Shown here: positions 1 to 64,000 of the stretch, piece by piece | Layout: each line of letters begins with the position of its first letter | How positions within the stretch are numbered: the stretch's first letter is position 1 | Origin: Geobacteraceae bacterium | Lineage (GTDB): Bacteria; Desulfobacterota; Desulfuromonadia; Desulfuromonadales; BM103 | Reading direction: 5' to 3' | NCBI GenBank assembly: GCA_024641085.1 | Contig: JAHEDT010000001.1 | Coordinates: forward strand, 62,001-126,000 | Length of the DNA: 64,000 bases | Notes under the pieces: generated by a model | What the model was told of the DNA's origin: nothing | Databases searched by the model: none | The model's input: the letters and a program-made list of their open reading frames with translations, nothing else | Position numbers and translations under genes: made by a program

Positions 1-2
1 AC

Positions 3-704
3 AAGCTGCGGGCCATTATCAATAAGGCGCAGATTACCGCGGACGACCATGTGGTCGAGATCGGCTGCGGGTGGGGCAGTTTTGCCATCGAGGCGGTACG
101 GCAGACCGGCTGCCGGGTTACCGGGATCACCGTATCCCAGGAACAACTGGCCCTGGCCCGGAAAAGGGTTCGCGATGCCGGTCTCGACGGGCAAATCGAG
201 ATTAGATTCTGCGACTATCGACACATTGAGGGACGCTACTCGAAAGTTGTGTCGATCGAAATGCTCGAAGCCGTAGGTCACGCTGGATTGAAGCACTTCT
301 TCGCTGCTTGCGACCGTGCCCTCGAGCCCGGAGGCCTCGCCGTGATCCAGGTCATCACCATCCCGGACCGCAAATATAAAGCCTACCGCTACAGCTCCGA
401 CTGGATCCGCAAACATATCTTCCCCGGAGGTCATCTGCCATCAATCGGTGCCATGACGGCGGCCATGGCGCAGGTTTCGACGCTGCACATGGCAGAGTTC
501 GAACAATACGGCCTTGATTATGCGAAGACCCTCGCGTGCTGGCGCAAAACCCTGCTTTCCCGCCGGCGGGACATTCTTCAGCTTGGCTACGATGACGTAT
601 TTCTGCGTAAATGGGAGTACTATTTTGCCTATTGCCAGGCCGGATTTTCCGCGCAGATTATCGATCTGGCGCAGATGGTCCTGATCAAGCCGGCGCGTTC
701 GTGA
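3..704 (+). CDS. Cfa-like SAM-dependent fatty-acid methyltransferase (5'-truncated)
   Basis: C-terminal part of a cyclopropane-fatty-acyl-phospholipid synthase family enzyme, which transfers a methyl group from SAM to an unsaturated acyl chain at the membrane. The frame is open from base 3, so the N-terminal lipid-binding part lies outside the window. The SAM-binding motif VEIGCGWG is coded at about 51-74, SIEMLEAVG follows, and IFPGGHLPS comes later. At the position where E. coli Cfa has its bicarbonate-binding His (in LLHTIG) this protein has Gln (codon 348-350, in VIQVIT). That suggests a Cfa-like paralogue rather than a housekeeping cyclopropane synthase. The next gene (DUF2878) starts 17 bases after the stop, so both are probably one operon. 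Confidence 0.9.
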   Translation, partial: KLRAIINKAQITADDHVVEIGCGWGSFAIEAVRQTGCRVTGITVSQEQLALARKRVRDAGLDGQIEIRFCDYRHIEGRYSKVVSIEMLEAVGHAGLKHFFAACDRALEPGGLAVIQVITIPDRKYKAYRYSSDWIRKHIFPGGHLPSIGAMTAAMAQVSTLHMAEFEQYGLDYAKTLACWRKTLLSRRRDILQLGYDDVFLRKWEYYFAYCQAGFSAQIIDLAQMVLIKPARS

Positions 705-721
705 TTGTGCAGCGGGGCTCG

Positions 722-1276
722 ATGTCATCATTCGCGACCAAACTGCTCAATGTTGGTCTTTATCAGCTCGGCTGGTTATGTTGTGTGGTTGGGGCCGCAT
801 GGGACTTCCCGGTCATCGGTGCCATGATAGCCCTTGGACTGACCGGTATCCACCTCCTCCTGGCAGATTCGCGCAAGGCCGAAAGCACCCTGATGATTGG
901 CTCCTGCCTGATCGGGGTTATGGTGGACAGCATCCAGCAGGAACTTGGTGTCTTCACCTTCAAGATGCAACCAGACTGGCCGTTATGGTTGCCGCTCTGG
1001 GTACTGGTCGTCTGGGCGCAGTTCGCCACCCTCTTCCACTATGCCCTCGCTTGGCTGTCCGGCCGCTATCTGCTGGCTGCAATCCTCGGTGCGTTAGGTG
1101 GTCCGCTGGCTTACTGGGGAGGGGTCAGCCTGGGCGCCGCCGTGTTCGGCGCAAACCCTGGGTTGAGTCTGATGACCCTGGCGATGACCTGGGTGCTGGT
1201 CATGCCCGCGCTGCTCTGGTTGAGCGATCAAGGACCAAGCGGAGAAGGCTGTTATCGTTGGAAAGGCTCGCAATGA
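722..1276 (+). CDS. DUF2878 family membrane protein
   Basis: A 184-residue hydrophobic protein with about five or six predicted membrane segments that fits the DUF2878 family; molecular function is unknown. DUF2878 genes are commonly found beside Cfa-like methyltransferases in lipid-modification clusters, as here. I chose ATG 722. GTG 701, which overlaps the upstream stop as GTGA, and GTG 707 are in frame and would add 7 or 5 residues; neither has a clear ribosome binding site. The 3' end faces the DUF2177 gene with only 3 bases between the two stop codons, so there is no room for a separate terminator. Confidence 0.8.
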   Translation: MSSFATKLLNVGLYQLGWLCCVVGAAWDFPVIGAMIALGLTGIHLLLADSRKAESTLMIGSCLIGVMVDSIQQELGVFTFKMQPDWPLWLPLWVLVVWAQFATLFHYALAWLSGRYLLAAILGALGGPLAYWGGVSLGAAVFGANPGLSLMTLAMTWVLVMPALLWLSDQGPSGEGCYRWKGSQ

Positions 1277-1279
1277 GGC

Positions 1280-1687
1280 TCAGTTGAGCCAACGCCCGAT
1301 CAGGTAGCTGCCGGAGGCTACCAGGGCACAGAGCAGGGTGCCCCAGGCGATGTCGACCACGACAATTTTGAGTGGCCATTCCTTGAGCGTCGCCAGGTTG
1401 GTAAGATCGTAGGTCGCGTAGGTAAAGAAACCGAACAGGGCCCCCCAGATTGCGGCTTTGGCCAAACTTTGGTCGGCCAGCGCCGGCTTGACGGCAAACA
1501 GAATGATCCCGGCGATATAGATCAGGTAGAAGGCGAAAGCGGCCGGCCAGTTGACCGAAGGGCTCAAGAGATGGGCGAGGTTCTTCTGGTAGAGATCCTT
1601 GGCGATGACCCCCAGCCAGAGCAGGTCAATCGCGAAAAACAATGGGATCGTCAGCAGGTACAGCTTCAGGTAAAATGGGGCATTCAT
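1280..1687 (-). CDS. DUF2177 family membrane protein
   Basis: A 135-residue integral membrane protein with four predicted membrane helices. The family signature region FFAIDLLWLGVIAKDLYQ near the N terminus and the GALFGFFTYATYDLTNLATLK segment identify DUF2177. Function is unknown. The start at 1687 (MNAPFYLK) is supported by a GGAGG ribosome binding site at about 1691-1698; an upstream in-frame ATG at 1711 lacks one. It converges on the DUF2878 gene. DUF2878 and DUF2177 genes often share lipid-modification clusters, so the two may belong to one pathway despite opposite strands. Confidence 0.82.
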   Translation of the reverse strand: MNAPFYLKLYLLTIPLFFAIDLLWLGVIAKDLYQKNLAHLLSPSVNWPAAFAFYLIYIAGIILFAVKPALADQSLAKAAIWGALFGFFTYATYDLTNLATLKEWPLKIVVVDIAWGTLLCALVASGSYLIGRWLN

Positions 1688-1926
1688 CAAGAACCTCCAT
1701 TTCTTCTCCACTTAACTTTTATCATGTCGGGAAGTGGGCGCAAGCTAAGAGTCTCAAGCGTGAGTTTAGAGCAGCGGTTTGTTCGGGCTTGCAACCGGCC
1801 ACTCTTTAATGGTTTAACGGCACATTTGCCAGTCGGGGGACGATGCCCGCTGCGAGGAATCCCTGGGAAAAGTCCGGTTTTGGTCATTGTTCTGGTATAT
1901 TGACTTAAGTGACGAAAGGAGCTGAC

Positions 1927-2385
1927 ATGAATCAACATCATCCTGCCGATCCAGCGGTTGCAACCTCGCCTGGCGTCGAGCTCAAGATCGGTGATCGGGC
2001 GCCCGATTTCACTGTGAACTCCACCGCGGGGAAAATAACTTTAAACCAGCGTCTGAAGCAGGGTCCGGTCGTTTTGGCCTTTTACCCCGCCGACTTTACC
2101 CCTGGGTGAACCAGAGAAATGCAGGCTTTTCGAAACGACATCGCGCGTTTTGCAAAGCTCGACGCCCAGGTCCTGGGCGTAAGTACCGACACCCTGGACA
2201 CTCATCTTAACTTTGCCAGAGAGCTTGGCTTGAGTTTTCCGCTGCTGGTCGATGATGGCTCCCTCCGCCAGGCGTATGGCATCGGCCGGATCACCTACCT
2301 TGTCGACCGGTCCGGGGTTATTCGCTATGTCCAAAAGGGGATGCCGGAGAATGACAGGTTGATCGATGAGTTAGGGGCCCTGTAG
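1927..2385 (+). CDS. Selenocysteine-containing peroxiredoxin (TGA read through)
   Basis: A 152-residue thioredoxin-fold peroxiredoxin of the AhpC/TSA-BCP type that reduces peroxides. The reading frame is continuous except for one TGA at 2107-2109 (residue 61), exactly where the peroxidatic Cys belongs: PADFTPG-(TGA)-TREM against the family motif PxxFTPxCTxE. The second half (VLGVSTDTLDTHLNFARELGLSFPLLVDD, then YGIGRITYLVDRSG) is intact and ends at TAG 2385, so this is best read as selenocysteine, not as a broken gene. There is no cysteine anywhere else, so the enzyme would be a one-Sec peroxiredoxin needing an external thiol reductant. Start ATG 1927 has AAAGGAG upstream. A short stem (2116-2119 with 2128-2131) follows the UGA and may be part of a bacterial SECIS. 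Automatic annotation would split it into 1909-2109 and 2119-2385. Confidence 0.88.
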
Positions 2386-2491
2386 AGGGGCCCTCATCAG
2401 CCTGGACGATTGTTCTTGGTCTTCTCCTCCAGCAAGCTGTACCAGGGCTACGGGCGATCGTCTTGCAGCGCCCCATTGACGCAACGCCAGG

Positions 2492-3289
2492 TCAGGAATT
2501 GGCTTTGGCCAGGATCAGACCGACCTTTTCCAGGCAGGAGCAGTGTGGCGGACGCGCCAGCTTGCGCTGGTCCTCATCAACCTTGACATCGAAGTCGACC
2601 ATGACCGGCAGGTGGTCGGAGAATGGCACCTGCGGCACCTGGAAGTCCCGCACCTCGATCCCCTTGCTGTACAGGACAAAATCGAGGTGCCGGTGCGGGT
2701 TACTGCTCGGATAGGTCGGCAGCCCGAGAGCGTTGGCGTTCTTCAGCCCGGTCGCTGCCAGAAACAGGTCGATCTCACGTTCCCCCCAGAGCATGTTGAA
2801 ATCCCCCGCCACCAGGCACGGCCGACTGGTTCTCTTCACCAGGTCGTAGAGCGCGCTCAATTGCTGGTGTCGCGTGCGTCCCCCGAGGGAGAGGTGCACC
2901 AGGTAAACCACTACGTGTTCGAGCTCGAGCTCGATGACCAGCCGCTTCATGCCGTGCTTGAAGAAATGAAAGGTCTCGTTGTGGATGCGGTCCCGGGTCA
3001 GAAAAGCATTCCCCTGGGTTTTGACCACCGGAACCCGCCGCCAGAACGATTCCTGCCCGTACTTGATCGAATGGGAATGATAGTGCCCAAGAGAGTCCGC
3101 CAGGAGCTCGGCCTGGTTCTTGCCGCCGCTGCGGTAGGAGCCGTGATCCACCTCGATCAACCCGACCAGGTCCGGTTCCAGGCCGCGCAGAAACCCCGCA
3201 ATCCGCTCCAGGTTCCGGTGGGAAGAGCGGACATAATTATGCATCCTCGGGCCGGTTGCATAACGGATGTTGTAGAGCAGGAATCTCAC
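2492..3289 (-). CDS. Endonuclease/exonuclease/phosphatase (EEP) family protein
   Basis: A 265-residue metal-dependent hydrolase of the EEP superfamily (DNase I / sphingomyelinase fold). Visible motifs in order: LLYNIRYA at the N terminus (metal/phosphate Asn), GLIEVD (metal-binding Glu), VHLSLGGRTRHQQ, GDFNM and SDHLPVMVDFD near the C terminus (catalytic Asp-His). No signal peptide is seen, so it is probably cytoplasmic. The substrate (nucleic acid, phospholipid or inositol phosphate) cannot be told from the sequence. It is monocistronic and convergent with the peroxiredoxin gene. Confidence 0.88.
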   Translation of the reverse strand: MRFLLYNIRYATGPRMHNYVRSSHRNLERIAGFLRGLEPDLVGLIEVDHGSYRSGGKNQAELLADSLGHYHSHSIKYGQESFWRRVPVVKTQGNAFLTRDRIHNETFHFFKHGMKRLVIELELEHVVVYLVHLSLGGRTRHQQLSALYDLVKRTSRPCLVAGDFNMLWGEREIDLFLAATGLKNANALGLPTYPSSNPHRHLDFVLYSKGIEVRDFQVPQVPFSDHLPVMVDFDVKVDEDQRKLARPPHCSCLEKVGLILAKANS

Positions 3290-3373
3290 GGCACCTCCAT
3301 GTTTATTAAAACATCATAATGACGTAACACAAGAGGCACCAGGAGAACTTTCCCAGGCGACCCGTCATTCGAA

Positions 3374-4054
3374 CTACTCAGCGAAGTATTTACGTTCCGG
3401 GCGGCCCACGGCTCCGTAGATCAATTCGGCGGTCAAGTGGCCTGCGACGGTCAGGTATTCCAGGTAGCGGCGGGCGGTGGTGCGGCTGGCCCCGACCTTC
3501 TCTCCGACCTCTTCGGCGCTGAAACCTTCCCCGTGTGGTTGTACAAAGACGGCCCGGATCTTTTTCAGGGTCAAGGGGTCGATCCCTTTCGGCAGGGTCG
3601 GCTCCCCCGGTTTGCTCTCCTTGTAAGGATGCAGCAGGCGGTCGACATCTCCCTGCTCGAGCGAACTCCTGCCATGCAGCTGCTGGCGGTATTCCCTGAA
3701 GCGCTCCAGCGTCTCCCGGAAGCGCTGGAACATCACCGGCTTGAGAATGTAATCGAACACCCCGCCGCGCATCGCTTCCTGCAGCGGCTCCAGCTCCTTG
3801 GCCGCGGTGATCAGGATGACATCGCTGGCCTGGCGCCGGGCCCTGACCCGCCAGAGTATGTCGGTACCCAGTCCCTCCGGAAAATACAGGTCGAGCAGGA
3901 TCAGGTCGGGGACGAGCAGCTGACTCATCTTCTCGGCGTCGTCCAGGCTGCCGGCAATGCCGCAGACGCTGAAGCCGTCGACCTTCTCAGTGAAGTGCCG
4001 GTGAATTTCGGCGATCTTCGGGTCATCCTCGACGATCAGTACGCTATAGCTCAT
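3374..4054 (-). CDS. CitB/DcuR-type response regulator
   Basis: A 226-residue response regulator. The receiver domain (about 1-120) carries the acidic pair D10/D11, phosphoacceptor D55 (LILLD) and K105 (DYILKP). The C-terminal part holds a helix-turn-helix (SAEEVGEKVGASRTTARRYLEYL, about 175-200) of the CitB/DcuR/MalR type. It overlaps the upstream sensor kinase gene by 4 bases (ATGA), so the two are translationally coupled. Divergent genes tctC-tctB-tctA start 300 bp beyond the kinase, so the likely target is that transporter operon. A perfect inverted repeat at 5749-5766 is a candidate binding site. Confidence 0.92.
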   Translation of the reverse strand: MSYSVLIVEDDPKIAEIHRHFTEKVDGFSVCGIAGSLDDAEKMSQLLVPDLILLDLYFPEGLGTDILWRVRARRQASDVILITAAKELEPLQEAMRGGVFDYILKPVMFQRFRETLERFREYRQQLHGRSSLEQGDVDRLLHPYKESKPGEPTLPKGIDPLTLKKIRAVFVQPHGEGFSAEEVGEKVGASRTTARRYLEYLTVAGHLTAELIYGAVGRPERKYFAE

Positions 4055-5670
4055 TTCTCTCTCCTGCGTTTCGGGATGAACACAGAGAAAAGGGCCCCGC
4101 CCAGTTCGCTTTCGCTCAAGGTGATCTGACCGCCGAGCTCCTGGAGCGCCTTGTTCACCAGGTAGAGGCCCTGGCCGCGGTCGTTCAGCTTGGTGGTAAA
4201 GCCCTTTTCGAAAATCTGCTCACTGTGCTCGGTGGGGATGCCCCTTCCGGAATCTTCGACTTCGAAAACCAGGTCGTTGCCGAGGTCGGTCATCGACAGC
4301 TTGACCCGGGCTTGGCCTCCCCCCTGCAAAGCGGCGTCGAAGGCGTTGTCGATCAGGTTGCCGAGGATGGTGACCAGTTTCTCCCGGCTCATTTCGGCCG
4401 GGACATCGGTCAGCTGGCTGTCGGGGTCGATCTCGAAAGCGATGCGCAGCTCCTGGGCGTGGTTGTATTTACCGAGGATGAAGGCGGCCAGGACCGGGAA
4501 GGGCACCGCCTTGGCGAGAAAAGCGATCAGCCCCTGGTAGCCGGCGGTTTCCCGGCCGATCAGCTCGAGGGCCTCTTTGTTGTGGTCGATCTGAATCAGT
4601 CCGGCGATCGTGTGCAGCTTGTTGGAATACTCGTGGGTCTGGGCGCGCAACATCTCCGAGTACTCCTTGACCTGCGAGAGCTGCTTGGCGAGGATATCGA
4701 GTTCGTCCTTGCGCCGGAAGCTGGCAACGGCGCCGGTAATCTCGCCTTTCTCCAGCATGGGCACGGTGTTGATGATCATGGTGGTGCCCGCTACTTCCAG
4801 CTCCTGGTCCTGGCGCTTCTCGCCGCCGGAGAGGATGTGGCTGAGCTTGGCGCCGGGCAGGACCTCGCGGACCGGCAAGCCGACGACGCCCTCCTCTGCG
4901 CTTATGCCGAGGATTTCGAGGGCATGACGATTAGCGACCGTCACCCTGGCATTGCGGTCGATGGCGACGATCCCTTCACGGATCGATTCGATGATGCTGG
5001 TCCGCTCACTGAACAGTCGGGCAATTTGCTCCGGCTCCAGGCCGAAAATGGCGCGCTTGAAACGTCCTGAGATTTTCACGGCACCGAAAATCCCTATGAT
5101 CATCAGAATACCGACCAGCAGACCGACTTTCAGCTGTTGCGCGTGGACCAGGTCCCTGACCCCTTCCTGCAGGTAGCCCACGGAAACCACGCCGATGACC
5201 TGTCCGGCATCATCGAAGATCGGCACCTTGCCGCGGACCGACGGACCAAGGGTGCCGACCGCGCGGGAGACATATGACTCTCCCCGTTCCAGGGCCGGCG
5301 CGTTGTCGCCGCCAACCATCGCCCGGCCGATCCGTTCCGGGACCGGGTGGGAGAAGCGGAGGCCCCGCCGATTGCCAATAACGATGAACTCGGCACCGAC
5401 CTCCTTGCGGATACGTTCGGCCAACTCCTGGAGGACACCGTCCGGGTATGGTTCGACAATCTTCCGCTTGACCAACGGGATCTGCGCCACGGTGCGCGAC
5501 ACCTGCAGCGCCCGCTTGCCGATCTGGTCCTCGACCACCTCGCCAATGATCGCCGTGTAGATGGCTCCGGACACCAGAGTCAGGGAGAGCACCAGCAGGC
5601 AGACCAGAAAGATCATCCGTGCCTGCAATGTGGCTTGAATGCCGAAGAAGGTTTTCGCTGCTGTCGTCAT
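4051..5670 (-). CDS. CitA/DcuS-type sensor histidine kinase
   Basis: A 539-residue membrane sensor kinase. Order of parts: membrane helix 1 (about 18-43), periplasmic PDC/sCache domain (about 45-178) with an RGLRFSHP segment like the carboxylate-binding region of CitA/DcuS, membrane helix 2 (about 181-201), PAS domain (about 222-320), phosphoacceptor H346 in AQTHEYSNKLH, and an HATPase domain (NLIDNAFDAA, then DSGRGIP and GQGLYLV). It probably senses an external di- or tricarboxylate and signals to the overlapping response regulator to induce tctCBA. A start at 5700 would add 10 residues; neither start has a strong ribosome binding site. Confidence 0.92.
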   Translation of the reverse strand: MTTAAKTFFGIQATLQARMIFLVCLLVLSLTLVSGAIYTAIIGEVVEDQIGKRALQVSRTVAQIPLVKRKIVEPYPDGVLQELAERIRKEVGAEFIVIGNRRGLRFSHPVPERIGRAMVGGDNAPALERGESYVSRAVGTLGPSVRGKVPIFDDAGQVIGVVSVGYLQEGVRDLVHAQQLKVGLLVGILMIIGIFGAVKISGRFKRAIFGLEPEQIARLFSERTSIIESIREGIVAIDRNARVTVANRHALEILGISAEEGVVGLPVREVLPGAKLSHILSGGEKRQDQELEVAGTTMIINTVPMLEKGEITGAVASFRRKDELDILAKQLSQVKEYSEMLRAQTHEYSNKLHTIAGLIQIDHNKEALELIGRETAGYQGLIAFLAKAVPFPVLAAFILGKYNHAQELRIAFEIDPDSQLTDVPAEMSREKLVTILGNLIDNAFDAALQGGGQARVKLSMTDLGNDLVFEVEDSGRGIPTEHSEQIFEKGFTTKLNDRGQGLYLVNKALQELGGQITLSESELGGALFSVFIPKRRREK

Positions 5671-5748
5671 GCCGCCTATCTTACCAGTTGAAGGTGCCAT
5701 TCAGAATAAATCAAAAGACCCGTGAACATTATGAACAAAATGGCGTTA

Positions 5749-5766
5749 AAGTTCCAAATGGAACTT
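5749..5766. promoter_or_regulatory. Perfect inverted repeat, candidate response-regulator operator
   Basis: AAGTTCC-AAAT-GGAACTT: two 7-base arms around a 4-base spacer, in the region between the divergent sensor-kinase operon and tctC. It sits 13 bases upstream of a plausible -35 element. The position fits an activator site for the CitB-type regulator; binding is inferred. Confidence 0.55.
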
Positions 5767-5778
5767 ATTTCCCTTTTG

Positions 5779-5807
5779 TTTACAGTGTTTTATTTAAGCG
5801 ATATGGT
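5779..5807 (+). promoter_or_regulatory. Candidate sigma-70 promoter of tctC
   Basis: TTTACA (5779-5784), a 17-base spacer, then TATGGT (5802-5807). Transcription would start near 5814, leaving a leader of about 170 bases before tctC. The weak -10 fits a promoter that needs an activator bound at the adjacent inverted repeat. Confidence 0.5.
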
Positions 5808-5982
5808 ATCTTTAAAAAGTGCTTCCAGCGACCTCTGTGGCTCCTTTTTACAACGCCGGAACAGAAACTCGGCATGCTTTGGTGCTACGGATACGGTAAA
5901 CTCACAATGGGGCGAGCGGCTTTTTCCAATTCGGAGCGGTCGTCGGCCCCAATCTATAAAACATGAAGAGGGAGGAAAGACA

Positions 5983-6960
5983 ATGAAAAGAATCAGCAAG
6001 CTGTTACTGTCAACAATTCTCATGTGCGGCTTGGCCAGCCCGCTACTGGCCTTCGAACCCGAGAACCCTGAGTGCATCGCACCCGCGGGGCCGGGCGGCG
6101 GCTGGGATTTCATCTGCCGCACCACGGCCAAAAATTTATTCCAACTGAAACTGACCAAAAGCGCAATGCAGGTCACCAACATGTCCGGTGGCGGTGGTGG
6201 CGTGGCTTTCGCTCACGTTACCACGGAGCGCAACAACGATAACGACCTGATCGTTGCGGCTTCAACCAGTACTACAGCGCGCCTGGCGCAGGGCATTTTC
6301 AAGGGCGCGAACGCCGATTCCGTTTACTGGCTGGCGACCTTTGGCGCCGAGTACGGTGTTCTTGCTGTCAAGAAAGATTCACCATACAAAAATCTGAAGG
6401 AACTGATGGACGCTGTCCTGGCTGATCCGCGTTCAGTTGCCTTCGCGGGCGGTTCGTCGGTCGGTGGTTTTGACCATATCAAGCCGATGCTCGTCGCTCG
6501 TAAAGCTGGCCTCAAGGATGTGCGGCAGCTCAAGTACGTCGCCTACTCGGGCGGTGGTGAGGCTATGACCGGCCTGCTTTCCGGCGCGGTTCAAGTTATG
6601 TCCGGCGACTTTTCCGAGCTCCGCGGTTTCTATGAGTCGGGTGATGTCCGGATCCTCGCAATCCTGGCGCCCCAGCGCCTGAAAGGCTTCCCTGATATGC
6701 TGACGGCCAGGGAGCAGGGCTATGACGCAATTGGTGCGAACTGGCGTGGTCTTTACATGCCTGCAGGCGCTTCGGCTGAAGCCAAGGCGTTCTGGGCAAA
6801 TGCGATCAAGAAAATGACCGAGTCCGAGGCTTTCCAGAAAGATCTGGAAGCCAAAGCGATCGAACCTTTCAATAATTTTGGCGAGGACGCGGAAAAATTT
6901 GCCAAAGGTGACATTAAGGAAATCGCAGATCTTTCCAGGGAAATCGGTATTCTCAAGTAA
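5983..6960 (+). CDS. tctC: Tripartite tricarboxylate transporter substrate-binding protein TctC
   Basis: A 325-residue periplasmic solute-binding protein of the Bug/TctC family that captures a carboxylate and delivers it to TctAB. The signal peptide has a basic start, a hydrophobic core and cleavage after about residue 23 (SPLLA). The mature protein opens with ECIAPAGPGGGWDFICR, the family ligand-loop motif, and has a second loop at GGSSVGGFDH. Start ATG 5983 follows GGGAGGAAAG. A strong terminator-like hairpin separates it from tctB. The ligand is unknown; citrate or a related acid is typical of the family. Confidence 0.93.
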   Translation: MKRISKLLLSTILMCGLASPLLAFEPENPECIAPAGPGGGWDFICRTTAKNLFQLKLTKSAMQVTNMSGGGGGVAFAHVTTERNNDNDLIVAASTSTTARLAQGIFKGANADSVYWLATFGAEYGVLAVKKDSPYKNLKELMDAVLADPRSVAFAGGSSVGGFDHIKPMLVARKAGLKDVRQLKYVAYSGGGEAMTGLLSGAVQVMSGDFSELRGFYESGDVRILAILAPQRLKGFPDMLTAREQGYDAIGANWRGLYMPAGASAEAKAFWANAIKKMTESEAFQKDLEAKAIEPFNNFGEDAEKFAKGDIKEIADLSREIGILK

Positions 6961-6972
6961 TATCAGCAACGA

Positions 6973-7007
6973 GGCTGCCCCGAAGGTTGGGGCAGCCTTT
7001 CATTTTT
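6973..7007 (+). terminator. Intercistronic rho-independent terminator after tctC
   Basis: GGCTGCCCC (6973-6981) pairs perfectly with GGGGCAGCC (6989-6997) around a 7-base loop and is followed by a T-rich run. Placed between tctC and tctB, it would lower membrane-component expression relative to the binding protein. Confidence 0.85.
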
Positions 7008-7035
7008 ACATCATCGTTTGAAGAAAGAGAATTTT

Positions 7036-7467
7036 ATGAGCGACCGGATATTCGGCCTTTTCGGGCTGGCGCTTGCTGCGTTTTACTTCTGGGCGACGTC
7101 GATCATCCCCGACAGCTTCATGATCGATGTCGTCGGCCCGCGAGCCTTCCCGTATATCGTCGGGACCGTGCTCACGATCTGTTCGCTGTACATCCTGCTC
7201 CGCCCCGATGCGGAGCCGGACTGGCCGAACCTGATGAACTTTATTGAGATCATCTTCGCCACGGCGGTGATGTTTCTGTACGCCTGGGGGTTATCCAGGG
7301 CCGGGTTCGTGATCGCGACCGTCTTCGCCACCGCTTATCTTACCTGGCGTCTGGGGAGCAAACCGCTCGGTGCTCTGATCACTGCTGTCGCGACCTCTGC
7401 AGGCATCTACGTGGTCTTTCACCTGATCCTTGGTCTGTCACTGGCCAAGGGACCTCTGGGCTTTTAG
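7036..7467 (+). CDS. tctB: Tripartite tricarboxylate transporter small membrane subunit TctB
   Basis: A 143-residue protein with four predicted membrane helices, typical in size and pattern for TctB: N-terminal helix GLFGLALAAFYFWATSIIP, the segment GPRAFPYIVGTVLTICSLYIL, then two C-terminal helices. It forms the membrane part of the tripartite transporter together with TctA, 10 bases downstream. I chose ATG 7036 (MSDRIFG), preceded by AAGAAAGAGA; a TTG at 7018 is in frame. Its transcription must pass the terminator hairpin after tctC. Confidence 0.9.
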   Translation: MSDRIFGLFGLALAAFYFWATSIIPDSFMIDVVGPRAFPYIVGTVLTICSLYILLRPDAEPDWPNLMNFIEIIFATAVMFLYAWGLSRAGFVIATVFATAYLTWRLGSKPLGALITAVATSAGIYVVFHLILGLSLAKGPLGF

Positions 7468-7477
7468 GGGCAAATCA

Positions 7478-9031
7478 ATGGAAATTTTTTCAAACCTGGC
7501 TGACGGTTTCGCCGTCGCATTGACCTTTCAGCATCTCATGCTGGCGTTCTTGGGCTGTTTTCTCGGTACGCTCATGGGCGCCTTACCGGGTCTCGGACCG
7601 GCCAATGGCGTGGCGATTCTTATTCCCATTGCATTCACCCTGGGGCTTGGCCCGGTCGCTTCGTTGATTCTGCTGACCAGCGTTTACTACGGCGCCATGT
7701 ATGGCGGGCGGATCAGTTCGATCCTGCTGAACATACCTGGTGACGAGCCGGCAATGATGACCTGTCTGGACGGCCATCCGATGGCCCTGCAGGGGAAAGC
7801 GGGCGAGGCGCTGGCGCTGTCCGGTATTGCCTCGTTTATTGGCTCATTTTTTGCCACCTGGGGCCTGGTGCTGATCGCGCCGCTACTGGTCAAGGTCGCG
7901 CTCCTGTTCGGCCCGGCGGAGTATTTTGCCCTGTTCACCATGGCGTTCGCGACCCTGGGCGGGGTGACCGCCAGCAATCAGGGGAAGTCGGCCTTCGCTG
8001 CCGCACTGGGCCTCGGGATCTCGATGATCGGCAGCGATTCGCAGACCGGTTCAGAACGTTTCACCTTCGGCCATATCCATCTGTACGACGGGATCGACTT
8101 CCTGATCGCTATCGTCGGTCTGTTTGCCATCAGTGAAGTCCTGATCTTCATTGAACATCACAAGGGTGGCGCTGCCGCCAAATCCAGTGCGAAGATTGGC
8201 CGGTTGATGCCTGATTTCGGTGTACTGAAGAAGTCCATTGGCACCATGACACGGTCGACGATCATCGGTTTTCTCGCCGGCGTCCTGCCTGGGGCCGGGG
8301 CGTCGTTGGGCTCATTCCTCTCCTACTCGGTGGAAAAGAACACTGTCGACCGCGAAGGTAAGACCTTTGGCAAGGGCGATCCGCGCGGTGTCATTGCTCC
8401 TGAATGCGGTAACAACGCGGCCGCCGGAGGTGCGCTGGTGCCGATGTTGGCGCTCGGTGTGCCGGGCAGCGGGACCACCGCGGTGCTGCTCGCGGTGCTG
8501 CTGCAGCTCAACATCACACCGGGGCCGCTGCTGTTCAGGAATAATCCAGATATCGTCTGGGGCCTGATCGCGGCGCTCTTTATCGCCAACTTCATGTTGT
8601 TGGCGCTGAACCTGCCGATGGTTGGCCTGTTCACCCGGGTGCTGTTGATTCCGACAAGGATTTTGATGCCGGTGGTAGCGATGATTTCATTCGTCGGTAT
8701 CTACGGGCTCACCGGTTCGACCTTCGACGTGATGATGATGGTCGGCTTCGGCTTTGGCGGCTGGCTGCTACGTAAGCTCGGGGTGCCGCTGGTGCCAGTC
8801 ATTCTCGGCATCCTGCTCGGCAACGAGATGGAGGTCAACCTGCGGCGTGCCTTGCAGATTTCGGACGGCGACTGGTCGATTCTCGTCGGCAGCCCTTTGG
8901 CTATCGGTATCTGGGCCATTGCGGTCACCGGCTTCGTCCTGCCGATTTTCTTCGGCAAGAAGGTGAAAAAAAATATGTCAGCCGATCATTCCGAAGAGAA
9001 GATGGACGAGGTCATGAAAGGCGGCGACTGA
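7478..9031 (+). CDS. tctA: Tripartite tricarboxylate transporter large membrane subunit TctA
   Basis: A 517-residue polytopic membrane protein, close to the usual length of about 500. The conserved stretches GALPGLGPANGVAIL near the N terminus and GVLPGAGASLGSFLSY in the middle are the two pseudo-symmetric TctA motifs, and GVPGSGTTAVLLA follows. It drives ion-coupled uptake of the substrate delivered by TctC. Start ATG 7478 has AGGGG upstream; an earlier in-frame start at 7430 would overlap tctB and lacks a site. It is the last gene of the operon; no clear terminator follows. Confidence 0.94.
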   Translation: MEIFSNLADGFAVALTFQHLMLAFLGCFLGTLMGALPGLGPANGVAILIPIAFTLGLGPVASLILLTSVYYGAMYGGRISSILLNIPGDEPAMMTCLDGHPMALQGKAGEALALSGIASFIGSFFATWGLVLIAPLLVKVALLFGPAEYFALFTMAFATLGGVTASNQGKSAFAAALGLGISMIGSDSQTGSERFTFGHIHLYDGIDFLIAIVGLFAISEVLIFIEHHKGGAAAKSSAKIGRLMPDFGVLKKSIGTMTRSTIIGFLAGVLPGAGASLGSFLSYSVEKNTVDREGKTFGKGDPRGVIAPECGNNAAAGGALVPMLALGVPGSGTTAVLLAVLLQLNITPGPLLFRNNPDIVWGLIAALFIANFMLLALNLPMVGLFTRVLLIPTRILMPVVAMISFVGIYGLTGSTFDVMMMVGFGFGGWLLRKLGVPLVPVILGILLGNEMEVNLRRALQISDGDWSILVGSPLAIGIWAIAVTGFVLPIFFGKKVKKNMSADHSEEKMDEVMKGGD

Positions 9032-9865
9032 ATCGGGCATGGACAATTTACACTGCCGGACATTGTCCCCCTATAGCGCACGCTGATCATGTAATCATCT
9101 CTTGTGTCCACCAGGGAATTCCGGATTTCTCGTGCGACATTCTCGCGATTTTAGGTCCGATTCTCAGGAAGCAGATGGAATGAGTTCTTGGCTGTGACCG
9201 GGGCGTGACAGGTTGATATACTGCCAGGGATAGCGCTCCCCGGTCATGACCTGCAGGGAAGCATGATCGAATCAAGGGTCATGCTAATGACAGCTACAGG
9301 AATAGGGTGTGGTGTTTCCCTCTACCTTGTGTCGAACAGCACCCTTCCAAGATCCGGGAGCCGCTTACTGAAAAATTCCATTGTGCGGTTGATGTCGGCA
9401 CCCTGCGGGTACGTTTCAGAACGTCGGTAAGCTTGGCGACGAGAGTCCTGATGGCAACATAGTCCGTCAGACCAAATCAATTTGCTCAAAACTGGTTTTC
9501 ACTGCGCTGTTCAGTGAAAAAGGCTGGAATGCAAAGGGCCTGCCTTCCGTCGGAAGGTCAGCCCGCATTGCCCTGCAGTATGGCCGTTCTGCTGCTCATG
9601 CTCCCTGCCCGATACTCCCCGCCCGATACCCTGACGGCCACACTGCCGGACCACCTTAATCCCTTGCCATCGAAGGCCTTTGGATAAAAACTCTTTGTGA
9701 GATTGATCACGGTGCGCTTGACACGTTATCATAAAAGAAATAGTCCACTTGGCGTGCCGGCGGTTTCTGCCGGCGCCCAGTGAGGAGGCTGCCGAACAGG
9801 AGCTCTTTTGATGCGCCCCGGTGTCGCAGGTAGCGGGTCGGGAGCCGCCCGGAGATAGGAGTTGT
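9032..9865. other. Long intergenic region with a possible gene remnant
   Basis: About 830 bases without a convincing intact gene. On the minus strand, 9322-9402 reads as a 26-codon C-terminal-like stretch ending in TAG (it contains MEFFSKRLPDLGRVLF), and the next 60 bases continue in another frame, which would fit a decayed gene of unknown family. There is a GCCGGC-GCCGGC hairpin at about 9755-9776. The reading frames at 9087-9275 and 9511-9732 on the minus strand show no family features. Confidence 0.4.
9718..9746 (+). promoter_or_regulatory. Possible promoter upstream of pxpB
   Basis: A perfect TTGACA (9718-9723) followed after 17 bases by a poor -10 (TAGTCC). It is the best promoter-like site before the pxp genes, about 120 bases upstream of pxpB. 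The weak -10 keeps confidence low. Confidence 0.3.
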
Positions 9866-10504
9866 ATGGAGACTCAATTGATTGGCGATGCCTGCGTGAG
9901 CCTGGTTTTTGGCGAGGAGATCTCGGTCGAAAACAGCCGCAGGGTGCTGGCTGCCTATCGCCATCTCAAGGGGAGTGCCTTGCTCGGTGAGCTGGGGATT
10001 CATGACCTGGTGCCAACCTATCGCGCGTTGGCCGCCCACTTCGAGCCCGGAACCGACCCCTGGATCGTGGCCCGGGCTCTGGCAGAGCAGCTGGACCCGG
10101 AAACCCAGCCCCGCCGGCAGGTGGCCGTCGGTCCCGGTAAGACAGTAGAAATTCCGGTGGTCTACGACGGTGAGGACCTCTCACGCGTCGCCGAGATCCA
10201 TGGTCTTTCCGCTGCTGACGTGATCAGCCTGCATACCGGAGCGACCTACCAGGTCGCGATGGTCGGCTTCAAGCCCTTCTTCCCTTACCTGATCGGGCTC
10301 GACCCGCGGCTCGAAACGCCCCGTCTGGCCTCCCCGCGCAAGCGGGTTGCCGCCGGTTCGGTGGCGATCGGTGGTGCGCAGACCGGGATCTATCCGGAAG
10401 ATTCCCCTGGAGGCTGGAACATCGTCGGGCGCATGGACCCGCAACAACTGCAAACCATCCTTCCAGGCGATACCATCATCTTCCATCAAAGCGAGGAGTC
10501 ATGA
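9866..10504 (+). CDS. pxpB: 5-oxoprolinase subunit PxpB (KipI family)
   Basis: A 212-residue subunit of the ATP-dependent 5-oxoprolinase PxpABC, which opens 5-oxo-L-proline (pyroglutamate) to glutamate in the cytoplasm. The family core is visible: GFKPFFPYLIGL, PRLASPRKRVAAGSVAIGG, QTGIYPEDSPGGWNIVGR, close to the usual GFxPGFPYL...QTGIYPxxSPGGW pattern. Start ATG 9866 has GGAGATAGGAG upstream. It overlaps pxpA by 4 bases (ATGA). Gene order B-A-C is followed by a TRAP transporter, so imported oxoproline or a related lactam is a plausible substrate source. Confidence 0.93.
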   Translation: METQLIGDACVSLVFGEEISVENSRRVLAAYRHLKGSALLGELGIHDLVPTYRALAAHFEPGTDPWIVARALAEQLDPETQPRRQVAVGPGKTVEIPVVYDGEDLSRVAEIHGLSAADVISLHTGATYQVAMVGFKPFFPYLIGLDPRLETPRLASPRKRVAAGSVAIGGAQTGIYPEDSPGGWNIVGRMDPQQLQTILPGDTIIFHQSEES

Positions 10505-11238
10505 TCATCAACTGTGACATTGGTGAACGGGGGGCCGAGCACCCTGTCGACCTGGAGCTCATGAATCACATCGGCATGGCCAACATCGCTTGCGGAGGTC
10601 ATGCCGGGGACGCGGAGAGCATTGCAGCCTTCTCCGCGATCGCCCGCGAGAAAGGGCTGCGCATCGCCGCTCACTTGGGTTATCCCGACCGGCAGAATTT
10701 CGGCCGGGTCTCGATGCCGATCGCGGTCAAGGACCTGCTGGCGGCCCTCGACCGGCAACTCGCGCTGAGCGTCGAAAAAAGCCGGGTCAAACTGCACGGG
10801 GCACTGTACAACGACTGTAATGTCAATGGCCTGCTGGCCAGGGCAGTCGCGGTCTGGCTGCGTGACAGCAGGGTCACGGAAGTGGTCACCCCCTTCGATT
10901 CGGCCCTGGCCGTGGCCTGTTGCGAACTGGGCCTGGCCGTATGCGCCGAGGCGTTCGCCGAGCGCCGCTACACGTGGCTTCCGGAGAGCGATCAACTGGT
11001 TTTGGTCTGCCGTAGCAAGCACTACTCCTCGATCCTCGAGGTGGAAGATGCCCTGGGACACAGTCGCAACATTATCCTTGAAAACCGCATCGATACCGTC
11101 GTCGAGGCCGAAGACGGCTCCCTGTCGACTCTCTCTCGACCGGTCAGGGCGGAAACCCTCTGCATCCATTCCGATTCGCAGATCGCTCTGCCGCTGGCGA
11201 CCGGTCTGGCAGAACTCCTCAGGCAGTCCCAGACATGA
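10501..11238 (+). CDS. pxpA: 5-oxoprolinase subunit PxpA (LamB/YcsF family)
   Basis: A 245-residue YcsF-family protein. Signatures are NCDIGERG at the N terminus, NIACGGHAGDAESI (family NIACGFHAGD), LGYPDRQNFGR and VKLHGALYND (family VKPHGALYN). It is the subunit that works with PxpB and PxpC to hydrolyse 5-oxoproline. Small departures from the commonest motifs (GGHAGD for GFHAGD, KLHGALY for KPHGALY) leave room for a variant substrate. It is coupled to both neighbours by 4-base overlaps. Confidence 0.93.
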   Translation: MIINCDIGERGAEHPVDLELMNHIGMANIACGGHAGDAESIAAFSAIAREKGLRIAAHLGYPDRQNFGRVSMPIAVKDLLAALDRQLALSVEKSRVKLHGALYNDCNVNGLLARAVAVWLRDSRVTEVVTPFDSALAVACCELGLAVCAEAFAERRYTWLPESDQLVLVCRSKHYSSILEVEDALGHSRNIILENRIDTVVEAEDGSLSTLSRPVRAETLCIHSDSQIALPLATGLAELLRQSQT

Positions 11239-12131
11239 AGACCGGGACCGACAGCACAGTGCCATGCCTCGATGGCCTGGCGGCTTTCGGCCGCAAGGGC
11301 ATGTACTGGCTGCGCCGGGCGCCCTGCTACGGCCGCCAGGATGTAGGTCTTTCGCCCGGCGGGGCCATGGATCTCTTCGCCATGCTTACCGGCAATATCA
11401 TGCTGGGCAATGCCGACGATGCCGAAGCTCTCGAGTTTCTTCTCCCTCCCGAGATCGAATTCCTTCAGCCGGTCTACTTCATACTGACCGGCGGCCACTT
11501 CCGGGCGACCCTCTCCCGGCCGGGACTGCCGGCCCAAGAAGTCAACCACGCTGCCGTGGCCTTCGCCCCGGCCGGGGCGACCTTGACGCTCGGCGTTCGG
11601 ACCAGGGGCCTGCGCGGCTATCTCTGTGCCCGGCCTTGCCTGACGGATACTCCTGACGATGAATTTCTGCAGCGGCGCCGCGGCCGTTTTGCCGAGAAGT
11701 TCAGCTGGTTCGATCCTTTCGGCAGAATCCGTGTCGTCGAAGGGCCGGAATACAGCTGGTTGCGGGAGCCGGAACTCTTCACCAGCCAGTACTGGACGGT
11801 CAGCCGCGCGGCCAGCGATATGGGAATCAGGCTCGAAAGCGATGCCGAGTTGCTCGTCGGAGACGGCAACATGATTTCAGATGCGGTGGCCGACGGCACG
11901 GTCCAGCTGACGCCGAAGGGGCCGATTGTCCTGCTCAAGCATCGTCAGACCGTGGGCGGCTATCCGCGCATCTATAACGTAATCAGTGCCGATGTCGACC
12001 TGCTGGCGCAATTCTATCCCGGACAGAGCCTGTGCTTCCGTAAAGTCAGCATAGCTGATGCGGTAACGGCGGCCAGGCAGAAGTGCGCCCAGCTGGAGGC
12101 CCTACGTGGCAGGTACTCAGCGGACCATTAA
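11235..12131 (+). CDS. pxpC: 5-oxoprolinase subunit PxpC (biotin-dependent carboxyltransferase family)
   Basis: A 298-residue PxpC/KipA family protein, the partner of PxpB in the 5-oxoprolinase complex. Visible family features: GRQDVGLSPGGAMDLFAMLTGNIMLGN near residues 30-60, RVVEGPEYSWL, and the C-terminal run GPIVLLKHRQTVGGYPRIYNVISADVDLLAQ. It overlaps pxpA by 4 bases. A weak hairpin with a T-run follows, after which the TRAP genes start 143 bases downstream. Confidence 0.93.
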   Translation: MKTGTDSTVPCLDGLAAFGRKGMYWLRRAPCYGRQDVGLSPGGAMDLFAMLTGNIMLGNADDAEALEFLLPPEIEFLQPVYFILTGGHFRATLSRPGLPAQEVNHAAVAFAPAGATLTLGVRTRGLRGYLCARPCLTDTPDDEFLQRRRGRFAEKFSWFDPFGRIRVVEGPEYSWLREPELFTSQYWTVSRAASDMGIRLESDAELLVGDGNMISDAVADGTVQLTPKGPIVLLKHRQTVGGYPRIYNVISADVDLLAQFYPGQSLCFRKVSIADAVTAARQKCAQLEALRGRYSADH

Positions 12132-12147
12132 TATCGCGCACGGCGGT

Positions 12148-12175
12148 GCCGGTTTTTGGCCGGCGGGTAATTTTT
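12148..12175 (+). terminator. Weak terminator-like hairpin after pxpC
   Basis: GCCGG (12148-12152) pairs with CCGGC (12160-12164) around TTTTTGG, followed by TAATTTTT. The 5-bp stem is short, so partial read-through into the TRAP genes is likely. Confidence 0.35.
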
Positions 12176-12274
12176 CTGAGCATATTTGAATTCTTCGTGT
12201 AGTATTAGTACGTTAACCTTGTCCGCCGATTCCCGTGGGCGGCCATTCAACCTCAGTGAAAAAGGAGAAGGCTC

Positions 12275-13261
12275 ATGAGTTTTAGGAAAATCATGTTGAT
12301 GACGTTGTTGGTGTTGTTGATCACCGTGCCCGGTAGTTTTGCTGCGGACCAGGTAATCAAGCTTGATCTCAATGCAGTCTATGGCGCGACCAGCTTCCAT
12401 ACCGAGGGTGCTGCCGAATTCGCCAAGCTGGTCGGAGAGTACACCAACGGCAGCGTGGTGATCACCGTTCACCCCGGTGGCAGCCTGGGCTTCAAGGGCC
12501 CCGAACTGCTCAAGGTCGTCAAAGACGGCCAAGTCCCCATGTCAGACATACTGATGGGCGTGGTTGGCGGCAGCGAAAGCGTGTTTGGCATAAGCTCTCT
12601 GCCGCGCCTGGTAAACTCCTTTCCCGCCGCCCAGAGCCTTTATGCTGACTGTAAGCCGCTATACGAGAAGGCTGCTGCCAAGTGGAAGCAGAAGCTGCTC
12701 TATGCCGCTCCTTGGCCGCCAAGCGGCCTGGTCACCAAGAAAGAGATCAACGCTACGGCTGATCTGGCCAACCTGAAAACCCGCACCTACGACAAGAACG
12801 GTGCTGAATTCCTCCAGTCGCTGGGCGCGTCCCCGGTCTCCCTTCCCTGGGGAGAGGTTTATTCGTCGCTGACCACCGGGATCATCGACTCGGTGCTGAC
12901 TTCCGGTGAATCGGCCTCCAATGGCAAGTTCTGGGAAGTGCTCAAATACTTCAAGAACATCAATTATGCCTACCCGCTCAACATGGTGACCATCAACCTC
13001 GATTACTGGAATTCCCTGAGCCCGGCCCAGCAGCAGGCGATGCTCAAAGCTGCTGCCGCGGTCGAGAAGTCCCAGTGGCAGAGCTCTGAGAAGCGCACCC
13101 TCGTATCACTCGCCACCATCAAGGGTCAGGGGATGGTCCTTTCCAACGAAGCGCCGGCCTTCTCCAAGGACCTCGACGCAGCCGCCAAGAAGCTGGTCGA
13201 TACCTTCAGCAAGGAGTCTTCCCCCGAAGTTCAAGCGATTCTGGCCAAGTACACCAAATGA
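12275..13261 (+). CDS. TRAP transporter substrate-binding protein (DctP family)
   Basis: A 328-residue periplasmic binding protein of the DctP family. The signal peptide covers about residues 1-23 (hydrophobic core LMTLLVLLITVPGSFA). The C-terminal half has the family segment DYWNSLSPAQQQAMLKAAA, and the ligand-pocket region contains LANLKTRTYDKNGAEFLQSLGASPVSLPWGEVYSSL, where the binding Arg sits in KTRTY. Start ATG 12275 has AAAGGAGAAGG upstream. It overlaps dctQ by 4 bases. Placement right after pxpBAC suggests 5-oxoproline or another glutamate derivative as ligand; this is inference. Confidence 0.92.
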   Translation: MSFRKIMLMTLLVLLITVPGSFAADQVIKLDLNAVYGATSFHTEGAAEFAKLVGEYTNGSVVITVHPGGSLGFKGPELLKVVKDGQVPMSDILMGVVGGSESVFGISSLPRLVNSFPAAQSLYADCKPLYEKAAAKWKQKLLYAAPWPPSGLVTKKEINATADLANLKTRTYDKNGAEFLQSLGASPVSLPWGEVYSSLTTGIIDSVLTSGESASNGKFWEVLKYFKNINYAYPLNMVTINLDYWNSLSPAQQQAMLKAAAAVEKSQWQSSEKRTLVSLATIKGQGMVLSNEAPAFSKDLDAAAKKLVDTFSKESSPEVQAILAKYTK

Positions 13262-13755
13262 TGACAAAGCTGTTGCAGGGGATAGATACGTGCTCGAAGC
13301 TGGGTGCGTATCTATCCGCCTTTTCCATGGTCCTGATCGTCGGCCTGATCCTGGTCGAGATCATCTGCCGGTCGGTCTTCGGCACGTCGACCATGGTGGC
13401 CGATGAATTCAGCGGCTACCTGATGGTCGTCACCGTGATGGCCGGCCTGGGGTATACCCTGGCAACCGATTCGCACATCCGCATCACCGTTCTGCTGGTG
13501 AAGCTCGGACCGCGGGCGCGGCTGTTCATGGACCTGGTCGCGACCTGCTTCGCCCTGGCCATCGCTCTTTTTATCTGCTACCACGCCGTCCTCATGGTGC
13601 ACGATTCGTACAGCTATGACATGCGGGCGGATTCCATATCCGAGACACCCTTCTACATACCGCAGCTGGTCGTGCCGCTCGGTCTTGCCGGGCTGATCCT
13701 TCAGCTGATCGGCGTTTTGCTGAGGAGATGCAGCCGTTGTTCACCGAACCCCTGA
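13258..13755 (+). CDS. TRAP transporter small permease subunit (DctQ family)
   Basis: A 165-residue protein with four predicted membrane helices and the DctQ signature region: EIICRSVFGTSTMVADEFSGYLMVVTVMAGLGYTLATDSHIRITVLL (about 32-80), including the helical Arg-Ser and Asp-Glu pairs. It joins the large permease to form the membrane part of the TRAP transporter. It overlaps dctP by 4 bases and dctM by 28 bases, so all three are translated as one unit. Confidence 0.92.
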   Translation: MMTKLLQGIDTCSKLGAYLSAFSMVLIVGLILVEIICRSVFGTSTMVADEFSGYLMVVTVMAGLGYTLATDSHIRITVLLVKLGPRARLFMDLVATCFALAIALFICYHAVLMVHDSYSYDMRADSISETPFYIPQLVVPLGLAGLILQLIGVLLRRCSRCSPNP

Positions 13756-15071
13756 CCATCACCATTCTGCTCTTCGCCATCCTGCTGCTGTTGCTGCTCT
13801 CCGGGGTCTGGATCGGCTTCTCCCTGTTCGGGGTTGGCGTCGCCGGGATGCTGATCTACAAGACCAACCTGCCGCCGGCGATTTCCATTTGGGACAAGAT
13901 CGGCGGGCTGATGGCCACCTCAGCCTGGAACAGCCTCAACTCCTGGGCAATTACCGCACTGCCGCTTTTCATCCTCATGGGGGAGATCCTCTTCCGGACC
14001 TCGATCTCGACCCGCCTGCTCAACGGCCTGGTGCCGTGGTTCTCGCGGATTCCAGGCCGTCTGCTGCACATCAACATCGTCGCCTGCTCTCTGTTCGCCG
14101 CGGTCTCGGGTTCGAGTGCGGCGACGACCGCCACGGTGGGCAAGATCACCCTCGACGAACTCTCCCGGCGTGGCTATGATCGCAGCCTGGCGCTCGGGTC
14201 GCTGGCCGGGGCCGGGACCTTGGGCTTTCTCATCCCCCCCAGCCTGATCATGATCATTTACGGGGTGCTCTCCGACACCTCGATCGGCAAGCTGTTTGTC
14301 AGCGGTATCCTGCCGGGACTGCTGCTGGCGGCACTCTACTCGACCTACATCGTGTTCCGGGCCAAGATCAAACCGCAGATTGTCCCCGACAGCACCGAAA
14401 GCTATACCCTGCAGCAGAAGTTGGTGGCCCTCAAGGAACTGGTGCCGGTGCTGCTGCTGGTGGTGGCGGTGCTTGGTGGCATCTACCTCGGTGTCACCAC
14501 GCCGACCGAGGCGGCGGCCATCGGCGTGCTTGGCGCGCTGGTGCTGGCCGCTGCCTACCGCAACCTGTCGTGGGGGAATTTTCGTGAATCCCTGCTCAAT
14601 GCGGTACAGACCACCTGCATGATCTGCTTTATTATTGCCGGGGCGGCGTTTCTCTCCCAGGTCGTCGGCGTCGTCGGGGTCGCCCGTGGCCTCAGCGAGT
14701 ACATCGTCAGCCTGCAGGTCTCGCCCTACGTGCTGCTCATAATCCTCGGTTTCATGTACCTCATCCTGGGGATGATTCTCGATGGCATCTCGATTGTCGT
14801 CATGACCCTGCCGATCGTACTGCCAATGGTCACGGCGGCCGGTTTCGACTCGATCTGGTTCGGCGTGTTCCTGGTGATCATGGTCGAGTTGTCGCAGATC
14901 ACGCCTCCGGTGGGTTTCAGCCTGTTCGTGATCCAGGGGATTTCCGGGGAGCCGGTGAGTTCGATCATCAAGGCGACGGTGCCGTTTTTTCTGCTGATGA
15001 TCCTGGCGGTGGTTTTGATTACGATCTGGCCGGACATCGTTATGTTCCTGCCTGACCAAATGTCCAGGTAG
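13728..15071 (+). CDS. TRAP transporter large permease subunit (DctM family)
   Basis: A 447-residue polytopic membrane protein of the DctM family, slightly longer than the usual 425-430. Family motifs visible: LPLFILMGEILFRT, FAAVSGSSAATTATVGKI, LGSLAGAGTLGFLIPPSLIMIIYGV and, near the C terminus, ELSQITPPVGFSLFVIQGI. It couples sodium-driven transport to delivery by the DctP protein. The start at 13728 lies inside dctQ, which is common in these operons. The EamA exporter gene follows 100 bases later on the same strand. Confidence 0.94.
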   Translation: MQPLFTEPLTITILLFAILLLLLLSGVWIGFSLFGVGVAGMLIYKTNLPPAISIWDKIGGLMATSAWNSLNSWAITALPLFILMGEILFRTSISTRLLNGLVPWFSRIPGRLLHINIVACSLFAAVSGSSAATTATVGKITLDELSRRGYDRSLALGSLAGAGTLGFLIPPSLIMIIYGVLSDTSIGKLFVSGILPGLLLAALYSTYIVFRAKIKPQIVPDSTESYTLQQKLVALKELVPVLLLVVAVLGGIYLGVTTPTEAAAIGVLGALVLAAAYRNLSWGNFRESLLNAVQTTCMICFIIAGAAFLSQVVGVVGVARGLSEYIVSLQVSPYVLLIILGFMYLILGMILDGISIVVMTLPIVLPMVTAAGFDSIWFGVFLVIMVELSQITPPVGFSLFVIQGISGEPVSSIIKATVPFFLLMILAVVLITIWPDIVMFLPDQMSR

Positions 15072-15171
15072 TCCGAGGTGGGGGCGGTCCTTTCTAAGCT
15101 CATATGGCCAGGGGGTCGTTGCCGTCAGGGGCCCGTCAGTACGGCGGAGCCCGGCCCATGGTCCTGATTCC

Positions 15172-16107
15172 ATGAAGACACCACGACCCCGGAGGCCGCT
15201 CGACGGCGGCGCCATGGCGGCGATGCTGCTCCTGTGTGCCACCTGGGGTCTGCAGCAGGTGGCGATCAAGGCCGCTGCCGTGGATATGTCGCCGGTGCTG
15301 CAGATCAGTCTGCGCTCAGGCATCAGCGCGGCGCTGATCGGGCTGCTGATGCTCTGCAGCCGCGTGCGTTTCTGGGTGCGGGACGGCACCTGGCGACCCG
15401 GCCTGCTGGCCGGCAGTTTGTTCGCGGTCGAGTTTTTGTTCATCGCCGAGGGCCTGCGATTCACCACGGCCTCGCATATGGCGGTCTTCCTCTATACCTC
15501 GCCGATTTTTACGGCCCTGGGTCTGCATTGCTTCCTCCCCGACGAACGCCTGCGACTGCACCAATGGCTCGGTATCGGCGTCGCCTTCTCCGGGATCGTC
15601 ACTGTCTTCTGGGGCGGAGCCATGAGTCCGGTGACCACTCCGGACATGCTCCTGGGAGACACCCTGGGCATCCTGGCTGGCGCCGCCTGGGGGCTGACCA
15701 CGGTGACCGTGCGGGCGTCCACTCTCTCGGAAGCCCCACCGACCAAGACCCTGCAGTATCAACTGACGATGGCCTTTCTCCTGCTGCTGCCGACCGCCTG
15801 GCTTTCCGGCCAGGCGGACGCTGCGGCCTTCACGCCGATCGTCTGGGTCAGCCTGTTGTTCCAGGGGGTCGTGGTCTCTTTTGCCAGCTACCTGGCCTGG
15901 TTCTCTCTGTTGCGGAGCTACCTGGCTTCGCGTCTCGTGGTCTTCTCCTTCATGACTCCCCTGTTCGGAGTCGCTTTCGGGGTGCTCTTGCTGCATGAGC
16001 CGTTGACGGTGAGCTTCGTGGCTGGGGCCCTGCTGGTGTTGCTCGGCATTGCAATGGTCAGTCGCGCGGCCTTGCCGCAGCCGCCGCCGAGGCGTGGGTG
16101 GCGCTAA
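15172..16107 (+). CDS. EamA/DMT-family transporter
   Basis: A 311-residue protein with ten predicted membrane helices in two EamA repeats. Landmarks are CATWGLQQVAIKAAAVDMSP in the first helix and EPLTVSFVAGALLVLLGIAMVSR at the end. Such proteins usually export amino acids or metabolites. It lies 100 bases after the TRAP permease on the same strand and may belong to that unit, for example as an outlet for excess amino acid. Substrate unknown. Confidence 0.85.
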   Translation: MKTPRPRRPLDGGAMAAMLLLCATWGLQQVAIKAAAVDMSPVLQISLRSGISAALIGLLMLCSRVRFWVRDGTWRPGLLAGSLFAVEFLFIAEGLRFTTASHMAVFLYTSPIFTALGLHCFLPDERLRLHQWLGIGVAFSGIVTVFWGGAMSPVTTPDMLLGDTLGILAGAAWGLTTVTVRASTLSEAPPTKTLQYQLTMAFLLLLPTAWLSGQADAAAFTPIVWVSLLFQGVVVSFASYLAWFSLLRSYLASRLVVFSFMTPLFGVAFGVLLLHEPLTVSFVAGALLVLLGIAMVSRAALPQPPPRRGWR

Positions 16108-16141
16108 ACTTCCCTGGTGCGGGAATGAAATCGAAAGGAAG

Positions 16142-16187
16142 GCCGGATGACTGTCGAACCTGACAAAGGGCTGACAGTCCCTCCGGC
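16142..16187. terminator. Hairpin between convergent genes
   Basis: GCCGGA (16142-16147) pairs with TCCGGC (16182-16187) and GACTGTC (16149-16155) with GACAGTC (16173-16179), with a small internal bulge and a long loop. It lies between the EamA gene and the dimethylargininase-like gene, which point at each other. There is no good T-run on either side. Confidence 0.35.
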
Positions 16188-16197
16188 GCTCTGCGCG

Positions 16198-16959
16198 CTA
16201 AAAACGCAGCGACAGGCAGGTCAATCCACCGTCGAGCTTGGCGTACTCGGACATATTCACTTCGAGAATCTGCAGCCCCTGTGCGCTCAGCTGTCGCCGC
16301 ACCTTCGGGAAGCCCGCCGGCATGAGGACCCTGCCGTTGATCGCGATGCAGTTGGCTGCGCCAGCCAGCTCCGGGGCGACGGACAGAATGGTGTACGTCG
16401 AGAATTCCGGGCGGCTCACGAACTCGCCGGTTGCCAGCAGGGTCTGCTCCGTCAAGCAGGTGACCCCGGTCTTGAGGTGCAGAAACTGGGTGACCGGAAC
16501 CGTCGAAGCGCTCATCCCGCAGTCTGCGAGGATCTTGATCAACTGCCTGGCCCCGTCACTGTTGGTGCGCGTGGAGAGCCCGATATAAAAGTGCTGGCCG
16601 ACCTGCATGACATCCCCGCCGTCGAGCGTGCCCGGAGCGCTAATTTGCTCGATGCGCTGATAGAAGCGCTCCAGCACCGGGCGGAGTCCGGTCGTCTCGC
16701 CCCTTCGCGAGGGTGCTGCCGGGCGGGTCATCACGGCACAGTGCGGGGTGAGCAGGGCGGCGTCTTCGATAAAGGTCGAATCCGGGAAGGCTTCATCGGC
16801 GTCCAGGATCAGGACCTCCAGCCCGCAGCTTTGCAGGGCTGCGATATACTGCCGGTGCTGAACGAGCGCCCTGGGGTAATCGGGGGGGCCGAGACCGGCA
16901 TTGGTCAGGCCGGAAACCAGACTGCGGCCGGGAGTGCGTACGATTGCCTGTGTGAACAT
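16198..16959 (-). CDS. Dimethylarginine dimethylaminohydrolase-like (amidinotransferase superfamily)
   Basis: A 253-residue guanidino-modifying enzyme of the DDAH group. DDAH hydrolyses methylated arginine to citrulline and a methylamine. Family landmarks: FPDSTFIEDAALL (substrate-binding Glu-Asp), PGTLDGGDVM, the catalytic His region HLKTGVTCL, and the catalytic Cys near the C terminus in LDGGLTCLSLRF. Length matches bacterial DDAH. No signal peptide. A related activity, such as arginine or ornithine-related hydrolysis, cannot be excluded. It is monocistronic and convergent with the EamA gene. Confidence 0.87.
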   Translation of the reverse strand: MFTQAIVRTPGRSLVSGLTNAGLGPPDYPRALVQHRQYIAALQSCGLEVLILDADEAFPDSTFIEDAALLTPHCAVMTRPAAPSRRGETTGLRPVLERFYQRIEQISAPGTLDGGDVMQVGQHFYIGLSTRTNSDGARQLIKILADCGMSASTVPVTQFLHLKTGVTCLTEQTLLATGEFVSRPEFSTYTILSVAPELAGAANCIAINGRVLMPAGFPKVRRQLSAQGLQILEVNMSEYAKLDGGLTCLSLRF

Positions 16960-17305
16960 CTGTTATCCTCGATTTTCTTGGTTTTGGTTTGTAAGGGTTG
17001 CCCTGGCAGGTATAGCAGAATCGACTGGTGATCGACAAGCCGGAGGCTTGCAAAATTGTAACCTGCGGCGGTCGACAGGAGGCGTTTTTACCCCGCCTAA
17101 AGACGGGCCCGAGCCGACCGGACGGCACACGGCGGTTCAACTCGAAAAGCATTGAGCCATAGGTCATTCGTTTGCTCCACTGTCCACCTCGTGATATATT
17201 TCAACAGAAATGTATCCGCCTCGGGGGGCTGAGGCCTGGTGGCCCTCATTCAGCTGAGAATGGCCCACGGATTTTAATATGTGGCTGGCATGCCGGAAGG
17301 TGACG
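16960..17305. other. Divergent intergenic region, no gene seen
   Basis: About 345 bases between the divergent dimethylargininase-like gene and the DUF4382 lipoprotein. It must hold both promoters, but I cannot pick out a convincing pair. Reading frames here (for example 16901-17155 plus) have no family features. Confidence 0.4.
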
Positions 17306-18364
17306 ATGAGAAGCATACAGGTAAGGTTGATATGTGGCTTGCTGAGCCTTCTGCTCCTGCCCCTGATGCTTGCGGCTTGTGGCAGTGGCGGTGGAGGTGA
17401 CGCTGGCTCGTCGGCAGGGACCGGGACGGTCAGTATTTCACTTACCGACGACCAGAGCGGCTACGACGCGGTTGTCTTGACGATCAAGGAAGTCGGCATT
17501 GTCGCCAGCAACAGCGCGGCCACCTATTACAATTCCAGCGCCCTTGATGCCCTGCCGTTAACGGTGAACGTCCTCGACTTCCCCGGGGACGCGACCCTGC
17601 CCCTCGCCGAGATCGAGGTCCCGCTGCCTGAGAATGGGGCCCCGCTCTGTTTCAAGCAGATTCGCCTGGTGCTGGCGGCGGAGGGCGATCCCGTTTGTGA
17701 TGCACAAAAGCCCTGCAACTATGTGGTCGAATCCGGCGATACGAATGGGACCGCCCATGAATTGAAAACGCCGAGCGGCCAGCAGTCGGGAGTCAAGATC
17801 CTGACCACCAAAGATTTCTGCGTCGATGCCGACCACGATACGGTCCAGGTCGCGCTCGATTTCGACCCGTCCACGGCGATCGTCCATAACGCCAACAACG
17901 GCAACAGCAAGGATAAGTATCTGCTCAAGCCAACCGGCATCCGCATGATCGAGGGGCAGTGGAGCATCGCCCCGGACAGCTTCATCACTGGCATGATCGC
18001 TGTGCCGACCGCCGAGAAAGAGGAAGCAGGTGTCTGCGAAGAGCTGGCGACAACGCCCCTGGTAACGGTCGCCGCCTTTGCCGAAACCGCTACGGTTACG
18101 CCCGTGGTTCAGACCGTGGCAATGGCCGAAGGGCCGGTGGGCGGAGACGCAGTCTGTTTCGAGTGGTGTGCTGAAGAGGCCGATCCCGCAAGCTGTGCCA
18201 GCGATTGCGAGTCGGGACTGCAATCGTCATGCTACTACAGCGGCCGCTTCAAGCTTTTATTGCCTGCGCCCGGGATCTATTACCTGGATGCCAACTGGGG
18301 TGCTTTGGTGAGCGAGGAAATAGGTGCCGAGGACCAAGACGTGGTGTTGCTTGAATTGAAGTAG
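17306..18364 (+). CDS. DUF4382 domain lipoprotein
   Basis: A 352-residue lipoprotein. The signal peptide ends in the lipobox LAAC (Cys25), followed by a Gly/Ser-rich linker. The DUF4382 domain starts at GTVSISLTDDQSGYDAVVLTIKEVGI (about 45-70), a fold typical of bacterial surface proteins of unknown role, and runs to about residue 215. The C-terminal part is unusual: a cysteine-rich stretch (VCFEWC, SCASDC, SSC) before a final beta-like segment. I chose ATG 17306, preceded by GGAAGG; an earlier frame start at 17279 would spoil the signal peptide. Confidence 0.87.
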   Translation: MRSIQVRLICGLLSLLLLPLMLAACGSGGGGDAGSSAGTGTVSISLTDDQSGYDAVVLTIKEVGIVASNSAATYYNSSALDALPLTVNVLDFPGDATLPLAEIEVPLPENGAPLCFKQIRLVLAAEGDPVCDAQKPCNYVVESGDTNGTAHELKTPSGQQSGVKILTTKDFCVDADHDTVQVALDFDPSTAIVHNANNGNSKDKYLLKPTGIRMIEGQWSIAPDSFITGMIAVPTAEKEEAGVCEELATTPLVTVAAFAETATVTPVVQTVAMAEGPVGGDAVCFEWCAEEADPASCASDCESGLQSSCYYSGRFKLLLPAPGIYYLDANWGALVSEEIGAEDQDVVLLELK

Positions 18365-18387
18365 CCATCACGCACAGGTGCCAAAGA

Positions 18388-18420
18388 TTAAAAATCGGGC
18401 GATCGGAAGATCGCCCGATT
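18388..18420 (-). terminator. Rho-independent terminator of the HD-domain gene
   Basis: A perfect 12-bp stem (AATCGGGCGATC 18393-18404 with 18409-18420) and a 4-base loop. Read on the minus strand it is followed by a T-run, so it ends the HD-domain gene; on the plus strand there is no T-run. Confidence 0.85.
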
Positions 18421-18431
18421 GCATTGCGAGC

Positions 18432-19028
18432 TCACTCCTTGAGCAACCCCAGAGAACAGGCTTGTTCGAGATAATCCTCGACCACCGGCCAGAGCGCCGG
18501 CGCGCCGGTCTTGATCGGCAGCATACGCTGTACGACACGGCCTTTCTCGATGCCGTGGATGCGCCAGGTGCCGCCCTGGCTGTTGACGTTCTGCAGCAGG
18601 ACCTGGAATCGGTCGAGGGCGTTGGCAAAGCCGGCTGCGGCCGTCTCTCCCGCTTCGAACTCGTCCCACAGGGATCGGAACTCGACGGCCAGGTCGTCTG
18701 GCAGCAGGCCGAACAGTTGGTCGGCGGCGCGCCTTTCGCGCTCTTCCTTGTCGTGGTTGCCCGCCACGTCGTAGCAGAAGGTATCGCCGGCCTCGATCTC
18801 GATCACATCGTGCAGCAGCAGCATCTTTACGACCCGCAGCAGATCGAGCGGTTGCGGGGCGTATTCGGCCAGCACCATGGCCATGGTGGCGATGTGCCAG
18901 GAATGCTCGGCACTGTTCTCGCGGCGCGACTCGTCCATCACCAGGTTCTGGCGCAACACCTGCTTGAGCCGGTCAAGGCATTCGATGAATGCTACCTGCT
19001 GTTTCATTCTCTCCATGGTTCGTGACAT
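18432..19028 (-). CDS. HD domain phosphohydrolase (YfbR / 5'-deoxynucleotidase-like)
   Basis: A 198-residue HD-family protein. The metal site is visible as H in SAEHSWHIATMAM, HD in LLLHDVIEIEAGD and a later conserved D in FANALDRFQVLLQN. This pattern fits the YfbR/HDDC2 group that dephosphorylates nucleoside 5'-monophosphates. The start at 19028 (MSRTMERMKQQ) follows CAGGAG; the long frame upstream to 19319 is a shadow of the next gene. A strong terminator follows. Substrate is inferred from the family. Confidence 0.87.
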   Translation of the reverse strand: MSRTMERMKQQVAFIECLDRLKQVLRQNLVMDESRRENSAEHSWHIATMAMVLAEYAPQPLDLLRVVKMLLLHDVIEIEAGDTFCYDVAGNHDKEERERRAADQLFGLLPDDLAVEFRSLWDEFEAGETAAAGFANALDRFQVLLQNVNSQGGTWRIHGIEKGRVVQRMLPIKTGAPALWPVVEDYLEQACSLGLLKE

Positions 19029-19098
19029 ACGTGGCAAACTCCTGCAGGATCTTTCCTGTGTGGGCATGTTGAGGTCGTGCGCCGCCGCGGCCCGTAAG

Positions 19099-19845
19099 TT
19101 AGAATTTTTCGGCGGCGTCCCTGAGCAGGGCCTGGACGGAATCCTCGAACCAGCAATCGAGCATCCGTGCCAGCTTGGCCCGGTTGTGCAACTCGTAGGC
19201 GGAGCGCACGAAGTCGGTGCGGTTCTCCTTGATGAGGGCAAGGGCCGTGCGCGGCTGGGCAGCCAGGGCATCAATCGTGGCGACGGCCTGCTCCTCGACC
19301 TCGGCCAGAGGCAGGACACTGTCGATCATGCCGATGTCCACGGCCCGGTCGACAGGCAGGAAGCGGCCGTGGTACATCATTTCTGTGGCCGCCCGGTCGC
19401 CGGCCAGTTGGCGCAGGATCAGGTCGGGGAGGTAGGGCACCGGCAGGCCGATGGTCGCCTCGTTGAAACCGAACAGCTTCTTGCCTGCCGCCGCGAACCG
19501 GAAGTCGCAGGTCAGCGCCAGGACTCCGCCGCCGGCCACGGCGTGTCCGGTCATGGCGCAGGCGGTCGGGAGGGGCAGGGTGTAGAGGTCGAAAGTGAGC
19601 TGGTCGAAGCGGGTGAAAAAGGCGATCATGGCGGCGCGGTCGAACGTGATCAGCTCCGGCAGGTTGAGGCCGATGGAGAAGAACTTGCTGTTGCCGGCCA
19701 GCACCAGCCCGCCGGCGCTGTTCCGCACCCGGGCCAGTGCGGCCGCCAGGTCGGCGACCAGTTCACTGCTGATCGCATTGGTGGCGCCGTTGTCGAGGCG
19801 TAGTACGGCGGTTGCGCCCTGCATGGTGACGTTGACAGTTGCCAT
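19099..19845 (-). CDS. Enoyl-CoA hydratase/isomerase family protein
   Basis: A 248-residue crotonase-fold protein. The oxyanion-hole segments are ARVRNSAGGLVLAGNSKFFSIGLNL (about 40-62) and ACAMTGHAVAGGGVLALTCDFRFAA (about 95-120). In the catalytic region the usual Glu positions read FGFNEATIGLPVPYLPDLIL, so one acidic residue is present and the second is less clear. This suits an isomerase-like (ECI) member rather than a classical hydratase. Start 19845 has AAGGAGG upstream. The HD-domain gene follows 70 bases later on the same strand. Confidence 0.85.
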   Translation of the reverse strand: MATVNVTMQGATAVLRLDNGATNAISSELVADLAAALARVRNSAGGLVLAGNSKFFSIGLNLPELITFDRAAMIAFFTRFDQLTFDLYTLPLPTACAMTGHAVAGGGVLALTCDFRFAAAGKKLFGFNEATIGLPVPYLPDLILRQLAGDRAATEMMYHGRFLPVDRAVDIGMIDSVLPLAEVEEQAVATIDALAAQPRTALALIKENRTDFVRSAYELHNRAKLARMLDCWFEDSVQALLRDAAEKF

Positions 19846-19973
19846 GACTGGTCCTCCTTGGCAGGCGGGGGATGCGATACCTCCCATGATGCAGGAAACA
19901 ATCCAATGAATCCAGTTGATATGTTCGTTCGCCGAGTCTCCCCCGGGCGGCCGACTGCGCAGGAACACCGGGC

Positions 19974-20252
19974 ATGAACTGGCAGGTCTACATCATCCTC
20001 TGCTCGGACGGGTCGCTCTACACCGGCATCACGACCGATGTCGCGCGGCGCTTCGCCCAGCATCGCGCCGGGACCGGAGCCCGCTACTTTCGCGGCCACT
20101 CACCGCTCCGGCTGGTCTACCTGGAGCCTGGCCATGATCGTCGCAGTGCCAGCCGCCGCGAAGCGCAGATCAAGCGCTTGGCCCCGGATGCCAAGCGGCG
20201 CCTGATCGATTCCCCGGACAACCGGCTTAAGGGCCCGCCCCGCGACACCTGA
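19974..20252 (+). CDS. GIY-YIG nuclease family protein (UPF0213-like)
   Basis: A 92-residue single-domain GIY-YIG protein. The family motif appears as VYIILCSDGSLYTGITTDVARRFAQH (about 5-30), with the two Tyr positions and Arg25, and the C-terminal part has the conserved SASRREAQIKRL helix with its Glu. Small stand-alone members such as YhbQ/UPF0213 have proposed roles in nucleic-acid repair; the exact role is unknown. It is monocistronic and divergent from the enoyl-CoA hydratase-like gene. Confidence 0.9.
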   Translation: MNWQVYIILCSDGSLYTGITTDVARRFAQHRAGTGARYFRGHSPLRLVYLEPGHDRRSASRREAQIKRLAPDAKRRLIDSPDNRLKGPPRDT

Positions 20253-20319
20253 CGGGGCTGCGCAGCGCCGGTCGTGTCGGTGTTTTGTTCCCGGGCTTTG
20301 CTGTGCCCGGACCGCCGCG

Positions 20320-20682
20320 CTACTCCGGTTTCTTGAGGCGGTCAGCGAGGGCGGCGAAGGGGGAATGGGCGAGGGACGGCTGATGGCGTTCACCAGGGCC
20401 GTCCTTGCCGCGGTCCTGCTGCACCCCGCGGGTATGCTCGTGGTCGTGGCAGTAGAGGCACAACAACTCCCAGTTGCTGCCGTCGGGCGGATTGTTGTCG
20501 TGGTTGTGGTCTTTGTGATGTACGGTCAACTCGCGCAGCTTCTTGCCCTCAAATTCACGGGTGCAGCGTCCGCAGACATGGGGGAAGAGCTTCAGCGCCT
20601 GCTCGCGGTACCCAGCCTGGCGCAACTGCTCTTCCTGGCGCATTTTGGCCACGATCTGGTCGTGTTTATTGGAATCGGTCAT
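20320..20682 (-). CDS. YajD-like HNH nuclease
   Basis: A 120-residue HNH protein. The zinc-binding CGRC (about 37-40) and CLYCHDHEH (about 74-82) surround the catalytic LTVHHKDHNHDNNPPDGSNWELL, the usual arrangement in YajD-type HNH proteins. The C-terminal 30 residues are polar and probably flexible. It overlaps the upstream glycosyltransferase gene by 4 bases, so both are translated together, which is unusual for YajD. Confidence 0.9.
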   Translation of the reverse strand: MTDSNKHDQIVAKMRQEEQLRQAGYREQALKLFPHVCGRCTREFEGKKLRELTVHHKDHNHDNNPPDGSNWELLCLYCHDHEHTRGVQQDRGKDGPGERHQPSLAHSPFAALADRLKKPE

Positions 20683-21812
20683 GAAACCTCTCGAATCCTT
20701 TCCCCGGCACTCAACGTTTCAAATAGTTCATCATAACGCCCGACCAGTTGCCGCCAGTCGTAGCGGGCGACATGGTCGCGCAGCCTGTCGATCTTCGACG
20801 CCGGGCTCCTGAGCAGCACGCGCAGGCGCTGCAGCAAATCGTCGAAGTCGTCATAGAGACAGCGACCGTGCAACGCGCTCGGCAGATGCTCGGGATAGGC
20901 GAGTCGCCGCGGTAGCAGCGGCGTGCAGCCGCAATAGATCGCCTGCACGACGCTGGCCCCGAAGAAATCATGGTGTGAATGCACCGGCAGGAGGTCTGCC
21001 CGCCAGAGCCAACGCGCATAGTCGGCGAAATCCTCGACATATCCGAACTGGACGATGCGTTCGCCGAGCCGCTGCCGCGCTTCGGTGAAGACCGGTGGAC
21101 ATTTGCGGTAGGTCTCACCGAGGACCGCCACTTCGAAGGCCAGCCCCTCTTCCTGCAAGCGATAGAGAGCCCCGAAGAACCCCTCCGGGTTCTTGTCGTA
21201 CTCCCAGCGATGGTTCCAGAGAATCAGCGGCGGTCCGCCGGCGACCTCTCGAGGGACCGGCCGATACTGCTCGAAGCGCTGCAGATCGAGACCCAACGGC
21301 AGCACCGAACACTTCGCCGCGAGCGGCGGCAGGCTCTCGAGTTCTTTCTGGTCGGGGAAGCTTTTAAGGAACTCCGGAAGTTGCCCGAGAAAGGCGTCGC
21401 GGTGGTAACCGGAGTTAAAGAGTACGGCATCGGCCGACAGGGCGCTTGCGTAGTTGATGAAGGCGTAGTGGGCATCGCGCTTGAGGGCCGGATCGGCATC
21501 GTCCGGCGACCAGGGGTAGCTGAGTTGGTTCTCGTGGCAGTAGAGAGCCGTCGGCAGTCCGGCGGTTTTGTCGCGGGTCAAAGCCAGGAAGGTGGTCAAA
21601 TCGAGCATGTCGGAGGCGAGCAGCAGGTCGACTTTGCCGACCTGCGCCATGAAGCGCCGGGCCAGGGTCACCGCCCCGCCGTGCATGCGCCACTTCCAGT
21701 GACGCCCTTCCATGGTCAACAGCACGATCTCGTGACGGCTGTAACGGGCGTATTCCTCGGCCCAGGCGGCGTGGGAGCCGGTATGAAAAGGTTCGATCAG
21801 GCAGATCTTCAT
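20679..21812 (-). CDS. QTMAN-like glycosyltransferase (DUF3524, tRNA-queuosine mannosyltransferase family)
   Basis: A 377-residue glycosyltransferase. The N-terminal DUF3524 region is clear: LIEPFHTGSHAAWAEEYA (about 5-22), MEGRHWKWRMHGGA, LLLASDMLDLTTFLALTR and YCHENQLSYPW. The C-terminal GT4-like half has LILWNHRWEYDKNPE and SHHDFFGASVVQAI. This is the family of animal GTDC1/QTMAN, which mannosylates queuosine in tRNA-Asp. The bacterial member probably acts on queuosine-tRNA in the cytoplasm, but the sugar and tRNA are inferred. Start ATG 21812 is the only plausible one. The HNH gene overlaps its end. Confidence 0.85.
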   Translation of the reverse strand: MKICLIEPFHTGSHAAWAEEYARYSRHEIVLLTMEGRHWKWRMHGGAVTLARRFMAQVGKVDLLLASDMLDLTTFLALTRDKTAGLPTALYCHENQLSYPWSPDDADPALKRDAHYAFINYASALSADAVLFNSGYHRDAFLGQLPEFLKSFPDQKELESLPPLAAKCSVLPLGLDLQRFEQYRPVPREVAGGPPLILWNHRWEYDKNPEGFFGALYRLQEEGLAFEVAVLGETYRKCPPVFTEARQRLGERIVQFGYVEDFADYARWLWRADLLPVHSHHDFFGASVVQAIYCGCTPLLPRRLAYPEHLPSALHGRCLYDDFDDLLQRLRVLLRSPASKIDRLRDHVARYDWRQLVGRYDELFETLSAGERIREVS

Positions 21813-21862
21813 CGCGCAGGCTCCACGGCCGCTTGTTCCCCGAGTCCGGTCGGCGCTTCTGC

Positions 21863-22870
<1,008 letters not shown>

Positions 22871-22944
22871 ATTGTTCTCCCTTCGCTTGGGGCGCCCCCG
22901 CAGGAGTCCTTACGCACTGCTGTTCAGTTAACTGCCCCCGGGCT

Positions 22945-23139
22945 TTATATCTTGATAAACGGGCTTGGGTTGCAGAGATTCTTGGCGTGCTTGGCTACGG
23001 CATTACAATTAAGGCATCTATGGCCCGGGTCTTCCATGAGATCAGACAATTCCTTTTGCCGCCCCTGTTTCCGTAATTCGCAGAGATGCAGCCAATGGCC
23101 TGCCGGATCCTTACATTCGGTTTTCACGGGTTCTGACAT
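22945..23139 (-). CDS. Small five-cysteine protein of unknown function
   Basis: A 64-residue protein with Cys at 9, 20, 42, 45 and 56 and a CLNC pair, and with no signal peptide. The Cys and His pattern (DPGHRCLNCNAVAKHAKNLC) suggests a small metal-binding or redox fold. The ribosome binding site CGGAGG directly before ATG 23139 is strong, which supports a real gene despite its size. The longer frame upstream to 23478 is not needed. I do not recognise the family. Confidence 0.65.
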   Translation of the reverse strand: MSEPVKTECKDPAGHWLHLCELRKQGRQKELSDLMEDPGHRCLNCNAVAKHAKNLCNPSPFIKI

Positions 23140-23357
23140 AAAACCTCCGAGCAAGTGGAATATTTTCGAATAAGGATTATAACATTCTTCGAGCGGCGTG
23201 CAGAGCGCAAAGCGCAGGAGGACCAGGAGGCCCTGATAACTCCCCGGTGCAGGACAAATGTGCCGGGGGGAGTAAATATGCTGTCGCGTGAATGATTTTA
23301 ATCTATACTCTAAGAAGTACTCTTGCCGCCAACGACTTCCGAAGGAGGAAATCTTGC

Positions 23358-24521
23358 ATGTCCCAGACCAACGCGAATGAATATTTCCGACTCTTTTTTG
23401 AAACGGCCCAAGGCATCCTCTCTGCCCGCAATATGCAGGCGACCCTCGACTCCCTGGTCCAGCGCAGCGTTGCCGCACTGGGGGTCAAGGCAGGCAGCCT
23501 GCGCCTGATCGATGAGCAGAGCCACGGGCTCAAGCCGGTTGCTTCCTACGGTTTGAGCGAGGCGTATCTCAATAAAGGGGCGCTGAACGCCGACCAGAGC
23601 ATCCCCGAGGTGATGTCCGGCCGACCCGTCTACATCAAGGATGCCTTCAACGATTCCCGCATTCAATATCCAGAGGCCCTGCGCACCGAGGGGCTCAACA
23701 CCATCCTCTCGGTGCCGGTGGTTGCCGGAGAGAAGGTGATCGGCTTGCTGCGGCTGTACAGCGCCGAGCCACGAGACTACCGCGCAGAAGATATCGAGTT
23801 TGTTTCCGCCCTGGCTGAAATGGGTGGCCTGGCGATTGCCAACGCCCGACTATTTCACGATGAGGGGGACAAGCTGGCCTCGCTGTTCAAAGAGATCGGG
23901 GTCGATCAGCCCTCCGCAGCCGAAGCCAGTGAACACGTGTTCGAAACCTGCACTTTCCTGCCGATCGATTCGAGCAGGAGTCTCGAATATTTCCGGATTC
24001 TGCACGAGGTCACCCGGGCGATCCTGTCAACGCTCGATTCCAGGCAGGTGATGAAGCTGATCGTCGACAAGGTCATCAGTTGCATGCAGATCAAGGCCAG
24101 TGCCCTGCGCCTGCGCAATGAAACCACCCACGAGCTCGAACTGATCATTGCTGCCGGGCTGAGTGAAACATTTCTGACCAAGGGGCAGCCGCACACTGAC
24201 CAGAGCATCAGCGAGACCCTGGCCGGGAAGACCGTCCTGGTCGCCGATACCGCCAGTGACCCGCGTCTCGAATATCCGGCCGAAACCATCGCCGAGGGAA
24301 TTGCTTCAATCCTCTCCCTGCCGATCTTCGCCCGGCAGCGGGTGGTCGGCGTGCTGCGGCTCTACAGCGCCGAAAAGCGGTCATACAGCCAGGAGGAAGT
24401 GGCCTTCCTCTCCGCACTGGCCGAGATCGCGGGCATCGCGATCATGAATGCCCGAATTTTTGAGAAAAACCGCAACGACCTTTCCTTCTGGACCGCCACC
24501 GTTGGTTACATGAAGGATTGA
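23358..24521 (+). CDS. Tandem GAF-domain sensor protein
   Basis: A 387-residue cytoplasmic protein made of two similar GAF domains (about 10-170 and 215-370). The duplicate is obvious: both halves contain ADQSIPEVMSGR / TDQSISETLAGK, then VIGLLRLYSAE / VVGVLRLYSAE and AEMGGLAIANARLF / AEIAGIAIMNARIF. There is no kinase, GGDEF, HD or DNA-binding domain, so it must act through a partner. Start ATG 23358 has GAAGGAGGAA upstream. A patatin gene follows 50 bases later on the same strand and could be cotranscribed. Confidence 0.9.
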   Translation: MSQTNANEYFRLFFETAQGILSARNMQATLDSLVQRSVAALGVKAGSLRLIDEQSHGLKPVASYGLSEAYLNKGALNADQSIPEVMSGRPVYIKDAFNDSRIQYPEALRTEGLNTILSVPVVAGEKVIGLLRLYSAEPRDYRAEDIEFVSALAEMGGLAIANARLFHDEGDKLASLFKEIGVDQPSAAEASEHVFETCTFLPIDSSRSLEYFRILHEVTRAILSTLDSRQVMKLIVDKVISCMQIKASALRLRNETTHELELIIAAGLSETFLTKGQPHTDQSISETLAGKTVLVADTASDPRLEYPAETIAEGIASILSLPIFARQRVVGVLRLYSAEKRSYSQEEVAFLSALAEIAGIAIMNARIFEKNRNDLSFWTATVGYMKD

Positions 24522-24571
24522 TTTCTGGTTTGCATACAGCGATCACTGCTTGCTGACGAGGGCCTCTCAGA

Positions 24572-25477
24572 ATGTCCAAACGGCTTAAAATAGGTTTAGC
24601 CCTCGGCGGCGGGGCGGCCCGCGCCTTTTCCCATATCGGGGTCATCGATGGGCTGACCAGGCACGGCATCCCCATCGATATCGTGACCGGCACCAGCATG
24701 GGGGCGATTATCGGCGCCATGTATGCCTCCCAGTCGGACGTGGCTGCGATCAAAGCACGCTTCGCCGCCTATATCGAGAGCGAAGAATTTGACGAATCGG
24801 GATTCAACTTCTTCAAGGAACTCGATTCCCATGACGAGGGGATTCTGGCGGAAATGGGGCGGCGGGCGCGGCGCGGCGTGTTCAACACCTTGATGATCAC
24901 CAAGACCGCCCTGGTCAACGAGAAAACCGCGGCGAGCAGTTATGCCTTCCTTCTGGATGATTTAAAAGTCGAACAGACCCGCCTCCCCTTCGCTGCTGTT
25001 GCCCTCGACCTGGTGAGCGGCGAACCGGTCGTTCTTGATCGCGGGCGGCTGCGCGAAGTGATCGCAGCGTCCTGCGCCATGCCGGGGGTGCTCAACCCGG
25101 TCAAACTCGAAGGCCGGCTGCTGGTCGATGGCGGCTGGACGGAAACCGTCCCGATCAGAGCCGCCCGTCAGCTTGGGGCCGATTTTGTCATCGCCGTCGA
25201 CGTCGGTGATGCCCTGAGCGCCTTCGAAACACCGCGCAACGCGCTCGATGTTATCGCCCGTGCCGACTCCATGGCCCGGAACGCCCTCAACAAAGAGCAG
25301 CTCAAAAGCGCCGACGTCGTCCTCTCGCCGCAAAACGGGGTGACCCACTGGGCCGATTTCTCCACCACCACCCAGGCGATTGCTCGCGGTGAAGAAGAGG
25401 TCGACCGGCAGATTGACGTTTTGCAGCGCGCGCTCAAGAAGGCGCGGCGGCAAAGTTGGCTTGGTTGGCTTGGTTGA
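24572..25477 (+). CDS. Patatin-like phospholipase family protein (RssA-like)
   Basis: A 301-residue cytoplasmic acyl hydrolase. The oxyanion-hole GGGAARAFSHIGV is at about 12-24, the nucleophile is Ser42 in GTSMG, and the catalytic Asp is D186 in VDGGW, giving the Ser-Asp dyad. Size and motif spacing match RssA/YlbK-type proteins, whose substrates are unknown. It lies 50 bases after the GAF gene. A hairpin with T-run that could end transcription is 210 bases downstream, at the start of a repeat. Confidence 0.9.
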   Translation: MSKRLKIGLALGGGAARAFSHIGVIDGLTRHGIPIDIVTGTSMGAIIGAMYASQSDVAAIKARFAAYIESEEFDESGFNFFKELDSHDEGILAEMGRRARRGVFNTLMITKTALVNEKTAASSYAFLLDDLKVEQTRLPFAAVALDLVSGEPVVLDRGRLREVIAASCAMPGVLNPVKLEGRLLVDGGWTETVPIRAARQLGADFVIAVDVGDALSAFETPRNALDVIARADSMARNALNKEQLKSADVVLSPQNGVTHWADFSTTTQAIARGEEEVDRQIDVLQRALKKARRQSWLGWLG

Positions 25478-25689
25478 ACAACGGGGGCGCTCAAAAGTGC
25501 CGCTTGATTTCAAGTGCCACTCAAACGACTGACAAAGTTCACCGTGGTTGCATTGCTCAAAATCCAGTGAAGGATCGAAACACCCCTGGCGTGAAACAAT
25601 TCCATCTATTGAACTCTTCGGCTTTAATCTTCATCAAATTCTAGCTGTCATATACCGCATAAAACCAGACTGCATTTATCAATAAGCCG
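25478..25689. other. Intergenic region, no gene seen
   Basis: About 210 bases between the patatin gene and the first repeat copy. It contains short open frames with no family features and a T/A-rich stretch. I see no promoter or gene. Confidence 0.4.
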
Positions 25690-25914
25690 GGGCAACAGAG
25701 AGCCAATCTGTTGCCCTGTTTTATTTTCGCTGTTGCTTCTTTTGACCTCCCCTTCCCAAGGCGGTTTGTCCAGCCGGTAGCGAGCTTCGGTGACCGATAG
25801 ATCACAAGCAAATCAAACCAAAACCGGCAGGTCGCGTCCCGCCGGGCGCCGTACTCTTTTGCCGGCCCAAAAGAGTCCGCAGAAAAGAGCCTGGCGCTGC
25901 GCTTGGCATGTCTT
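25690..25914 (-). repeat. Hairpin-ended dispersed repeat, copy 1 (inverted relative to copy 2)
   Basis: Outer end: GGGCAACAGA (25690-25699), 7-base loop, TCTGTTGCCC (25707-25716), followed by a T-run. Middle block 25825-25868 contains GGCGGGACGCGACC-type sequence when read in reverse, and the inner end is AAGACATGCC in reverse (25905-25914). All three blocks recur in copy 2 in the opposite orientation. The hairpin could also end transcription from the patatin gene. Confidence 0.75.
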
Positions 25915-26340
25915 ACGCGTGATCGCTTGGCACCGAGCGCCGGTACGGCAGGACAACCTGCCGTCTACGCTTCGACCACCCTGGCGGGGGCCCTCCTGTC
26001 TGGCCCCCGGATGGTCTGCGGGTCGCACAATAGAACCTTGTACGCGCTACACGCGACGCATGATTGGGGTCAGGTCTACACATTTCACAAATTTAGTACC
26101 AGAAGCGTGAAGAGAAAAGTGTGAGGTGTGACAAATCAAACACCAATCAAACTCAACGACTTAGAATCGGTTTGGGTTTCTCGTTCTGTGTACTTTGATA
26201 GCAGTAGAAAAGTTGATAATACCGGCGGCATGACGTTCGGAGACCCCGGTGGCCCGGTAAAATAGGGCCCCTTAGTGCTGCTAAAGCCAAAGTGCGCGGT
26301 CACAGACTGTGCTGTCTGTTTATCCGTAGAATGACGGCGC
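25915..26340. other. Unique spacer between the inverted repeats
   Basis: About 425 bases with no convincing gene. It contains TGGGGTCAGGTCT (about 26065-26077), which I associate with surroundings of REP-associated transposases, but no transposase is left. Reading frames here have no family features and look like shadows of repeat sequence. Confidence 0.45.
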
Positions 26341-26578
26341 AAGACATGCCCACCGCGAGGTGACGGCACTTTTGCATACGTTTGCTGCCGGGCAAAAGTA
26401 TGGCGCCTGGCGGGACGCGACCCGCCGTTTCTACAATCGTGAGGCGCGAAGCGGGAGGCGAAAAAAGACAAAAACACCATCAAAGCCTACGGTCCCGGCG
26501 GTGGCAACAGGAGGAGAAAAAGCTGAAAAAGGGAAAGGCGGACATTCAAAAGGGCAACAGATTGACTCTCTGTTGCCC
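26341..26578 (+). repeat. Hairpin-ended dispersed repeat, copy 2
   Basis: Starts with AAGACATGCC (26341-26350), has the middle block 26386-26427 (TGGCGGGACGCGACC), and ends in GGGCAACAGA (26552-26561), loop TTGACTC, TCTGTTGCCC (26569-26578). The terminal hairpin differs from the reverse of copy 1 at only one of 27 bases (loop). Sequence between the blocks has diverged. Confidence 0.75.
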
Positions 26579-26791
26579 TGCTGCTGACTCAACCCGCCCT
26601 TGATGGGTCCGCCGCATACATTCGATCCCCCGACTTCGTATCCCCTCAAACTCAAAAAGCCGCCACCGCCTAAAGATACGCAGGGTTTGTCAATAATCTG
26701 AGGGGCTCTTGATTTCAAGGACCCCTTTCTTCGAGGGTTATCTTCATTGTCGTGTTTGTGTTTGGCCGTCGGGTAAAACCAAGATAACGCG

Positions 26792-28054
26792 CTATGGTGC
26801 GGAGGGCTGCTCGTAACCGGTCTGGGGATGCAAGACGGAGACCGGAGCCGCTTGTCGCAGTTGTTCCCGTACCAGGGCTTGCAGCCGCAACCCGGTCAGA
26901 AATGCGGCACCGATCAGCAGCAGGATCAGCAAGACCACCCCATGCCAACCCCAGGCCCCGTAGCAGAACCCGCCGCCGGTTCCTGAGATACTCGACCCGA
27001 GGTAGTAAGCAAACAGGTACAGCGACGAGGCCTGGCCACGAGCCCGGTCGGCCAGCAAACCGACCCAGGCCGACGCAATCGCGTGGGTGATGAAGAAGCC
27101 AATGGTAAACACCACAATGCCAAGAATGACCGCAAAGAGCTGGGAAAACAGGGTCAGCAGCAGTCCCGCGGCCATGACGGCCAGCGCGGCAAAGAGAATC
27201 TGGCTGCGGCCGAATCGCTCGACCAGCCGCCCCATGACGCTGGATCCGCAGGCCCCGAAGGCGTAGGCGAGGAAGATCAGTGCCACCTCGGCCTGGCTCA
27301 GGCGGAAGTCGGGCCCCAGCAGGCGGAAGGTAACATAGTTGTACAGGGTGACGAAGCCGCCCATGCAGGTGAAGGCAAGAAAATACAGGCAGAGCAGGCC
27401 GGGATTGCGCAAATGGCCGATCAGCGAGGCGGTCAGTTGACCAAGGCGCAGCGGCCGGCGTTGGAAGTTGCGCGACGGCGGCAGCAGATAAAGAAACAAA
27501 ACTCCCAAAAGCAGGCTGATCAGTCCAATGCCGACGACTGCCGAGCGCCAGGACATCAGTTCGGTCAGCCAGGCGGTCAGGATGCGTCCGGTCATGCCGC
27601 CGCAGGCGTTGCCGGCAATATAGAGCCCCATGGCGCTACCCAGGGCTCGCGGCTCGATCTCCTCATTCAGGTAAGCCATGGCAACCGCCGGAACCCCGGC
27701 CAGAACCACTCCCTGGACCAGGCGCACGCCCAGCAGCGCCGGCAGCGACGTACTGGTGGCGCCGGCCAGGGCGAGACATGATGCCAGGAGCACCGCGAAC
27801 CCCATCATCCCGCGTCTTCCCCAGGTGTCCGACAGAGACCCTGAGAGGGGCAGGGTGATTGCCAGAGCGAAGGTGGCAAAGGACAGGGAGAGACTGGCAA
27901 CTGCCGGAGAAATCCCGAATTCTCTGACCAGGTTGGGGAAGAGCGGCTGAAACGTGTAGAGCGTTGAGAAGGTCACAAAACCGGCAAAAAAAAGTGCCAG
28001 GTTGGCCCGCCGGTAGTCCTTGCTGCCCCGCTCGATATATTGGTTGCCGGTCAT
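26792..28054 (-). CDS. MFS transporter (YnfM-like)
   Basis: A 420-residue major facilitator protein with twelve predicted helices. The loop motif between helices 2 and 3 reads SGSLSDTWGRRGMM, and the second half repeats the pattern as GRLVERFGRSQ. The early part RANLALFFAGFVTFSTLYTFQPLFP resembles the YnfM/arabinose-efflux group of drug or metabolite exporters. It is divergent from a LysR regulator 118 bases away, which probably controls it. The gap contains an inverted repeat at 28134-28148. Substrate unknown. Confidence 0.9.
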   Translation of the reverse strand: MTGNQYIERGSKDYRRANLALFFAGFVTFSTLYTFQPLFPNLVREFGISPAVASLSLSFATFALAITLPLSGSLSDTWGRRGMMGFAVLLASCLALAGATSTSLPALLGVRLVQGVVLAGVPAVAMAYLNEEIEPRALGSAMGLYIAGNACGGMTGRILTAWLTELMSWRSAVVGIGLISLLLGVLFLYLLPPSRNFQRRPLRLGQLTASLIGHLRNPGLLCLYFLAFTCMGGFVTLYNYVTFRLLGPDFRLSQAEVALIFLAYAFGACGSSVMGRLVERFGRSQILFAALAVMAAGLLLTLFSQLFAVILGIVVFTIGFFITHAIASAWVGLLADRARGQASSLYLFAYYLGSSISGTGGGFCYGAWGWHGVVLLILLLIGAAFLTGLRLQALVREQLRQAAPVSVLHPQTGYEQPSAP

Positions 28055-28133
28055 AACCTCTCCTCGCAGCTCCGCTGTCGCTGTTCGGTCAAGAGGTTAC
28101 TTCATGATTGAATATAAATAAAATATATTGTTA

Positions 28134-28148
28134 TTATCGTTGCGATAA
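28134..28148. promoter_or_regulatory. Inverted repeat between MFS and LysR genes
   Basis: TTATCG-TTG-CGATAA, two 6-base arms with a T-N13-A frame, 25 bases before the LysR start and in the shared divergent region. It resembles a LysR-type operator that could serve autoregulation and control of the transporter. Confidence 0.5.
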
Positions 28149-28172
28149 CTAAAACTTATAACGGGGGTGGTT

Positions 28173-29084
28173 ATGGATCTGCGCCAGCTGCGGGTCTTTG
28201 TCGAGATCGTCCGTCAGGGCAGCTTTACCCTGGCCGCCGAGCAGTTGCATATCGCTCAGCCAGCGGTCAGCATCACGCTGCGCAAGCTCGAGGATGAGCT
28301 TGATCTCCCTCTGCTCAACCGGCAGGAGAAGCGTATCAGCCTGACTGCCGAAGGTGAAACCCTGTTGCGACACGCCGAGCGGATTCTCGACAGCCTGGCC
28401 GCGGCCGAGACGGAAATGGCTGAATTGCGTGGGCTCGATCACGGCGAGGTGCGGATCGGGATTCCGCCGATGATGAGTTCCTACTATTTCCCGCAGATTA
28501 TCAGCGCCTTCCGGGTCCGCTACCCGAGCCTCAAACTCTCCGTTCTCGGTGAAGGTGCCGCCCGCATCCAGCGGTTGATCGCCAAAGGGGAGCTCGACAT
28601 GGGGGTGGTCGCCGGTACCAGGCTCATGGAAGGGCTGGCGTCGCAAGCCCTGATCCGCGAGGAGATCGTCGCCTGCGTACCGCTGGATCATCCCTTGGCC
28701 GGTCGCGAGCGGATCAGCCTGAGCGAGTTTTTACGGGAACCGCTGATCTTGTTCAAGGAAGGTTATTACCTGCGTGAGCTGATGGATGAACTGTTCGCCG
28801 CTGAACGCCAGACACCCTTGGTGGTCTTCGAAACCAACCTGTTCTCCCTGGTGCGTTCACTGATCAAGCAGCAACTGGGGATTTCGACATTCCTCCGCAT
28901 GGTGGTCAGCAGCGATAACGACTTGGCCGCGGTCTCCTTCGATCCGCCGCTGCATCTTGATCTGCTGGTTGCCTGGAAGGCCGGTCACCACCTGTCGCGC
29001 GCCAACCGCGCTTTTATCGACTTCCTGAAGGAAGGCAGCGTGGGCGCCGGGACCTCAACCGGCTGCCGTCCACACCTTCCGTAA
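28173..29084 (+). CDS. LysR-family transcriptional regulator
   Basis: A 303-residue LysR regulator. The N-terminal winged helix (DLRQLRVFVEIVRQGSFTLAAEQLHIAQPAVSITLRKLEDELDLPLLNR) is typical, followed by a linker helix and the two-lobed effector domain from about residue 92 (VRIGIPPMMSSYYFP). ATG 28173 is preceded by GGGGG; GTG 28167 is also in frame. It is divergent from the MFS transporter, its likely target. Effector unknown. Confidence 0.92.
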   Translation: MDLRQLRVFVEIVRQGSFTLAAEQLHIAQPAVSITLRKLEDELDLPLLNRQEKRISLTAEGETLLRHAERILDSLAAAETEMAELRGLDHGEVRIGIPPMMSSYYFPQIISAFRVRYPSLKLSVLGEGAARIQRLIAKGELDMGVVAGTRLMEGLASQALIREEIVACVPLDHPLAGRERISLSEFLREPLILFKEGYYLRELMDELFAAERQTPLVVFETNLFSLVRSLIKQQLGISTFLRMVVSSDNDLAAVSFDPPLHLDLLVAWKAGHHLSRANRAFIDFLKEGSVGAGTSTGCRPHLP

Positions 29085-29093
29085 AGGGGGGGG

Positions 29094-31493
29094 TCATCGG
29101 GGCCGGGCCGGCGCCGCTCTGCTGTTGCAGCTTGCAACCGCCACCAGGTAGGCCCCGGCCGCCAGCACGAGTAAAAGGCTGTAACCCACCTCTACCGCGA
29201 GCAGGGTCGCCATGGCGGCGCCAACCACCGAGCAGCAGCCGTTGATCCCCCAGGCCCAGGGGACTTGCGCCGGCTGTTCGCGATTGAGCAGGCGTAGACC
29301 GAGGGGGAAGGGCATCCCCATGACCACTGCTGCCGGGAGGAGTGCCAGGAGCGCAAGGGTGATGCGTCCCTGAAGCGCGAGCGGCAGGGTCGCCTGCAGA
29401 ATCGGCGCCAGCAGCAGGGCGTGGAGCAGCAGGGCGGCGGCAACCAGGGCGGTCCACCGCCCGGGACGCAGGCGTTTCAGGCGCCCGGTCAGCGCGCTGC
29501 CGATCGCCGAGCCGGTCAGCATGACGCCTATGACCAGCGCTGTGGCATAGACTGGCTGACCGAGGTAGAAGACGAACCGATGGATCAGGGCCAACTCCGT
29601 CCACATATAACCAATTCCCAGTCCCCCGAAATAGAGCAGCGTTCGCCAGCCGCGCCGCGTCGTTGACGGCAGGCGTGTCAAGGGCAGCAGGATCAGCACG
29701 GTTGCCAGGAAGACCAGGACCAGCGCGGCAAGCCCGGCGACCAGCAGCCCCGACTCGAGAAACGGCAGGGTGCGCTGGCCGTACAGGGCGAGCATGGCCT
29801 CGAGGCGGTACCAGCGCAGGAACTGGGCGAAGAACGGCCGGTCATCGCTCACCGGCTGGATGCGGAAAGCGTAGTCGTTGTAGAGTGTTGTGCGCCGCTC
29901 ATCGAAGAGTGCCTCGAGCAGCGTGAGGAAGGTGCCGTCCTGCAGGCGATTGTGGGTTTGCCGTTCCTCTGCCTGCAGTCCGGGGAGCAGAGCCGGGTCG
30001 AAGGACCAGCGGGTTGCGAACGCCCTGACCCGCTGTACCTCAGCCGCTTTGAATGGCGTGCGCTTGACACAGAAGGTGATGGTGCCCCAGCTGCGCACGG
30101 CAGCGATGTGGGCCGCTGGATCGCTGACTCCGGCATTGACGAGCATCTCAACCAGGCTGGCGGCCAGCCGCACCGGGGTTCGCACAGGGTAGTCGACCCA
30201 GGCGGTGATTGCCAGCAGGCCCTCGGGAGAGAGCCTCTGCCAGGCCTGACCCAGTGCCTCTCGGGTCAGCAGCGGCTGCTCATGCAGGGCGAACAGGCCG
30301 GCATTACCGCCGAAGCTGCCTGCGTCGGGCAGGATCACCAGGTCATAGCTCTGTCGGTCGCGGGCGAGCCAGGTGCGCGGGGCAGTCTGCTGCCAGGCGA
30401 CCGCGGGATCGGCGATCAGTCGGCCGAAGCTCTCCGGGGCGCTCGCGGCGAGCACTTCAGCCAGAAGTCCGTGGCTTTCAACCGCCACCACGCGGGCGGC
30501 GCCCCGGGCAAGGGCCTGGAGCACGGCGCTGCCTGTGCCGGCATCGAGCACCAGGACCTCGTGCGACATGCCCAGGGCATACGGGAGGGCATAGGTCGAG
30601 GCGTCGCGCGGATCGACTTGCCCCGGTGTAGGCGGCAAGCTGCCGACCATGTCGCCGTTGACGAATACCGCGGCGGTGCTCGGCAGGGGCCCTGACCAGT
30701 TGAGGCTGACCCCGGTGGCACTGCGCAATCCCGGGGCGGCGACCACATGGACCTGTCCGGCCGCAGCCGGATGCCGGGCGATGATTGTGGCCCCAGGCAG
30801 GTCGAGGGTGCGGCTCAGGTCCTTGTACTGGGAGAGGGGCAGTTGGGCGGGGTGCAATAGAGCGACGGACGTCAGACCCACAGCAAGCAGCAGGCCCAGG
30901 TGGTTGGCGGAGCGACGTTCCCCTGCCAGCAGAATGCCCGTCGCCGCCAGCGGCAGCATGGCGCAGAGCGGCGGCAGTTGCTGAGGCAGCAGCAGGGAGA
31001 GGCCAACCAGGCCAAGAGGGCAGCCGATTCCTGAGCCCAGCATGTTGGCAAAATAGTAGCTGCCGATCCGCTCGGCTCCGGCGGTGAAGATCAGGCCGAT
31101 GGCGAGCGCACCGCACAGGAAGGGAAGCATCAGCAGGCAGGCCACGGCGACCAGTCGCAGAAGTTCTCCGGGATCAACGAACAGCAGGAGCGAATCAAAG
31201 CCGCCGAACAGGGCTCTGGTCAGCCACAGTGCCCCGGCCAGTGCTGCGGCGCAGGCACTGAGCAGCAAAGGCAGCAGCTGGTCCTGGTGGGTCACCATCC
31301 AGTTCCGGGTCAGGGCGAGCAGCGTGCCGGCAGCACCGAAGCCGAGCAGGGCGATGGAGATGACGAACGCAGCGAAGTGGTGCCATTGGCTGGTGGCAAT
31401 GATCTGCAGCAAGGCGATCTGGAAGGCGAGCAGGGCGGCGGAGACCAGGGCCAGGGCACAATGCCGGCGATAATCCCTGCCGGTCACCCTCAT
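29094..31493 (-). CDS. Large membrane spermidine-synthase-like protein
   Basis: A 799-residue protein with three parts. The N-terminal membrane part (about 10-225) has at least six helices. A soluble Rossmann domain (about 290-530) is related to polyamine aminopropyltransferases, with a nucleotide-binding EVLVLDAGTGSAVLQALARGA and then VVAVE. The C-terminal membrane part (about 595-790) has about six helices. The Rossmann domain keeps a GTGSA-type glycine motif but not the full decarboxy-SAM motif of true spermidine synthases, so the substrate is unknown. The upstream pcm-like gene overlaps its start by 4 bases, meaning the two are translated together. Confidence 0.82.
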   Translation of the reverse strand: MRVTGRDYRRHCALALVSAALLAFQIALLQIIATSQWHHFAAFVISIALLGFGAAGTLLALTRNWMVTHQDQLLPLLLSACAAALAGALWLTRALFGGFDSLLLFVDPGELLRLVAVACLLMLPFLCGALAIGLIFTAGAERIGSYYFANMLGSGIGCPLGLVGLSLLLPQQLPPLCAMLPLAATGILLAGERRSANHLGLLLAVGLTSVALLHPAQLPLSQYKDLSRTLDLPGATIIARHPAAAGQVHVVAAPGLRSATGVSLNWSGPLPSTAAVFVNGDMVGSLPPTPGQVDPRDASTYALPYALGMSHEVLVLDAGTGSAVLQALARGAARVVAVESHGLLAEVLAASAPESFGRLIADPAVAWQQTAPRTWLARDRQSYDLVILPDAGSFGGNAGLFALHEQPLLTREALGQAWQRLSPEGLLAITAWVDYPVRTPVRLAASLVEMLVNAGVSDPAAHIAAVRSWGTITFCVKRTPFKAAEVQRVRAFATRWSFDPALLPGLQAEERQTHNRLQDGTFLTLLEALFDERRTTLYNDYAFRIQPVSDDRPFFAQFLRWYRLEAMLALYGQRTLPFLESGLLVAGLAALVLVFLATVLILLPLTRLPSTTRRGWRTLLYFGGLGIGYMWTELALIHRFVFYLGQPVYATALVIGVMLTGSAIGSALTGRLKRLRPGRWTALVAAALLLHALLLAPILQATLPLALQGRITLALLALLPAAVVMGMPFPLGLRLLNREQPAQVPWAWGINGCCSVVGAAMATLLAVEVGYSLLLVLAAGAYLVAVASCNSRAAPARPR

Positions 31494-32209
31494 TCGGCTC
31501 TCCGGAACGGCACGAAACGCACGGGCATGAGGTTGGCGGAGGTGATCGCCTCGCCATGCTTCTGGACCAGCATCAGGGTCTGCACGAAGAAGGGCGAGCC
31601 GACCGGGAGAATCATCAACCCCGCGTCCTTGAGCTGTTCGATCAGTGGCGGCGGGACGAATTCGCTCGCAGCGGTGACGATAATTGCATCGAAGGGGGCC
31701 TGTTCGGCCCAGCCGTAGTAGCCGTCAGCGGCCCTGGTCTGCACCGCCCCGTAACCGAGCTCCCGCAAGCGTGCCGCGGCGGCGGTCGCCAACTCCGGTA
31801 TGATCTCGATGCTGTAGACCTCGGCCCCGGTTGCCGCAAGGACCGCCGCCTGGTACCCGGAACCGGTGCCGATCTCGAGAATCTTTCGGCCCGGGCCGGG
31901 GCGAACGATCTCGGTCATGTAGGCGACGATGAACGGCTGGGAGATGGTCTGACCGTGGCCGATCGGCAAAGGGCGGTCGGCGTAGGCCGAGGCGGCCTGT
32001 ATTCGAGGTACGAAGCGGTGGCGGGGAACCGCACGCATCGCGGCCACCGTTGCCGGGTCCTTCACCCCCCGCGCCACGATCTGCTCCGTGACCATCGCCA
32101 TGCGTTCAGTGGCCCGATTGCTCTCGGCCCGGGTGCTGCATACGGATAGCAGGGCGATCCAGAGCAACAGGACAAAGACCATGTATGGTAGAACAGACAG
32201 GCTGCGCAT
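31490..32209 (-). CDS. Exported protein-L-isoaspartate O-methyltransferase
   Basis: A 239-residue PIMT-type methyltransferase that repairs isoaspartyl residues using SAM. Family motifs: VPRHRFVPRI, the substrate loop GHGQTISQPFIVAYMTE and SAM motif I ILEIGTGSGYQAAVLA. Unlike cytoplasmic Pcm it begins with a signal-peptide-like sequence: hydrophobic core MVFVLLLWIALLSV (about 10-23), then a possible cleavage at STRA-ES. That suggests export or membrane anchoring. The start at 32209 has GGAGG upstream; a longer frame start at 32293 has none. It overlaps the following membrane SpeE-like gene by 4 bases. Confidence 0.87.
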   Translation of the reverse strand: MRSLSVLPYMVFVLLLWIALLSVCSTRAESNRATERMAMVTEQIVARGVKDPATVAAMRAVPRHRFVPRIQAASAYADRPLPIGHGQTISQPFIVAYMTEIVRPGPGRKILEIGTGSGYQAAVLAATGAEVYSIEIIPELATAAAARLRELGYGAVQTRAADGYYGWAEQAPFDAIIVTAASEFVPPPLIEQLKDAGLMILPVGSPFFVQTLMLVQKHGEAITSANLMPVRFVPFRRAE

Positions 32210-32458
32210 GGCCACCTCCGGCAAGGGGGTCAATGCAGAAATTATATCAAAAGATCGGGACTCTTCCGGGAGGGGATCTCTGCAACCGGACACCTATGTC
32301 GTGGTCAACGCCGACACGATGCATCCCATGAGCGTTCGGACCGGCCCAGGGCCGCCCTGGAAAAGCGCAGAGCAGGCAAGCCGGAGCTTGACTCCTGCCC
32401 ACAATGGCGCTGTTATATAGGTCAGGTCTTCATCCCGTGACGACAAGGGAGGCACGCC

Positions 32459-33334
32459 ATGTTCGAAGGTTTCAGGAGGACCAGGGTTTTCGTCGGCGAG
32501 GTCGAGATCAACCTGGTCGTGGGCGGAAGCGGTCCGCCGCTGCTGCTTTTGCACGGTTACCCGCAGACCCACCTGATCTGGCACAAGGTCGCACCGCGCC
32601 TGGCACAGACGTTCACCGTGGTGGCCAGCGACCTGCGCGGATACGGCGCATCATCCAAGCCTGCGGGCTTGCCCGATCACAGCAACTACTCGAAGCGTGC
32701 GCTGGCCCACGACCAGGTGGACGTCATGCGCCAGCTGGGTTTCGACCGCTTCCTGCTCTGTGGTCATGATCGAGGTGGCCGGGTCGCCCATCGCCTCGCC
32801 ATCGACCATGCTGCATGCGTCGAGAAGCTGGTCGTACTGGACATTGCACCAACCAAGGCGATGTACGAAGGGACGACCAGGACCTTCGCCCAGGCCTACT
32901 ACCATTGGTTCTTCCTGACCCAGCCGGCGCCTTATCCCGAGACGCTGATTGGCGGCGCACCGGAGGCGTTCCTGCATCACCACATGACCCGCTTTGCCGG
33001 GCTGGAACCCTTCATGCCCGACGCCTGGCCGGAGTACGTGCGCGCCTTCAGCGACCCGGCGATGATTCATGCCACCTGCGAAGATTATCGAGCCGCCGCA
33101 TCTATAGACCTCGAACACGATGCCGCAGACATCGCTGCGGCACGCAAGGTGACCTGTCCGCTGCTCGCCTTGTGGGGTGGCCATGGCATTGTCGCGCGCT
33201 GTTTCGATGCGCTGGCCGAATGGCGCCGCGTCGCCAGTAATGTCCGGGGGCGTGCCCTGCCCTGCGGCCATTATCTCCCGGAGGAGATCCCCGATCTGCT
33301 CGTTGATGAATTGCTGGGCTTTTTTGCTGACTAG
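32459..33334 (+). CDS. Haloacetate (fluoroacetate) dehalogenase-like alpha/beta hydrolase
   Basis: A 291-residue alpha/beta hydrolase. The nucleophile is Asp104 in GHDRGGR, with Arg105 and Arg108 in place to hold a carboxylate. Asp128 (VLDI) and His271 (GHYLPEE) complete the triad. His149-Trp150 (YYHW) and Tyr210 (CEDYRAA) match the halide pocket of fluoroacetate dehalogenase (in the well-studied enzyme D110, R111, R114, D134, H155, W156, Y219, H280). Every position is conserved with consistent spacing. Start ATG 32459 has AGGGAGG upstream. No dehalogenation partner is nearby; epoxide hydrolysis is the main alternative. Confidence 0.88.
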   Translation: MFEGFRRTRVFVGEVEINLVVGGSGPPLLLLHGYPQTHLIWHKVAPRLAQTFTVVASDLRGYGASSKPAGLPDHSNYSKRALAHDQVDVMRQLGFDRFLLCGHDRGGRVAHRLAIDHAACVEKLVVLDIAPTKAMYEGTTRTFAQAYYHWFFLTQPAPYPETLIGGAPEAFLHHHMTRFAGLEPFMPDAWPEYVRAFSDPAMIHATCEDYRAAASIDLEHDAADIAAARKVTCPLLALWGGHGIVARCFDALAEWRRVASNVRGRALPCGHYLPEEIPDLLVDELLGFFAD

Positions 33335-33739
33335 GCGACTGTCGAACTCGCCGCGTCCAGGCGGCAAAAAAATTGCTGAACAACCTTGTGGGCTTCACGC
33401 CTGGCTGGCACCTCAATGGTGTTGGGGGGGCTGGCCCTTGGTGGCCCGTTTGACGAATCGTGAACGGTTTGATATGGTTTAAAAAATTGACGCTCCTTGT
33501 ACTTCGAGGGGCACGCTCCTGGCCAACTGATGAACGACCCCCTTTGCCAGGATCACCGCATCATGCACGAAACGCCCGCCGTCCAGCTTGCGCAGTAGTA
33601 CTATCAACCCATTACGCCGGCAGTTCCATAAGCCGGACAGCTCAGGAGATTAGCACGCAATCTTTCAAGGTGGTCCTGCCTCCAGCCACCTCAACGGCGG
33701 GATTTTTCTCTCAGGCAAGGCAGAAGAGGAGAGAATCTC
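33335..33739. other. Intergenic region with a promoter-like site
   Basis: About 405 bases before the KamA-like gene with no supported gene. It holds a well-spaced promoter-like site at 33450-33478 and then a leader of about 255 bases. I see no known riboswitch fold. Confidence 0.4.
33450..33478 (+). promoter_or_regulatory. Candidate promoter of the KamA-like gene
   Basis: TTGACG (33450-33455), exactly 17 bases, then TATGGT (33473-33478). It would give a 5' leader of about 255 bases, long enough for regulation in the transcript. Confidence 0.45.
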
Positions 33740-34891
33740 ATGTCCATCAACTACCTCACCAAAATCACGCAGATCCCAGATCTGTCCGATGCGGAGCTCC
33801 GGCAGCTCGGCAAGGTCGTGAAAAAATTTGCTTTCCGCAGCAACAGCTATTACCAGGCGCTGATCGACTGGTCCGACCCTGACGACCCCATTCGCCGCCT
33901 GGTGGTCCCGCATGCGGATGAACTGCTGGACTGGGGCGCCTACGATGCCTCCGGCGAAGCTGACTACAGCATCCGCCCCGGCCTCGAACACAAATATCCG
34001 GATACCGCCCTGCTGCTGGTCAACAACGTATGCGGGGCCTTTTGCCGGTTCTGCTTTCGCAAGCGGCTCTTCATGAAGGGCAACCTGGAGACGGTTCGCG
34101 ATGTCCGTCAGGACCTCGCCTACATCCGTGCGCACCCGGAGATCAGCAACGTGCTGTTGACCGGGGGCGACCCCCTGCTGATGGCGGCCAGCCGGCTGGC
34201 CCCGATCCTGGAAAAGCTGACCCGCATAGGGCATGTGCGCATCATCCGCATTGGCAGCAAAATGACCGCCTTCAACCCGGAGCGGATCAGCCGCGACCCG
34301 GACCTTTTACGGCTCTTCGAGAAAACCGTGCAGAGCGGCACCCAACTCTATCTGATGAACCATTTCAACCACCCCCGAGAGTTGACGCCGCAAGCCGTAT
34401 CCGCCCTGCGCCTGCTTGCCAATGCCGGAGTGATGCTCACCAATCAGACGCCCATGATCAAGGGCGTCAACGATGATCCCATGGTTTTAAGCGAGCTGTT
34501 CAACCGCCTCTCGTTCCTTGGCGTCCCGCCATACTATGTCTTTCAGTGTCGACCGACCAGGGGCAACTACATCTATACGCTGCCCCTCGAGCAGGCTTAC
34601 CGGAACTTTATCGATGCCTGGCGCCATTCGAGCGGCCTGGCACGCCGGGCGCGGTTTGTCATGTCGCACCAGAGTGGCAAGATCGAGGTCACCGGTCTGA
34701 CCAGGGGGCACATTCTGTTCCGCTACCACCGCGCCCCTAATCCGGTCAATGACGGTAAAATTATCATTTGCCGGCGCAATCCGCGTGGCATCTGGTTCGA
34801 CGATTTCGTCAAGGTTGATGCGCTGAGCGACAGCCTGGTTGAGGAACAGCGTGACAACAGAGGAAACCACGCCTGGGAAAAACACGCCTGA
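33740..34891 (+). CDS. KamA-family radical SAM aminomutase-like protein, substrate unknown
   Basis: A 383-residue member of the lysine 2,3-aminomutase family, which uses a 4Fe-4S cluster, SAM and PLP to move an amino group. The cluster motif is C98-x3-C102-x2-C105 (CGAFCRFC) and the PLP lysine lies in SHQSGKIEV. The two Asp that hold the side-chain amine of lysine in clostridial KamA (in VCDLS and VVDAPGGGGK) are replaced: the first motif reads QCRPT (Arg) and the second FVMSHQSGK (Met). So lysine is unlikely to be the substrate, and an acidic amino acid is a reasonable guess. Start ATG 33740 has AGAGGAGAG upstream. It converges on hutC. Confidence 0.87.
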   Translation: MSINYLTKITQIPDLSDAELRQLGKVVKKFAFRSNSYYQALIDWSDPDDPIRRLVVPHADELLDWGAYDASGEADYSIRPGLEHKYPDTALLLVNNVCGAFCRFCFRKRLFMKGNLETVRDVRQDLAYIRAHPEISNVLLTGGDPLLMAASRLAPILEKLTRIGHVRIIRIGSKMTAFNPERISRDPDLLRLFEKTVQSGTQLYLMNHFNHPRELTPQAVSALRLLANAGVMLTNQTPMIKGVNDDPMVLSELFNRLSFLGVPPYYVFQCRPTRGNYIYTLPLEQAYRNFIDAWRHSSGLARRARFVMSHQSGKIEVTGLTRGHILFRYHRAPNPVNDGKIIICRRNPRGIWFDDFVKVDALSDSLVEEQRDNRGNHAWEKHA

Positions 34892-34933
34892 CGGCGTCGC
34901 GAGCGGCGTTGAATGCTCTGCAGTTCACGCGCT

Positions 34934-35641
34934 TTACGAGCGGGAACTCAGTCGATAACGGCTGCCGGGATGAATCAGGCGGGCATAGCTGATCAGTCGT
35001 CCTTCCGACCAGGTCCGGCGGTTGACCTGCAGGCAGGGTTCCCCGTTGTCGATCTTGAGCAGTTGACAGCTCTCCTGGTCGGGGAGGACTGCCTCGACGA
35101 TATGTTCGATGTCTGACAGGGGGAAGAGTTCACTCAGGTACTGGTTCGGCGTCATCCGGGAGAAATCCTGCTCGATGTAGCCGGGGACAATGGCCGCATC
35201 GACATAGCGGTCCTCGATCTGGATCGGCACCCCATTCTCCTTGTGCAGGATCAGCGAATGGAAGACGCCGCTGCCGTTGACGACCCCGAGGCGTGCGGCG
35301 ACTTCTGCCGTTGCCCGCTCCTTGACCAGCAGGCAGAGTTCATTGCTGTAGACGTGCTGCCGGGCCCTGACCTCATCAGCGATGTTGCGGATTTCCAGCA
35401 GTGGCGACTCCGCCTGAATGTCGGCGACGAAAGTTCCCAAACCCTGGTGCCGGACCAGGATCCCCTCGTTCACCAACTCCCTGATTGCCCGGTTGGCGGT
35501 CATGCGGCTGACCTTGAACCTTCTGGCCAGTTCGATTTCCGCGGGGACCTGACTGTCGGGCGGGTAAGTGTGGTCTTTGATCCCCCGGTAGATAAATTCT
35601 TTGATCCTCTGGTAGCGGGGCTGTACTTTTGATGCTCGCAT
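34934..35641 (-). CDS. hutC: Histidine utilization repressor HutC (GntR family)
   Basis: A 235-residue GntR/HutC-type repressor. The N-terminal winged helix includes PAEIELARRFKVSRMTANRAIRELVNEGILVRHQGLGTFV (about 33-72) and the C-terminal UTRA domain binds the effector, normally urocanate (IQIEDRYVDAAIVPGYIEQDF, SYARLIHPGSRYRLSSR). It is divergent from hutI, and a perfect 14-base palindrome at 35745-35758 between them is its likely operator. It should repress the hut operon until histidine is degraded to urocanate. Confidence 0.93.
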   Translation of the reverse strand: MRASKVQPRYQRIKEFIYRGIKDHTYPPDSQVPAEIELARRFKVSRMTANRAIRELVNEGILVRHQGLGTFVADIQAESPLLEIRNIADEVRARQHVYSNELCLLVKERATAEVAARLGVVNGSGVFHSLILHKENGVPIQIEDRYVDAAIVPGYIEQDFSRMTPNQYLSELFPLSDIEHIVEAVLPDQESCQLLKIDNGEPCLQVNRRTWSEGRLISYARLIHPGSRYRLSSRS

Positions 35642-35715
35642 TTTGTCTCCACCGCATGCTCTGTGCGGGTTCGCCGATCATGATAAAATAATTGCAGACT
35701 TTTCAACTCAAGGGC

Positions 35716-35746
35716 TTGCACTTGAGCGATCGTAGATGTATATAAT
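35716..35746 (+). promoter_or_regulatory. Candidate hut operon promoter
   Basis: A perfect -10 TATAAT (35741-35746) with a TTGCAC (35716-35721) upstream at a longer than usual spacing of 19 bases. The -10 touches the HutC palindrome, so bound repressor would block RNA polymerase. Confidence 0.5.
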
Positions 35747-35758
35747 TGTATATACAAT
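35745..35758. promoter_or_regulatory. HutC operator palindrome
   Basis: ATTGTATATACAAT, a perfect 14-base palindrome that overlaps the -10 of the hut promoter and matches the TTGTATxTACAA-type site known for HutC repressors. It lies 22 bases before hutI. Confidence 0.75.
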
Positions 35759-35780
35759 GCCGGGAAAGGTAAAGCCGTAG

Positions 35781-37031
35781 ATGCATAAAAACCAATTTTC
35801 CCACTGCGAGCGGATCCTGGTCAACGTTCGGATGGCGACCCTCGATCCGGCTGTTGGCGCCCCCTACGGTCTGCTCGACAGTCATATCCTGGCTATTTGC
35901 CAGGGTCGCATAGCGAAGCTCCTGCCTCGGCATGAGGCCGATTTGTCCGACTTTGACGGTGAGATTATCGATGGGCAGGGCGGGTGGCTGACCCCCGGGC
36001 TGATCGACAGCCACACGCACCTGGTCTACGGTGGCCATCGGGCCCGTGAATTCGAACAGCGCCTGCTGGGGAAAAGCTACGAAGAGATCAGCCGGGCCGG
36101 CGGCGGCATTCTGTCAACGGTCAGGGCCACCCGCGGCCTGAGCCAGGAGCAGCTGGTCGTCCAGGCCCGGCCGCGACTCGAGGCCCTGCTGGGTGAAGGG
36201 GTCACCACCGTCGAGATCAAGTCCGGCTACGGTCTGACCGTAGCGGACGAGCTCAAGATCCTGCGTGCGGCCAAGGCCCTGGTCGCAGAGTATCCGGTGC
36301 GTGTCAGCACCACCCTGCTGGCAGCCCACTGCGTGCCTCCTGAGTTCCGCAGTGAGCCGGACCGCTATGTCGAGGTGATTTGCCAGGAGCTGCTGCCACA
36401 GGTGGTCGAGGAACATCTGGCCGATGCGGTCGATGTCTTCTGCGAGACGATTGCTTTTACCCTGCAGCAGAGCGAGCGCATTTTTGCTGCTGCTCGGCAG
36501 GCGGGGCTGGGCATAAAGGTCCATGCCGAGCAGCTCTCGCTCAGCGGAGGCGCCGCACTGGCGGCCGGCTTCGGGGCCTGGTCCGCCGATCACCTTGAAC
36601 ACCTTGACGAGGCCGGGATCCTGGCGCTGCAAGCGTCTGGAACAGTGGCCACGCTGCTGCCCGGCGCCTTCTATTTCCTGCAGGAGCACCGCAAGCCGCC
36701 GGTGGGCTTGCTGCGTCACCATGGTGTCCCCATGGCCCTGGCCACCGATCTCAACCCGGGGACCAGCCCCCTGGCGTCGCTCCGGCTGATGCTGAACATG
36801 GGCTGTACCCTTTTCGGGCTGACGCCTGAAGAGGCGTTGGCAGGGGTGACGCGCAACGCGGCAAAGGCCCTGGGGCAGGGTGACGTCCTGGGAACCCTGC
36901 ACGTCGGCAAGCAGGCGGACCTGCTGCTCTGGGATATCGAGCACCCGGCTCAACTGGCCGGGGAGTTCGGGAGCCTGCGGCCACGGCAGCGGATTGTCCG
37001 GGGGGAGGTCGTTCATGCATCACACGGCTGA
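35781..37031 (+). CDS. hutI: Imidazolonepropionase
   Basis: A 416-residue amidohydrolase that opens 4-imidazolone-5-propanoate to N-formimino-L-glutamate, third step of histidine degradation. Metal ligands are visible: the HTH in [20 protein letters not shown], then His in VHAEQLS, and Asp in [10 protein letters not shown] near the end. The arginine-rich substrate segment EIKSGYGL is also present. It is the first gene of the hut operon, under the HutC palindrome. hutG starts 17 bases before its stop. Confidence 0.95.
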
Positions 37032-37998
37032 CATGAACCTCTGGCGGGGAAGGACCGATATCGAACCGGGTGGGAGGGCGTTGCGCTGGCACCAGGTGGT
37101 CACGCCTTTGCCCCTGGACGGTGAACCGCCCGGTGTTGCATTACTGGGGCTGTGCAGCGACGAGGGGGTCAAGCGCAATCATGGCCGCCCCGGCGCCCGC
37201 AAAGGACCGGATGCAATCCGCCAGGCGCTGGCCGGCCTGGCCTGCCACCTGCGCCGCCCCCTCTACGACGCCGGCAACCTGGTGCCTGAGAACGATGATC
37301 TCGAAGCGCTGCAGCAGGAGCAGGCCGGGCTGGTCGCAGAGCTGCTGGCGCGGGGGCATTTTCCGCTCCTGCTCGGCGGCGGACATGAGATCGCGTTCGG
37401 CAGTTACCTCGGTCTGGTTCGCGCTTCGGGTAAAGATGTGTCCGCGCAGGTCGGGATCATCAATTTCGATCCCCATTTCGACTTGCGCTTCGGTCCCGTT
37501 GCCAGCTCCGGAACCCCCTTCCGACAGATCGCCGACGATTGTCAGGCCAATGGTCGAAATTTTTCTTACTTCTGTGCCGGAGTGAGCGAGACGGCCAACA
37601 CGGTCGCGCTGTTTGAGCGGGCGGCGGCGCTTGGCGTGCATTACCTCAAAGATGAAGAACTCACGTCCTGGACATTGAGCAGCGCGGAGCAGCGCCTGGA
37701 GGAATTTATCGACCGCTGCGATACTCTTTATCTGAGTATCGATCTGGATGTTCTGCCGGCTGCCGTCGCCCCGGGTGTGAGTGCCCCGGCAGCACGGGGA
37801 CTGCCCCTGGAACTGCTGGAGCACCTGCTCTGCTACATAGTCAGGCATGCCGGAGACAGGCTCAAGCTGGCGGACATTGCCGAATACAACCCGGAGTTCG
37901 ATATCGATGGGCGAACCGCCAGGGTGGCGGCTCGCCTCTGTCATCTCCTGGTGCGAGCCCCCTCCGTAACTTCAACACACAGCAAAGGTGAAGCATGA
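37015..37998 (+). CDS. hutG: Formimidoylglutamase
   Basis: A 327-residue arginase-superfamily enzyme that hydrolyses N-formimino-L-glutamate to glutamate and formamide. The binuclear metal motifs are GGGHEIAFG (about 124-132), NFDPHFDLR and [19 protein letters not shown]. This is the one-step route; a formiminotransferase or deiminase route is not seen here. I chose ATG 37015, after GGGGGAGG; ATG 37033 (MNLWRGRTD) is also possible. It overlaps hutI by 17 bases and hutU by 4. Confidence 0.94.
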
Positions 37999-39671
37999 TG
38001 AATAAACGACTCGATCCCCGGCGCCGGATCCGCGCCGCGCGGGGAACAGAACTGAGTGCCAAAAGCTGGTTGACCGAAGCGCCCCTGCGCATGCTGATGA
38101 ACAACCTCGATCCCGAAGTTGCCGAACGCCCCGAAGAGCTGGTGGTCTACGGCGGGATCGGCCGTGCGGCCCGCGACTGGACCTGCTACGACAAGATCGT
38201 CGAGGTCCTGCAGCGCCTGGATGAGGACGAGACCCTGCTGGTGCAGTCGGGTAAACCGGTGGCCGTATTCAAGACCCACCCGGATGCGCCGCGGGTGCTG
38301 ATCGCCAACTCCAACCTGGTGCCGCACTGGGCCTCCTGGGAGCATTTCAACGAACTGGATCGCAAGGGGCTGATGATGTACGGGCAGATGACCGCCGGGT
38401 CCTGGATCTACATCGGCTCGCAGGGAATCGTCCAGGGGACCTACGAGACCTTTGTCGCCGTGGCCAAGCAACATTTTTCCGGTGACGCCAGTGGGCGCTG
38501 GATTCTGACCGGCGGCCTCGGCGGCATGGGCGGGGCTCAACCCCTGGCGGCAACCATGGCCGGTTTTGCCATGCTGGCGGTTGAGTGCGACGAGACCCGC
38601 ATCGATAAACGCCTTGAGACCGGCTACCTGGACTACAAGGTGACCGATCTCGATCAGGCGCTGGCGATGATCAATGAGGCGGTCCGCAAGCGCCAGGCCA
38701 TCTCCGTCGGCCTGCTCGGCAACTGTGCCGAAGTGCTCCCGGAACTGGTCAAGCGCGGGGTCACACCGGATGTCTGCACCGACCAGACCAGTGCCCACGA
38801 TCCCCTCAACGGGTATCTGCCGGCGGGCTGGTCCCTGGAGCGGGCGGAACGCCTGCGCCGGGAAGATCCCGAGAGTGTGGTTAAGGCGGCCCGAAGCTCG
38901 ATCGCCGTCCATGTCAGGGCGATGCTGGCCCTCCAGGAACGGGGTGCCGTGACTCTCGATTACGGCAACAACATCCGCCAGGTGGCGCTGGAGGAAGGGG
39001 TGGCCCGGGCCTTCGATTTCCCCGGCTTTGTCCCCGCCTACATCCGACCGCTGTTCTGCGAGGGGACCGGTCCCTTCCGCTGGGTGGCGCTCTCCGGGGA
39101 TCCCGAGGACATCTACAGGACCGACGCCAAGGTCAAGGAACTGATCCCGGACAATCCCCACCTGCACAACTGGCTCGACATGGCCAGGGAGCGCATCCAA
39201 TTCCAGGGGCTGCCGTCGCGGATCTGCTGGGTCGGCCTCAAGGACCGGGCCCGCCTCGGTCTCGCCTTCAACGAGATGGTGGCTAAAGGCGAACTCAAGG
39301 CGCCGATCGTCATCGGCCGCGATCATCTCGATTCGGGTTCGGTTGCCAGCCCCAACCGGGAAACCGAAGGGATGGCCGATGGATCTGACGCCGTTTCCGA
39401 CTGGCCGCTCCTTAATGCCCTGACCAGCACCGCCGGCGGTGCGACCTGGGTGAGCCTGCATCACGGCGGCGGGGTCGGCATGGGCTTCAGCCAGCATGCC
39501 GGCATGGTTATCGTTGCCGATGGCACCGATGCCGCGGCGAAGCGTCTGCAACGGGTCTTATGGAACGACCCCGGGATCGGGGTGGCGCGGCATGCCGATG
39601 CCGGCTACCGGATCGCCATCGACTGCGCACACGACAACGGCCTCGACCTGCCAATGCTGGAGGAGGAATAG
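37995..39671 (+). CDS. hutU: Urocanate hydratase
   Basis: A 558-residue NAD-dependent enzyme that converts urocanate to imidazolonepropionate; the length is exactly typical. Conserved segments: [52 protein letters not shown] (NAD binding) and [11 protein letters not shown] (active site). The C terminus includes [25 protein letters not shown]. It starts with ATGATGA overlapping the hutG stop, and hutH begins directly after its stop. Confidence 0.96.
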
Positions 39672-41210
39672 ATGTTCACACTGGCTCTCAACCCCGGTCA
39701 TTTGACCTTGCAGGAACTGCGTCGCGTGGCGAAGCAACCGGTCGCTGTGCATTTTACCCCAGGCTGCCGCCAGCGTATCGAAGAGTCTGTGACGACCGTC
39801 AAAGAGGTGGTCGCACAGGGCCGGGTCATCTACGGGATCAATACCGGTTTCGGCCTGCTGGCCAACAAGGTGATTCCCAATCAGGAACTGGAGAAACTGC
39901 AGCGCTCCATCGTGCTGTCACATGCCGCCGGGACCGGCGAAATGATGAGCGAGGCGACGGTGCGCCTGCTGCTGGTCCTGAAGATCAACAGTCTGGCGCG
40001 CGGTTATTCCGGGATCCGTTTTGAAGTGATCGAGGCGCTGATGAAACTGGTCAACGCCGAGGTTTACCCCTGCATCCCGCAAAAAGGCTCGGTCGGGGCT
40101 TCCGGGGACCTGGCCCCCCTGGCCCACATGAGCACGGTCCTGCTCGGCGAGGGTGAAGTCTTCCATCGCGGTGAACGACTGCCGGGTCGGCGTGGGCTGG
40201 ACATCGCCGGACTCGCACCGATCACCCTCGGCCCCAAGGAGGGGCTGGCGCTGCTCAACGGGACCCAGGCGTCAACGGCCTTTGCCCTCGAGGGTCTGTT
40301 CATGGCCGAGGACCTGTTTGCCGCAGCCATGGTCAGTGGTAGCCTCAGTGTTGAAGCGGCTCTCGGCAGCCGACGGCCCTTCGACCCCCGCATCCATGAG
40401 GTGCGCGGCCACCGCGGCCAGATCGATACGGCGGCGACTTTTGCACAACTGCTCGAGCACAGCGAAATTGAAGACTCGCACCGCGAATGCGAGGCGGTCC
40501 AGGATCCCTATTCGCTGCGTTGTCAACCGCAGGTGATGGGGGCGTGTCTGGACCAGATCCGCCATGCTGCCGGGGTGCTGCTTATTGAAGCCAATGCGGT
40601 TTCCGACAATCCGCTGGTGTTCTCCGACGCCTGCGACATCATCTCCGGCGGCAACTTTCATGCCGAACCGGTTGCCCTGGTCGCCGACAACCTGGCCCTG
40701 GTCCTGGCGGAAATTGGCGCGCTCTCGGAGCGGCGCACGGCCCTGCTGATCGATGCCAACCTGAGCAAGCTGCCGCCCTTTCTGGTCGAAAAAGGCGGCC
40801 TCAACTCAGGCTTCATGATCGCCCAGGTGACCGCGGCGGCCCTGGCCAGCGAGAATAAATCGCTGGCCCATCCCGCTTCGGTCGACAGTCTGCCGACCTC
40901 TGCCAACCAGGAAGACCATGTGTCCATGGCCACCTTCGCGGCCCGCAGGCTCAAGGACATGGGAGAGAACACGGCCGTTATCCTGGCGGTGGAACTGCTG
41001 GCCGCCTGCCAGGGGGTTGATTTTCGTGCCCCGCTTAAAACTTCGGCAAAGCTGGAGCAGGCCCGGCAGCTGTTGCGCCAGCAGGTGCCGTTTTACGATC
41101 AGGATCGGTATTTCGCTCCTGATATCGAGAAAGCCAAACAGCTGATTCGCTCCGGGGTTTATGGCGCCTTTGTCCCTGGGGAGTTGCTGCCGAGCCTGGC
41201 TGTTGAATAA
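39672..41210 (+). CDS. hutH: Histidine ammonia-lyase
   Basis: A 512-residue lyase that removes ammonia from histidine to form urocanate, the first step of the pathway. The MIO cofactor triad Ala143-Ser144-Gly145 lies in [15 protein letters not shown], and the catalytic Tyr region YGINTGFG is at about 54-61. The final part includes [15 protein letters not shown]. It is the last hut gene; the operon has no histidine permease, so uptake must be coded elsewhere. No strong terminator is seen before the convergent ZIP gene. Confidence 0.96.
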
Positions 41211-41382
41211 AGTCCCAGGGAAGAGCTTGTCTGGCCGAGAATCTCCGGCCGCCGGATCGGCAGCTGACGTCTTCAGGACTACGCTCGAGCGGACGCTCGC
41301 TAAGCACTGATATGATGGCCACCTGGATGGATCACCGGGTGACCATTGCCTATGGGATGAGTTGGCGAGCTGGCTGGGAAGG

Positions 41383-42195
41383 TCAGCCCAAAGCCACGTC
41401 AAGGAGCATCATCACCGAAAAGCCCGCCATGGTAGTCATGGTCACCAGGTCGATATTCGCCGTGACGCGCTGGGATTCCGGAATCAGTTCTTCGACAACC
41501 ACGAAAATCATCGCTCCGGCGGCAAAGCAGAGGGCATAGGGCAGGATCGATTGCATCGACAGGACAAAGAGCGCGCCGCAGACCCCGGCGATTGGCTCCA
41601 CGATTCCCGAGGACTGCCCCAGGAAAAAGCTCTTCCACTGGCTCATCCCCTCCCTGCGCAGCGGCATCGAGACCGCCGTCCCTTCCGGGAAGTTCTGGAT
41701 GCCGATCCCTATGGCCAGGGCGATTGCGCCACCGATGGTGGCGGATGGCAGGCCGGCGGCAACGGCGCCAAAGGCGACACCGACCGCGAGCCCTTCAGGG
41801 ATGTTGTGCAACGTGATGGCCAGGACCAGCAAGGTGCTGCGCTGCAAAGATGTTTTAACCCCCTCTTTCTGATCCATCTTCAGGCCGGGGTGCAGGTGCG
41901 GCAGGAACCTGTCCGTCAGGCGCATAAAGATACCGCCCCCCATAAAGCCGATCACGGCCGTCAGCCAGGGGGTCTGCCCCATCTGCTCCGCCATCTCGAT
42001 GCCAGGGTTCAGCAGTGACCAGAAACTGGCGGCGATCATCACTCCCGCAGCAAAGCCAAGCATGGCATCCAACAGCTTGGGGTCGACGGTTCTTTTCATA
42101 AAGACCAGTGCGGCACCGGCCGCTGTGACCCCCCAGGTAAAGAGAGTGGCGAGGAAAGCCTGAGTGACCGGGCCTAACTGTTGGAACCATTCCAC
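41383..42195 (-). CDS. ZIP-family divalent metal transporter
   Basis: A 270-residue membrane protein with eight predicted helices. The metal-binding helices read [19 protein letters not shown] (helix IV, about 125-145) and [18 protein letters not shown] (helix V), the classic ZIP signature, and a short His-containing loop HLHPGLKMD lies between helices III and IV. It imports zinc or iron into the cytoplasm. AGGAGGAAAG precedes the start. It is monocistronic and convergent with hutH. Confidence 0.93.
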
Positions 42196-42423
42196 GATCT
42201 TTCCTCCTCCGTTGTCCTGGGTTACACTTTGCCAAAGGTCGCATAGACAGGTTGAAAAGTAAGCATTGTCAGTTCATTCTTACCATAACCATGACAAATG
42301 CGAAAGATTCCCATGCCATTATACCTGCCTGGGACCGATGGGCGCTGAGCGTAAACCCTGCGACTTATCGTACAAGGCAAAGGACGCCCATAGTGCCGCA
42401 TTGACAATGATCCCGGAGTCCGT

Positions 42424-42627
42424 ATGCGTATCTGCCTGTCGCTGTTGACACTTGCTCTTGTGTTCAATCTGGCCGCCTGCTCGGGTCAACAAGCCTATGG
42501 TGTCGGTCAGGCCTGGCAGCGGCACCACTGCTTCCAGATCGACGACGCCCGGGAGCGCAGTCGCTGCCTGGAGTCTGCGGAGACGTCCTATCAACAGTAC
42601 AAGCGCCAGTCCGAGGGCGCTCCGTAG
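42424..42627 (+). CDS. Small lipoprotein of unknown function
   Basis: A 67-residue predicted lipoprotein: short basic start, hydrophobic core, lipobox LAAC with Cys19, then a polar 48-residue tail with two further Cys (HHC and RC). CCGGAG precedes the ATG. The tail has no known domain, but the signal is clear, so I count it as a gene. A minus-strand frame (42319-42753) runs across it and is probably a shadow. Confidence 0.65.
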   Translation: MRICLSLLTLALVFNLAACSGQQAYGVGQAWQRHHCFQIDDARERSRCLESAETSYQQYKRQSEGAP

Positions 42628-42699
42628 CCACTGTCCAGTTGTCCCGTGCCCCTGGGGGCGCACCCGTTCGTGGTTGGTGATCTTGTTATATTTTTCTGC

Positions 42700-42727
42700 T
42701 TGACATATCTGACCAAAAAAGTAAGAT
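42700..42727 (+). promoter_or_regulatory. Promoter-like site before a candidate sRNA
   Basis: A perfect -35 TTGACA (42700-42705), a 16-base spacer and TAAGAT (42722-42727). There is no reading frame between it and the strong terminator 60 bases downstream. Confidence 0.5.
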
Positions 42728-42733
42728 ATTAAC

Positions 42734-42825
42734 AACAGAGCATACTCCTTCATGTTCTACCTCCTAAAGAAAAACCCGTAAACTCGTTACCCCACAGTCA
42801 CTCTCCTGGCTGTGGGGTTTTTTTT
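42734..42825 (+). ncRNA. Candidate small RNA with CCUCCU element and terminator
   Basis: A short transcript can be predicted from the promoter-like site to an intrinsic terminator (stem 42790-42800 with 42807-42817, 11 pairs including one G-U, 6-base loop, then eight T). In the single-stranded part lies ACCTCCTAAAG (about 42759-42769), complementary to a Shine-Dalgarno sequence, a layout typical of translation-blocking sRNAs. No coding frame fits. Alternatively it is only the tail of the small lipoprotein transcript. Length about 92 nt. Confidence 0.45.
42790..42825 (+). terminator. Strong rho-independent terminator
   Basis: CCCCACAGTCA (42790-42800) pairs with TGGCTGTGGGG (42807-42817), followed by TTTTTTTT (42818-42825). 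It can end both the candidate sRNA and the lipoprotein transcript. Confidence 0.9.
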
Positions 42826-42826
42826 C

Positions 42827-43015
42827 GGTTCTATAACCCCCCCAAAGCTGATGCTTGCCACGAAGACACGAAGGCCCCAAAAAGAACATTATACAGTTGA
42901 AGATCGATTTATCAGACCAAGTATGCGTGTCGCTTGCTCAGCAATACCAGTGTTTGCTCAGTGACTTGGTTCCTCGGCGGCGAAGCTTGGTTTCGGTTTC
43001 AAGTCCGTTTTTTTA
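42827..43015 (+). repeat. Dispersed cacgaag-type repeat, copy A
   Basis: About 189 bases starting GGTTCTATAACCCC, containing GCCACGAAGACACGAAGG and GTGTCGCTTGCT, and ending AGTCCGTTTTTTTA. The same order of blocks recurs at 54309-54495 (same strand) and, truncated, at 62350-62446 (opposite strand). No gene inside. Confidence 0.8.
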
Positions 43016-43239
43016 TGGCAACCAGGAGCCAGGATTCTTTAAGGGGTCTGCCGACAAATTGTTCTTCACGATCACCTTCCGGGCATCATTCCCTTGTTTC
43101 CGCTGCGCCCCCTGTGGTCAAATAGCCGGGTTGACCAGAGAGGGTTGCATCTCCCGGGCAAGGGTGATGCGGGTGCCGCCAGCACCATAACTGCAAAAGT
43201 TCTCCCTGTCTCTCTTCCACCATTCATGAAAGCAACAAC
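43016..43239. other. Intergenic region, no gene seen
   Basis: About 220 bases between repeat copy A and the EamA gene. It includes GTTCTTCACGATCACCTT (43061-43078), which recurs with two changes at 59915-59932. No promoter is clear. Confidence 0.35.
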
Positions 43240-44121
43240 ATGGCCACCTCGGCGCCTGCCTCCCCTGTCCGTCCGCTGCTCTGGCTGCTGGCAGGTTCGA
43301 CCTGTATCAGCTTCGCCCCGGTCTTCATCAGGCTGGCCGATGTCTCTCCCGACAGCGCAGGTTTCTATCGCATGCTCTTCGCGAGCCTCTCCCTCTTCCT
43401 GCTGTTACGGGTGAAAGGTGCCAGCCTGCTCATGCAGCGCAAGACGCTGGCAATTTTGGCGTGGTGCGGCCTCTTCCTGAGCGTTGACTTCATGTGCTGG
43501 CATCGCAGCATCCACTACGTGGGGCCGGGTCTGGCGACTCTGATCGGCAATTTCCAGGTCTTTTTCACCGCCCTGTTCTCCTACCTGCTGTTCAAGGAAA
43601 AGATCAGCCGGCTGTTCGTTGTCGCGATCGTGATGGCGCTGACCGGGATGTTCTTCATCACCGGGGTCGACATCAGCGCATTGGACCAGGGCTACCGCCT
43701 GGGCATCCTGCTCGGGATCGCAACGGCGGTCATGTACTCCGGCTACATCCTGTTGCTCAAGTCTGCCATGAACCATCAGGAAATCAGCGGCGTATCAGCC
43801 ATGCTGGTCGTGTCGGTCATCAGCACGGGGGTTCTCGGTGTCGTCACTCCCGCCACCGGCGCCTCCTTTCTGATCCCTGACGCGATTTCTTTCTGGGCCC
43901 TGTTCGGTGCAGGAGTCGGCTGCACCACGATCGGCTGGTCCCTGATCTCTTCGGCGATCAAGCACACCTCCGCCACCCTCACAGGGCTTATTCTCCTGCT
44001 GCAGCCGGCGCTCGCCTTCGTCTGGGACGTGCTCTTTTTCTCCCGGCCGACATCAGGCTGGGAAGCCTGCGGCGTCCTGCTGATCCTCTCAGCTATTTAC
44101 GTGGGGTCTTATCGGCGCTAG
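43240..44121 (+). CDS. EamA/DMT-family transporter
   Basis: A 293-residue protein with ten predicted membrane helices and two EamA repeats, from SFAPVFIRLADVSPDSAGFYRM at the start to GWEACGVLLILSAIYVGSYR at the end; the first repeat also has ALFSYLLFKEKISR. It probably exports an amino acid or related small metabolite. It is only distantly similar to the EamA protein at 15.2 kb. A strong shared terminator follows. No clear ribosome binding site precedes the ATG, so the start is the first plausible one. Confidence 0.87.
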   Translation: MATSAPASPVRPLLWLLAGSTCISFAPVFIRLADVSPDSAGFYRMLFASLSLFLLLRVKGASLLMQRKTLAILAWCGLFLSVDFMCWHRSIHYVGPGLATLIGNFQVFFTALFSYLLFKEKISRLFVVAIVMALTGMFFITGVDISALDQGYRLGILLGIATAVMYSGYILLLKSAMNHQEISGVSAMLVVSVISTGVLGVVTPATGASFLIPDAISFWALFGAGVGCTTIGWSLISSAIKHTSATLTGLILLLQPALAFVWDVLFFSRPTSGWEACGVLLILSAIYVGSYRR

Positions 44122-44136
44122 AGAAGCGAGCACAGC

Positions 44137-44172
44137 AAAAGGCCGTTCATTTCTGAACGGCCTTTTGTGTTT
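44137..44172. terminator. Bidirectional terminator
   Basis: AAAAGGCCGTTCA (44137-44149) pairs with TGAACGGCCTTTT (44154-44166) around a 4-base loop. T-runs follow in both directions, so it ends the EamA gene from the left and the lipoprotein gene from the right. Confidence 0.88.
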
Positions 44173-44188
44173 TTACTGAGCAGGTTTG

Positions 44189-45169
44189 TTATGGGGCGCA
44201 GGTCCCGAGAACAAAATCTCCCGATGTATTCGAGCCGTTGATGCAGTAGTCACTCTCGTTTGGTCCCAGCGAGAGAGTCGCATGCGAGCCATCACTGCCG
44301 GTGTAGTCGAGCTGGCCATCGTAAGTCGCTTCAGCAGTATTGTAAGGGGTAAAGACCGGTATAGCCGTGGTGAAGTCCACGTAGCCGTAATCGTTGTCGT
44401 AGTACCGGCCACTGGTTGTGCTACGTATCCCGAAGTTCTCCTCGGTGGCATCCATTTTATTGTTGTTGAGCCAGAAAGTGTGCCCGGAGAGGTCATCCAG
44501 AGTGGCCTCTAAAGTAAAATGAGACACCAGGAAACTGGAGGAGTCGTACTCTTCTGATCCTGAAATACTGCCGTGTAAAGCATAAGCCATGCTGCCGTCG
44601 GTAACCTGGACCGGGTCCATAGTCATTGCAAATTTGCTTATGAGAAACGTGTTCAGATTAAGGGTCATGGTAAGATAGGTTGTTCCATCCATGATGACCC
44701 CGTCCCCCGTGTCACAGTTGGTGTAGACGATGTCGCCTTTAATGGTCGCGGTCGATTTGCCCTCATTTACGTCGAAGTCGCCGATTGCGGTGCCAGTGAC
44801 GCAGACATCTTCGGACACGTCAATAATTTCCAGAGGACTGACCTGTAGGTCCTGCTTAACCATGGCGAAGGTTTTCTTTGCCAGGGTTGCAAGCTTGAAG
44901 GGGTCGCTGATTTTGTCACTTATACCGCCAATGGCGGCAGGATTTGCTGCCAATGGGATCACCCCTCCAAAATCCTTGAAGGAGTCTGGGCCCAGGACCA
45001 GAACTTCGGCATTATCGGCGTCGATGTAGGCCTGGGTTCTGACACCGGTATAGGCTTTGTCTGCAATTGTTTGACTGTCACCCCCGCTGCCACCGCCTCC
45101 GCCACAGGCGGCCATGAAGAGTGCGAGTGCTAAAACGGCAACCAACCAGAACGTGCGCGACGTTTTCAT
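44189..45169 (-). CDS. Lipoprotein of unknown function
   Basis: A 326-residue lipoprotein with signal peptide and lipobox MAAC (Cys22), followed by a Gly/Ser linker. The mature part is rich in Thr, Ser, Gly and Asp with many short beta-like stretches (TYLTMTLNLN, GHTFWLNNNKMDATEE, EATYDGQLDYTGSDGSHATLSL), suggesting a beta-rich surface protein. A pair of Cys occurs at DVCVTG and TNCDTG and another at DYCING and GTCAP. No known family is recognised. Start at 45169 has GGGAGG upstream. Confidence 0.75.
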   Translation of the reverse strand: MKTSRTFWLVAVLALALFMAACGGGGGSGGDSQTIADKAYTGVRTQAYIDADNAEVLVLGPDSFKDFGGVIPLAANPAAIGGISDKISDPFKLATLAKKTFAMVKQDLQVSPLEIIDVSEDVCVTGTAIGDFDVNEGKSTATIKGDIVYTNCDTGDGVIMDGTTYLTMTLNLNTFLISKFAMTMDPVQVTDGSMAYALHGSISGSEEYDSSSFLVSHFTLEATLDDLSGHTFWLNNNKMDATEENFGIRSTTSGRYYDNDYGYVDFTTAIPVFTPYNTAEATYDGQLDYTGSDGSHATLSLGPNESDYCINGSNTSGDFVLGTCAP

Positions 45170-45428
45170 AAGTACCTCCCAGAAAAGCGTATGTTGATAA
45201 GGACCTCAGATGTGGATTATATCCGAAAAAAAATCTGTGCAAAGTTGTGGTAAAAAAATACCATTTAAGACATAAACTAATGAGTAATCCCGTTGACTGC
45301 TTGTCCGTGCCGCTGTGAAGGACGCGTGCCTGCGGATTTGCCCACGCTGGAAGCCTCAGAGGGTATAATGGGTTTTCCATGTGCTGCAACGGAACGCCAT
45401 TGAAGCGGCAATAGGTTTCGTGATGTGA
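45170..45428. other. Divergent intergenic region, no gene seen
   Basis: About 260 bases between the lipoprotein and the divergent MFS gene; AT-rich next to the lipoprotein. I cannot assign a promoter with confidence. Confidence 0.35.
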
Positions 45429-46646
45429 TTGCAAAGGACAAGCCCTTTGGCTGCTGGACGCAAAATCCACCCGACCGTTTGGGCGCTCGGCTTTGTCAGC
45501 CTGCTCATGGATATCTCGTCGGAGATCATCCACAGCCTGCTGCCGGTTTTCCTGGTCAGCGTCATTGGTGCGGGCGTCCAGACGGTCGGTCTGATCGAGG
45601 GGGTGGCCGAAGCAACGGCCATGGTGGTCAGGGTCTTTTCCGGCTCGCTCAGCGACTGGCTCGGAAAACGCAAGATCCTGGCCGTGGTCGGCTACGGCCT
45701 CGGTGCGCTGAGCAAGCCGTTGTTTGCCCTGGCTCCCGGTGCCGGGACAATTTTTTCCGCACGCTTTATCGACCGGGTCGGCAAAGGAGTCCGCGGGGCA
45801 CCACGCGATGCCCTGGTTGCCGACGTCACACCTCCCGAACTGCGGGGCGCCGCCTACGGCCTGCGCCAGTCTCTCGACAGTATCGGCGCCTTTGCCGGTC
45901 CACTGTTGGCCATCGGCCTGATGCTGCTCACCGGCGACCGGTTTCGCCTGGTGTTCTGGATCGCTTTTCTCCCCGGGCTGCTGGCGGTCGCAATGCTGCT
46001 CCTGGGGGTTAAAGAACCGGCTTCCCTGGCCGGTAAAGCTTTCAGCTCACCTCTCAGCCGCCGATCCCTGGTCATGCTTGGGCGGCGCTACTGGCTGGTG
46101 GTCCTGACCGGGGCCATCTTTACCCTGGCACGCTTCAGTGAAGCCTTCCTGCTGCTGCGCGCCGCAGGTACCGGCCTCGATATCAGCCTGGTGCCGTTGG
46201 CTCTGGTGGTGATGAATGTCGCCTACAGTCTCACGGCTTACCCTGTCGGGCGTCTGTCCGACCGGATCGGTCGCCAGGGTTTGATGGCGTTCGGCCTGAT
46301 CGTCCTTATCGGCTCAGATGTCCTGCTTGCCATGGCCGGAGGTCTCTGGCTGGTCTTTGCCGGGGCGGCCCTGTGGGGGCTGCATCTGGGCCTGACCCAG
46401 GGCTTGCTTGCAGCACTGATTGCCGACGCCAGCTCCCCTGACCTTCGGGGCACGGCCTTCGGTGTGTTCGGCCTGGTCAGTGGCATGGCCCTTTTCTCCG
46501 CCAGCCTGCTGGCCGGCTGGTTGTGGCAGAATTATGGTGCTCCGGCAACTTTCTGGGGCGGGGCCGTTATTGCCGCCTGTGCCCTGTGCGGTTTTTTGAG
46601 TCTGCCGTTGAGTGCTAAAATGCCCGCGGCAAACCCTCCCGACTAG
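45429..46646 (+). CDS. MFS transporter
   Basis: A 405-residue major facilitator protein with about twelve helices. The loop motif SGSLSDWLGKRKIL follows helix 2, and VGKGVRGAPRDALVADV lies in the cytoplasmic loop between helices 4 and 5, a combination typical of a group of uncharacterised MFS exporters. In the second half, VGRLSDRIGRQGLM repeats the loop. The start appears to be TTG 45429 (MQRTSP), as no ATG precedes the first helix. Substrate unknown. Confidence 0.85.
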   Translation: MQRTSPLAAGRKIHPTVWALGFVSLLMDISSEIIHSLLPVFLVSVIGAGVQTVGLIEGVAEATAMVVRVFSGSLSDWLGKRKILAVVGYGLGALSKPLFALAPGAGTIFSARFIDRVGKGVRGAPRDALVADVTPPELRGAAYGLRQSLDSIGAFAGPLLAIGLMLLTGDRFRLVFWIAFLPGLLAVAMLLLGVKEPASLAGKAFSSPLSRRSLVMLGRRYWLVVLTGAIFTLARFSEAFLLLRAAGTGLDISLVPLALVVMNVAYSLTAYPVGRLSDRIGRQGLMAFGLIVLIGSDVLLAMAGGLWLVFAGAALWGLHLGLTQGLLAALIADASSPDLRGTAFGVFGLVSGMALFSASLLAGWLWQNYGAPATFWGGAVIAACALCGFLSLPLSAKMPAANPPD

Positions 46647-46795
46647 GATGACGGCGGTCTGCAAACGGCTATCACTGCACGGCACGGACCCACAGGAAAG
46701 CTTTCCTCCCCGATCGATTTTGTGTTATAACTCCCCGAATATTTGAAGAAATTCTTGTGCCGCGAACGTTGCTGCAACGCCGAGGAGGCTCCCTC

Positions 46796-48133
46796 TTGGA
46801 CAAATACAACATCAGCCTGGTCAGCCTTGGCTGTCCGAAGAACCTGGTGGATGCCGAGGTCATGCTCGGTCACCTGCCTGCCGAACGTTTCGCCATCGTG
46901 ACCGATGAAAACCAGGCGGATATCATCGTGGTCAATACCTGTGCCTTCATTCGCGAAGCTCAGGAGGAATCTGTCGACACCATTCTCGAGGTGGCCGACT
47001 ACAAGAAGAGCGGCCGCTGCAAGCTGTTGATCGTCAGCGGCTGCCTCCCGCAGCGCTTCCAGGAAGAGTTGGCCAAGGAGCTGCCGGAGGTCGATTTCTT
47101 CATGGGCACGGCGGACGCCCCGCGCATCCTGGAATTGCTCGACAGCCACCTCCAGGGGGCTGGGCAGCATGAAATCGGGCTGCCCGATTACCTCTACGAT
47201 CACACCACGCCGCGGGTCACGTCGTCACCTTTCTACTCCGCCTACGTCAAGATCGCCGAAGGCTGCGCCAATCACTGTTCCTACTGCGTGATCCCGAGCA
47301 TTCGCGGGACCCTGCGTTCGCGGACGATTCCGTCGGTGGTTGCTGAAGTCGAGCGCCTGGTGGCGGAAGGCGTCAAGGAAATCAACCTGATCGCCCAGGA
47401 CGTCACCGCCTTCGGTGCCGAACGCAGCGAGCTGCCCGAGTTGACGGCCCTGCTCCGCGAACTGGTGAAAATCGACGGCTTGTCCTGGCTGCGCCTGCTC
47501 TATGCCTACCCGGATGGCATCAGCGATGACCTCCTCGACCTGATTGCCGCCGAAGAGAAAATCTGCAAATACCTGGACCTGCCGATTCAACACATCGACG
47601 ATCAGATCCTTGCGGCCATGAACCGCCGGGTCGATGAGGCGGGCATCCGCTCGCTTCTGCAGCGCATCCGTACGCGGATTCCCGATATCACCCTGCGCAC
47701 TTCGCTGATCGTCGGTTTCCCCGGCGAGACCGACGACCAGTTCCGCAAGCTGCTGGCTTTTGTCGAGGAGGGCCATTTCGAGCGTCTCGGAGTCTTCCGC
47801 TATTCGCGGGAAGAAAGCACCCCTGCAGCGCAGCTCGACCGGCAGGTCCCCGAACGTACCAAGCAATCGCGCTACAAGCGCCTGATGAAAGCCCAGTCAC
47901 GGGTCGCTTTCAGCAAGAATCTGGCGCTCAAGGGGCGCATCGAACCGGTTCTGGTGGAAGGCTACAGCGAGGAAACCGAGCTGCTGCTGCGTGGCCGCAG
48001 CATCCGCCAGGCGCCCGATGTTGACGGCCAGGTCTATATTACCGCCGGGCGAGCCGATGTCGGCGACATCGTCGCGCTCAAGATCACCGACTCTTCCGAA
48101 TACGACCTGATCGGCGAAATCAGCGAGGGATAG
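46796..48133 (+). CDS. rimO: Ribosomal protein S12 methylthiotransferase RimO
   Basis: A 445-residue radical SAM enzyme that adds a methylthio group to Asp of ribosomal protein S12. The N-terminal UPF0004 domain has [14 protein letters not shown] and VVNTCAFI; the radical SAM cluster motif is CANHCSYC, followed by IPSIRG; the C-terminal TRAM domain is about 380-445. Start is TTG 46796 (LDKYNI), with GAGGAGG upstream; the longer frame from 46757 lacks a site. It heads a tight run with apbE, the NusG_II gene and the Gx transporter gene. Confidence 0.95.
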
Positions 48134-48135
48134 CC

Positions 48136-49131
48136 GTGCCCTGGAACCGTCCCCTGATGATCGTCCTGCTGGCAGGGCTGGTGGCAGTGACCTGGTGGCG
48201 GCTGCAGCCGGCAGACGGCCAGATCCACCGCAGCCAGCTGCTGATGGGCACGGTCGTAGAGATCATGGCCGGCGGCCGGCCGACCGGCCAGCTGGAGGAC
48301 GCCGTCGATGCGGCCTTCGCCGAGATGACCCGGCTCGATCTGCTGTTCAGCAGCTACCGCCCGGACAGCGAGGTTTCACGCCTGTCGCAGAGCACCCGCG
48401 GTGGTGAGGTCTCCGCCGAGACAGCCGCCGTGCTTGCCCTGGGGCTGGAGGTTGCGCAGCGCAGTGGCGGCGCGTTCGACCTGACCCTCGGCAGGCTGAA
48501 ATCACTCTGGGGAATCGATGGGGACAACCCGGTGGTCCCCGACCGACAGGCGATCGCCGCCGCACTGGCCGGAATCGGCCCGAAGGCCCTGACCCTGGAC
48601 GGCCGGCAGCTTAGCAAGCAATCTGGCCCGTTGCAGATTGACCTGGGCGGGATTGCCAAAGGCTATGCCGTCGACCGGGCGGTTGCCGTGCTCAAGGAGC
48701 ATGGCATCGCCAGCGCTGCAGTCAATGCTGGCGGGGACATGTACCTGCTCGGGCAACGCCCGGAGCGGCCCTGGCGCGTCGGCATTCAGCATCCCCGAAA
48801 CAAGGATGCTGTGCTCGAAACGGTCCAGGTCGACGATCGCGCCGTGGTGACCTCCGGTGACTATGAGCGATTTTTCGAACAGGATGGCCAACGCTACCAT
48901 CACATCTTCGACCCGCAAAGCGGCTTTCCAGCCAGGGGCTGCCAGAGCGTGACCGTGATTGCCGACAGCGTTGCCCTGGGTGATGCCCTGGCCACTGCTC
49001 TGTTCGTCCTGGGGCCACAGGCAGGCCTGCGGCTGCTCGATCAATACCCGGGCGCCGAGGCCTTGATCGTCGCCGCCGACGGCAGCCTGCATGCCAGCGA
49101 AGGCTGGACAAAGTACCAGGTGACCCCTTGA
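48136..49131 (+). CDS. apbE: FAD:protein FMN transferase ApbE
   Basis: A 331-residue flavin transferase that attaches FMN to Thr or Ser of target proteins outside the cytoplasm. A membrane anchor or signal (IVLLAGLVAVTWWRLQ) occupies about residues 8-23. Core motifs: LLMGTVVEIMAGG, GGAFDLTLGRLKSLWG, DLGGIAKGYAVDRAV and AAVNAGGDMYLLG, plus the metal-binding DSVALGDALATALFVLG. The start is GTG 48136, two bases after the rimO stop. The flavinylation target is not in this window. Confidence 0.94.
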   Translation: MPWNRPLMIVLLAGLVAVTWWRLQPADGQIHRSQLLMGTVVEIMAGGRPTGQLEDAVDAAFAEMTRLDLLFSSYRPDSEVSRLSQSTRGGEVSAETAAVLALGLEVAQRSGGAFDLTLGRLKSLWGIDGDNPVVPDRQAIAAALAGIGPKALTLDGRQLSKQSGPLQIDLGGIAKGYAVDRAVAVLKEHGIASAAVNAGGDMYLLGQRPERPWRVGIQHPRNKDAVLETVQVDDRAVVTSGDYERFFEQDGQRYHHIFDPQSGFPARGCQSVTVIADSVALGDALATALFVLGPQAGLRLLDQYPGAEALIVAADGSLHASEGWTKYQVTP

Positions 49132-49514
49132 AAGCCCCCTGGCATTATATGACTGTCGGTGACTGGCTGGTCATCCTGCCCCTGCTCTGTTCCGCGTTGG
49201 CCGGTGTGGCCTGGGTGGCCGCCGCGCCCGGCGGCACGCGCGTGGTGGTAACCCAAGACGGTCAGACCTGCTTCACCGCACCGCTTGACCAGCCACGCGG
49301 TTTCGATATCGAAGGCCCGCTTGGCCTGACCCATCTCGTCATAGACGAACAGGGCGTTCGCATCACCAGTTCGCCCTGTCCGCGCAAGCTCTGCCTTTCC
49401 ATGGGTCCGGCCAGGCATACCGGCGATCTGCTTGCCTGTGTGCCGAACCGGATACTGGTTCGCATTGACAGCCCTGGTGGCGAGGAGGCCCCATATGACC
49501 TGCTCAGCCGTTGA
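49128..49514 (+). CDS. NusG domain II-containing protein
   Basis: A 128-residue protein with one membrane helix (about 12-32) and an extracytoplasmic NusG_II domain. The family part reads VVVTQDGQTCF, then ITSSPCPRKLCLSMGPARHTGDLLACVPNRILVRI, with the paired Cys of CPRKLC. The start is TTG 49128, overlapping the apbE stop by 4 bases; ATG 49149 is possible. Such proteins commonly sit beside ApbE and Gx transporter genes in flavin-linked redox loci. Function itself is unknown. Confidence 0.88.
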   Translation: MKAPWHYMTVGDWLVILPLLCSALAGVAWVAAAPGGTRVVVTQDGQTCFTAPLDQPRGFDIEGPLGLTHLVIDEQGVRITSSPCPRKLCLSMGPARHTGDLLACVPNRILVRIDSPGGEEAPYDLLSR

Positions 49515-50070
49515 TGCCGAGCAGCTGGCTCGCGCACGTCGCCAGGTTTTCCTGGGCCTGTTTATCGCTGTGGCCGTGACCATGCATGCTCTGGAGACCC
49601 TGCTGCCGGCCCCCGTTCCCTGGCTGCGCCTCGGGTTGGCCAATATCATGACCCTGGCGGCCCTCTATCTTTATGACGGCAGAGCCGCGTGGACGGTCAG
49701 CCTGGCCCGAGTCGGCATGGGCTCCCTGCTGCTGGGCCGGCTCTTCAGTCCCGGCTTCTGGCTGGCGCTGTCCGGGACCATCGTCGCGACATCTGCTATG
49801 ATTGTCGTGTATCGTCTGGCCGCCAGGCGCATGAGCCCAATAGGAATCTCGGCGGTCGGCGCGGCCGGCCACGCCCTGGGACAGATCCTGGCCGCCCGGC
49901 TGCTGGTCATTCAGCACCCGGCGATCTGGAAGATTTTTCCACTTTTCCTGTGTTTCACAGTGTTTGCAGGAATCTTGACGGGGTGGCTTGCCTGCGGACT
50001 GCTCGAACAGCTCAAGCAGCATCCGGCGTTTCAAGCGACAGCCAACGCGGATCGCTGCGGCGACCAGTGA
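49495..50070 (+). CDS. Gx transporter family protein (Hpre_diP_synt_I)
   Basis: A 191-residue membrane protein with about five helices of the family historically called heptaprenyl diphosphate synthase component I. Motifs: LETLLPAPVPWLRLGLANIMTLAALYLYDGR (about 32-62) and a Gly/Ala-rich AVGAAGHALGQILAARLL. It overlaps the NusG_II gene by 20 bases and starts at ATG 49495 after GAGGAGG. It may carry a substrate-specific membrane component for flavin or isoprenoid supply; evidence is contextual only. Confidence 0.87.
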   Translation: MTCSAVDAEQLARARRQVFLGLFIAVAVTMHALETLLPAPVPWLRLGLANIMTLAALYLYDGRAAWTVSLARVGMGSLLLGRLFSPGFWLALSGTIVATSAMIVVYRLAARRMSPIGISAVGAAGHALGQILAARLLVIQHPAIWKIFPLFLCFTVFAGILTGWLACGLLEQLKQHPAFQATANADRCGDQ

Positions 50071-50115
50071 CAGGTGTTTTTGACCGGCGGGCTCCAGGAG
50101 TGAGCTGGTGGGGTT

Positions 50116-50988
50116 TTAGAGACAGGAACGGATATCCTGCAAGGCGGCCATCTCAACCAGGTAGGTTTCCTTGCAGTATTCGCAGGTCACCCTGGCCTCG
50201 CCGAGATCTTCGATGATACGGTCCAATTCCTCGGCGCCCAGAGTGTGCAGCAGCTTGAGAGTCTGCTGCCGGCTGCAGCTACAGACGAAAGACAGCGGCA
50301 TGGTGCCGAGTTCGCGGTAGGGAAAGCCCTCCAGGAGGCGAGAGGCGATCGCCGAGGGCGGGTGCCCCTGGCGCAACATGGTGGTCGTTGGCGGCAAAAC
50401 GGCCAGTCTTTCTGCGAGCCGGTCCGCGAGGGCCTCGTCTGCATTGGGCATGAGCTGCACCAGAAATCCCCCCGCGGCCGCGACTTCGGCCTGTTGGCCC
50501 AGTTCAACGCCCAGGGCGACACTTGACGGTGTCTGCTCCGAGGTGGTGAAATAGTAAGCCAGGTCCTCGGCAATCTCACTGCTGACCAGCTGGACCATGC
50601 CACGATAGGGTTCTTTCAGGTCGAGGTCTTTGACCACGTGCAGGAAGCCGGCATGGCCGACGGCGCCGGCGACATCGAAACGCCCGTCACGGGGCGGCAG
50701 CCCTGCCAGAGGCACTTTGACCGTCGCCCGTATACGACCATGGGCATCGGCTTCGGCCTGAATCCTTTGCAGCGGCCCGTTGCCTTCGATGGTCAAACCG
50801 ATGCGCTGGCCGCCCTTGAGCAAGCTGCCCATCAGCGCTGCCGCACTTGCCAGGCGCCCAACCGCAACCGTGGCAGTCGGGTCGGTCTGCTGGCGCCGGC
50901 GCACTTCCTCGACCAGCAGGGTGGTTTCAGCAACACTGACACGGATGGCGCCATCGAGAGTCAGGATTCGAATCAGGTGATCGGACAT
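50116..50988 (-). CDS. hslO: Redox-regulated chaperone Hsp33
   Basis: A 290-residue holdase chaperone that becomes active on oxidation. The zinc-binding cysteines near the C terminus are CSC (about 235-237) and CEYC (about 268-271), the CxC...CxxC switch. The N-terminal domain shows GRLASAAALMGSLLKGGQRIGLTIEGNGPLQ and the middle shows YYFTTSEQTPSSVALGV. Its presence fits oxidative defence alongside the Sec-peroxiredoxin. It is monocistronic with GGAGG before the start at 50988. Confidence 0.95.
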   Translation of the reverse strand: MSDHLIRILTLDGAIRVSVAETTLLVEEVRRRQQTDPTATVAVGRLASAAALMGSLLKGGQRIGLTIEGNGPLQRIQAEADAHGRIRATVKVPLAGLPPRDGRFDVAGAVGHAGFLHVVKDLDLKEPYRGMVQLVSSEIAEDLAYYFTTSEQTPSSVALGVELGQQAEVAAAGGFLVQLMPNADEALADRLAERLAVLPPTTTMLRQGHPPSAIASRLLEGFPYRELGTMPLSFVCSCSRQQTLKLLHTLGAEELDRIIEDLGEARVTCEYCKETYLVEMAALQDIRSCL

Positions 50989-51086
50989 TTGCGGGCCTCC
51001 TGTGGAAACGCAGGAATCTTAGCGCAAAGGAGTGCCGGCAGTAAAGAATCAACCATTGTCCAATTAAACGATATCGAGATAACAGC

Positions 51087-52682
51087 ATGTTAAACAACCT
51101 GCCCTGGTTGCCCTGGCTGATGCCGCCCCTGCTCGGTGCGCTGATCGGCTATGTGACCAACTACATCGCCATCCGCATGCTCTTCAGGCCGTTGCGCCCC
51201 TGGCGGCTGTTCGGTCTGCGCCTCCCCCTGACTCCGGGGATCATCCCTGCCAAGCGCAGCGAGCTCGCACAGCGCATGGGGGAGATGGTCGGTTCACACC
51301 TGCTGACGGCCGGTGACGTCCGCCTGGCCCTGGAAAAACCGCTCTTTCACCGTGAGCTCAAGGGCGCGGTCAACGACAAGCTCCGGACCTTCCTTGATCG
51401 CGATCTGGGCCCCCTGGATACCCTGGTGCCGGGTCCTTACCAGCGACGCTTTCGTGAGCTGGTGACCTCGGTGCGTGCAAAAGTCGTCGATGCGGCAACC
51501 GATTACCTGGCCAGCAACACCTTCGAGGGCCAGGTGCGGGACTTCATCCGCGACAAAGGCGACACCCTGTTGGCGCGCGACCTGGAGAGCTTTCTGACCC
51601 CGGTGCGCTACCAGGGGCTGCACAACCACCTCGACGCCCGCCTGACCTCGATCCTGCAGTCGCCGGAGACGGCCAGAACCGTCGAGAAGTTCGTCGATGG
51701 GCGCCTTGAGCGGCTGCTGCTGAGTGACCGGCCCCTGCGTTCCCTGCTCCCGGGAGACCTGGTCGAAGTGCTCCTGCAGCAGCTCGAGCGGGAGGTGCCG
51801 CCCCTTTTGGAGCGTTTCGGCGGACTGCTCTATGACCCCGACTTCCGCCAGCGGCTGGTGGAGCGCTCCCGCCAGGGGATCACCACCTTTCTCGACTCCC
51901 TCGGCGGACTTGCCGGGCTCTTGACCGGTTTCATCAACCTCGACAAAATCTACAGCCGGATTCCAGAATTTCTCGACAAGGCCGGCGAGGAGGTGTCCCA
52001 CTGGCTCCGCGAGGAGAATACTCAGCAGCAGGTTGCTGCCATGCTGCGCGAGCGGCTGGAAGGCCTGTTGGACAAGCCTTTGAGCCGCTTCCTGGAAAAG
52101 GCCCCCTACGAGAAGGTCGCCGGAGCCAGGCGCTACCTCAGCGAACGTTCGGTCACCGCCGTTCAGAGCCGGCGGACCACTGAGCTGCTGCTCGGTTTTG
52201 CCGACCAGGGGGTGCAGCGGGTCAAGGACCGGTCGTTCCGCAGCCTGCTCGACGAAAACCTGCCAACGAACAGCGCAGAGCGGCTGAAGACCAACCTCGG
52301 CGACCGCCTTCTCCGCCTCGCGCGGTCTGCCGAAGCGGCCGCGGCCATCGATGCCATCATCAAGGAGAAGCTCGAAAGCTGGGTCTTTCAACAACCTCTC
52401 GGCCGCCTGGCCGCACGTCTGCCCGCCGATGTCCTCGAGGAGCTCGAGGAGGGCCTCTATCGCCAGGTCGGCGAAGTTCTGCAGAAGGAAGTGCCGCCGC
52501 TGATCGAAACCCTCAACGTCGCGCGCATGGTCGAAGACAAGGTCAACCAGCTCGATATCCTTCAGGTCGAAGGCCTGCTGATGGGGGTCATGCAGGAGCA
52601 GTTCAAATACATCAACCTGTTCGGTGCCGTCCTTGGTTTCCTGATCGGACTGATTAACCTGGCTGTCTGGTGGATGGCCTGA
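51087..52682 (+). CDS. DUF445 family membrane protein
   Basis: A 531-residue protein with one membrane helix at each end (WLPWLMPPLLGALIGYVTNYIAIRMLF and INLFGAVLGFLIGLINLAVWW) and a long, largely helical polar middle. The N-terminal stretch GYVTNYIAIRMLFRPLRPWR...LPLTPGIIPAKRSELA is the DUF445 signature. Function is unknown. It lies 17 bases before the malonyl-CoA decarboxylase gene on the same strand, so the two are probably cotranscribed. Confidence 0.9.
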   Translation: MLNNLPWLPWLMPPLLGALIGYVTNYIAIRMLFRPLRPWRLFGLRLPLTPGIIPAKRSELAQRMGEMVGSHLLTAGDVRLALEKPLFHRELKGAVNDKLRTFLDRDLGPLDTLVPGPYQRRFRELVTSVRAKVVDAATDYLASNTFEGQVRDFIRDKGDTLLARDLESFLTPVRYQGLHNHLDARLTSILQSPETARTVEKFVDGRLERLLLSDRPLRSLLPGDLVEVLLQQLEREVPPLLERFGGLLYDPDFRQRLVERSRQGITTFLDSLGGLAGLLTGFINLDKIYSRIPEFLDKAGEEVSHWLREENTQQQVAAMLRERLEGLLDKPLSRFLEKAPYEKVAGARRYLSERSVTAVQSRRTTELLLGFADQGVQRVKDRSFRSLLDENLPTNSAERLKTNLGDRLLRLARSAEAAAAIDAIIKEKLESWVFQQPLGRLAARLPADVLEELEEGLYRQVGEVLQKEVPPLIETLNVARMVEDKVNQLDILQVEGLLMGVMQEQFKYINLFGAVLGFLIGLINLAVWWMA

Positions 52683-52698
52683 AGCACGGAGCCTCGTC

Positions 52699-54192
52699 AT
52701 GAATTCTCGTTTTTACCTTGGCTGGGATCATATCCGCAGAGCCTGGAGCGGCATTCTTGGCTCGGGCGGGCTCAACAACCTACCAAGGGTGGACGCCGAC
52801 CTGCCGCCGGCTGACGCCGACCGGGTCAAGCGTCTCATGGAAGAGTGCCTGGCCGCGCGCGGCGGCGAGGTCTCGGCGCGCCAGCGTGCAGCAGTCCTCG
52901 GCGAACTTTACCTGACCCTGAGTGCAACCGGACGCAGGAATTTTCTCGAAACCCTGGGGGACAGTTTTTGCGTTGATCGGGAACAGGCCAAGATCATGGC
53001 CCGGCAAATTCTGGAAACGGCGGACAACAGCAGCTTTCAGCATGCGACCGCCCGGATGCGTGAGATCCTCGTCTCGCCGCAGCAACAACTGCTGCGCCAG
53101 TTCAACGCCCTTCCCCAGGGGATCAAGTTCCTGGTCGATTTGCGCGCCGACCTCCTGGCCTTTCGTGCCGCCAAGCCGAAACTGGCCGACCTTGACCTTG
53201 ACCTCAAGTCGCTGCTGGCCACCTGGTTCGACGTCGGATTCCTGAGTGTCGAACGCATCACCTGGCAGAGCCCGGCCGCCCTGCTGGAAAAGCTCATGGC
53301 CTACGAAGCGGTCCACGCGATCAATTCTTGGAGCGACCTGCACAACCGGCTGGAATCAGACCGGCGCTGCTACGCTTTTTTCCATCCCGGCATGGCCGAT
53401 GAGCCATTGATCTTTATTGAGGTCGCTCTGGTGGAAGGGCTGGCGAGCAGCATCCAGGAACTGCTTGACGAGACCGCACCGGACACCGCCCCGGAGGAGG
53501 CCGATACGGCAATCTTCTATTCGATCTCCAATACCCAGCAGGGCCTGCAGGGGATCAGCTTTGGTCCCTTCCTGATCAAACAGGTGGTGACCAGCCTGCG
53601 GCAGCAGCTGCCGAACCTCAAGACTTTTTCCACCCTCTCGCCTCTGCCGGGCTTTCGCCGCTGGCTGAGCGCTTATCTCGCGGACGCCATGGACGCAGCC
53701 GAACCAGGCCCCGCGGTACAGGCGCTGCAGGAGGCGGCCCGGCAGCTCAAGGTCGCGGCCGAGCCGGATGCGGTCTTCAACGTTGCAAACTGGTGGGAAA
53801 ACCAAACGGTGGCGGCCGTTCTCAAGGAGCCGCTGATCGCACTGTGCGCCCGTTACCTGCATGAGGTCCGGCAAAAGGACCACGCGTCCCTCGACCCGGT
53901 CGCCCGCTTCCACCTCGGTAACGGCGCCCGCATCGAGCGCATCAACTGGCTCGGCGACATCTCCACCAAGGGGATGCAGGAATCGTGCGGACTGATGGTC
54001 AACTATCTCTACCAGCTCAAGGAGATCGAAAAGAACATCGAAGCCTACGCCGTCAGCAAGGAGATTGCCGCGGCCTCGCGGGTGCGCAGCCTGCTGCGTG
54101 ACGACGAAGAGGAGCGGGGGAGGCTGGCCCGCCTGCATCGCCGGCTGACGATCAGGCGCAGCAGCGGGGGGACGGAACAGGCGCAGTCTTGA
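52699..54192 (+). CDS. Malonyl-CoA decarboxylase
   Basis: A 497-residue enzyme of the malonyl-CoA decarboxylase family that converts malonyl-CoA to acetyl-CoA and CO2. The N-terminal helical part (about 1-180) precedes the catalytic GNAT-like domain: ERITWQSPAALLEKL, CYAFFHPGMADEPLIFIEVAL, FSTLSPLPGFRRWL (catalytic Ser region) and ARFHLGNGARIERINWLGD (catalytic His region). There is no signal peptide. It follows DUF445 by 17 bases. Such a stand-alone enzyme is less common outside alpha-proteobacteria and animals, so the role in this organism is open. Confidence 0.92.
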   Translation: MNSRFYLGWDHIRRAWSGILGSGGLNNLPRVDADLPPADADRVKRLMEECLAARGGEVSARQRAAVLGELYLTLSATGRRNFLETLGDSFCVDREQAKIMARQILETADNSSFQHATARMREILVSPQQQLLRQFNALPQGIKFLVDLRADLLAFRAAKPKLADLDLDLKSLLATWFDVGFLSVERITWQSPAALLEKLMAYEAVHAINSWSDLHNRLESDRRCYAFFHPGMADEPLIFIEVALVEGLASSIQELLDETAPDTAPEEADTAIFYSISNTQQGLQGISFGPFLIKQVVTSLRQQLPNLKTFSTLSPLPGFRRWLSAYLADAMDAAEPGPAVQALQEAARQLKVAAEPDAVFNVANWWENQTVAAVLKEPLIALCARYLHEVRQKDHASLDPVARFHLGNGARIERINWLGDISTKGMQESCGLMVNYLYQLKEIEKNIEAYAVSKEIAAASRVRSLLRDDEEERGRLARLHRRLTIRRSSGGTEQAQS

Positions 54193-54748
54193 AAATTTAC
54201 TCTTTCTTCTCTGCTGGACCTGAATGATGCGCCTCAGAATTTCACACTGGTGCAAGGCACAAATTAACGGACCAATCGCCAAAATAAAGGCACAGGGTCT
54301 TTTATTATGGTTCTATAACCCCAATAAAGGTGATATTTGCCACGAACACACCAAGGCGTAAAAAGGATATTATTCAGGTTAACCACGATTGATCAGGGCA
54401 AGCAAGGGTGTCGCTTGCTAGCAATACCCGTAATCGTTGCGTGTCTTGGTGGCTCAGTGGTTACCCTGCGTTTCGGTTATTCGTCCGTTTTATTAACGCG
54501 GAGGCGCTGAGACAGAGTAAAGAATGGGCAAAAGCGAGCTGTCTCCCTAGGAATTCCAGGGCGTTCCCCAGTCCTTTCTGTGCCTCTGTGTTATCCCTTC
54601 CTTTGGGTATTGAAGCGATATATAAGGGTGCAAAGAAACCGGCCCACCCTTCAGATTCAAAAAGGGTGTTAAAGCGACTAAACATCAAAATCTCAAGGCC
54701 CTTGCTGCCTTCGTCATTTCGAGTACTTGAAACCAAACAGGAGCAGAC
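54193..54748. other. Intergenic region with repeat copy B
   Basis: About 555 bases without a supported gene. The first third is the dispersed repeat copy B (54309-54495). Past it, the stretch CCTCTGTGTTATCCC (54584-54598) belongs to the same widespread repeat style. No promoter is clear before the DUF815 gene. Confidence 0.4.
54309..54495 (+). repeat. Dispersed cacgaag-type repeat, copy B
   Basis: About 187 bases starting GGTTCTATAACCCC, containing GCCACGAACACACCAAGGC and GTGTCGCTTGCT, ending CGTCCGTTTTATTA. Block order and orientation match copy A at 42827-43015. Confidence 0.8.
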
Positions 54749-55636
54749 ATGAACCTGAAACCGGAAGTCGTTGAACAGTTGGAACGGGTCCTGTCGTCGG
54801 TGGAACAACTGCTGCCCAAAGCCGTAGAGCCGATCGACTGGGAGACAACCTGGGCCGCAAACTGGCGCCGCCACTCCTTTGCCGGCTACCTTGAGCCGAT
54901 CGAAGAGATCGAAAAAACGCAGCTCGAGGACCTGGTCGGGATCGACCGGCAGAAGCAGATTCTTGAAAAGAACACCCGTCAGTTCCTGCGCGACTATCCG
55001 GCCAACAACGTTCTGCTCTGGGGCTCGCGCGGGACCGGCAAATCCTCGGTGGTCAGGGCTCTGCTCAACAGGTATGCCAAGCAGGGGCTGCGGATTGTCC
55101 AGGTCGACAGAAATGATCTCGATTTTCTGCCGGACATCTTTGCGCAGATCGGCCGGCAGCCCTATCGCTATATCCTGCTCTGCGATGATCTCTCCTTTGA
55201 GCCGAACGACCCGGGCTACAAGATCCTCAAGAGTGTGCTCGACGGATCGGTTTATGCCTCACCGAACAACGTGCTGATCTACGTGACTTCCAACCGGCGA
55301 CACCTGCTCCCCGAGTTTCAGACCGACAACCTTGGCGCCAAGATGATCAACGACGAAATCCATCACGGTGAGTCGGTCGAAGAGAAGATTTCCCTCTCGG
55401 ACCGCTTCGGCCTCTGGCTATCGTTCTATGTCTTCAAGCAGGATCTTTACCTGGAGATCGTGCAGCGTACGATCGCCCGCCTCTGTATCGAGCACGGTGT
55501 CGAGCCGCACTGGGACGAGGCGTTGGCGCAGGCCGCCGTCAAATGGTCCCATGAGAAGAGCAAGCGCTGCGGGCGTACCGCGCTGCAGTTCGCTCGGTAC
55601 TGGCTCGGGCAGCATCTGTTGGAGAGGGAGGGATGA
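54749..55636 (+). CDS. DUF815 AAA-type ATPase
   Basis: A 295-residue ATP-binding protein of the DUF815 family. The Walker A is GSRGTGKSS (about 91-99) and the Walker B region reads YILLCDDLSFEPND, with a sensor-like VTSNRRH at about 175-181. The N-terminal 50 residues (LLPKAVEPIDWETTWAANW) are family-typical. Function is unknown; the family resembles helper ATPases. CAGGAG precedes ATG 54749. It is monocistronic. Confidence 0.9.
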   Translation: MNLKPEVVEQLERVLSSVEQLLPKAVEPIDWETTWAANWRRHSFAGYLEPIEEIEKTQLEDLVGIDRQKQILEKNTRQFLRDYPANNVLLWGSRGTGKSSVVRALLNRYAKQGLRIVQVDRNDLDFLPDIFAQIGRQPYRYILLCDDLSFEPNDPGYKILKSVLDGSVYASPNNVLIYVTSNRRHLLPEFQTDNLGAKMINDEIHHGESVEEKISLSDRFGLWLSFYVFKQDLYLEIVQRTIARLCIEHGVEPHWDEALAQAAVKWSHEKSKRCGRTALQFARYWLGQHLLEREG

Positions 55637-55722
55637 GAAGGTGAAGGGATGGCTTTATCTGGGTTGGTTCAACGGCCTGGACTAACCTGGAAACAGACTT
55701 TTATGGGCCTGACCTTTAAATT

Positions 55723-56337
55723 TCAGGCTAAATGCTTTGCCCAGAAAGAAAGTCCCTGCATTACCATTTCAATTGAATAGGTGCCGACCACCAATGCCAC
55801 AATACGGCCGGAAATTTCGACATACCGCTCGATTAACGGTTCATTGTGGGTACGAACCACGTCGTGAATCCATTTGAGACCGATCATGATGACAACGGCC
55901 AGTCCGACCGCGAGGATGACCGAAGCGATCGCCCAGGCTGGTTGCAGGTCTCGCCCGGCCAGGATCGATGCGCTGACCGTGCCTGGACCGATCATGATCG
56001 GCATGGCGATGGCTCCGGCAATATGTTCCGGTTTGCCACGCATGTTCTTCAGTGCTTCCGGGCCCTTGAAAACGAACTGCAGCCCGATCATCAGGAAAAT
56101 TATCCCGCCGAAAATCTGGAATGAAGCGAAATGAGCCTGCAGCAAGGTCTCAAAGATCAGGTCACCGAGCAGGGCAAAGGTGATGAAAATCCCGGAGCTG
56201 ATCCAGGCGGCACGATTAAGCACCCTGAAGAAGTTGCGGAGCTCAAGTTCCTGGACCAGGTCGACCAGGTAGATGATCAGCAGGAACGGGTTGAGTAACA
56301 TAAAAAGGAGCAGGAACGACTTTATAAATGGATCCAT
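55723..56337 (-). CDS. MarC family membrane protein
   Basis: A 204-residue integral membrane protein with six predicted helices, typical of MarC/YchE. Conserved parts: LFMLLNPFLLIIYLVDLV near the N terminus, QIFGGIIFLMIGLQFV and AIAMPIMIGPGTVSASIL. Function is unclear despite the historical link to antibiotic resistance. The start at 56337 (MDPFIK) has AAGGTGAGG upstream; the longer frame to 56463 overlaps the proX terminator. Confidence 0.9.
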   Translation of the reverse strand: MDPFIKSFLLLFMLLNPFLLIIYLVDLVQELELRNFFRVLNRAAWISSGIFITFALLGDLIFETLLQAHFASFQIFGGIIFLMIGLQFVFKGPEALKNMRGKPEHIAGAIAMPIMIGPGTVSASILAGRDLQPAWAIASVILAVGLAVVIMIGLKWIHDVVRTHNEPLIERYVEISGRIVALVVGTYSIEMVMQGLSFWAKHLA

Positions 56338-56445
56338 GGACCTCACCTTGCCATCGGGATTCGCCGCACGTTCGGTGCAGCAGTCTTTCGCAGAGGACCA
56401 GGCCCAGTCGAGTCCGGCCAGAGAAATCATCTTTAAAGCCAACAG

Positions 56446-56474
56446 AAAAACGGCCGGAGGCATGCCTCCGGCCG
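56446..56474 (-). terminator. Rho-independent terminator of proV-proW-proX
   Basis: CGGCCGGAGG and CCTCCGGCCG (56451-56474) form a 10-bp stem with a CATG loop. Read on the minus strand it is followed by TTTTT (56446-56450), 22 bases after the proX stop. Confidence 0.92.
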
Positions 56475-56495
56475 AGAATCTTCGTCTGGCAGGCT

Positions 56496-57515
56496 TTACA
56501 TGGCAGCTTTACGGGCTGCTTCCAGCCAGCCGTTCCACTGCTCCTGGTGTGCGGCTATCCACTCTTTGGCGTGGCGCTCGATGTCCTTTTGAGATTTTTC
56601 ACCGTTTTCCATCTTGGTGTTCTGCCCGTTGATATCACTCAGGGGCAGGGTGAAAACCTCGAAGAATCCCCTGGCAGCCGGGTTCTTATTTAAAAACTCC
56701 TTGTTGGCGACGACCCTGATGTCACTGACCACGAAGCCGGCTTTGAGCGGATCGGTCACGGCACCTTCGATGCCGCTGACGGTCATGCGGTCCTTGCCGG
56801 CCATCTGGGTTTCGAGCGGTTTGATCTCGGGCACGTTGATCCACATGACATCCTTGCCCGGCTTGAGCATGCCAATGGTCCAATTGGGCGCCCAGGTGTA
56901 GAAAAAGATCGGTTCGCCGGACTTGTAACGGGCCAGAGTGTCGGCCATGCTGGCCGAATAACCGGCCTTAATTGGATTGATGTAGTTGTCGAGGCCATAG
57001 ACCTTGAAATGATGGGTGATGACTTTTTCACAGCCCCAGCCGGGAGGACAAGCGGTCAGGTCGGCTTTGCCGTCGCCGTTGGCGTCGAAAGCCTTCATGA
57101 CCTCGGGGCGCTTAAAGTCGTCAAGTGACTTGATGTTGTATTTATCCACGTCCTTTTTTGAGACCAGGTAGCCCTGCAGCCCGCCAGCCTTGACCACGTA
57201 GCCGAGGATTTCAACCCGTTCCTCAGACCCTTTCGGCATCTGGCTGACATGGTTGGGGAACCAGCCGTTGGTCCAGTAATCGACATCACCCAACATCACC
57301 GACTGGTAAAAGAGCGGGTTCTGCAGTTCCTTGGGAGAAGCAACGTCGTAGCCCAGCTCTTTGAGCCCTTCGCGTACCAGAGCTTCCTGGAAATAACCGG
57401 TATTCCAGGTCGCCCGGGCGGGCTGAACCTTGACACCTTTCCCTGGCATCTGATCAGCGGCAAAAGCCGGAACGACAAGCGACAACATAAGTAAAAATAG
57501 CAGGATACGTTTCAT
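56496..57515 (-). CDS. proX: Glycine betaine/proline ABC transporter substrate-binding protein ProX
   Basis: A 339-residue periplasmic binding protein. The signal peptide is about 1-20 (LLFLLMLSLVVPAFA). Ligand-box tryptophans are visible in VDYWTNGWFPNH, CPPGWGCEKV and FYTWAPNW, which matches betaine-binding proteins of the ProX type. It delivers glycine betaine or proline betaine to ProW and ProV for osmoprotection. Unusually it is the last gene of the operon, after proV and proW, with a 40-base gap from proW. Confidence 0.94.
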   Translation of the reverse strand: MKRILLFLLMLSLVVPAFAADQMPGKGVKVQPARATWNTGYFQEALVREGLKELGYDVASPKELQNPLFYQSVMLGDVDYWTNGWFPNHVSQMPKGSEERVEILGYVVKAGGLQGYLVSKKDVDKYNIKSLDDFKRPEVMKAFDANGDGKADLTACPPGWGCEKVITHHFKVYGLDNYINPIKAGYSASMADTLARYKSGEPIFFYTWAPNWTIGMLKPGKDVMWINVPEIKPLETQMAGKDRMTVSGIEGAVTDPLKAGFVVSDIRVVANKEFLNKNPAARGFFEVFTLPLSDINGQNTKMENGEKSQKDIERHAKEWIAAHQEQWNGWLEAARKAAM

Positions 57516-57555
57516 TTTTTTCTCCTTCTGTGGGTTGTGGGTGAACGTTGAACGG

Positions 57556-58395
57556 TTATCTTCGGGCAAACCCTTGGGTGATTCGATCGAGCACCATGGC
57601 CAGCAGTACAATGGCCAGTCCACCGATTGTCGCGAGACCGATTTCCAGGGTGTTGAGCCCCTGTACAACCGGATTGCCAAGGCCTCCGGCACCGATCAGC
57701 GCGGCGATCACCACCATCGACAGAGCCATCATCAACGTCTGGTTGAGTCCGGCCATGATTGAGGGCAGGGCCAACGGGAACTGGACTTTGCGCAGCACCT
57801 GCCCGGGCGTCGCGCCAAAGGCCAGTGCTGCTTCAATCAGTTCCGGATGAACCTGGCGGATGCCGAGGCTGGTCAGGCGAACAATTGGCGGCAAGGCAAA
57901 AACAATCGTCGCCAGAATTCCGGAAACCGTGCCGATACTGAACAGCATAACGACCGGGACCAGATAGACGAAAGGCGGAATGGTCTGCATAGCGTCCAGG
58001 GCCGGGCGCAGGAGCAGTTGAAAGCGGTCGCTGCGGCCGGACATGATGCCGAGCGGGATTCCTGCCAGGGCACAGAAAAAGACCGAGCTGATCACCATCG
58101 CCAGCGTGGTCATGGTCTCGCCCCAAAGGCCGAGATATCCGACCAGCAGGAAGGTAGCTACGGTAAAAATCGTGACTTTCTTGCCGGCAAAGCGCCATGC
58201 GGCGACGGCAAACAGAAGGATCACGACGACCGGAGGGAGTACGGTAAAAAACCACTCAAATCCCTTCAGGCAGAGTTCGATCGGGGTCTTGATGGCTTGG
58301 AAAATATCGCGATGATTAAAGACCAGCCAATCGACGAAACTCTGCACCCATTCATCAAGCGGGATTACTTTTTCTTTGAAAGTCAATAGATTCAT
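57556..58395 (-). CDS. proW: Glycine betaine/proline ABC transporter permease ProW
   Basis: A 279-residue permease with about six or seven helices. The EAA-loop region ELIEAALAFGATPGQVLRKVQFPLALPSIMAGLNQTLMMALSMVVIAALIGAGGLG is the clearest signature, and the N-terminal part (DEWVQSFVDWLVFNHRD) is typical of ProW. It forms the membrane channel with ProV. The proV stop lies 3 bases before its start. Confidence 0.95.
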   Translation of the reverse strand: MNLLTFKEKVIPLDEWVQSFVDWLVFNHRDIFQAIKTPIELCLKGFEWFFTVLPPVVVILLFAVAAWRFAGKKVTIFTVATFLLVGYLGLWGETMTTLAMVISSVFFCALAGIPLGIMSGRSDRFQLLLRPALDAMQTIPPFVYLVPVVMLFSIGTVSGILATIVFALPPIVRLTSLGIRQVHPELIEAALAFGATPGQVLRKVQFPLALPSIMAGLNQTLMMALSMVVIAALIGAGGLGNPVVQGLNTLEIGLATIGGLAIVLLAMVLDRITQGFARR

Positions 58396-58398
58396 TGG

Positions 58399-59646
58399 TT
58401 ATTGCACTCCATCTTGGTTTGCTTCGACTGCAGCCCTTTCATCCGGGTGATTCCGGTGCAGGGTCCGCAGGAACAAGTTCTTGGAAACCGCCCCCAGGTA
58501 GCGGCCGGCACCGTCGAGAACCGGAAGGGCCCATGGATGGCTAGCCACCTCGGGGAGAATGTCCTGCATAGAATCTGTGTTATGAGCCGTCACGGCATCC
58601 TCGATGTAGGCGTTCTTAAGCAGCTGTTCGCCGTCGGGATGGTCGATCAATTCGCGCAGCGACTCGGTAGAGACAATGCCGTGAAAGCGGTCTTCGCTGT
58701 CGATGACATAGCCGTATTCACGATCATTCTTGATCAGTCGCTGCAGTGCTGCTCGCGGGTTCTTGCCGTCAGTTATTCTTATGGTGACCTGGGTGTCGCC
58801 GGCGATATCACCGGCCGTCAAAATATTGGTGGGATCGACGCCGCGGAAGAACGCCCGCACGTAATCGTCGGCCGGGTTCTGCAGGATTTCTTCCGGTGTG
58901 CCGACCTGAACGACCCGTCCTCCCTCCATGATGGCGATCCGGTCGCCGATGCGCATGGCCTCGTCCAGGTCGTGGGAGATGAACACGATGGTCCGCTTCG
59001 CCTTGGTCTGCAGTTTGAGGAGCTCATCCTGCATTTCGGTGCGGATCAGCGGGTCAAGCGCCGAGAAGGCTTCATCCATCAAGAGGATATCGGGGTCGAC
59101 CGCCAGGCCGCGGGCCAGCCCGACCCGTTGTTGCATGCCGCCGGACAACTCCTCCGGCATACTTGCCGCCCAGGCTTCCAGGCCGACCTGTTCAAGCGCC
59201 TGCAGCGCCCGGGATTCCCGGGTTGCCTTGTCCACGCCATCCATCTCCAAGCCGAAGGCTGCATTCTGCAGGACGGTCATGTGCGGCATCAGTGCAAATG
59301 ACTGGAACACCATGCTCATCTTCTTGCGCCGCATCTTGACAAGCTGGTCGTTATTCATGCGGGTGATATCCTCACCATCGATGAAAACCTCCCCGACAGT
59401 TGGCTCGATCAGGCGGTTGAGCATGCGCACCATGGTCGACTTTCCGGATCCGGAGAGGCCCATGATCACAAATATCTCCCCGGGATATATGTCGAAACTG
59501 GCACTCTGCACACCGATGGTCGTTTCGGTCTTTTCGAAAATTTCTTCTTTGGTCAGTCCCTGCTCAAGTAGGTTCATGGCCTTTTTCGGATGGGGCCCGA
59601 AAATTTTGAACAGGTTTTTAACTGCGACTTTGGCTTCTTGTGCCAT
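58399..59646 (-). CDS. proV: Glycine betaine/proline ABC transporter ATP-binding protein ProV
   Basis: A 415-residue ATPase. The ABC domain has Walker [10 protein letters not shown], signature LSGGMQQR and Walker [13 protein letters not shown], followed by the switch His in FISHDLDEA. The C-terminal two CBS-like segments (about 280-395) are the osmotic or ionic-strength sensing part seen in ProV/OpuAA. The start at 59646 has AAGGAGC upstream. It heads the operon proV-proW-proX. Confidence 0.95.
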
Positions 59647-60036
59647 TACAGCTCCTTCGTCTTTCAGCTTATCCACAACGGATAGCCGCAGGATGGCCCA
59701 AACAGGCACAATCCCGGGTTAAAAGCGGACCAGAAAAAAAGATCACGGCAGAAAGCGGGCGCGGATAAAACCCGTTGGCTGCAATCTGCGTGTCTAAGTA
59801 AAGTAATGATTTTTTTACAAGACAGGGCGACCCGCGACCAGGTCCTGAAGGAAATCCAGAACCAGGCGCAACCCTGTAAGGAAAGGCGATCTGCGAAGCA
59901 TCACTCGGGGTAATGTTCTTAACGATCACCTTGCGGGACAAAGGCGAAACACCCTGGCGGGGCGCTGCCTAAGCCAAGAACCATATAACAACTAGACGTT
60001 CAGGTCAACTCATGTCGGGTGGGACCTTGAGACTAT
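59647..60036. other. Intergenic region upstream of proV
   Basis: About 390 bases between proV and the COG3357-type gene on the same strand. It must hold the pro promoter on the minus strand, which I cannot place. It contains GTTCTTAACGATCACCTT (59915-59932), related to 43061-43078. No gene is seen. Confidence 0.4.
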
Positions 60037-60348
60037 TTATACCAGGGAAAAAAGCGGTTCGCTCAGGTGTGTGCTGCGGCACACCGGGCACTTGCCCGGC
60101 CGGGTCAGGCGCGCACGTTTTTGAAAAATGAATTGACAGTCGAGACAGGTCGCCGGCGTCACCATCAGGCGCCGGCGATGGGCTTTGAAACTTTTCTGCA
60201 GGTGCTGCAGGTGATCGACGACGTCACGTTCTGACAACCCTGCCAGCTGGGAGAGAGCCCGGGCGGACAATGGCTCCGTGGAGAGAACCTGCTGCAGGCG
60301 CTCGCGGTCACTCTGCAGGCGATCGGGCGGGGGAAAGGGTTCCGACAT
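60037..60348 (-). CDS. COG3357-type predicted regulator (winged helix plus zinc ribbon)
   Basis: A 103-residue protein. The N-terminal half is a helix-turn-helix (LQQVLSTEPLSARALSQLAGLSERDVVDHLQHLQKSF) and the C-terminal half a zinc ribbon with CLDC and CPVC (about 68-90). This pairing matches the COG3357 predicted transcriptional regulators. Target unknown. It lies 17 bases downstream of the CBS gene on the same strand, so the two form an operon. Confidence 0.85.
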   Translation of the reverse strand: MSEPFPPPDRLQSDRERLQQVLSTEPLSARALSQLAGLSERDVVDHLQHLQKSFKAHRRRLMVTPATCLDCQFIFQKRARLTRPGKCPVCRSTHLSEPLFSLV

Positions 60349-60365
60349 GCCTGTGGATCCGGCAA

Positions 60366-60803
60366 TCAGTGATCGCCCTTGATGTACTTCTTGAGCTGCT
60401 TGATGACGAAATCCTTCTCGTCGAGCGAGGCCTTGACCAGGTCACCGATCGATGCCAGGCCGACCAGCTGATCATTCTCCATGACCGGCAGGTGCCGGCA
60501 ACGTTTGTCGGTCATGATCGCCATGGCTTCGTCAACCGAGGCCTGTGGGCTGATGTAGCTGGTGACCTCCGACATCACCTGGCGGACCACGGCCTTCTGG
60601 GAGCAGCGGCCACCGAGATCGACCTTGCGGGCATGGTCGCGTTCGGTAAAGATACCGACCACCTTCCCGTCCTCGATGACGACCAAGGCTCCGACGCCCT
60701 TTTCCGCCATCAGCGCCAGAGCATCGTAAACCTTGGCATCCGGAGCGATGCTCCAGACATCGCTCCCTTTCAGTTGCAGAATCTGTGCTATAAATTTCGA
60801 CAT
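60366..60803 (-). CDS. CBS-domain protein
   Basis: A 145-residue protein made of a CBS pair (about 8-65 and 72-130). The first CBS has IAPDAKVYDALALMAEKGVGALVVIEDGKVVGIFTERDHAR and the second VTSYISPQASVDEAMAIMTDKRCRHLPVMEN. Such proteins bind adenosine nucleotides or SAM and often act as metabolic sensors. It has no effector domain. It heads an operon with the COG3357 gene. Confidence 0.92.
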   Translation of the reverse strand: MSKFIAQILQLKGSDVWSIAPDAKVYDALALMAEKGVGALVVIEDGKVVGIFTERDHARKVDLGGRCSQKAVVRQVMSEVTSYISPQASVDEAMAIMTDKRCRHLPVMENDQLVGLASIGDLVKASLDEKDFVIKQLKKYIKGDH

Positions 60804-61224
60804 ACCGGTCCCCTGTTGCGTAGTAGATTAGTCGTCTGCAAGTCTAGCAAAAAACCTGAGAGAACAAAAGGGCTCCTCCTCAATAAATATGCCCCTGCAG
60901 GCGTTCTGTGTTGATGAGCGTGGCTATGGACAAATCATGCACGGAAATATGATTTTTGGGCCTGTTCCTTTGGCGCGAGCTGTAAAACACAAATACCATC
61001 GACCTTTGGCCCGGGGGATTTTCTATTTCTCAGGGCAATGAGGATGTCACAAAAAGCCTCTCTGAACGAGGCAGGACCATCAAGGAGCATACACAGGAAA
61101 CTGCATCGGTCGGATCCTGCTGAACGCCTCATCTTTTAATCCATAAAAATTTCCACATCACGCGTTCCGTTTCATCTGGTACAATACTTATTAAAAACAA
61201 CTTAAGTTCCCGAGGGAGAACAGT
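60804..61224. other. Divergent intergenic region, no gene seen
   Basis: About 420 bases between the CBS operon and the copper-chaperone gene. A minus-strand frame of 65 codons (60935-61132) shows no family features. I see no promoter I would defend. Confidence 0.4.
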
Positions 61225-61683
61225 ATGAAACTTCATCGCGCCGTCTTCTTGCTTTTTATCTTCACCGGTCTGCTCTTTACCGGGGCCGCTCTTGCCCAGG
61301 ACTTGGGCCAAAAGATCCTTGTCAGCCATGCCTGGGTCCGCGCCATGCCGCCTTCGACGAAGAATACCGCTGCCTACATGACGATTGAGAACCAGACCGG
61401 GGGCGAACTTGTGCTGCAATCAGCAAACACCGCAGCTGCCCGGGTCGTCGAACTCCACAAGATGGAGCAGGCCGGCAACATCATGAAAATGAAGCAGGTC
61501 GATACGCTCCGAATTCCGGCTGGAGGGCATCTGGTGCTTGAACCGCACAGTTTCCACCTTATGGTGATTGATCTGCTCATGCCGCTGGTGGAAGGTGAAA
61601 CCATCCCGATCGTGCTTAATTTTGCCGGCGGAAGCCATGTGACCGTGAACGCGGTCATTCGCAAACCGGGTGAGGGCAGTTAG
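61225..61683 (+). CDS. Periplasmic copper chaperone PCu(A)C family
   Basis: A 152-residue exported protein: signal peptide about 1-25 (FLLFIFTGLLFTGAALA), then a beta-rich domain. The copper site matches the family pattern H-M-x10-M-x21-H-x-M: ELHKMEQAGNIMKM and, after a spacer, HSFHLMVIDL. It carries copper to cytochrome oxidase or another copper protein. A Sco gene follows on the same strand 36 bases later. GGGAGAAC precedes the start. Confidence 0.93.
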   Translation: MKLHRAVFLLFIFTGLLFTGAALAQDLGQKILVSHAWVRAMPPSTKNTAAYMTIENQTGGELVLQSANTAAARVVELHKMEQAGNIMKMKQVDTLRIPAGGHLVLEPHSFHLMVIDLLMPLVEGETIPIVLNFAGGSHVTVNAVIRKPGEGS

Positions 61684-61719
61684 TCCTCCGGGGGAATCAT
61701 CAAGGAAAGGGAGCCATCG

Positions 61720-62319
61720 GTGCGGAAAAAACAGCTGCTGATCTTAGCAATATCTGGTATGGGGGTCTGTCTTTTGCTCATCGCCGGGAGTTTCCTGCTT
61801 GATCTCCCAAAGTCCAGCCTGACGGGGTTTGAACAGGAGTTTAACCCGAGCGGCGATTTTTCCCTGACGGAGGATAACGGAAAAATTTTTCATCTCAGAG
61901 ATTATCGGGGGAAAGTGGTCCTTTTGTTTTTCGGCTATACCACCTGCCCGGATGCTTGTCCGTCAGCGCTTGCCAAATTAAGTCGGGTCCTGAGACTGCT
62001 TGGCCCCGACGGCAAGCAGGTTCAGGTTGTATTTATCACCGTCGATCCGCAACAAGACACGCCCGCCAGGCTGAAGGAGTATCTGGCATATTTCGGTGTC
62101 AACGCCTTGGGTCTGACCGGGACAAAAGCACAAATCGATGAGGTGGCCAAGGCTTATCATGCCTATTATGAAAGGGTCTCCACCGAATCGGCCCTGGGGT
62201 ATACGATCTCCCACACCGTAACCGTCTATCTCATCGGCAGCCAGGGCAAGGTGCACCATCTGTTCGCTCCGGAGGACAGTGTCGAAAGAATGGCCGAGGT
62301 CATCAAGAAGTTTCTCTGA
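61720..62319 (+). CDS. SCO1/SenC family copper-binding thioredoxin-fold protein
   Basis: A 199-residue membrane-anchored protein (hydrophobic helix about 5-27). The copper/redox motif CxxxC is in TTCPDACPSAL (about 73-83), and the third ligand His lies in YTISHTVTVYLI. Sco proteins help assemble the copper centre of cytochrome oxidase or act as thiol reductants. The start appears to be GTG 61720. It is paired with the PCu(A)C gene, a frequent arrangement; no oxidase gene is nearby. Confidence 0.92.
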   Translation: MRKKQLLILAISGMGVCLLLIAGSFLLDLPKSSLTGFEQEFNPSGDFSLTEDNGKIFHLRDYRGKVVLLFFGYTTCPDACPSALAKLSRVLRLLGPDGKQVQVVFITVDPQQDTPARLKEYLAYFGVNALGLTGTKAQIDEVAKAYHAYYERVSTESALGYTISHTVTVYLIGSQGKVHHLFAPEDSVERMAEVIKKFL

Positions 62320-62584
62320 GTCTCCACGTAGAACAATGGCAGAAATCTGGCTTGTGGCCTGATCAAGCGATCTTAACCCTGAATAAGGTCATTTTGGGCG
62401 CCTTGGTGTTTGCGTGGCAAGCATCAGTTTTGGGGGGTATAGAATCGAAACAAAACAGCTCAGCGTGCTTCCAGATCCGGCTCTCATATCAGTATTTCTG
62501 CCATCCATTCTCAGCAGCCCCGGGAGAGTTGAGGCCCCAAATATATTCACAGAAGGCTAAAAGATGTCTCCCAGCCGTTCGATG
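62320..62584. other. Intergenic region with repeat copy C
   Basis: About 265 bases between the convergent Sco and HDOD genes. Repeat copy C (62350-62446, minus orientation) occupies the middle. No gene seen. Confidence 0.4.
62350..62446 (-). repeat. Dispersed cacgaag-type repeat, truncated copy C
   Basis: Read on the minus strand it starts GATTCTATACCCCCCAAA, continues with GATGCTTGCCACGCAAACACCAAGGCG and TTATTCAGGGTTAAGATCG, in the same order as copies A and B, and then stops resembling them after about 97 bases. Confidence 0.75.
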
Positions 62585-63442
62585 CTACAGGACGGTGGAA
62601 ACCTTTTTCCCTTGAAAAAATCGGTCTTCGAGCATGATCTCGAACTCGGCAAGGGCGATCTCATCGAGGCCCAGAAGCTGGGCTTCACCTGTGGTCGGCA
62701 GGACCAGCTCTGGAGACCGGTCCAGGCTGAGCCCTAGCTTACGGCAGCCCTTATTCGCCAGTTTGACCAGGGCAACCATGATATTGCGGGGATCCAAATC
62801 ATCGGTATGGTGATCGGCAACCACATCGAGATAGGTCTCGGCGAGATTCCATTTCTTGAGCAGATGAACACCCTGTTCGATGTGCATGGTGGCAAGCACC
62901 TCCGCAACCAGGGAATCAGCGAGCTTTATGCCGTCCCCTCCGCTAAGGGCGAGTTCCTCCAGTGTGGCCAGGAGCAGGTACTTGCCGATATCGTGGAGCA
63001 TGCCGGCCAGGTAGGCCTGCTCGGAGAGCCTCTGGTAGCCGCAGCGGATCGCCAGCCAGCGGGCACCGACCGCGCACCCCTGGGCATGCCGCCAGAGGTT
63101 CGGCAGGTAGCGTGGCAGGAGCGGACCCTGGCGGCAGCTTCGCCCTTCCTGGCATGCCTGTTCGACAACCTGTGCCGCCTTGCCGCTGCCCAGGCGGGTT
63201 ACCGCCTCCTCGATCGAGACGGTTTTCTGAAGGCCGGCATAGAAGGAGGAATTCGCAGCCCGGAACAGGCTGCAGAGCAGCGCCGGGTCACGGCTGACTA
63301 ATGACCAGAAACGCTTTGAATCCGGGCCCCCGGCCGCCAGGCAGGCAGGAACCTGTTCGGCCAGACTGGGAAGGAACGGCAGGTGTACACGGTCGGCACT
63401 GATCATCTCCCTGATAATCTCAGCCAGAGGTATGCCGGTCAT
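62585..63442 (-). CDS. HDOD domain protein
   Basis: A 285-residue HDOD-family signalling protein. The domain spans about 20-215, with FRAANSSFYAGLQKTVSIEEAVTRLGSGK and an HD motif region YLAGMLHDIGKYLLL (His and Asp visible), then a later HH in VVADHHTDDLDP. The last 60 residues are less conserved. HDOD proteins act in signalling without a known enzymatic activity. It overlaps the upstream GspE/PilB-type gene by 4 bases, linking it to secretion or pilus control. Confidence 0.88.
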   Translation of the reverse strand: MTGIPLAEIIREMISADRVHLPFLPSLAEQVPACLAAGGPDSKRFWSLVSRDPALLCSLFRAANSSFYAGLQKTVSIEEAVTRLGSGKAAQVVEQACQEGRSCRQGPLLPRYLPNLWRHAQGCAVGARWLAIRCGYQRLSEQAYLAGMLHDIGKYLLLATLEELALSGGDGIKLADSLVAEVLATMHIEQGVHLLKKWNLAETYLDVVADHHTDDLDPRNIMVALVKLANKGCRKLGLSLDRSPELVLPTTGEAQLLGLDEIALAEFEIMLEDRFFQGKKVSTVL

Positions 63443-64000
63443 GGCGATTCTCCCAGGAGGCGGCGCAATTCGTGCAGCGGGCGTGGTTTTACCGGGCGCG
63501 GCAGCCTGCGCATGACCTCGGCCAGAGAAACCTTACCGCCGGCCGCCTTGGCAATCCCGTCCTCCAGAAGTGTGATCAGGCCGGAACTCTCGATGCTGAT
63601 GCGGCGGATGTCCTGCACCGTTTTGCGGGCCAGGACCGCGTCTTTGACCTCGTCGTTTAGGGTCAGGAGTTCGAAGATGCCGACACGACCCCTGTAGCCG
63701 GTGAACCGGCAGGCCCTACAGCCACGGCCGGTCTGCAGGTTGGCTCCGGCCAGGTCGCCATGGGTGTAGCCCAGCCGCCGGTATTCGTCCGGGGTCGGTA
63801 GGTAGTTGGACGCACACTGTGGACAAACCCGGCGCAGCAGGCGCTGGGCCAGCATGCAGCTGATTGTCGATGCAATCAGGAACGCCTCGATTCCCATGTT
63901 CAAAAGGCGCAGCAGGCCGCCGACAGCATCCTCGGTGTGAAAGGTCGTCAGGACCTTGTGCCCGGTCAGGGAGGCCTGGATCGCAGTCTCTGCAGAGAAG
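63439..64000 (-). CDS. GspE/PilB-family secretion or pilus ATPase (5' end outside window)
   Basis: C-terminal part (about 187 codons) of a type II secretion or type IV pilus assembly ATPase. The stretch ETAIQASLTGHKVLTTFHTEDAV is the family His-box region; the zinc-binding CxxC...CxxC follows (CPQCAS and CRACRFTGYRGRVGIFELL). After the zinc domain comes an unusually basic tail (PRPVKPRPLHELRRLLGE). It ends overlapping the HDOD gene by 4 bases. The rest, including Walker A, lies outside the window. Confidence 0.92.
   Translation of the reverse strand, partial: FSAETAIQASLTGHKVLTTFHTEDAVGGLLRLLNMGIEAFLIASTISCMLAQRLLRRVCPQCASNYLPTPDEYRRLGYTHGDLAGANLQTGRGCRACRFTGYRGRVGIFELLTLNDEVKDAVLARKTVQDIRRISIESSGLITLLEDGIAKAAGGKVSLAEVMRRLPRPVKPRPLHELRRLLGESP

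Follow-up and report, generated by a model that had tools for sequence, protein, structure and literature searches.

A gene-less repeat with pseudoknotted ends between convergent genes of a Geobacteraceae bacterium, probably a non-autonomous mobile element located at transcription terminators

The locus described here raises the question of what occupies an intergenic island in which inverted, hairpin-ended repeats enclose no gene. The island belongs to the window, that is, the whole stretch of 64,000 nucleotides from a Geobacteraceae bacterium that has been analysed. On its left lies a patatin-like gene (24572-25477, plus strand) and on its right an MFS-type transporter gene (26792-28054, minus strand), which converge on it; both names were judged by eye from the frames. 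These are the only gene-like frames around the island, in agreement with its preliminary description, made from the sequence alone, as gene-less. We propose that the island is probably a mobile element that is non-coding and non-autonomous, has ends recognised by their structure and resides at terminators between genes. The element is multicopy, its ends are paired inward and form covarying pseudoknots, it is present in some genomes and absent from orthologous sites in others, and terminator-like hairpins stand on both sides of several copies.

A repeat search yielded three inverted pairs in the island, 25690-25742/26526-26578 (53 nt, 79%), 25822-25858/26394-26430 (37 nt, 86%) and 25899-25918/26337-26356 (20 nt, 85%), and the end block AAGACATGCC was found at 26341-26350 with its reverse complement at 25905-25914. 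The inverted pair of hairpin-ended repeats noticed earlier is real, in that its end block, middle block and hairpin could all be located, but it represents the two ends of one element and not two repeats; the middle block is likewise present, with a length of 37 nt in the ungapped search instead of the 44 first given. Comparison with one hairpin inverted confirmed that the two outer hairpins differ at one of 27 bases (GAGCCAA vs GAGTCAA). The core of the element spans about 25817-26435, and sequence outside the core is common to some copies only. Each core end, read inward, comprises two tandem H-type pseudoknots, PK1 and PK2, followed by a small hairpin. PK1 is a GC hairpin, the loop of which pairs with the bases directly 3' of the hairpin, and PK2 is an A/T-rich hairpin, the loop of which pairs with bases beyond a short A-rich linker (Table 1). 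The left outer hairpin, which a terminator scan flagged, reads as the inward-facing intrinsic terminator of the patatin-like gene.

Table 1. Features of the island, in coordinates of the window
Feature	Position	Strand	Basis
Left outer hairpin GGGCAACAGA-gagccaa-TCTGTTGCCC, then T-rich tail	25690..25716	+	Inverted copy at 26552-26578
Left end module, inward reading	25817..25908	+	Covariance-model match G000:C151:87817-87908; covariation
Left PK1	stem 25826-25831/25838-25843; loop 25832-25837 pairs with about 25846-25849	+	Model match, covariation
Left PK2	stem 25853-25861/25868-25876; loop 25862-25867 pairs with 25887-25891	+	Model match, covariation
Left GC hairpin, outward reading, plus TTTTGGTTTG; terminator-like	25824..25845	-	Terminator scan; conserved A columns
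Conserved internal block, hairpin GGGGGCCC...GGCCCCC	25961..26019	+	14-copy own-genome alignment
RAYT terminal-repeat sequence inside the element	26066..26098	+	GGGGTCAGGTCTACACATTTCACA at 26066-26089; inverted around Y1_Tnp gene on C116
Conserved internal block, hairpin GGCCC-ggtaaaata-GGGCC	26236..26280	+	14-copy alignment
Right end module, inward reading	26347..26435	-	Covariance-model match G000:C151:88347-88435; covariation
Right module parts	small hairpin 26351-26362; loop partner 26364-26368; PK2 hairpin about 26374-26402; PK1 hairpin 26409-26427	-	
Right outer hairpin, inverted copy of left, inward-facing, terminator-like	26552..26578	-	Repeat search

Further similarities are found outside these features. 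A second pair of similar hairpins, built around CTTGATTTCAAG and lying further out at 25496-25521 and 26701-26726 (direct, 77% identical), surrounds the island as though an older terminator, too, had been copied, perhaps in a nested insertion. The stretch 26646-26700, which lies outside the right hairpin and ends in GGGTTTGTCAATAATCTGAG, is repeated beside other hairpins of the same genome (L034:1360-1414, L025:1245-1413), and in related genomes a stretch of this kind, GTTGACAAACCC, is again seen close to elements.

A mobile repeat, as suggested in the preliminary description, called for further copies, and these are present both in the host genome and in its relatives. The host genome (3.5 Mb in 151 contigs) contains 90 BLAST matches to the island and, at 12 places, the exact outer hairpin, against none for a reversed control; fourteen complete or long partial copies from it have been aligned. 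A covariance model, for which 47 diverse ends were used, identified 41 end modules in this genome. These counts lie far above chance. Element matches were obtained in 21 of 22 genomes of the family, and a scan of the phylum under strict filters gave matches in at least 8 of 297 genomes, five of the eight being the host genome and others of the same order. The interior of the element is alike within one genome, and between genomes mostly the ends alone are similar, as expected of recent spread in each genome; gene conversion could add to the likeness of interiors within a genome. Head-to-tail arrays with units of about 505 and 640 bp occur in two genomes of the order; adjacent units of the arrays at L145 (G199:C4:25000-38000), L143, L144 and L147 (G246) differ in the PK2 stem yet stay self-complementary. 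Just outside several core copies (left flanks of L006, L008 and L011) a hairpin GGGGACACTC...GAGTGTCCCC is repeated. At the end of contig C63 of the host genome (L358:1898-2176), an element end of different appearance, in which the hairpin ACTTTG...CAAAG stands close to a GC-rich stretch, is separated by about 250 bp from a GGGCAACAG hairpin, and part of the intervening sequence recurs inverted in another genome (L365, G016); this end perhaps represents a second subfamily with the same hairpin.

Covariation among the 47 ends argues for the fold: 88.3% of the cells are paired vs 76.4% after shuffling, double changes occur in 126 cells vs 43.7 in shuffled alignments and at most 35 in slid controls, and 15 pairs change on both sides. 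The loop contacts were assessed by permutation tests, which count related copies as independent: the PK2 contact has a complementarity of 3.82 nt vs 2.28 nt permuted (73 distinct cases; maximum of 200 permutations, 2.82), and the PK1 contact 3.49 vs 3.01 nt (59 cases; maximum 3.24). Loop and partner are swapped together in examples such as CGGCA/TGCCG, AAGCC/GGCTT, GGTCC/GGACC and AGCCG/CGGCT. It counts against the fold that the two end modules of the window, folded alone, are no more stable than shuffled sequences (z -0.7 to -1.8); the core as a whole is more stable (z -6.9), which would hold for every inverted repeat. The left PK1 stem of the window contains one A-C mismatch, and the left PK2 contact there is short.

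Most ends lie in inward-facing pairs. The model search covered 83 loci, and the pairing count was made on 193 of its 196 matches, with the three weakest omitted and 10 nested loci dropped. Neighbouring ends less than 700 bp apart face inward in 62 cases, outward in 25 (array junctions and similar) and in the same direction in 5; altogether 124 ends are paired and 50 are single, many single ones lying where a contig stops. According to gene calls made with a home-made codon score instead of a published gene finder, 53 of 76 flanking genes point towards the element, and among the 33 complete cases, 16 are convergent and 3 divergent; for comparison, the 56 neighbouring gene pairs of the window include 15 convergent, 27 tandem and 14 divergent ones. 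For the host genome copies (L001-L010), 16 of 17 called flanks are directed at the element.

Three elements in the genome of one relative (G014) are absent at the orthologous sites of sister genomes (G015, G016, G011 and G018). At the first (L071), G014 carries hairpin, element and hairpin, and the same gene pair in G015 and in G016 is separated by a single palindromic, terminator-like hairpin. At the second (L072), G016 has a single hairpin and no element, and G014 carries that hairpin on both sides of its element; at the third (L075), a single hairpin is found in G016, and G011 and G018 have other, unrelated short terminators without the element. The hairpin loop at L071 and L072 is locus-specific and common to the filled and the empty site. 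Because of these differences at orthologous sites, together with the dispersed gene-less copies, the non-autonomous mobile repeat proposed in the preliminary description remains the best reading, and we infer that gain is the probable direction, with loss as the alternative, at the sites compared.

The hairpin copies at filled sites are mostly mutually inverted (L071, L072, L043 and the window copy, as well as L002 over 41 bp; L004 has them direct), which is not what a classic target duplication gives. In 150-base flanks of 38 elements, the inverted flank match averages 12.25 vs 8.68 for mismatched controls, and 6 of the 38 elements exceed the 99th percentile of the control in inverted and 4 in direct orientation, a comparison that very short duplications would escape. 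Hairpin duplication is therefore evident for some elements only, and L078 and L079 lie between two differing, unmatched terminators. The two outer hairpins of the window are most simply regarded as two copies of one terminator hairpin with the T-rich side facing the element. An empty counterpart of the window site was not found among the relatives that have a close homologue of the left gene and whose DNA downstream of it was read, as gene order is not kept there; in a same-genus relative, the contig stops at this homologue.

The same hairpins could alternatively be the outermost repeats of the element itself, in which case the single hairpins of relatives would be excision scars, a reading that we regard as doubtful but worth weighing. 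The left and right hairpin loops are mostly mutual inverted copies (L001, L002, L043, L071, L072), and in the host genome no hairpin was shown to be solitary, most adjoining elements and the rest lying near contig ends. However, several apparently solitary hairpins occur in G016 and many elements lack this outer hairpin, and the loop is specific to the locus and the same as that of the single hairpin in the relative (L071 in G015, L072 in G016).

In the favoured reading, a mobile element inserted at a terminator, the core end modules lie in inverted orientation and each, when single-stranded, would form two pseudoknots in succession and then a small hairpin. The folded ends would be recognised, by structure, by an enzyme encoded elsewhere, and the element would settle at intrinsic-terminator hairpins, chiefly downstream of genes, the terminator hairpin probably being copied during insertion. 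In this subfamily, the T tract that follows the GC hairpin on the outward reading makes the element look shielded by terminators in both directions.

Whether the folded strand would be recognised as RNA or as single-stranded DNA has been addressed from the composition of the ends, which allows either. When the ends are read inward, A occupies columns 4-7 in 96 to 103 of the 123 distinct ones, so that on the outward reading the GC hairpin is followed by T and each core end resembles an outward terminator. Mismatches among the 2088 cells of the two main stems number 21 A-C and 4 G-T when the inward strand is read, equivalent to 21 G-U and 4 A-C on the outward one; this lopsidedness has a binomial probability of 0.0009 if cells are independent, which they are not, and corresponds to 11 vs 4 columns. 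The bias leans towards the outward strand as the folded one. Wobble amounts to about 1% of the cells, which is little for an RNA, and the idea that the stems act as DNA without wobble has been softened accordingly, wobble being rare but biased to the outward strand. A scan for promoter-like sites in the element gave 0 vs 0.7 expected.

The element might alternatively be kept for the benefit of the host as a structured RNA or 3'-end insulator. Between converging genes it would then serve both as a bidirectional terminator and as an mRNA 3'-end module, and its dispersal would be a by-product. The bias to gene 3' ends, the combination of the outward hairpin and T tract with inward outer terminators, and the G-U-like outward mismatches are as this explanation would have them. 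We nevertheless judge it unlikely: orthologous gene pairs without the element get by with a short terminator, read-through would already be stopped by the host terminators on either side, the scarcity of wobble is atypical of RNA, and interiors that are similar within a genome and little between genomes are as expected of recent spread.

Mobilisation of a REPIN- or BIME-like element by a RAYT (Y1 HUH) transposase acting on single-stranded hairpins seems quite improbable. The TGGGGTCAGGTCT stretch, which had been thought to recall the surroundings of such transposases, is indeed the terminal repeat of a RAYT of the host genome: GGGGTCAGGTCTACACATTTCACA is inverted on both sides of the Y1_Tnp gene on contig C116 (C116:44426), has many further standalone copies in the genome and is present in the middle of the core. 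This central position, away from the element ends, gives no support to the proposed link with RAYT as the mobiliser, and the RAYT on C116 is not flanked by the end sequence of the element. The second of the two RAYT loci of the host genome (L355) lacks a GGGGTCAGGTCTACACATTTCACA copy. In favour of RAYT are the inverted hairpin ends, the location at gene ends and the low wobble, all suiting a single-stranded DNA substrate, the presence of its terminal repeat in the element, and Y1_Tnp matches in 16 of the 22 family genomes, including 10 of 11 of good quality. Against these stand four of the six family genomes without a Y1_Tnp match, which have four or more element matches each, all four being less than 90% complete: G003 (86% complete, 27 element matches), G008, G017 and G018. 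Two half elements, L019 (C151:26409-26702) and L015 (C20:5024-5343), have one boundary close to the RAYT terminal repeat inside the element and look as though broken or recombined at that place. Inspection by eye recognised no transposase in the frames flanking either half element or in those flanking a stray copy of the RAYT repeat (L028).

Group IIC introns target terminators, and both they and integron attC sites associate with terminator or folded-strand hairpins. Copying by a reverse transcriptase, as a SINE-like or group II-derived retroelement, would accord with the structured ends and the terminator position, and is nonetheless highly improbable, as no RVT_1 match was obtained in G014 or G016, two genomes that are 99% complete and rich in elements, by a search that a past or divergent enzyme would escape, and the element matches neither group II introns nor any other Rfam family. 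The element shares the association with hairpins with group IIC introns and attC sites and differs in having no intron or Rfam match and in the absence of a reverse transcriptase from some carriers. Among the candidates considered, no transposase, recombinase or other mobiliser of the element was identified.

The best Rfam hit to the element is below threshold (WLE3, E 0.023); the three matches above the gathering threshold are riboswitches close to copies but outside the elements examined, namely fluoride (L186:2627-2691), lysine (L242:5024-5192) and SAM (L002:29-159), apparently unrelated to the element. A plasmid or phage origin has been ruled against, since the window core has no match in plasmids or phages and the Pseudomonas and Mucilaginibacter copies none in plasmids. 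An autonomous, gene-bearing version was considered for an inward pair 11 kb apart (G288:C30, L153), the only distant inward pair inspected for genes, and finds no support there, the frames it holds looking by eye like ordinary chromosomal ones.

Searches of open-licence PMC papers with six core strings and descriptive terms returned nothing recognisable as the element. In excerpts of the genome papers of Geobacter metallireducens and G. bemidjiensis, multicopy intergenic sequences are mentioned, one set having ends that form inverted repeats (PMC2700814, PMC2996986); like the element, these are intergenic and multicopy, a likeness of descriptions only, and it is possible that the element already figures there as an unexplained supplementary alignment. 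An excerpt of another paper refers to 250 mobile or repeat candidates (PMC11109978). REP sequences, as characterised in an excerpt of PMC3733652, are short palindromes tagged GTAG (or CGTC) that occur in inverted pairs. The element resembles REP and REPIN (BIME) sequences in its palindromic units in inverted pairs, its copy number, its lack of genes and its location between convergent or tandem genes, but its ends, in place of palindromes of 20-40 bp, measure about 90 bp and contain two pseudoknots, its length is about 400-900 bp and the RAYT terminal repeat lies inside it. With bacterial MITEs, such as Chunjie of Geobacter uraniireducens (PMC10969869, compared by its description in an excerpt), it shares shortness, the absence of coding capacity, terminal inverted repeats and multiple copies. 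Unlike MITEs, it has structured covarying ends, occurrence in several phyla, and matched hairpins in place of a short direct target-site duplication, its 150-base flanks matching better in inverted (6/38) than in direct (4/38) orientation; moreover, no parent transposon with its ends was found, L153 being the one distant inward pair inspected. Mobile repeats that encode nothing are already known; new, at least as a variant, are the pseudoknotted ends, the terminator position and the wide spread.

The spread beyond the phylum has been explored with a loose pattern of the second hairpin and its linker, silent on the loop contact, that was run over a named genome collection and matched at least 119 stretches. 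Among the matches listed are Bacteroidota, Clostridia, alpha-, beta- and gammaproteobacteria (Pseudomonadota), Desulfuromonadales, Campylobacterales, Patescibacteria and Elusimicrobia, and in 75 distinct cases among them the loop contact measures 3.89 nt vs 2.09 nt permuted (maximum of 300 permutations, 2.6). At 8 of the 80 loci listed, about 360-550 bp separate the motif from a second, inward-facing one that has a contact of its own (9 pairs); these loci belong to Oscillospiraceae, other Clostridia and Mucilaginibacter. The matches may all descend from one family, or the fold may have arisen repeatedly. It can be suggested, tentatively and with less than even confidence, that they reveal a class of gene-less mobile elements which has so far escaped recognition and occurs in many bacterial phyla, with ends known by fold and not by sequence, one pseudoknot doubling as an outward terminator in the present subfamily.

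If this is right, a repeat that is unnamed in several phyla gains a definable fold and a recognisable landing site, the terminator hairpin, and the presence/absence polymorphism between sister species makes the life cycle of the element testable. As its copies are often found at contig ends here, the reading would, if true, also account for intergenic repeats of the kind at which draft assemblies break. Recognition of structure would be separated from recognition of sequence in a mobile element, which might point to a new enzyme. In that case the element would be one part, the one now in view, of a transposition system in which a new enzyme acts and transcription terminators are the landing sites.

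What the first reader, a model, noticed from the sequence alone, without database searches (positions are those of the whole stretch)
33740..34891. KamA homologue that lost both lysine-binding aspartates
In clostridial lysine 2,3-aminomutase, Asp293 (VCDLS) and Asp330 (VVDAPGGGGK) bind the side-chain amine. Here the motifs read QCRPT and FVMSHQSGK, giving Arg and Met, while cluster Cys and PLP Lys are kept. An Arg at the side-chain pocket points to an acidic substrate. This may be a new aminomutase making a beta-amino acid.
Basis: partly seen in the sequence, partly recalled or inferred. Interest (0 to 1): 0.6.

Follow-up and report, generated by a model that had tools for sequence, protein, structure and literature searches.

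The report
Arginine-pocket aminomutase, probably a β-glutamate maker
This gene encodes a relative of lysine 2,3-aminomutase whose side-chain pocket has swapped its two acidic residues for an arginine and a serine; it belongs to a widespread, untested lineage, filed under 'lysine 2,3-aminomutase' where annotated records were seen, that most likely turns glutamate into the salt-protective solute β-glutamate.

Summary
The ORF at 33740-34891 (+, 383 aa, intact, under purifying selection) is a KamA-fold radical SAM protein that keeps the cluster cysteines, the PLP lysine (K314) and the α-carboxylate arginine (R107), and lacks both lysine-binding aspartates. One detail is off: profile alignment puts Ser309, not Met308, opposite LAM Asp330, so the pair is Arg271/Ser309.

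This is not a one-off. Arg/Ser is invariant in all 77 R1 and R2 sequences and in the R3 and rhizobial relatives inspected. These form one side of a 100/100 branch, apart from LAM, EpmB-like proteins and authentic glutamate 2,3-aminomutase (GAM). No curated equivalog model claims the protein.

Best reading (about 0.55): a glutamate 2,3-aminomutase that gained a basic pocket independently of GAM. Support: GAM has Lys/Asn at the same positions; one genus carries either GAM or this enzyme; Arg-type and GAM genes never share a genome in 516 tested; in Aquificota the gene marks marine lineages; an Arg-type gene sits in a Streptomyces macrolactam cluster matching the incednine β-glutamate cassette. 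Substrate is untested. The hut neighbourhood is genus-specific and convergent, so probably incidental.

The parts
33740..34891 (+). R-type KamA homologue ORF (383 aa, ATG start, stop included)
   Evidence: AF2 model mean pLDDT 83 with 2a5h as best match, Z 32.8
33992..34006 (+). K85 and T89: replace LAM R112 and R116; invariant in R1, R2 and M-type clades
34031..34054 (+). [4Fe-4S] cluster motif C98-x3-C102-x2-C105
34058..34060 (+). R107, equivalent of LAM Arg134 (alpha-carboxylate binder), kept
   Evidence: role of R134 from knowledge of the LAM structure
34550..34552 (+). R271 codon, opposite LAM Asp293
34664..34669 (+). S309-H310; S309 opposite LAM Asp330
34679..34681 (+). K314, PLP-lysine equivalent (LAM Lys337)
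34793..34804 (+). C-terminal W-F-D-D motif (W352-D355), shared by R1/R2/M clades, absent from LAM/GAM/E

Best explanation
The protein is a SAM-, [4Fe-4S]- and PLP-dependent 2,3-aminomutase acting on glutamate. By analogy with LAM, SAM is cleaved at the cluster to a 5'-deoxyadenosyl radical, glutamate sits as an aldimine on PLP (K314 in the resting enzyme) with its alpha-carboxylate on R107, the radical takes the C3 hydrogen, the amino group migrates from C2 to C3 through an azacyclopropylcarbinyl radical, and beta-glutamate (3-aminoglutarate) is released. R271, helped by S309, holds the gamma-carboxylate in place of the two aspartates that hold the lysine epsilon-amine. The product probably serves as an anionic compatible solute, so a single standalone gene suffices. 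SHOWN: fold, cluster and PLP residues, R/S pocket, conservation, separate lineage, standalone context, no co-occurrence with GAM. INFERRED: the aminomutase chemistry (from family), the acidic substrate (from pocket), glutamate in particular (from GAM, incednine context and distribution), and the solute role.
For: Pocket position equivalence: LAM D/D, GAM K/N (and K/T), R-type R/S, each clade-fixed. R-type lies on one side of a 100/100 branch and GAM is nested on the LAM side, so the basic pocket arose separately. In one genus (g69) the only KamA is GAM in G281 and R1 in G235 and G395; that GAM gene follows a c-di-AMP riboswitch, an osmotic-stress signal. R1/R2, R3 and GAM never share a genome: 47 vs 22 of 121 Aquificota, 33 vs 12 vs 3 of 395 in the own phylum, no overlap. 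No GAM in 121 Aquificota, yet Aquifex pyrophilus is listed among organisms accumulating glutamate, 'alpha- and beta-form', under salt stress (PMC3694870). Streptomyces NBC_00334: R3 kamA lies in a PKS cluster with a VinJ-type hydrolase, two AMP-binding enzymes, a carrier protein, an acyltransferase and an adjacent PLP enzyme; in incednine the radical SAM enzyme IdnL4 is required for 3-aminobutyrate made from L-Glu via beta-glutamate (PMC11284099). An R2-like gene lies 132 bp upstream of otsA-otsB. No conserved partner gene.
Against: No biochemistry. IdnL4's own sequence could not be placed in the tree, and its activity was not seen in vitro (PMC11284099). Desulfurobacterium thermolithotrophum (G455, marine) lacks an R-type gene. 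Non-co-occurrence is confounded by phylogeny; the Aquificota probability of 5e-6 assumes independent genomes. No c-di-AMP or Na+ riboswitch was found at the R-type loci scanned or in the window. Rhizobial and Rhodococcus R-type genes sit with diaminobutyrate or N-hydroxylation genes, so substrates may vary in the lineage. A review reports that NMR ruled out a glutamate aminomutase route in methanogens (PMC1224877).
Confidence: 0.55

Rival explanations
1. Aminomutase for another substrate with a negatively charged or strongly polar side chain (for example 2-aminoadipate, a phospho-amino acid, glutamine or asparagine), with R271 binding that group.
For: R/S is conserved across contexts with different chemistry: rhizobial ectB/asd/ATP-grasp and Rhodococcus SidA/cupin clusters, NRPS clusters.
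Against: GAM's K/N at the same positions, the one-for-one swap in genus g69, and the incednine-like cassette all point to glutamate.
Confidence: 0.22
2. A lysine-family aminomutase in which another acidic pair (for example the C-terminal W-x-D-D, or E316) took over epsilon-amine binding, so the substrate is still lysine, ornithine or arginine.
For: D354/D355 and E316 are invariant or nearly so and new relative to LAM.
Against: An invariant arginine in the pocket would repel a cationic side chain; W352/D354 are also invariant in the M-type clade, which lacks the Arg; the own genome already has two D/D paralogues.
Confidence: 0.08
3. A radical SAM/PLP enzyme with different chemistry, or one acting on a peptide or protein, using the KamA scaffold.
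For: The C-terminal ~60 residues differ from LAM/GAM, K85/T89 replace R112/R116, and the gene has no conserved partner.
Against: All catalytic residues and the full LAM fold are kept.
Confidence: 0.12
4. A histidine-pathway enzyme, suggested by the adjacent complete hut cluster (hutC, I, G, U, H).
For: hutC is 43 bp from the end of the gene and hutIGUH follow; the pathway yields glutamate.
Against: The genes are convergent, not an operon; the arrangement is seen only in this genus (G000, G001) and not in the 74-75% orthologue G025 or others.
Confidence: 0.03

Closest known systems
Glutamate 2,3-aminomutase (GAM, Eam; NCBIfam TIGR04368)
   Same: KamA fold, cluster and PLP residues, basic plus small polar residue at the D293/D330 positions; standalone gene
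   Different: Lys/Asn rather than Arg/Ser; window protein scores 210 against a 650-bit cut-off; other side of a 100/100 branch; different C-terminus and a two-residue shorter loop before the PLP lysine
Lysine 2,3-aminomutase KamA/AblA (2a5h; TIGR03820)
   Same: Fold over the whole chain (Z 32.8, 326 residues), cysteines, R134, K337 equivalents
   Different: Asp293 and Asp330 lost; R112/R116 replaced by K/T; 205 against 525 bits
IdnL4-type radical SAM enzyme of incednine biosynthesis
   Same: R3 relatives of the window protein occupy what looks like the same cassette in a Streptomyces macrolactam cluster
   Different: IdnL4 itself was not available for comparison; R3 is a separate clade from the window's R1 within the R-type lineage
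EpmB (EF-P beta-lysylation, TIGR03821)
   Same: KamA superfamily
   Different: 174 against 369 bits
'M-type' KamA clade of desulfuromonads (L011-L021)
   Same: Nearest sister architecture: K85, T89, H310, E316, C-terminal W-x-D-D
   Different: Met/Gly in place of Arg/Ser; in one locus sits in a cluster with AblA/AblB-like genes

Membership tests
KamA family radical SAM protein (TIGR00238) | score over 199.2 bits | tested here: inconclusive
   198.5 by protein scan; 199.3 with neighbours in the frame in the genome search
KamA family radical SAM protein (TIGR00238) | CxxxCxxC, PLP lysine, alpha-carboxylate Arg | tested here: met
   C98/C102/C105, K314, R107 invariant
KamA family radical SAM protein (TIGR00238) | LAM fold | tested here: met
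   AF2 pLDDT 83; 2a5h Z 32.8, next entry 14.3
Lysine 2,3-aminomutase (TIGR03820) | Asp293 and Asp330 | tested here: not met
   R271 and S309
Lysine 2,3-aminomutase (TIGR03820) | equivalog cut-off 525.4 bits | tested here: not met
   205.2
Lysine 2,3-aminomutase (TIGR03820) | activity on L-lysine | not testable with these tools
   needs assay
Glutamate 2,3-aminomutase (TIGR04368) | equivalog cut-off 650 bits | tested here: not met
   210
Glutamate 2,3-aminomutase (TIGR04368) | Lys/Asn pocket pair | tested here: not met
   Arg/Ser; GAM L147 has K/N
Glutamate 2,3-aminomutase (TIGR04368) | groups with GAM in a tree | tested here: not met
   opposite side of a 100/100 branch
Glutamate 2,3-aminomutase (TIGR04368) | converts L-Glu to beta-glutamate | not testable with these tools
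   needs assay
EpmB (TIGR03821) | equivalog cut-off 369.3 bits | tested here: not met
   173.6
Arginine 2,3-aminomutase (TIGR04468) | equivalog cut-off 600 bits | tested here: not met
   193.6
AblA-like hypothetical equivalog (TIGR03822) | cut-off 396.25 bits | tested here: not met
   203.3
IdnL4-type enzyme | sequence clusters with IdnL4 | not tested
   IdnL4 sequence not held; only cassette context compared

The most novel reading that the evidence does not exclude
A large Arg/Ser-pocket aminomutase lineage (R1, R2, R3 and rhizobial types), filed under 'lysine 2,3-aminomutase' where annotated records were seen, is a second, independently evolved glutamate 2,3-aminomutase family, and is the missing source of beta-glutamate in marine hyperthermophiles and anaerobic sediment bacteria.
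Probability: 0.4. Interest if true: 0.7.

Novelty: new variant of a known kind. Interest (0 to 1): 0.52.

Why it matters
β-Glutamate is a major osmolyte (730 mM in Nitrosopumilus maritimus, PMC8269262; methanogens and some bacteria, PMC1224877), but few of its biosynthetic genes are known. If the R-type lineage makes it, a set of genes now filed as lysine aminomutases gets a function, the osmolyte route of marine Aquificota becomes testable, and the family gives a clean case of substrate switching: D/D, K/N, R/S, M/G and E/A at the same two positions in one scaffold, useful for engineering β-amino acid synthesis.

Tried and rejected
Hut linkage: convergent, genus-only, rejected. Fused KamA proteins of 898-1223 aa (L116, L117): upstream reading in GC-rich DNA, artefact. 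Inositol-1-phosphate synthase (PF01658) as a marine marker: present in 113 of 121 Aquificota, uninformative. Adjacent PLP aminotransferase-like enzyme as a shared partner (overlapping R1 kamA in G032, next to R3 in Streptomyces and Amycolatopsis; 34-50% identity): the R1-bearing desulfuromonads carry a homologue elsewhere, no R1-less control could be run, and the G032 protein scores similarly against a generic aspartate aminotransferase model, so inconclusive. Riboswitch upstream of R-type genes: none at the loci scanned. Hits of 503-520 bits to the GAM model in G070/G108/G144: these are D/D lysine-type proteins, not GAM. Papers on Aquifex pyrophilus and Persephonella solutes are not held; only PMC3694870 gives partial support. 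VIA matches below 2a5h (RlmN, viperin, Z about 14) are the general radical SAM barrel.

Full report
1. The gene. The ORF at 33740-34891 on the + strand codes for 383 aa. It is intact, has close orthologues in a same-genus genome (90%) and in another family of the order (75%), and evolves under purifying selection: dN/dS 0.060/0.420 and 0.206/1.222 by NG86. The window is part of contig C151 of a 3.5 Mb, 151-contig genome; an 89%-identical locus carries the title 'Geobacteraceae bacterium isolate Ww292' (L034). The genome has two more KamA paralogues, both with Asp/Asp pockets.

2. What it is. The best solved relative is Clostridium subterminale lysine 2,3-aminomutase 2a5h (phmmer 183 bits). An AlphaFold2 model (mean pLDDT 83, pTM 0.84) matches 2a5h at Foldseek E 2e-24 and VIA Z 32.8 over 326 residues with 4.6 A rmsd; the next entry, RlmN, has Z 14.3. 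The three cluster cysteines, the PLP lysine K314 and R107 (LAM R134) are invariant among orthologues. NCBIfam equivalogs all score far below cut-off: GAM 210/650, LAM 205/525, AblA-like 203/396, Arg aminomutase 194/600, EpmB 174/369.

3. The pocket. phmmer pairs LAM Asp293 with Arg271. For Asp330 the loop before the lysine is shorter. HHalign of family profiles gives S309 opposite D330, and the E-type clade, with a loop of the same length, gives the same register. One MAFFT run placed D330 in a gap. Conservation is complete: R271 and S309 in 60/60 R1 and 17/17 R2 sequences, with K85, T89, F106, H310 and E316 also fixed. Authentic GAM (L147, above cut-off) shows Lys and Asn at the same two columns. 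Across the superfamily the pair reads D/D (LAM and EpmB-like), K/N or K/T (GAM and relatives), E/A, M/G and R/S, each fixed in its clade.

4. The lineage. With 78 sequences, all Arg-type and Met-type proteins lie on one side of a branch with 100/100 support and length 1.13 (61 sequences). GAM lies on the other side. The Arg-type contains R1 (window, Desulfuromonadales, other members of the phylum, Aquificaceae, a Paenibacillus megaplasmid), R2 (Aquificota and others), a rhizobial plasmid type, and R3 (other Aquificota, Actinomycetota, Mycetohabitans, others). R3 reads RDTG and MSATPGK: again Arg and Ser. The annotated plasmid members seen here are mostly called 'lysine 2,3-aminomutase'; I found no record of a test for that activity.

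5. Context. No neighbour is conserved beyond close relatives in R1 and R2 loci. In Aquificaceae a 163-aa protein without a Pfam match follows. In the window the gene runs convergently towards hutC, with hutI, hutG, hutU and hutH beyond. This arrangement occurs only in this genus among the loci compared, so I treat it as incidental, although the hut pathway does yield glutamate. A standalone gene fits a one-step solute route; lysine-derived N-acetyl-β-lysine needs a second gene, ablB (PMC1224877).

6. Distribution. R1/R2 occur in 47 of 121 Aquificota and R3 in 22, with no genome holding both (8.5 expected if independent; P 5e-6 without correction for phylogeny). In the own phylum 33, 12 and 3 of 395 hold R1/R2, R3 and GAM, again with no overlap (1.0 expected between the first two, so not significant alone). 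Within one genus, G281 has GAM as its only KamA, and G235 and G395 have R1 as their only KamA. The GAM gene has a c-di-AMP riboswitch upstream, a signal of osmotic control. No GAM was found in 121 Aquificota. Some Aquificota can be named from exact contig lengths that I recall: 1,551,335 Aquifex aeolicus, 1,682,965 Thermovibrio ammonificans, 1,930,284 Persephonella marina, 1,541,968 Desulfurobacterium thermolithotrophum; terrestrial: Sulfurihydrogenibium (two), Thermocrinis (two), Hydrogenobacter, Hydrogenobaculum (two). With one more R1 genome of unknown name (G483) that I take to be marine, 4 of 5 marine and 0 of 7 terrestrial genomes have an Arg-type gene (Fisher P 0.01), and all keep an Asp/Asp paralogue. 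These names, and G483's habitat, are not shown by a tool. PMC3694870 lists Aquifex pyrophilus among organisms using glutamate in 'α- and β-form' against salt stress. My recollection that A. pyrophilus and P. marina accumulate β-glutamate could not be checked in the library.

7. The Streptomyces clue. In Streptomyces sp. NBC_00334 an R3 kamA sits between a VinJ-type proline-iminopeptidase-family hydrolase and a PLP aminotransferase-fold enzyme, amid type I PKS genes, two AMP-binding enzymes, an acyltransferase and a free carrier protein. That resembles the β-amino-acid macrolactam cassette. In incednine biosynthesis L-Glu goes through β-glutamate to 3-aminobutyrate; IdnL3 decarboxylates β-glutamate, and disruption of idnL4 confirmed that this radical SAM gene is needed, although its activity was not seen in vitro (PMC11284099). 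I could not obtain IdnL4 itself, so this is context, not homology.

8. Mechanism and confidence. Chemistry follows the LAM scheme. The γ-carboxylate of glutamate would sit on R271 with S309. M-type proteins keep K85, T89 and H310 but have Met/Gly at the two positions, which argues that R271 is a specificity residue and not part of the PLP or SAM machinery. I put 0.55 on glutamate, 0.22 on another acidic or polar substrate, 0.12 on different chemistry or a macromolecular substrate, 0.08 on a cationic substrate with a relocated acid, and 0.03 on a histidine-pathway role.

9. Verdict. A real, conserved and unassigned lineage within a known superfamily: a new variant of a known kind. The single-gene claim is modest; the lineage-wide claim would be useful because it makes the source of β-glutamate in marine bacteria directly testable.

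Noticed in passing
L067:6532-11648 (also L011, L014, L019): In one desulfuromonad locus three KamA paralogues with different pocket pairs (E/A, M/G, D/D) stand together with a gene that reads like an AblB acetyltransferase and one that reads like a retropepsin-type ATP-dependent zinc protease; pairs of paralogues lie together in other genomes. Function of the Met- and Glu-types unknown.
   Followed up: partly
L194:1-9316 (Sinorhizobium meliloti pRRI128_3) and L193: An Arg/Ser KamA lies between two genes annotated as acetyl-CoA carboxylase biotin carboxylase subunit family (ATP-grasp-like) with ectB and aspartate-semialdehyde dehydrogenase nearby on rhizobial plasmids: looks like an undescribed peptide pathway.
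   Followed up: no
L196:2996-17257 (Rhodococcus sp. DK176): R3 kamA runs with cupin, MupA-type luciferase-like, SidA/IucD/PvdA N-hydroxylase, tRNA-ligase-like and saccharopine-dehydrogenase-like genes, reminiscent of N-N bond forming clusters.
   Followed up: no
L147:545-680: c-di-AMP riboswitch directly upstream of an authentic glutamate 2,3-aminomutase gene.
   Followed up: partly
L119:3006-8451: R2-like kamA 132 bp upstream of otsA-otsB, DUF5752 and a TreT-like gene: a trehalose cluster.
   Followed up: partly
L061:11160-15927: Next to the G025 orthologue, repeated reading frames (RFIPAGAGNT / VHPRGCGEH / GSSPRVRGT) look like the type I-E CRISPR repeat, followed by a probable cas1.
   Followed up: no
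window 29094-31493 (-): 799-aa multi-pass membrane protein with a spermidine-synthase-like SAM-binding motif and no Pfam match.
   Followed up: no
window 34934-41210: Complete histidine utilisation set: hutC (-), hutI, hutG, hutU, hutH (+).
   Followed up: partly
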